The notes below the pieces were generated by a model, which saw only the letters and a list, made by a program, of their open reading frames with translations, searched no databases and was not told the origin of the DNA. The position numbers and the translations under genes were made by a program. Positions 1 through 13,577 of a DNA stretch of 13,577 nt are shown here, piece after piece (the first letter of the stretch is position 1; every line of letters begins with the position of its first letter). This DNA comes from Deltaproteobacteria bacterium (GTDB taxonomy: Bacteria; Bdellovibrionota_F; JAHFAK01): contig JAHFAK010000062.1 in assembly GCA_023250585.1 (NCBI GenBank), forward strand, positions 1-13,577, given 5' to 3'.

Positions 1-796
1 ACGTAAGATCTTTGAGTAATGGATCTTGTTTCTGATCTCGAATAACAAGATCAAAGGTTAATTCAGCTTCATGAACGAACTGGAATGGGGGAGACATGAG
101 CCCCGCTTTACGAAATATTTCTGGTGATGCCATAGTCATCCAATAGGACACAAGAGCTCCTAATGATGAACCCGCAATGGCCGTATTATTTCTATCAGGT
201 TTAGTTCGAAAACTACGATCAATTAATGGCTTAATTTCTTGTTCGATAAGATGCGCATAGGGATAAATTTTTTTAAAACTCCAGAGTGGGGGCATATATT
301 CATCATTCCGATATTTTCCCATATGAGATATACCAACAATGATGAGCTGCTCGATTTTTCTTTCCCTGATAAGTTTTTCTGCTGTTAGATTTATATTCCA
401 ACCACCGTGCATTGTACAATGAGGATCATCCCAGATTTGCTGGCCGTCGTGCATATACAAAACGGGATATCGTTTTTCTGGATGTTGATGGTACTCAGGA
501 GGAAACCAAATATAGATAGTACGAGGGGGAACTTCATATTCAGGATACAGATCTGATCGATAGCTAAAGCTGTAGACGCCATCGCCCCACATCTCTGAAT
601 CTCTCACACGATGCATCTGTGAAAACGAAAGAATTTCTTGGCTTACTTTTTTATCAGCAGGCACTGAGCGAAAGACGAACGAACAGGACGAATGAACCTC
701 GGGCATACTATATAAAGATAATACGACACCAACCCATAGCTGGCACATGCAGATTTTTTGTAGAATTCTTATGTTGCGGTGAGTTTTCATCCCCAT
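1..796 (-). CDS. Putative esterase (alpha/beta hydrolase, esterase D / enterochelin esterase-like), 3' end cut by window edge
   Basis: Reading on the minus strand from an ATG at 796 gives 265 open codons to the window edge, so the C-terminus is missing. The N-terminus has a basic stretch (KTHRNIR) followed by a hydrophobic run ending near residue 33, consistent with a weak signal peptide and export. The hydrolase part begins near residue 90 with V-P-P-R-T-I-Y-I-W-F-P-P, followed by V-L-Y-M-H-D-G-Q (M115-Q119), typical of PF00756-type esterases. The nucleophile elbow is G209-S-S211-L-G213, with S211 the likely catalytic serine. The later 'AGLMSP' segment also fits the family. The distal acid/histidine region is mostly beyond the window. 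There is no strong Shine-Dalgarno before 796, and an in-frame ATG at 790 is an alternative. It lies 53 bases after typA on the same strand and may be cotranscribed. The substrate is unknown. Confidence 0.85.
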   Translation of the reverse strand, partial: MGMKTHRNIRILQKICMCQLWVGVVLSLYSMPEVHSSCSFVFRSVPADKKVSQEILSFSQMHRVRDSEMWGDGVYSFSYRSDLYPEYEVPPRTIYIWFPPEYHQHPEKRYPVLYMHDGQQIWDDPHCTMHGGWNINLTAEKLIRERKIEQLIIVGISHMGKYRNDEYMPPLWSFKKIYPYAHLIEQEIKPLIDRSFRTKPDRNNTAIAGSSLGALVSYWMTMASPEIFRKAGLMSPPFQFVHEAELTFDLVIRDQKQDPLLKDLT

Positions 797-801
797 GATG
801 C

Positions 802-817
802 CTAAGTTTTAACTTAG
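802..817 (-). repeat. Small perfect hairpin between typA and the esterase gene
   Basis: CTAAGTT (802-808) and AACTTAG (811-817) form a 7-bp inverted repeat around two bases. It lies in the 53-base gap 797-849, after the typA stop and just before the esterase start. It has no T-tract on either strand, so it is not a standard intrinsic terminator. It could be an operator or an mRNA hairpin near the esterase start. The rest of the gap shows nothing recognisable. Confidence 0.35.
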
Positions 818-849
818 ATACCACAGAAAAATATACTTTGCAACAAAAA

Positions 850-2655
850 TTACTCCCTACCCTTTTCGAATCGTTTTCTTGCATTCGGGTCTAAGTGGAG
901 TTTCCGGAGGCGTATAGACTGCGGCGTTACCTCAACCATTTCATCATCATCAATATATTCGAGCGCTTCCTCGAGGCTAAATTTTGTAGCAGGAGTTATT
1001 TTAACGGCTTTATCAGATCCTGCAGCACGCATATTGGTAAGTTTTTTTCCTTTTTGCACATTCACTTCCAGGTCATTCTCTTTAGTATGTTCTCCCACGA
1101 TTTGTCCTATGTACACAACCTCACCCGGATCAATAAAAAAACGTCCTCTATCCTGGAGTGCATCAATCGCATATGCCGTCGAAGGGCCTTCTCCCATTGA
1201 AATAAGCGCTCCATTTTTTACTTTATTCATCGAGCCTTTAAAGAATTCATATTGATAAAACCGATGATGCATAATTCCTTCACCTGATGTTGCGGTTAAC
1301 ATTTTTGTTCGCAATCCCATAAGACCTCGAGAAGGAATGTGAAATTCTAACTTATTGAGGTTTCCCTTATTATCCATCTTAATTAATACGCCTTTACGTT
1401 GCCCTAAGAGATCGATAACTTTACCTGCATATTCAGCAGGTACATCGATAAAAAGAACTTCGATTGGTTCAGCTTTTTTTCCATCAATTTCTTTATAAAT
1501 AACTTTTGGTTCTCTAATCTGTAATTCATACCCCTCGCGCCGCATGTTTTCGATGAGGATAGATAAATGTAAAACCCCTCGTCCTGATACCTTGTAGGAA
1601 TCAGACGTAGCGGTATCTTGCACTGCTAGTGCCACATTATGTTCTAATTCTTTATAGAGACGATCTTTGAGCTGCCGAGAGGTAACAAATTTTCCTTCTC
1701 TTCCAAAAAAAGGAGAATTATTAATCGTAAATGTCATACTAATAGTAGGTTCATCAATGGCAATAATAGGAAGCGGTTCCGGATTATCTGCAGCAGCAAT
1801 AGTATCACCGATATCAATAGCATCGACTCCTGCAATAGCACAAATATCGCCATTTTGAACTTCATCGACTTCCAATCGTTGCAATCCTTCAAACGTAAAG
1901 AGTTGCTTTGGAGCTATTGCCTGGATAGAACCATTTCTTTTAATAATACATAAGGGCGTATTCTTTGTAAGTGTTCCTCTAAAAACCCGACCAATTCCGA
2001 TTCTGCCCATATAATCACTATAATCGAGCGATGTAACTTGGAATTGTGTCGAATCAGTCGATACACGATGATGGGGCAGGTACTCAATTATTAAGTCAAA
2101 TAATGGATTTAAGTTTTCCCGAGGATCATTTAATAATCGAACTGCCCAGCCATCTCTACCACTGGCATATATAACAGGGAAATCGAGTTGATCTTCTTTG
2201 GCATCAAGATCAATAAACAAATCATATATTTCATCGAGTACTTCAGCAGGACGATTATCCGGTCGATCGATTTTATTGATGACTACAATGGGCTTTAACT
2301 GAAAGCTCAATGCTTTTTCTAATACAAATCGGGTTTGGGGCATAGGCCCTTCAAACGAATCCACTAAGAGTAAAACACCATCGGCCATTTTAAGAACACG
2401 CTCTACTTCTCCCCCAAAATCAGAGTGTCCGGGTGTATCGATAATATTAATTTTTCCATTTTTATAAGGAATGCTAATATTTTTTGCAAGGATCGTTATG
2501 CCTCGTTCCCGTTCAAGATCATTCGAATCTAAAAATCGTTCCTGTACCACTTGATTTTCACGAAACACAGAACACTGTTTTAACATTTGATCAACAAGCG
2601 TTGTTTTGCCATGATCAACGTGCGCAATGATTGCAATATTTCTAATTTCTTTCAC
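850..2655 (-). CDS. typA: Translational GTPase TypA/BipA
   Basis: The 601-residue product is the usual TypA/BipA length. This family of ribosome-binding GTPases related to EF-G and LepA acts in 50S assembly and stress or low-temperature growth. All G motifs are visible: AHVDHGKT (11-18, P-loop), RGIT (51-54, switch I), DTPGH (73-77), NKID (127-130) and SGRDG (165-169). The C-terminal part carries the family-typical [16 protein letters not shown] block and a positively charged end. The start is GTG (2653-2655), supported by GAGGA at 2664-2668 eight bases upstream and by the conserved N-terminus [11 protein letters not shown]. It follows motB after 119 bases and precedes the esterase. The gene looks intact. 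Function is by family knowledge, and the identification is firm. Confidence 0.97.
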
Positions 2656-2686
2656 AAATAGTTTCCTCTACTAAAAATGCAGCGTC

Positions 2687-2715
2687 ATCTAATGTAAAAT
2701 GGAGGGGGATGTCAA
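2687..2715 (-). promoter_or_regulatory. Possible sigma70-type promoter for typA
   Basis: On the minus strand a perfect TTGACA (plus positions 2710-2715) is followed after 17 bases by TTAGAT (2687-2692), a weak -10. It sits in the 119-base gap between motB and typA, 32 bases or more upstream of the GTG. A perfect -35 suggests typA has its own promoter in addition to read-through from motAB. The poor -10 match keeps this tentative. No terminator with a T-tract was seen after motB. Confidence 0.35.
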
Positions 2716-2774
2716 CCGGAAACCTAACTGAGGCTCATATGGAGACTACCCGTATTACTCTCCTCAAATAATGG

Positions 2775-3509
2775 CTAATGTTTCTCTTCTTTCTTTTTTC
2801 CATTAGCATTTTTCAAGGCTTCTTTTTTTAAATTTTCAGGCAACGTTCTGAAGGTTTGTGGGTACATCCTCACAACAACACGGCGGTTTTTTGCTTGATT
2901 CTCACTTATGGGAGTTCCATTGCTATCTCGATTAGCAACTATGGGTTGGGATTCACCATATCCAACGGCTCTGAGTCTTCGAATATCATATTTATTATTA
3001 ACAAATAGTTTCGTTACGCTCGTTGCCCGTGCCGATGAGAGTTCCCAATTTGATGGAAATCGTTCAGACTTAATGGGAATATCATCGGTATGCCCTTCCA
3101 CTTCAATACCATACCGTTCGTACTCTTTTGAAGACATTATTTTTATTAATTCATCTAAAATTGGAAGCGCATTTTGTTGGACTTTATCTTCGCCAATCGC
3201 AAACAATAAGCCCGATTGAAATTCAATCACCACACCTGCTCCATCAGTTGATACCTTAACTGAATTTTCAAGTTTTTTTTGTTTAATCGCCTCGATCATT
3301 TTTTTGATAACATCATTGATGGGCATTTCAGGTTTTGTACCGGTCATTTGTTTTGAAATATTAGCGGTTGTTTCTTCAAACTTGGATGGATTAATGTCAG
3401 ACATTGAAAATAAAAGTAAAAATAAGGCCATCAATAGCGTAATCATATCTGCATAAGTCAAAAGCCATGCACCTTCACCTGATTTATGTACTGCTCGTTG
3501 CTTTCTCAT
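2775..3509 (-). CDS. motB: Flagellar motor stator protein MotB
   Basis: The 244-residue protein has the MotB layout: a short cytoplasmic N-terminus, one membrane helix (about 16-36, TYADMITLLMALFLLLFSMS), a plug/linker region, and an OmpA/MotB peptidoglycan-binding domain (about 95-217). D21 in Y-A-D-M-I-T is the invariant ion-carrying aspartate of the stator channel. In the OmpA-like domain, EGHTDD (138-143), the SSARA segment (158-162) and NRR (208-210) are family signatures. The C-terminal tail is rich in lysine and glutamate. The ATG at 3509 is preceded by AAGGG at a normal distance and lies 15 bases after the motA stop, so the pair is almost certainly one transcript. No other flagellar gene is in the window, so whether a flagellum is made cannot be judged here. 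Confidence 0.95.
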   Translation of the reverse strand: MRKQRAVHKSGEGAWLLTYADMITLLMALFLLLFSMSDINPSKFEETTANISKQMTGTKPEMPINDVIKKMIEAIKQKKLENSVKVSTDGAGVVIEFQSGLLFAIGEDKVQQNALPILDELIKIMSSKEYERYGIEVEGHTDDIPIKSERFPSNWELSSARATSVTKLFVNNKYDIRRLRAVGYGESQPIVANRDSNGTPISENQAKNRRVVVRMYPQTFRTLPENLKKEALKNANGKKKEEKH

Positions 3510-3524
3510 GTTTGCCCTTAAATC

Positions 3525-4340
3525 TTATTTTGATTTTTCTTCTTCTTTCGATTCCGATTTTTTAGAAGCATCGTCTCTGTTATAAACACTACTTGGATCA
3601 AGCTTTGAATTGAGCGTATCCATAATGGTAAAAGGATCCTTTTTTGTAATAAGCATTAAAAAACCTTCGAGAAGCAATGTTCTTCTAAACCTGAGAATTG
3701 ATAAGTATTCTTTGATTTTAAATGCAAATGGTTCAAAAATAATTTTTGCAAATACGACTCCATATAATGTAGCAATCAATGCAAGACCTATACCCCGAGC
3801 AATTCCTGTAGGATCAGTTCCTACTTCTTGCAACATAATAATCAGACCAACGAGGGTTCCAATCATTCCAAATGCAGGGCCTGTTTCCCCCATTCGTGTC
3901 AGAATATCGGAAAACACCAATTTTCTTTCAAAATCACTTTCAATGAATTCTTCGGCCAGCTTATGAAACTCATTTTCGGAATATTCTTGTTTAGCTAAAT
4001 AAATACATCTCTCAATAAAGATATCCCCTTCTGAAGCTTTTGAAAGACCATCAAGCCCTTCCTTTGCTAAAACTCCTGACCAATCGATAAACCTTTTAAC
4101 ATCTTCTTTTAATGTTACTGCGTTGATTTTTTGTTTGCGTAACGTGGTGAAAATAAAGGAAAAAGCCTTTATTACATATATACCCCGATAGCTTATAAAC
4201 GCAGCGGCTAGTGTTCCACCGACAACAAGAGTAAAGGCATGCACATTTAAAAACACTTGCCATTTCTTTGTTTCCAATGCTATAGCACCACAGAAGATTA
4301 TAACACTGATGATAAAGCCGAGAATTGAACCCCAATTCAT
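3525..4340 (-). CDS. motA: Flagellar motor stator protein MotA
   Basis: The 271-residue inner-membrane protein has four predicted helices: about 3-22, 33-50, 153-172 and 183-205. The cytoplasmic loop between helices 2 and 3 is large and charged. The segment GETGPAFGMIGTLVGLI (151-167) is the MotA/PomA signature before and within helix 3, and P155 corresponds to the conserved channel proline. With MotB it forms the ion-driven stator that turns the flagellar rotor; proton versus sodium use cannot be decided here. It differs from ExbB/TolQ by its long loop and by the MotB partner. The lysine/glutamate-rich C-terminal tail (254-271) is likely disordered. GGAGG lies nine bases before the ATG at 4340. 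It is the first gene after a strong promoter at 4384-4412. Confidence 0.95.
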   Translation of the reverse strand: MNWGSILGFIISVIIFCGAIALETKKWQVFLNVHAFTLVVGGTLAAAFISYRGIYVIKAFSFIFTTLRKQKINAVTLKEDVKRFIDWSGVLAKEGLDGLSKASEGDIFIERCIYLAKQEYSENEFHKLAEEFIESDFERKLVFSDILTRMGETGPAFGMIGTLVGLIIMLQEVGTDPTGIARGIGLALIATLYGVVFAKIIFEPFAFKIKEYLSILRFRRTLLLEGFLMLITKKDPFTIMDTLNSKLDPSSVYNRDDASKKSESKEEEKSK

Positions 4341-4364
4341 ACGCCTATTCCTCCAAAATTTTTA

Positions 4365-4393
4365 TATAGAACTCTTCACTTCTATTATATAAT
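4365..4393 (+). promoter_or_regulatory. Weak plus-strand promoter candidate for the helicase gene
   Basis: The plus strand also reads a perfect TATAAT at 4388-4393, because 4384-4393 is a 10-bp palindrome (ATTATATAAT) shared with the motA -10. Seventeen bases upstream, 4365-4370 (TATAGA) is only a poor -35. If used, the helicase leader would be about 65 bases. TATATA at 4414-4419 is another possible -10, with no good -35. The region 4341-4450 holds nothing else recognisable. Confidence 0.3.
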
Positions 4394-4412
4394 AAATATT
4401 TAGGGGAATCAA
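4384..4412 (-). promoter_or_regulatory. Strong sigma70-type promoter for motA-motB
   Basis: On the minus strand TTGATT (plus positions 4407-4412) and a perfect TATAAT (4384-4389) are separated by exactly 17 bases. The expected transcription start is near 4377, giving a leader of about 37 bases with a GGAGG ribosome binding site before motA. The housekeeping-type promoter, rather than a sigma28 flagellar one, suggests motAB is not under the usual late-flagellar control, which is inference. Confidence 0.75.
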
Positions 4413-4452
4413 CTATATAGAAAAAAGAGTAGTTTTGAGATGAAAAATCCAT

Positions 4453-4458
4453 GAGGAG
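4453..4458 (+). promoter_or_regulatory. Ribosome binding site deciding the helicase start
   Basis: GAGGAG at 4453-4458 lies 4 bases before the ATG at 4463 and 7 bases before the ATG at 4466. The farther-upstream in-frame ATG at 4451 would place this strong Shine-Dalgarno inside the coding sequence and has no comparable site of its own. The start at 4466 (or 4463) is therefore preferred. Confidence 0.65.
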
Positions 4459-4465
4459 TACCATG

Positions 4466-6055
4466 ATGAACAATTTTGATGAATTTACAGAATTAGGGAT
4501 ATCGCCCAATATTTTAAATGCTTTAAAGAAAAAGGGTTTTGAAAAACCGAGCCCTATTCAGAAAGAAATCATTCCTCTTTTAATGAAAAGCTCACAAAAT
4601 ATCATTGGCCAATCTCAAACGGGAACAGGAAAAACAGCTGCTTTTGGAATTCCCCTTATAGAAAAGATAAAACCTCTACAAAAGTATATTCAGGCGCTCA
4701 TTTTAGTTCCAACACGCGAGCTCGCTATTCAAGTTGCAGAAGAAATTAATTCACTCAAAGGCACATCAAAGCTGACGATTATTCCCATGTATGGCGGGCA
4801 ATCAATTGAAGGCCAGATTAGAAACCTTCAAAAAGGAGTTGATATTCTCGTTGGAACGCCAGGCCGTCTTCTTGACTTATTGGACCGCAAAAAACTTTTT
4901 TTACATATGATTTCGTATCTTGTCCTCGACGAAGCTGATGAGATGCTGAATATGGGCTTTATAGAAGATATTGAACGCATCATTAAGCATACAAATAAGA
5001 CACGGCAAGTACTGCTTTTCTCGGCAACTATGCCTGCACCTATTAAAAATATTGCTCAAAAATATATGGGTGAATGCACTCATATTGCAATTAAGAGTAA
5101 AGACTTAACAACCTCTTTAACGGAGCAAATTTATTTTGAAGTACATAAAAATGACAAATTTGAAGTGCTCTGCCGCATTATTGATATAGAACAAAACTTT
5201 TATGGAATAATTTTTTGTAGGACAAAAGTAGATGTGGATCTTTTGTCATCTCAGCTGATCCGAAGAGGATATAGTGCGAGTGGCATTCATGGTGATATAT
5301 CACAAACACAGCGAGAAAAAATACTACTCGCGTTCCGCAAAAAGCACACGAGTATTTTAGTTGCTACCGATGTAGCCGCGAGGGGAATTGATGTTTCTAA
5401 CCTTACCCATGTTATTAATTATTCACTGCCACAAGATCCCGAGTCCTATATTCACCGCATTGGCCGTACGGGACGCGCAGGGAAACAAGGAACAGCGATA
5501 ACATTCGTAACGCCTGAAGAATATCAAGGACTCCTCTATATTCAACGTATCACTAAATCAAATATCCAAAAAAAGAAAATTCCAAATTCACGAGAAATAA
5601 TTGCAGCAAAAAAAACGCGTGTTACCGAAGATATCACGACAATTATTCAATCAGAAAAACACGTTAATTATAAAGATCTTGCTCATATCTTACTCGGAAA
5701 GCATGATGCAGAAGCAGTAATTGCCGCTCTTATCCAACATAACTATGGTGATGAGCTTTTAGAAAGCACGTACAATGAAATTAAGGATACAACCATCGAT
5801 ATCAAAGGTAGAGCGCGTTTATTTGTTGCACTTGGAAAGATGGATGGAATCACCCCCCAAAAGCTCATTCAATATGTAGCATCTGAAGGAAATATTCCAG
5901 CACATCTTATTCGAGATATTAAAATCTATGAAAAATTTTCCTTTATTACTGTCCCATTCCTTGAAGCCGAGCATATTCTACAAGAATTTCAAAAAAACAA
6001 ACATAAAGCTCGTCGTCCACTCATAGAAAAAGCAAAAGAATTGAAGAGAAGGTAG
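4466..6055 (+). CDS. deaD: ATP-dependent DEAD-box RNA helicase, DeaD/CsdA type with DbpA-like RNA-binding domain
   Basis: The product is 529 residues from the preferred start. It has the full DEAD-box set: Q motif PSPIQ (28-32), motif I QTGTGKT (51-57), PTREL (82-86), TPGR (131-134), DEAD (155-158), SAT (186-188), ATDVAARGID (300-309) and HRIGRTGR (330-337). Residues about 450-510 (R-A-R-L-F-V-A-L-G-K-M-D-G-I onward) are a DbpA/DeaD C-terminal RNA-binding domain, ending in a basic tail. DeaD-type proteins unwind structured RNA in ribosome assembly and mRNA decay, especially in the cold. The length is shorter than enterobacterial DeaD, which has a longer basic tail. DbpA itself is an alternative name, but the linker (about 375-445) fits DeaD better. 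The stop is 3 bases before the palindromic element at 6058. Confidence 0.93.
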   Translation: MNNFDEFTELGISPNILNALKKKGFEKPSPIQKEIIPLLMKSSQNIIGQSQTGTGKTAAFGIPLIEKIKPLQKYIQALILVPTRELAIQVAEEINSLKGTSKLTIIPMYGGQSIEGQIRNLQKGVDILVGTPGRLLDLLDRKKLFLHMISYLVLDEADEMLNMGFIEDIERIIKHTNKTRQVLLFSATMPAPIKNIAQKYMGECTHIAIKSKDLTTSLTEQIYFEVHKNDKFEVLCRIIDIEQNFYGIIFCRTKVDVDLLSSQLIRRGYSASGIHGDISQTQREKILLAFRKKHTSILVATDVAARGIDVSNLTHVINYSLPQDPESYIHRIGRTGRAGKQGTAITFVTPEEYQGLLYIQRITKSNIQKKKIPNSREIIAAKKTRVTEDITTIIQSEKHVNYKDLAHILLGKHDAEAVIAALIQHNYGDELLESTYNEIKDTTIDIKGRARLFVALGKMDGITPQKLIQYVASEGNIPAHLIRDIKIYEKFSFITVPFLEAEHILQEFQKNKHKARRPLIEKAKELKRR

Positions 6056-6057
6056 CT

Positions 6058-6181
6058 AAAACGTGCCCGGCAACTTTCGGTCGCTTTTCCGACCAAAAGG
6101 GACACCTCACTTTAAATCATTTCTTAAATATGGGAGTTCCTTTTTGTCAGTTTTTCGACCGAAAGTTGCCGGGCACGTTTT
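6058..6181. repeat. 124-bp full-length imperfect palindrome with perfect 26-bp arms (candidate dispersed palindromic element)
   Basis: Positions 6058-6083 and 6156-6181 are exact reverse complements (26 of 26). The arm contains GTGCCCGGCAACTTTCGG and is visibly more GC-rich than its surroundings. Symmetry about 6119.5 continues inward: paired stretches include 6091-6093/6146-6148, 6095-6100/6139-6144 and 6111-6115/6124-6128. By hand count 45 of 62 positions pair Watson-Crick. A competing local hairpin lies at 6074-6099. Two plus-strand frames are open right through the element. On the minus strand the right arm and adjoining bases encode the last ten residues of the DUF502 protein. It begins 3 bases after the helicase stop, between convergent genes, so its RNA could also act as a bidirectional terminator or stabiliser. 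I saw no clear target duplication and no second copy in the window. Confidence 0.85.
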
Positions 6182-6719
6182 GGTTGGTTACACCACCGGA
6201 TACAATAAATGCCATCATTTCGCTGCCCATAACATTGAGAGGGGTTACTTGATCTCGTGAAACTACTACAAGATTGCCTCCAAAGTTAAAACACTGAGGA
6301 AGATAGACCGCAACCATATCATTCATCCCAAAACTTTCCATACTCTCTCGAGTAATAAAACCAAGATGGCGGACACTACTGCCAGGAATAATTGCTACAG
6401 CAACAGCCTTGGTAAATCCTTTTTTCTCACCCACAAAAGTACTCGTTAAATCTTTGATTGAAGTGTAAATCATTTTAACAAAAGGGACACGACCCATAAG
6501 ATGGTCAACAAAAGCCAAGAGTCTTTTGGTAGCAATATTTGTAGCAATAAAGCCAATCACCACAACAATGGCCAATGTGAGTAAAATTCCCAATCCGGGA
6601 ATAGAAAATCTAAAAATTCCATCGATTTTTGCAAAAATCAGATAGACGACATATACCGTTGCTGCTAAGGGAACAAGGACCAAGAGTCCATTAAAAAAAT
6701 ATTTTGTCATAGTTCTCAT
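6147..6719 (-). CDS. DUF502 family membrane protein with C-terminus supplied by the palindromic element
   Basis: The 190-residue protein matches the DUF502 (PF04367) pattern. It has a transmembrane helix at about 8-29 and a second at about 41-61. A G-R-V-P-F-V-K-M-I-Y-T-S-I-K-D block (76-90) follows, then a soluble domain with G-F-I-T-R-E (120-125), V-A-V-Y-L-P (136-141) and F-I-V-S-G-G-V (171-177). The family's function is not established. DUF502 proteins usually end soon after the 'SGG' segment; here the last ten residues (N181-N190) come from the palindrome at 6058-6181, which also provides the TGA stop. The ATG at 6719 lies one base after the prpD stop, without a clear Shine-Dalgarno, so translation is probably coupled. 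An in-frame ATG at 6710 is an alternative start. Confidence 0.87.
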   Translation of the reverse strand: MRTMTKYFFNGLLVLVPLAATVYVVYLIFAKIDGIFRFSIPGLGILLTLAIVVVIGFIATNIATKRLLAFVDHLMGRVPFVKMIYTSIKDLTSTFVGEKKGFTKAVAVAIIPGSSVRHLGFITRESMESFGMNDMVAVYLPQCFNFGGNLVVVSRDQVTPLNVMGSEMMAFIVSGGVTNQNVPGNFRSKN

Positions 6720-6720
6720 A

Positions 6721-8166
6721 TTATTTTTTTATCAAAAACTCCATAAAATGAGGTACAGTCATTTCTTCTAAGAATTCTTTATTTTGACATACCTCAAGAA
6801 TTTTTTTTGTCTGCGTTTTATCAAAAATAGTCAAAAGATTATCTTCGAATTTTTTCAAGAGTAATGGAATGCCCTCTTTGCGTCTGCGTCTATGCCCCAC
6901 AGGATATTCCACTTCAATCTTGTCTGTTTTCTCACCGTTTTTAAAAAAAATTTGCACCGCATTTGCAATGGAACGCTTTGCTGGATCAAGATAATCTTTG
7001 GTATACGCCTTATTTTCACTACATATCATTTTTTCACGAAGCATATCAATACGAGCATCAGCCGCAACTTTATCTTCGTAATGATCAGCCGTAAGGTTTC
7101 CAAAGATTAATCCAATCGCAGTCATATATTGAATACAGTGATCCCGATCAGCAGGATTATTCAGCGGACCTTTTTTATCAATAATTCGTATCGCCGATTC
7201 GTGCGTAGTTATTTCTATTTTTTCTATCTGATCTAATTTATTCTTTACTAATGGATGAAGTTTTAGGGCAGCCTCAACAGCTGTTTGGGCATGGAACTCC
7301 GCTGGATATGAGATTTTAAATAAAACATTTTCCATAACGTAACAGCCATAATCTCGTTCAAACTGAAATGATTTTCCTCTGAATTGGACATCATAAAAGC
7401 CCCACGTTTCAGCAGTCAATGCAGAAGGATAGCCCATTTCTCCAGTTAATGTAATAAGGGCCAGTTGAACTGCTCGTCTACATGCATCTCCCGCTGCCCA
7501 TGATTTCCGACTGCCAGTATTTGGAGCATGTCGGTACGTTCGTAAGCTCTGCCCATCAACAAATGCTTGCGAAAGCGCATTGATAAGCTGTTCCTTCGTT
7601 CCACCAAGTAAAAATGTCGCAAGAGCAATTGAAGCAATCTTAACTAATACCACATGATCAAGCCCTACACGATTAAAACTATTTTGTAAGGCAAGTACTC
7701 CTTGTATTTCATGAGCTTTGATCATTGCCGTTAAAATGTCGCGTATAGTATATGGAGTTTTTCCTGCTTGTATTCTTTTTTGGCTGACATAATCAGCAAC
7801 GGCGAGTATTGTACCAAGATTGTCAGATGGATGTCCCCATTCAGCCGCAAGCCATGTATCATTAAAATCAAGCCAGCGAATCATGATGCCAAGATTAAAT
7901 GCTCCTTGAACAGGATCAAGGATATATTTGGTTCCTGGTACACGGACACCAAACGATACTGTTGCTTCAGGAACAACAGGGCCAAGAAGTTTTACACAGG
8001 CAGGATAGTGAAGTGCCAAAAAAGCACAGCCTAACGAATCCATCAAACAATAGCGCGCAGTTTCGTATGCTTCATCACTGGTAATTTTTTTATTGTAAAC
8101 GTAATCGGCGATATTAACCAATTCTTGATCCGGTTGCGGGCGGACATTTGATATGTGGGTAGCCAT
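6721..8166 (-). CDS. prpD: 2-methylcitrate dehydratase PrpD (MmgE/PrpD family)
   Basis: The 481-residue product is the usual PrpD length and shares long blocks with proteobacterial PrpD as I recall it: [20 protein letters not shown] (97-116), [11 protein letters not shown] (162-172), [20 protein letters not shown] (209-228), and the later [11 protein letters not shown] and [18 protein letters not shown] blocks. PrpD dehydrates 2-methylcitrate to 2-methyl-cis-aconitate in the methylcitrate cycle of propionate use, a cytoplasmic reaction. It may also act on citrate. The closeness to true PrpD, rather than to the broader MmgE/IDS family, makes the call firm. No prpB, prpC or acnD/prpF is in the window; the partner is DUF502, one base downstream. 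No Shine-Dalgarno precedes the ATG at 8166. Confidence 0.94.
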
Positions 8167-8172
8167 AAAAAT

Positions 8173-8200
8173 ATCATATATAAGAATAAACCTTAATCAA
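8173..8200 (-). promoter_or_regulatory. Possible prpD promoter giving an almost leaderless transcript
   Basis: On the minus strand TTGATT (plus 8195-8200) and TATGAT (8173-8178) are 16 bases apart. Transcription would begin near 8166, at the prpD ATG itself, which agrees with the lack of a Shine-Dalgarno there. AT-rich sequence makes chance matches easy, so this is tentative. Confidence 0.35.
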
Positions 8201-8222
8201 ATGAAAAAATACTCTGCTGTCT

Positions 8223-8246
8223 AGTTGACTTTTAGTTGAACTTTAG
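8223..8246 (+). promoter_or_regulatory. Tandem operator-like repeats and -35 region upstream of the toxin-antitoxin genes
   Basis: AGTTGACTTTTAG (8223-8235) and AGTTGAACTTTAG (8234-8246) are direct repeats stepped by 11 bases, about one helical turn, differing at two positions. Each holds a TTGA(C/A) -35-like core. TTGACT (8225-8230) pairs with TAAACT (8248-8253) at 17 bases, and TAATAT (8257-8262) is another possible -10. Autoregulation through operator repeats is normal for Phd/YefM antitoxins. The rest of the gap 8167-8285 is AT-rich, with the antitoxin Shine-Dalgarno AAGGAG at 8275-8280. Confidence 0.45.
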
Positions 8247-8285
8247 ATAAACTATTTAATATAGCAGCAAAGAGAAGGAGTCTGT

Positions 8286-8543
8286 ATGGCGCAATATATT
8301 AGCGCAAAAGAATTTAGAACAAACTTTACCGAACTTGTGGAACAAATAAAAAAAGGACTTACACTTATTGTCGTCAAGAGATCTCGACCAGTTTTTAAAG
8401 TTCTACCCATTGATAGCAGAGACGAATTAGGTGAATCAAAAGATTTATTACGTGAAGTATCTATCAACCCTGAGAGAGCCCCTTCTTTAACTAAAATCAA
8501 CAGTATCATTCATGCGCTTCGTAAAAAGAAAAGAAAAAAGTGA
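8286..8543 (+). CDS. Antitoxin of the Phd/YefM type
   Basis: This is an 85-residue protein. The N-terminal half I-S-A-K-E-F-R-T-N-F-T-E-L-V-E-Q-I-K-K-G (5-24) followed by I-V-V-K-R-S-R-P-V-F-K-V-L-P (28-41) is the DNA-binding fold of Phd/YefM antitoxins. The C-terminal half (about 45-85), ending in a run of lysines and arginines, should be the flexible part that covers the toxin. AAGGAG lies five bases before the ATG. The TGA stop overlaps the GTG start of the PIN toxin by four bases, so the pair is translationally coupled. Repeats at 8223-8246 probably serve autoregulation. An antisense open frame over the same stretch is a shadow. Confidence 0.85.
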   Translation: MAQYISAKEFRTNFTELVEQIKKGLTLIVVKRSRPVFKVLPIDSRDELGESKDLLREVSINPERAPSLTKINSIIHALRKKKRKK

Positions 8544-8968
8544 AGATAGTATTAGATACGAATGTTGCTATTTCTGCACTCTTATGGGAAGGAATATGCA
8601 ATCAATTACTACGCTATCTAATCAAATATAACTTTAGAATTCTTGCTTCTCACCCAACTATAAAAGAGTTTGAGGATGTTATTCGATACAAAAAATTTAA
8701 AAGCCGCCTTGAAAATCTTAAGTTTAAGCCTATTGAAGCTGTGGCTTATTATGAAAATCTCGTCACTTTTACTCCAATAACTACAAGATATTGCGCTAAG
8801 ATTGAAGATCCAGATGACATAAAATTTCTCGATCTCGCTCTCAGTGGCAAAGCATCTTTAATTATTTCAGGAGATAATCATTTGTTAAAACTCAAAGCCA
8901 TTGAACAGATTCCAATTGTAATGCCTAACGAGGCTCTAGAAGTTATTGTAAGGTTAGTTTCCGAATAG
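8540..8968 (+). CDS. PIN-domain toxin (putative ribonuclease of a toxin-antitoxin pair)
   Basis: The 142-residue protein begins M-K-I-V-L-D-T-N-V-A-I-S-A-L-L-W, the standard opening of the PIN family annotated as a TA toxin component (PIN_3/TIGR00305-like). Likely metal-binding acids are D6, E43 or E45 in the I-K-E-F-E-D-V segment, D93 with D98 in D-P-D-D-I-K-F-L-D-L-A, and D112 in I-S-G-D-N-H-L-L. All are present, so the nuclease is probably active. The start is GTG within the GTGA overlap with the antitoxin. PIN toxins cleave RNA, often tRNA or mRNA; the target here is unknown. Its TAG stop (8966-8968) directly abuts the stop of the convergent Crp/Fnr gene, leaving no space for a terminator. 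Confidence 0.88.
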   Translation: MKIVLDTNVAISALLWEGICNQLLRYLIKYNFRILASHPTIKEFEDVIRYKKFKSRLENLKFKPIEAVAYYENLVTFTPITTRYCAKIEDPDDIKFLDLALSGKASLIISGDNHLLKLKAIEQIPIVMPNEALEVIVRLVSE

Positions 8969-9667
8969 TTATTTATAAATCAAATATTTATCTTCCATCA
9001 CTTCAATGGAATCTTCTTTAAGAATAATTTCATCTTTGGTAACAGAGATAACACCTCTTTTTTGGAGATCGGTAAGCGTACGAGATACGGTTTCGCGTGA
9101 TGTACCAACAAGGCCGGCCATTTCTTGATGGGTTGGTCGATTGACTATAACAATGCCTTCTTTGGTTATTTTACCTTCAGCTTTCGCAAGTTTAATGAGA
9201 TAACGAGCAATTCTTCCATACACATCTAACAGTGCAAGACTTCCAATTTTATCATCAGCGATTCGTAAACGTCTGCTCATTTCAATGAGAAGCATAAGCG
9301 TTAAATCTGGAGATTGTTTTAAATAATTCATAAAATCAATCCGCTCAAGAATTAAAAGTTCAGTTGGATCAATGGCGGTAACATTAGCTGATCGAGGCTC
9401 ACCATCGATAAGCGCCATTTCTCCAAAAAAGTCGCCCTCTTTTAATATAGACAAAATAATTTCTTTTCCTGCTTCACTAAAGAGAGAAACCTTAATCCTT
9501 CCCGTTTGAATAATGAATAATGCATCTCCTTTGTCTTCCTGATTAAAGATAATCTCTTCCCCTTTAAATGTTTGGAGCTTGACCAGTTTGGATAAATTTT
9601 CGATGTGATCATCATTAAAACCACTAAAGATGGGAACATTTCTTAAAAACGCATGTGGAGTCTGCAT
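8969..9667 (-). CDS. Crp/Fnr-family transcriptional regulator
   Basis: The 232-residue protein has an N-terminal cyclic-nucleotide-binding beta-barrel (about 10-120), a long dimerisation helix (about 118-160) and a C-terminal Crp-type helix-turn-helix (about 178-207: H-Q-E-M-A-G-L-V-G-T-S-R-E-T-V-S-R-T-L). The phosphate-binding cassette F-G-E-M-A-L (81-86) with R92-S-A (92-94) keeps the glutamate and arginine that contact cAMP in Crp, so a cyclic nucleotide ligand is plausible. I see no cysteine in the whole protein, which rules out an FNR-type iron-sulfur cluster. The R-E-T-V-S-R recognition helix is like Crp/Fnr. AAGGG lies eight bases before the ATG and a strong promoter lies at 9703-9732. 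The regulon is unknown; the gene is divergent from recN. Confidence 0.92.
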   Translation of the reverse strand: MQTPHAFLRNVPIFSGFNDDHIENLSKLVKLQTFKGEEIIFNQEDKGDALFIIQTGRIKVSLFSEAGKEIILSILKEGDFFGEMALIDGEPRSANVTAIDPTELLILERIDFMNYLKQSPDLTLMLLIEMSRRLRIADDKIGSLALLDVYGRIARYLIKLAKAEGKITKEGIVIVNRPTHQEMAGLVGTSRETVSRTLTDLQKRGVISVTKDEIILKEDSIEVMEDKYLIYK

Positions 9668-9702
9668 AAGTTAAACCCTTTATATAGTTTAATTCATCTT
9701 TT

Positions 9703-9732
9703 ATTATACCTTATTTACTATCTTTTAGTCAA
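9703..9732 (-). promoter_or_regulatory. Strong sigma70-type promoter of the Crp/Fnr-family gene
   Basis: On the minus strand TTGACT (plus 9727-9732) and a perfect TATAAT (9703-9708) are separated by 18 bases. Transcription should begin near 9696, giving a leader of about 30 bases with AAGGG before the ATG at 9667. Confidence 0.7.
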
Positions 9733-9761
9733 TATTTTTATTAGTTTTCATTGTAAGGTAT
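9706..9761. repeat. Inverted repeat in the Crp/Fnr-recN divergent region
   Basis: ATACCTTA (9706-9713) and TAAGGTAT (9754-9761) are perfect 8-bp inverted copies, 40 bases apart. The left copy overlaps the -10 of the Crp/Fnr gene. Such a pair could bind a dimeric regulator and loop the region, but it does not match the Crp (TGTGA-N6-TCACA) or Fnr consensus. For recN, TTGATT (9771-9776) with TATTTT (9793-9798) at 16 bases is the best promoter candidate and would leave a leader of only a few bases. Confidence 0.3.
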
Positions 9762-9810
9762 CTTATTTCTTTGATTTTATTAAATTTTAGACTATTTTAC
9801 TTCTGAAGTT

Positions 9811-11487
9811 ATGATTCAAGATCTCATTATTAAAGATTTTGCGCTCATTGATACACTTCATATTAGTTTTAGCGAAGGACTCAATATTATTACGGGCGAA
9901 ACAGGCGCCGGTAAATCAATTATTATATCAGCCTTACATTTACTGTTAGGAGGAAAAATATCTCCTAACCTTGTCCAACAAGGAAAAGAAGAGGCTCGCT
10001 TAGAGGCTTCTTTTGCTTTTGAGAACGCTTCTTTGAAAAATGAAGTAGAAAAATATTTGAGAAAAGCTGAAATAGCATTAGATGATCTTCTTATCATTAA
10101 AAGAATCTTTACCAAGAATAAAATAAATAAAATCTTCATCAATAATTCGCTTGTTCCCTTATCTTTTCTCGAGGAGCTCGGCACAATGTTGGCAGATTTT
10201 ACGTCACAACATGAACATACATATTTGTTAAAACCTTCTCATTATATTGATATCATTGATATTTTTGGCTCATTGGCCGATGAGGCTCGTTCTTTCGAGG
10301 CACTCTATCTTCAGTTTAAATTACAGCATAAAGAATTAGCGCAAGCCCACGCCGCCTATACACATGCAAAAACTCAAGAAGAAACTCGAACTGCACAGCT
10401 CACAGAACTACAAGTCGGACAGTTAAAACCTGGTGAATATGAACGTTTAGAAGAAGATCTCATGCGTGCAGAAAATCAAAAAGAAATTCTCGATCATGCA
10501 AAAAGCATTGTACATCTTTTTGAAGAAGAACCAACCGTGATCATTCATTCATTACGCAAAGTTCGAGAGTCGCTTACCAAACTTTCTCCGTTTCAGCCTA
10601 AACTGACATCATATATTAATGAAGTCGATACGATTTTATCTTTTTCTCACGAACTCATAAAAGATGTTGAGGCATTTGCATCATCGGTTGATATCAGTGC
10701 AAGCGAAATTGAAACAATGAATGAACGGCTTATTCTATTAAATACACTTAAAAAAAAGTTTATGGTTCACAATATGGAAGAACTTATAAAACTGCGCGAT
10801 GAATTAATGAGTAAGGTTAATGAAATTGAAGTATATCGCGAAAGATCTACAGCTCTTGAAGTTGCGATTGATGAAACTAAAAAAGCTCTCATTCAAAAAG
10901 CAAAAACTTTAAATAAAAAACGAGAATCTGCTGCAAAAAAATTTGATGCTGAAGTTATCAAGGAATTACAGGATTTAGGATTCTTCGCAGTGGCTTTTTC
11001 TTCTCATTTAGAAGCAGACGTTCCTGTCGATCCCCTTTTATTTACCAAATATGCCAATGCTCGTGTAAACTTTTTAATTTCATTAAACCCGGGGCAAAAA
11101 CTTTTTCCCTTACACACAGTTGTTTCAGGCGGCGAGCTCTCTCGAATTTTGCTTGCGATAAAGCTTACCCTAAAAGGAAAAGATAATCTCATCGATACCT
11201 TTATATTTGACGAAATTGATACAGGTATTGGAGGAATTACAGCCAATACCATTGGAATGAAATTAAAAAAAGCAAGCGAACAAAACCAATGCATTTGCAT
11301 TACGCATCTTCCCCACATAGCAAAATATGCAGAGACACATTTCAGCGTTATTAAGTCTGTTCATACACAAGAGACTCATATCGATATTCAAAAACTTACA
11401 AAAACTGAATCGAAAAAAGAATTGGCACGTATGCTGGGAAATAAAGAAGCAAGCCTTGCGATAGTTGAGGAGTTAATGAGCACATGA
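9811..11487 (+). CDS. recN: DNA repair protein RecN
   Basis: The 558-residue product is the usual RecN length. This SMC-like ATPase acts in double-strand break repair with RecA. Walker A is GETGAGKS (29-36). The ABC signature is V-V-S-G-G-E-L-S-R (437-445), Walker B is F-I-F-D-E-I-D (464-470), and the late I-T-H-L-P-H-I-A (497-504) is a RecN hallmark. The middle (about 160-380) is rich in charged and coiled-coil-like sequence, as expected. The N-terminus M-I-Q-D-L-I-I-K-D-F-A-L-I fits the family and supports the ATG at 9811, although no strong Shine-Dalgarno precedes it. The TGA stop overlaps the phosphatase start by four bases (ATGA). No LexA-type SOS box was recognised upstream. Confidence 0.96.
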   Translation: MIQDLIIKDFALIDTLHISFSEGLNIITGETGAGKSIIISALHLLLGGKISPNLVQQGKEEARLEASFAFENASLKNEVEKYLRKAEIALDDLLIIKRIFTKNKINKIFINNSLVPLSFLEELGTMLADFTSQHEHTYLLKPSHYIDIIDIFGSLADEARSFEALYLQFKLQHKELAQAHAAYTHAKTQEETRTAQLTELQVGQLKPGEYERLEEDLMRAENQKEILDHAKSIVHLFEEEPTVIIHSLRKVRESLTKLSPFQPKLTSYINEVDTILSFSHELIKDVEAFASSVDISASEIETMNERLILLNTLKKKFMVHNMEELIKLRDELMSKVNEIEVYRERSTALEVAIDETKKALIQKAKTLNKKRESAAKKFDAEVIKELQDLGFFAVAFSSHLEADVPVDPLLFTKYANARVNFLISLNPGQKLFPLHTVVSGGELSRILLAIKLTLKGKDNLIDTFIFDEIDTGIGGITANTIGMKLKKASEQNQCICITHLPHIAKYAETHFSVIKSVHTQETHIDIQKLTKTESKKELARMLGNKEASLAIVEELMST

Positions 11488-12245
11488 TCCTTTCATCGTG
11501 GGGTATTAGTGATATTGGTAATAAGCGCCTTATCAATGAAGATTTCTTTTTTACGAATGATCAGCATCATCTCTATGTAATTGCTGATGGCATGGGCGGA
11601 CATGCGGGTGGTGAATATGCAAGCAAGATTGCCGTAATGACCGTAAAAGAAATTATGACCACGGCTCGTACATCCGAACCATTCAAAAAATATTTTGATA
11701 AGGCTTATATTTCAGACGATCATGAACACACACTGAAAAATTCTCTTTTACTGGCCAGCACAAAAATCGCACTTCATGCAGCTGAAAATGTGGAATTAAA
11801 AGGCATGGGAACAACCTGTGTAGGATTATTTATTGAAGGAACGCATGCGTATGTTGCCTATGTTGGAGATAGTCGTTTATATCTTCTAAGAAACACTACT
11901 TTTTCTCAACTTACTGATGATCATTCGCTCGTTAATGAACAACTCAAGATGGGAATTATTTCTAAAGAAGAAGCTGCCCGACATGCATTCAAAAATATCA
12001 TTACTCGATCCATTGGTGTGACTGAAAACGTTGATGTGGATTCATTTCAATGTACAATTCAAAAAGATGATATTTTTATGCTCGCAACTGATGGTCTCTC
12101 AAATATGCTCCAGGGAGATGAAATAAAAAAAATTCTTCTCGAACATGATATTCAAACGGCTGTTCGTAAACTCATTAGCCAAGCAAATGCATATGGAGGA
12201 GATGATAATGTAACAGTCGTTCTCATTAAAGTTATGGAAATATAA
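11484..12245 (+). CDS. PP2C-family serine/threonine protein phosphatase (Stp/PrpC-like)
   Basis: The 253-residue protein carries the metal-dependent phosphatase motifs in order: R15 with N18-E-D20 near the N-terminus, D35-G-M-G-G-H40, G128-D-S-R131, D145-D-H-S148, A-T-D203-G-L and G238-G-D-D-N242. These supply the aspartates that bind the two catalytic Mn/Mg ions, so it should be active. It has no membrane segment or extra domain and should be cytoplasmic. Bacterial members remove phosphate from Ser/Thr and often oppose a Hanks-type kinase, but no kinase is present in the window. The ATG overlaps the recN stop (ATGA), with GAGGAG at 11467-11472 inside recN as a distant Shine-Dalgarno. The next gene follows after two bases, so the three are probably one operon. 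Confidence 0.93.
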   Translation: MILSSWGISDIGNKRLINEDFFFTNDQHHLYVIADGMGGHAGGEYASKIAVMTVKEIMTTARTSEPFKKYFDKAYISDDHEHTLKNSLLLASTKIALHAAENVELKGMGTTCVGLFIEGTHAYVAYVGDSRLYLLRNTTFSQLTDDHSLVNEQLKMGIISKEEAARHAFKNIITRSIGVTENVDVDSFQCTIQKDDIFMLATDGLSNMLQGDEIKKILLEHDIQTAVRKLISQANAYGGDDNVTVVLIKVMEI

Positions 12246-12247
12246 GC

Positions 12248-13465
12248 ATGGGGAAAAATAGTGCGCCAAGGCAGCTCGAATATGGCAATCATCATTACGA
12301 AAAAATACTCGAGGACATAAAACAACAACGATACGACTTTAAGAAAATTAGAACTGCATCCGGTCGTATACATTATTTGCTTGGTATTACTCCATCACAA
12401 TATGAAGTAATTAATGAAGTCGCAAAAAAATATAACATCGGTTTTATTTTTCTCGGTAGCAGAGTCGTCGGTCCTCGAACACAACAAAGATTTCTTCATC
12501 CTGTTATTCAAGAATTAAAATCCTTTCAAAGCACTCCAATTATATCAAATACCCGACTGGCCTCAGCAACATATCATGGTTTTACAAATATTACTATTCA
12601 CAAAGAGAGCATTAAAGAATTTGGAATAGCCTCTCCTCATACTTCTGATCTCACTCTGATTGTAATATATAAAACAAATAAAAACTTACCAAAATTAGAA
12701 CAAATGGGAATCGAAATTGAGAATACCCTCAAAGATATTGGCTGTTCCTTTCCATTACGTGTCTTCACTCAGCTCGATAAAAAGGTTTTTCGAACTGAAA
12801 ATGATTTTATAGAAAAAGCGATTGAATTATTTCTTCTGGCGGGTCTTGAAGATAAAAATAAATACACAAAAAAAGAATTAAAAGAAGCAAGCCAAGAACT
12901 CTATAGCACCGTTAACCTCCCCACTGACAGAAGTATACTGTTTAAAGATTTCTCAACAGGAATGTTGAGCGCAGGGCTTGTTTCATTATCATTTTATATT
13001 GCTCTTCATTATCATCCAATCGTGACCTTAGTTGGTTTTATGTACGGTTTTTTTGGTCGATATTTAGCTCGATTACGAGCATACATTAGCCAAAGATTTA
13101 AAAACCCCTTCATTTCTCATGGATATGCACTTGGAATAGATACCGCTATCGGTATTATTTTTATGGCAGGATTAGTAAATCCAATGGGACAATTTCATAT
13201 TCCTCTCATGAGTATTCTCTACGCAAGTGTATTACATACATTGTCAAAAGGGACTTTTCGCTTATCCCTGGATAAAATATTTTCGCCTCATTCAATCCAT
13301 TGGCAAACCATTGGCGTCATTGCAGGTATCATTATTAATTTTTTACATGGATTGATTACTTCATTTATTTACGCCGGTAATAAGCTGGCTCTTATTATTC
13401 AATTGTGCCTAGGATTTATTGGAATTATTCTTCTCCGCATACAAATGCACTATGATAAAAAATAA
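12248..13465 (+). CDS. Unrecognised membrane protein with a possible degenerate nucleotidyltransferase-like N-terminal domain
   Basis: I do not recognise this 405-residue protein as a known family. The N-terminal ~230 residues are soluble-looking. They contain F-I-F-L-G-S-R-V-V-G (66-75) and, about 60 residues on, S-D-L-T-L-I-V-I-Y (133-141). This resembles the GS...D-x-D pattern of nucleotidyltransferase folds, but with T136 where the second catalytic aspartate would be, so activity is doubtful. The C-terminal half has about six hydrophobic segments (near 237-254, 256-275, 290-309, 318-333, 353-373 and 379-397), probably placing it in the inner membrane with the N-terminus as a cytoplasmic domain. 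It starts two bases after the phosphatase stop, without a strong Shine-Dalgarno, suggesting coupling. The nucleotidyltransferase resemblance is inference only; the membrane assignment is firmer. Confidence 0.75.
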   Translation: MGKNSAPRQLEYGNHHYEKILEDIKQQRYDFKKIRTASGRIHYLLGITPSQYEVINEVAKKYNIGFIFLGSRVVGPRTQQRFLHPVIQELKSFQSTPIISNTRLASATYHGFTNITIHKESIKEFGIASPHTSDLTLIVIYKTNKNLPKLEQMGIEIENTLKDIGCSFPLRVFTQLDKKVFRTENDFIEKAIELFLLAGLEDKNKYTKKELKEASQELYSTVNLPTDRSILFKDFSTGMLSAGLVSLSFYIALHYHPIVTLVGFMYGFFGRYLARLRAYISQRFKNPFISHGYALGIDTAIGIIFMAGLVNPMGQFHIPLMSILYASVLHTLSKGTFRLSLDKIFSPHSIHWQTIGVIAGIIINFLHGLITSFIYAGNKLALIIQLCLGFIGIILLRIQMHYDKK

Positions 13466-13469
13466 AGAC

Positions 13470-13577
13470 ATGCGGAGTATATATCTTCGAATAGCCGAAC
13501 AACAAGGTTATACCGGTGAAGCAGCAATACGCCGAGCACAGGAATACACGAATAAAAAGTTCATCGTCTCTCAAAGA
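13470..13577 (+). CDS. Unidentified ORF, start only, cut by right window edge
   Basis: From an ATG at 13470 the frame stays open for 36 codons to the window end (M-R-S-I-Y-L-R-I-A-E-Q-Q-G-Y-T-G onward). It lies four bases after the membrane-protein stop on the same strand, fitting continuation of the recN operon. An in-frame ATG at 13452 would add six residues and overlap the preceding gene. No strong Shine-Dalgarno separates the two choices. The visible residues are polar and charged, with no signal peptide, and are too few to name a family. Confidence 0.5.
   Translation, partial: MRSIYLRIAEQQGYTGEAAIRRAQEYTNKKFIVSQR

Follow-up and report, generated by a model that had tools for sequence, protein, structure and literature searches.

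A long palindrome at a gene junction

The window, by which we mean the whole stretch of 13,577 nucleotides that was analysed, contains a 124-bp palindrome situated where a DEAD-box RNA helicase gene and a DUF502 membrane protein gene run towards each other. The features of the locus are listed below.

4451-6055, + strand: DEAD-box RNA helicase gene, CshA/DbpA-like (profile matches)
6058-6181, no strand: doublet, a full-length palindrome and copy of family 1, made of two inverted half-units (fold, BLAST matches, symmetry count)
6058-6083, + strand: left arm of 26 bp, AAAACGTGCCCGGCAACTTTCGGTCG (inverted-repeat analysis)
6156-6181, - strand: right arm of 26 bp, perfect reverse complement of the left arm (inverted-repeat analysis)
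6054-6082, + strand: left bulged REP-like hairpin of 29 nt, consensus GACYGAAACGTGCCCGGCAACTTTCGGTC (43-unit consensus; DNA fold of the 29-mer)
6157-6185, - strand: right bulged REP-like hairpin of 29 nt (43-unit consensus; DNA fold)
6073-6101, + strand: left second hairpin and inner module CAAAAGGG (43-unit consensus; DNA fold)
6138-6166, - strand: right second hairpin and inner module AAAAAGGAAC (43-unit consensus; DNA fold)
6147-6719, - strand: DUF502 membrane protein gene, a host gene lengthened by the element (PF04367, E 1.2e-26)
6147-6179, - strand: last ten DUF502 codons (NVPGNFRSKN) and stop, read from the element (closest-homologue comparison)

A sequence-only reading of this DNA had described a palindrome symmetric over its full length with perfect 26-bp arms, and this description was confirmed with 46 of the 62 positions pairing across the element (45 in the earlier hand count). 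The longest inverted arm arising by chance was 14 bp in 100 simulated windows (first-order Markov model, spacers up to 150). Folding of the 124 bases gave -68.6 kcal/mol as compared to -26.3 in shuffles (z -12.7). In the window the left second hairpin overlaps the 3' side of the first one. The outer five nucleotides of the left 29-nt hairpin, AGCTA, have diverged from the consensus and those of the right one are AACCA, read inward.

The element had also been placed exactly in the gene junction, which is correct on one side only. The helicase gene terminates with a TAG stop at 6055, ahead of the element, whose AAACG starts 2-3 nt beyond, whereas the 3' end of the DUF502 gene lies within it. The closest DUF502 homologue (L027) ends with VSGGITAQ and the protein encoded in the window reads VSGGVTNQ followed by NVPGNFRSKN from the element. 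Elsewhere in the window a Phd/YefM-like antitoxin and a PIN-domain toxin form a pair (8286-8968), with no adjoining repeat unit seen.

A dispersed family of inverted doublets

The palindrome is one copy of a real dispersed family in its genome (2.24 Mb, 164 contigs, 96.7% complete), here called family 1. A BLAST search of the genome returned 59 matches, with six more copies that cover the full length at 80-91% identity and numerous partial matches, and the 20-nt head of the arm, AAACGTGCCCGGCAACTTTC, occurred 44 times genome-wide with up to 3 mismatches as compared to 0 for the reversed pattern used as a control. The dispersed repeat family suspected from the single copy is thus borne out. In an alignment of 43 units conservation climbs at CNR|AAACG, with a C at -3 in 40 of them, and no clear conservation was found beyond -5, so that the copies share their ends and differ in their flanks. 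No copy of the repeat was found in 40 other genomes searched, in the plasmids searched or, by an exact 22-mer search, in IMG/VR. The sole class-mate genome compared is very distant (TypA 47% identical) and is also without it.

Family 1 comprises at least 12 inverted doublets plus singlets, with differing flanks. Most copies are extragenic and some are found upstream of genes. The doublets fall into size classes as follows (contigs C).

121-124 bp: C127, C34, C95, C81, C22
110 bp: C26, C132
about 91 bp: C40, C161 and a decayed one at C30
55-57 bp: C159, C32, C63/C112

The 55-bp palindrome of C159 (L017 1460-1570) has a symmetry that extends 20 bp past the usual ends, with repeated GAAACG motifs. 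The start of C63 (L038 34-88) and the end of C112 (L040 1022-1078) are overlapping contig ends that carry two versions of one 55-bp palindrome; the loop is turned round between them and an identical C-to-A substitution is found in each arm. Correction between the arms, flipping of the hairpin within the population or an artefact of assembly could account for this.

The half-unit of family 1 is about 55-60 nt long and reads GACYGAAACGTGCCCGGCAACTTTCGGTC-GAAAAACCGACC-AAAAGGTACANNCATATTT, i.e. a bulged 29-nt REP-like hairpin, a second hairpin and then CAAAAGGTACA. DNA folding showed that it can adopt two mutually exclusive folds. Hairpin I corresponds to the first 29 nt, with 8 bp and, beyond an internal loop of 2x2, an inner stem of 3 bp, and is found alone at C54, C20 and C159; hairpin II is CTTTYGGTCG...CGACCAAAAG. 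The two halves of a doublet can instead pair mutually to give a long hairpin. The GT[AG]G tetranucleotide was absent from both strands of the 43-unit consensus and family 1 is therefore not filed as a canonical GTAG REP(IN). Rfam miRNA precursor models gave sub-threshold hits only, which we attribute to the chance similarity of such models to a long hairpin.

Where an inward-pointing ORF end was nearby, 9 of 17 outer ends were located 3-6 nt past the stop codon (the ninth being C32:5739). A crude uniform null gives 7e-9 for this spacing, with an interval that was chosen after seeing the data. The stop-adjoining ends could be due to target preference or to selection. They are in accordance with a passive structure, that is bidirectional terminators or nucleoid or RNA-stability hairpins that would have spread by selection or gene conversion with no transposase, as are the many copies at convergent gene ends and the very stable hairpin. 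Yet the sequence itself is conserved including the unpaired inner module, copies also occur upstream of genes, a pattern search found neither promoter nor terminator patterns, and the half-unit is physically attached to a RAYT gene (see below). We consider a purely passive origin improbable. Integron attC sites were also considered, on general grounds; they would probably not apply here, there being no cassette array.

Two related RAYTs and their repeats

The genome contains four Y1_Tnp genes. Two of them, at C32 and C47, are related RAYTs; a third, at C69, is RAYT-like and the fourth, at C13, belongs to the IS200 type. The C32 and C47 RAYTs match PF01797, are 46% identical and form a sister clade with a support of 100/99. 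Both also match the model for REP-associated tyrosine transposases, NF047646, at a score below its cut-off of 80 (69.6 bits for the RAYT), and a profile of nine RAYT sequences matched the TnpA-REP structure 4er8 at E 9.4e-9. The HUH histidines (H59/H61), Y118 and N122 P123 are invariant in the RAYT alignment, providing both the HUH and the Y-x-x-x-NP motif; the C32 protein, a Y1/HUH enzyme of 217 aa, carries them as HMH and YIYQNP.

A family-1 half-unit overlaps the stop codon of the C32 RAYT (L032 2534-2588). On the other side, some 125 nt ahead of the start codon, the contig comes to its end within TGCCTGTACCTTTTTGT. This sequence is ACAAAAAGGTACAGGCA in reverse complement, and slightly altered versions of that inner end occur in other copies. 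About 17 nt of the inverted partner half-unit can be read before the contig end and only one side is complete. The C47 RAYT is bracketed by inverted repeats that match perfectly over 23 bp, AAAGGTGGGGACCGACATATGAA, and are separated by 811 nt. These repeats constitute a second family (family 2) with 33 dispersed matches as compared to 0 in the control, inverted dimers at C22, C88, C162, C113 and C47, and hybrids with family 1 at C94 and C47. Outside the genome the nearest RAYT, that of G034 (about 30% identical), has dispersed palindromes, CCAAAGGTA / AGTACCCAAAGGTA, on its flanks, and comparison of the C32, C47 and G034 repeats showed CAAA(A)GGT to be common to the three repeat families attached to this RAYT branch. 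Distant RAYTs in G030, G021 and G022 sit between inverted repeats of 27-38 nt. The RAYT-like gene at C69 contains an internal in-frame palindrome starting with TGTAGGGGCGACC (L035 2557-2644), which resembles the GTAG REP insertions within subclass 2.4 genes (PMC6006769).

These data bear on the earlier suggestion of a MITE-like family depending on an enzyme in trans. Long inverted termini, small size and several copies in the genome would all fit a classical MITE that arose by deletion from a DDE insertion sequence and is moved by double-stranded cut-and-paste via the 26-bp terminal inverted repeats. Flanking duplications had been named as a sign of transposition, but a target-site duplication of constant length was found at none of the 12 doublets examined. 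In addition, singlet half-units are common and the gene bracketed by the half-unit encodes a Y1/HUH RAYT. A classical DDE MITE thus appears quite unlikely, whereas the non-autonomous nature with an enzyme in trans, here the candidate C32 RAYT, is retained.

The likeness to Rickettsia palindromic elements (RPEs) was not upheld. A coding insert selected or tolerated within ORFs could explain why the DUF502 frame remains open into the element and gains ten residues. It could also explain a family-2 doublet of about 48 bp found in frame in a 583-aa acyl-CoA synthetase-like ORF (L085 1490-1551; C113:33680-33719), where it adds about 16 residues just ahead of the IIYTSGSTG motif. Nearly all family-1 copies are intergenic, however, so that in-frame insertion is not their main location; the source lineage is unrelated and there is no CGTC tag. 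Furthermore, a RAYT is attached here, whereas CGTC-tagged repeats such as RPEs have no dedicated transposase (PMC3733652). An RPE-like origin is highly implausible.

A REPIN/TIRtron-like reading

We consider it probable (roughly 0.8) that family 1 consists of non-autonomous REPIN/TIRtron-like doublets which the C32 RAYT mobilises in trans in single-stranded form. The element would represent two inverted copies of the REP-like half-unit, each of which, folded as a single strand, may be recognised by the C32 Y1/HUH enzyme whose gene bears the same half-unit at its end. By analogy with the chemistry of TnpA-REP (PMC8266576, PMC6006769), the enzyme could cleave and join single-stranded units, for instance on the lagging strand, with no duplication of the target. 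The doublet rather than the singlet would be the moving unit, and CAAAAGGT might replace the GTAG guide. We infer mobility from these features, with the C32 RAYT very probably as its agent; this assignment rests on adjacency, because the genome has two further Y1 genes (C13 and C69). Between convergent genes the inserted hairpin probably has a passive role, as an RNA 3'-end hairpin on both strands, and the element can provide a neighbouring gene with a stop codon or a few C-terminal residues, as in the DUF502 gene.

Most of what is known of REP/RAYT systems with abundant repeats comes from gammaproteobacteria and from GTAG-tagged units, and REPs usually have more than 100 copies, a number above that of family 1 (44 heads). 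Family 1 shares with REPINs (Bertels & Rainey 2011, PMC3116915) the two inverted REP-like units and spacer that form one long hairpin, dispersed extragenically, as well as singlets as apparent remnants and a RAYT gene in its own genome, which has a half-unit on one side and a probable inverted partner, readable for about 17 nt, on the other. Unlike REPINs (PMC3116915) it has no GT[AG]G tag, its half-unit is built of two overlapping hairpins plus the CAAAAGGT module, it is a palindrome over nearly its whole length, is present in tens rather than hundreds of copies and comes from an isolated lineage.

TIRtrons or TIRYTs (Di Nocera 2013, PMC3733652; Quentin 2018, subclass 2.1, PMC6006769) likewise consist of a RAYT-like gene between long inverted repeats that are unrelated to GTAG REPs and also scattered as singles and dimers. 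This is what we found for the C47 gene between its long TIRs and for the dispersal of both families. The C47 repeats come especially close, with perfect 23-bp TIRs and GGGGACCG, which has 7 of the 8 positions of GGGGWSAS, a motif in the TIR of many but not all TIRtrons (PMC3733652, PMC6006769). The full motif was found in the TIR of neither family, and family 1 is without GGGGWSAS. In contrast to TIRtrons the RAYTs described here are no longer than 217-224 aa and do not have the extended C-terminal region found in relatives of about 320 aa, and the family-1 ends contain a bulged REP-like hairpin. With the E. coli REPs and their TnpA-REP (RayT, 4er8) they share an HUH/Y1 enzyme and a hairpin-bulge-hairpin repeat of similar size (29 nt here), whereas the repeat sequence differs, with no GTAG, and the enzymes are alike at the profile level only.

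Family 1 would work like a REPIN and the arrangement of the C47 gene is that of a TIRtron. The most fitting description of family 1 is an atypical doublet family associated with RAYTs, an unusually built relative of REP elements. The expectation of an undescribed element therefore holds at the level of the sequence family, whereas the REP/REPIN and TIRtron kinds have been described (PMC3116915, PMC3733652, PMC6006769). The two RAYTs belong to an isolated uncultured lineage, each with its own dispersed non-GTAG repeat family, and both families share the CAAAAGGT module near the enzyme gene, which can be put forward in concrete terms as a possible recognition signal of another type. The RAYT-linked families represent a case that bridges REPtrons and TIRtrons.

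Genes bordered by family-2 units

A thioesterase gene at C20 is located between an inverted family-2 pair like the RAYT at C47. HEPN-MNT, AbiE and VapBC-like modules border units at C54, C45 and C66, and one antitoxin cassette has a family-2 unit as its left border and three different flanks at C87, C118 and C39. We may tentatively speculate, while doubting it ourselves, that RAYT-associated family-2 ends carry gene cassettes including toxin-antitoxin modules and thus move more than themselves. No toxin-antitoxin family was among the top ones when 81 flanking ORFs were compared to 76 control ORFs, and an enrichment is therefore not claimed; AAA_14/DUF4143 alone stood out (4 as compared to 0 in the control).

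Three contigs, C87, C118 and C39 (L074 1501-1760, L078 1501-1614 and L067 1-113), end within one common repeated sequence that begins at a family-2 unit, with different left flanks, and that at C87 runs into a Phd/YefM-like antitoxin frame. C54 and C45 have in common a segment of about 200 bp (L083 1501-1700 and L082 1501-1700) that starts with a family-2 unit and reaches into a gene for an MNT nucleotidyltransferase; the C45 copy stops at a family-1 half-unit and the C54 copy runs on into a HEPN-MNT pair.
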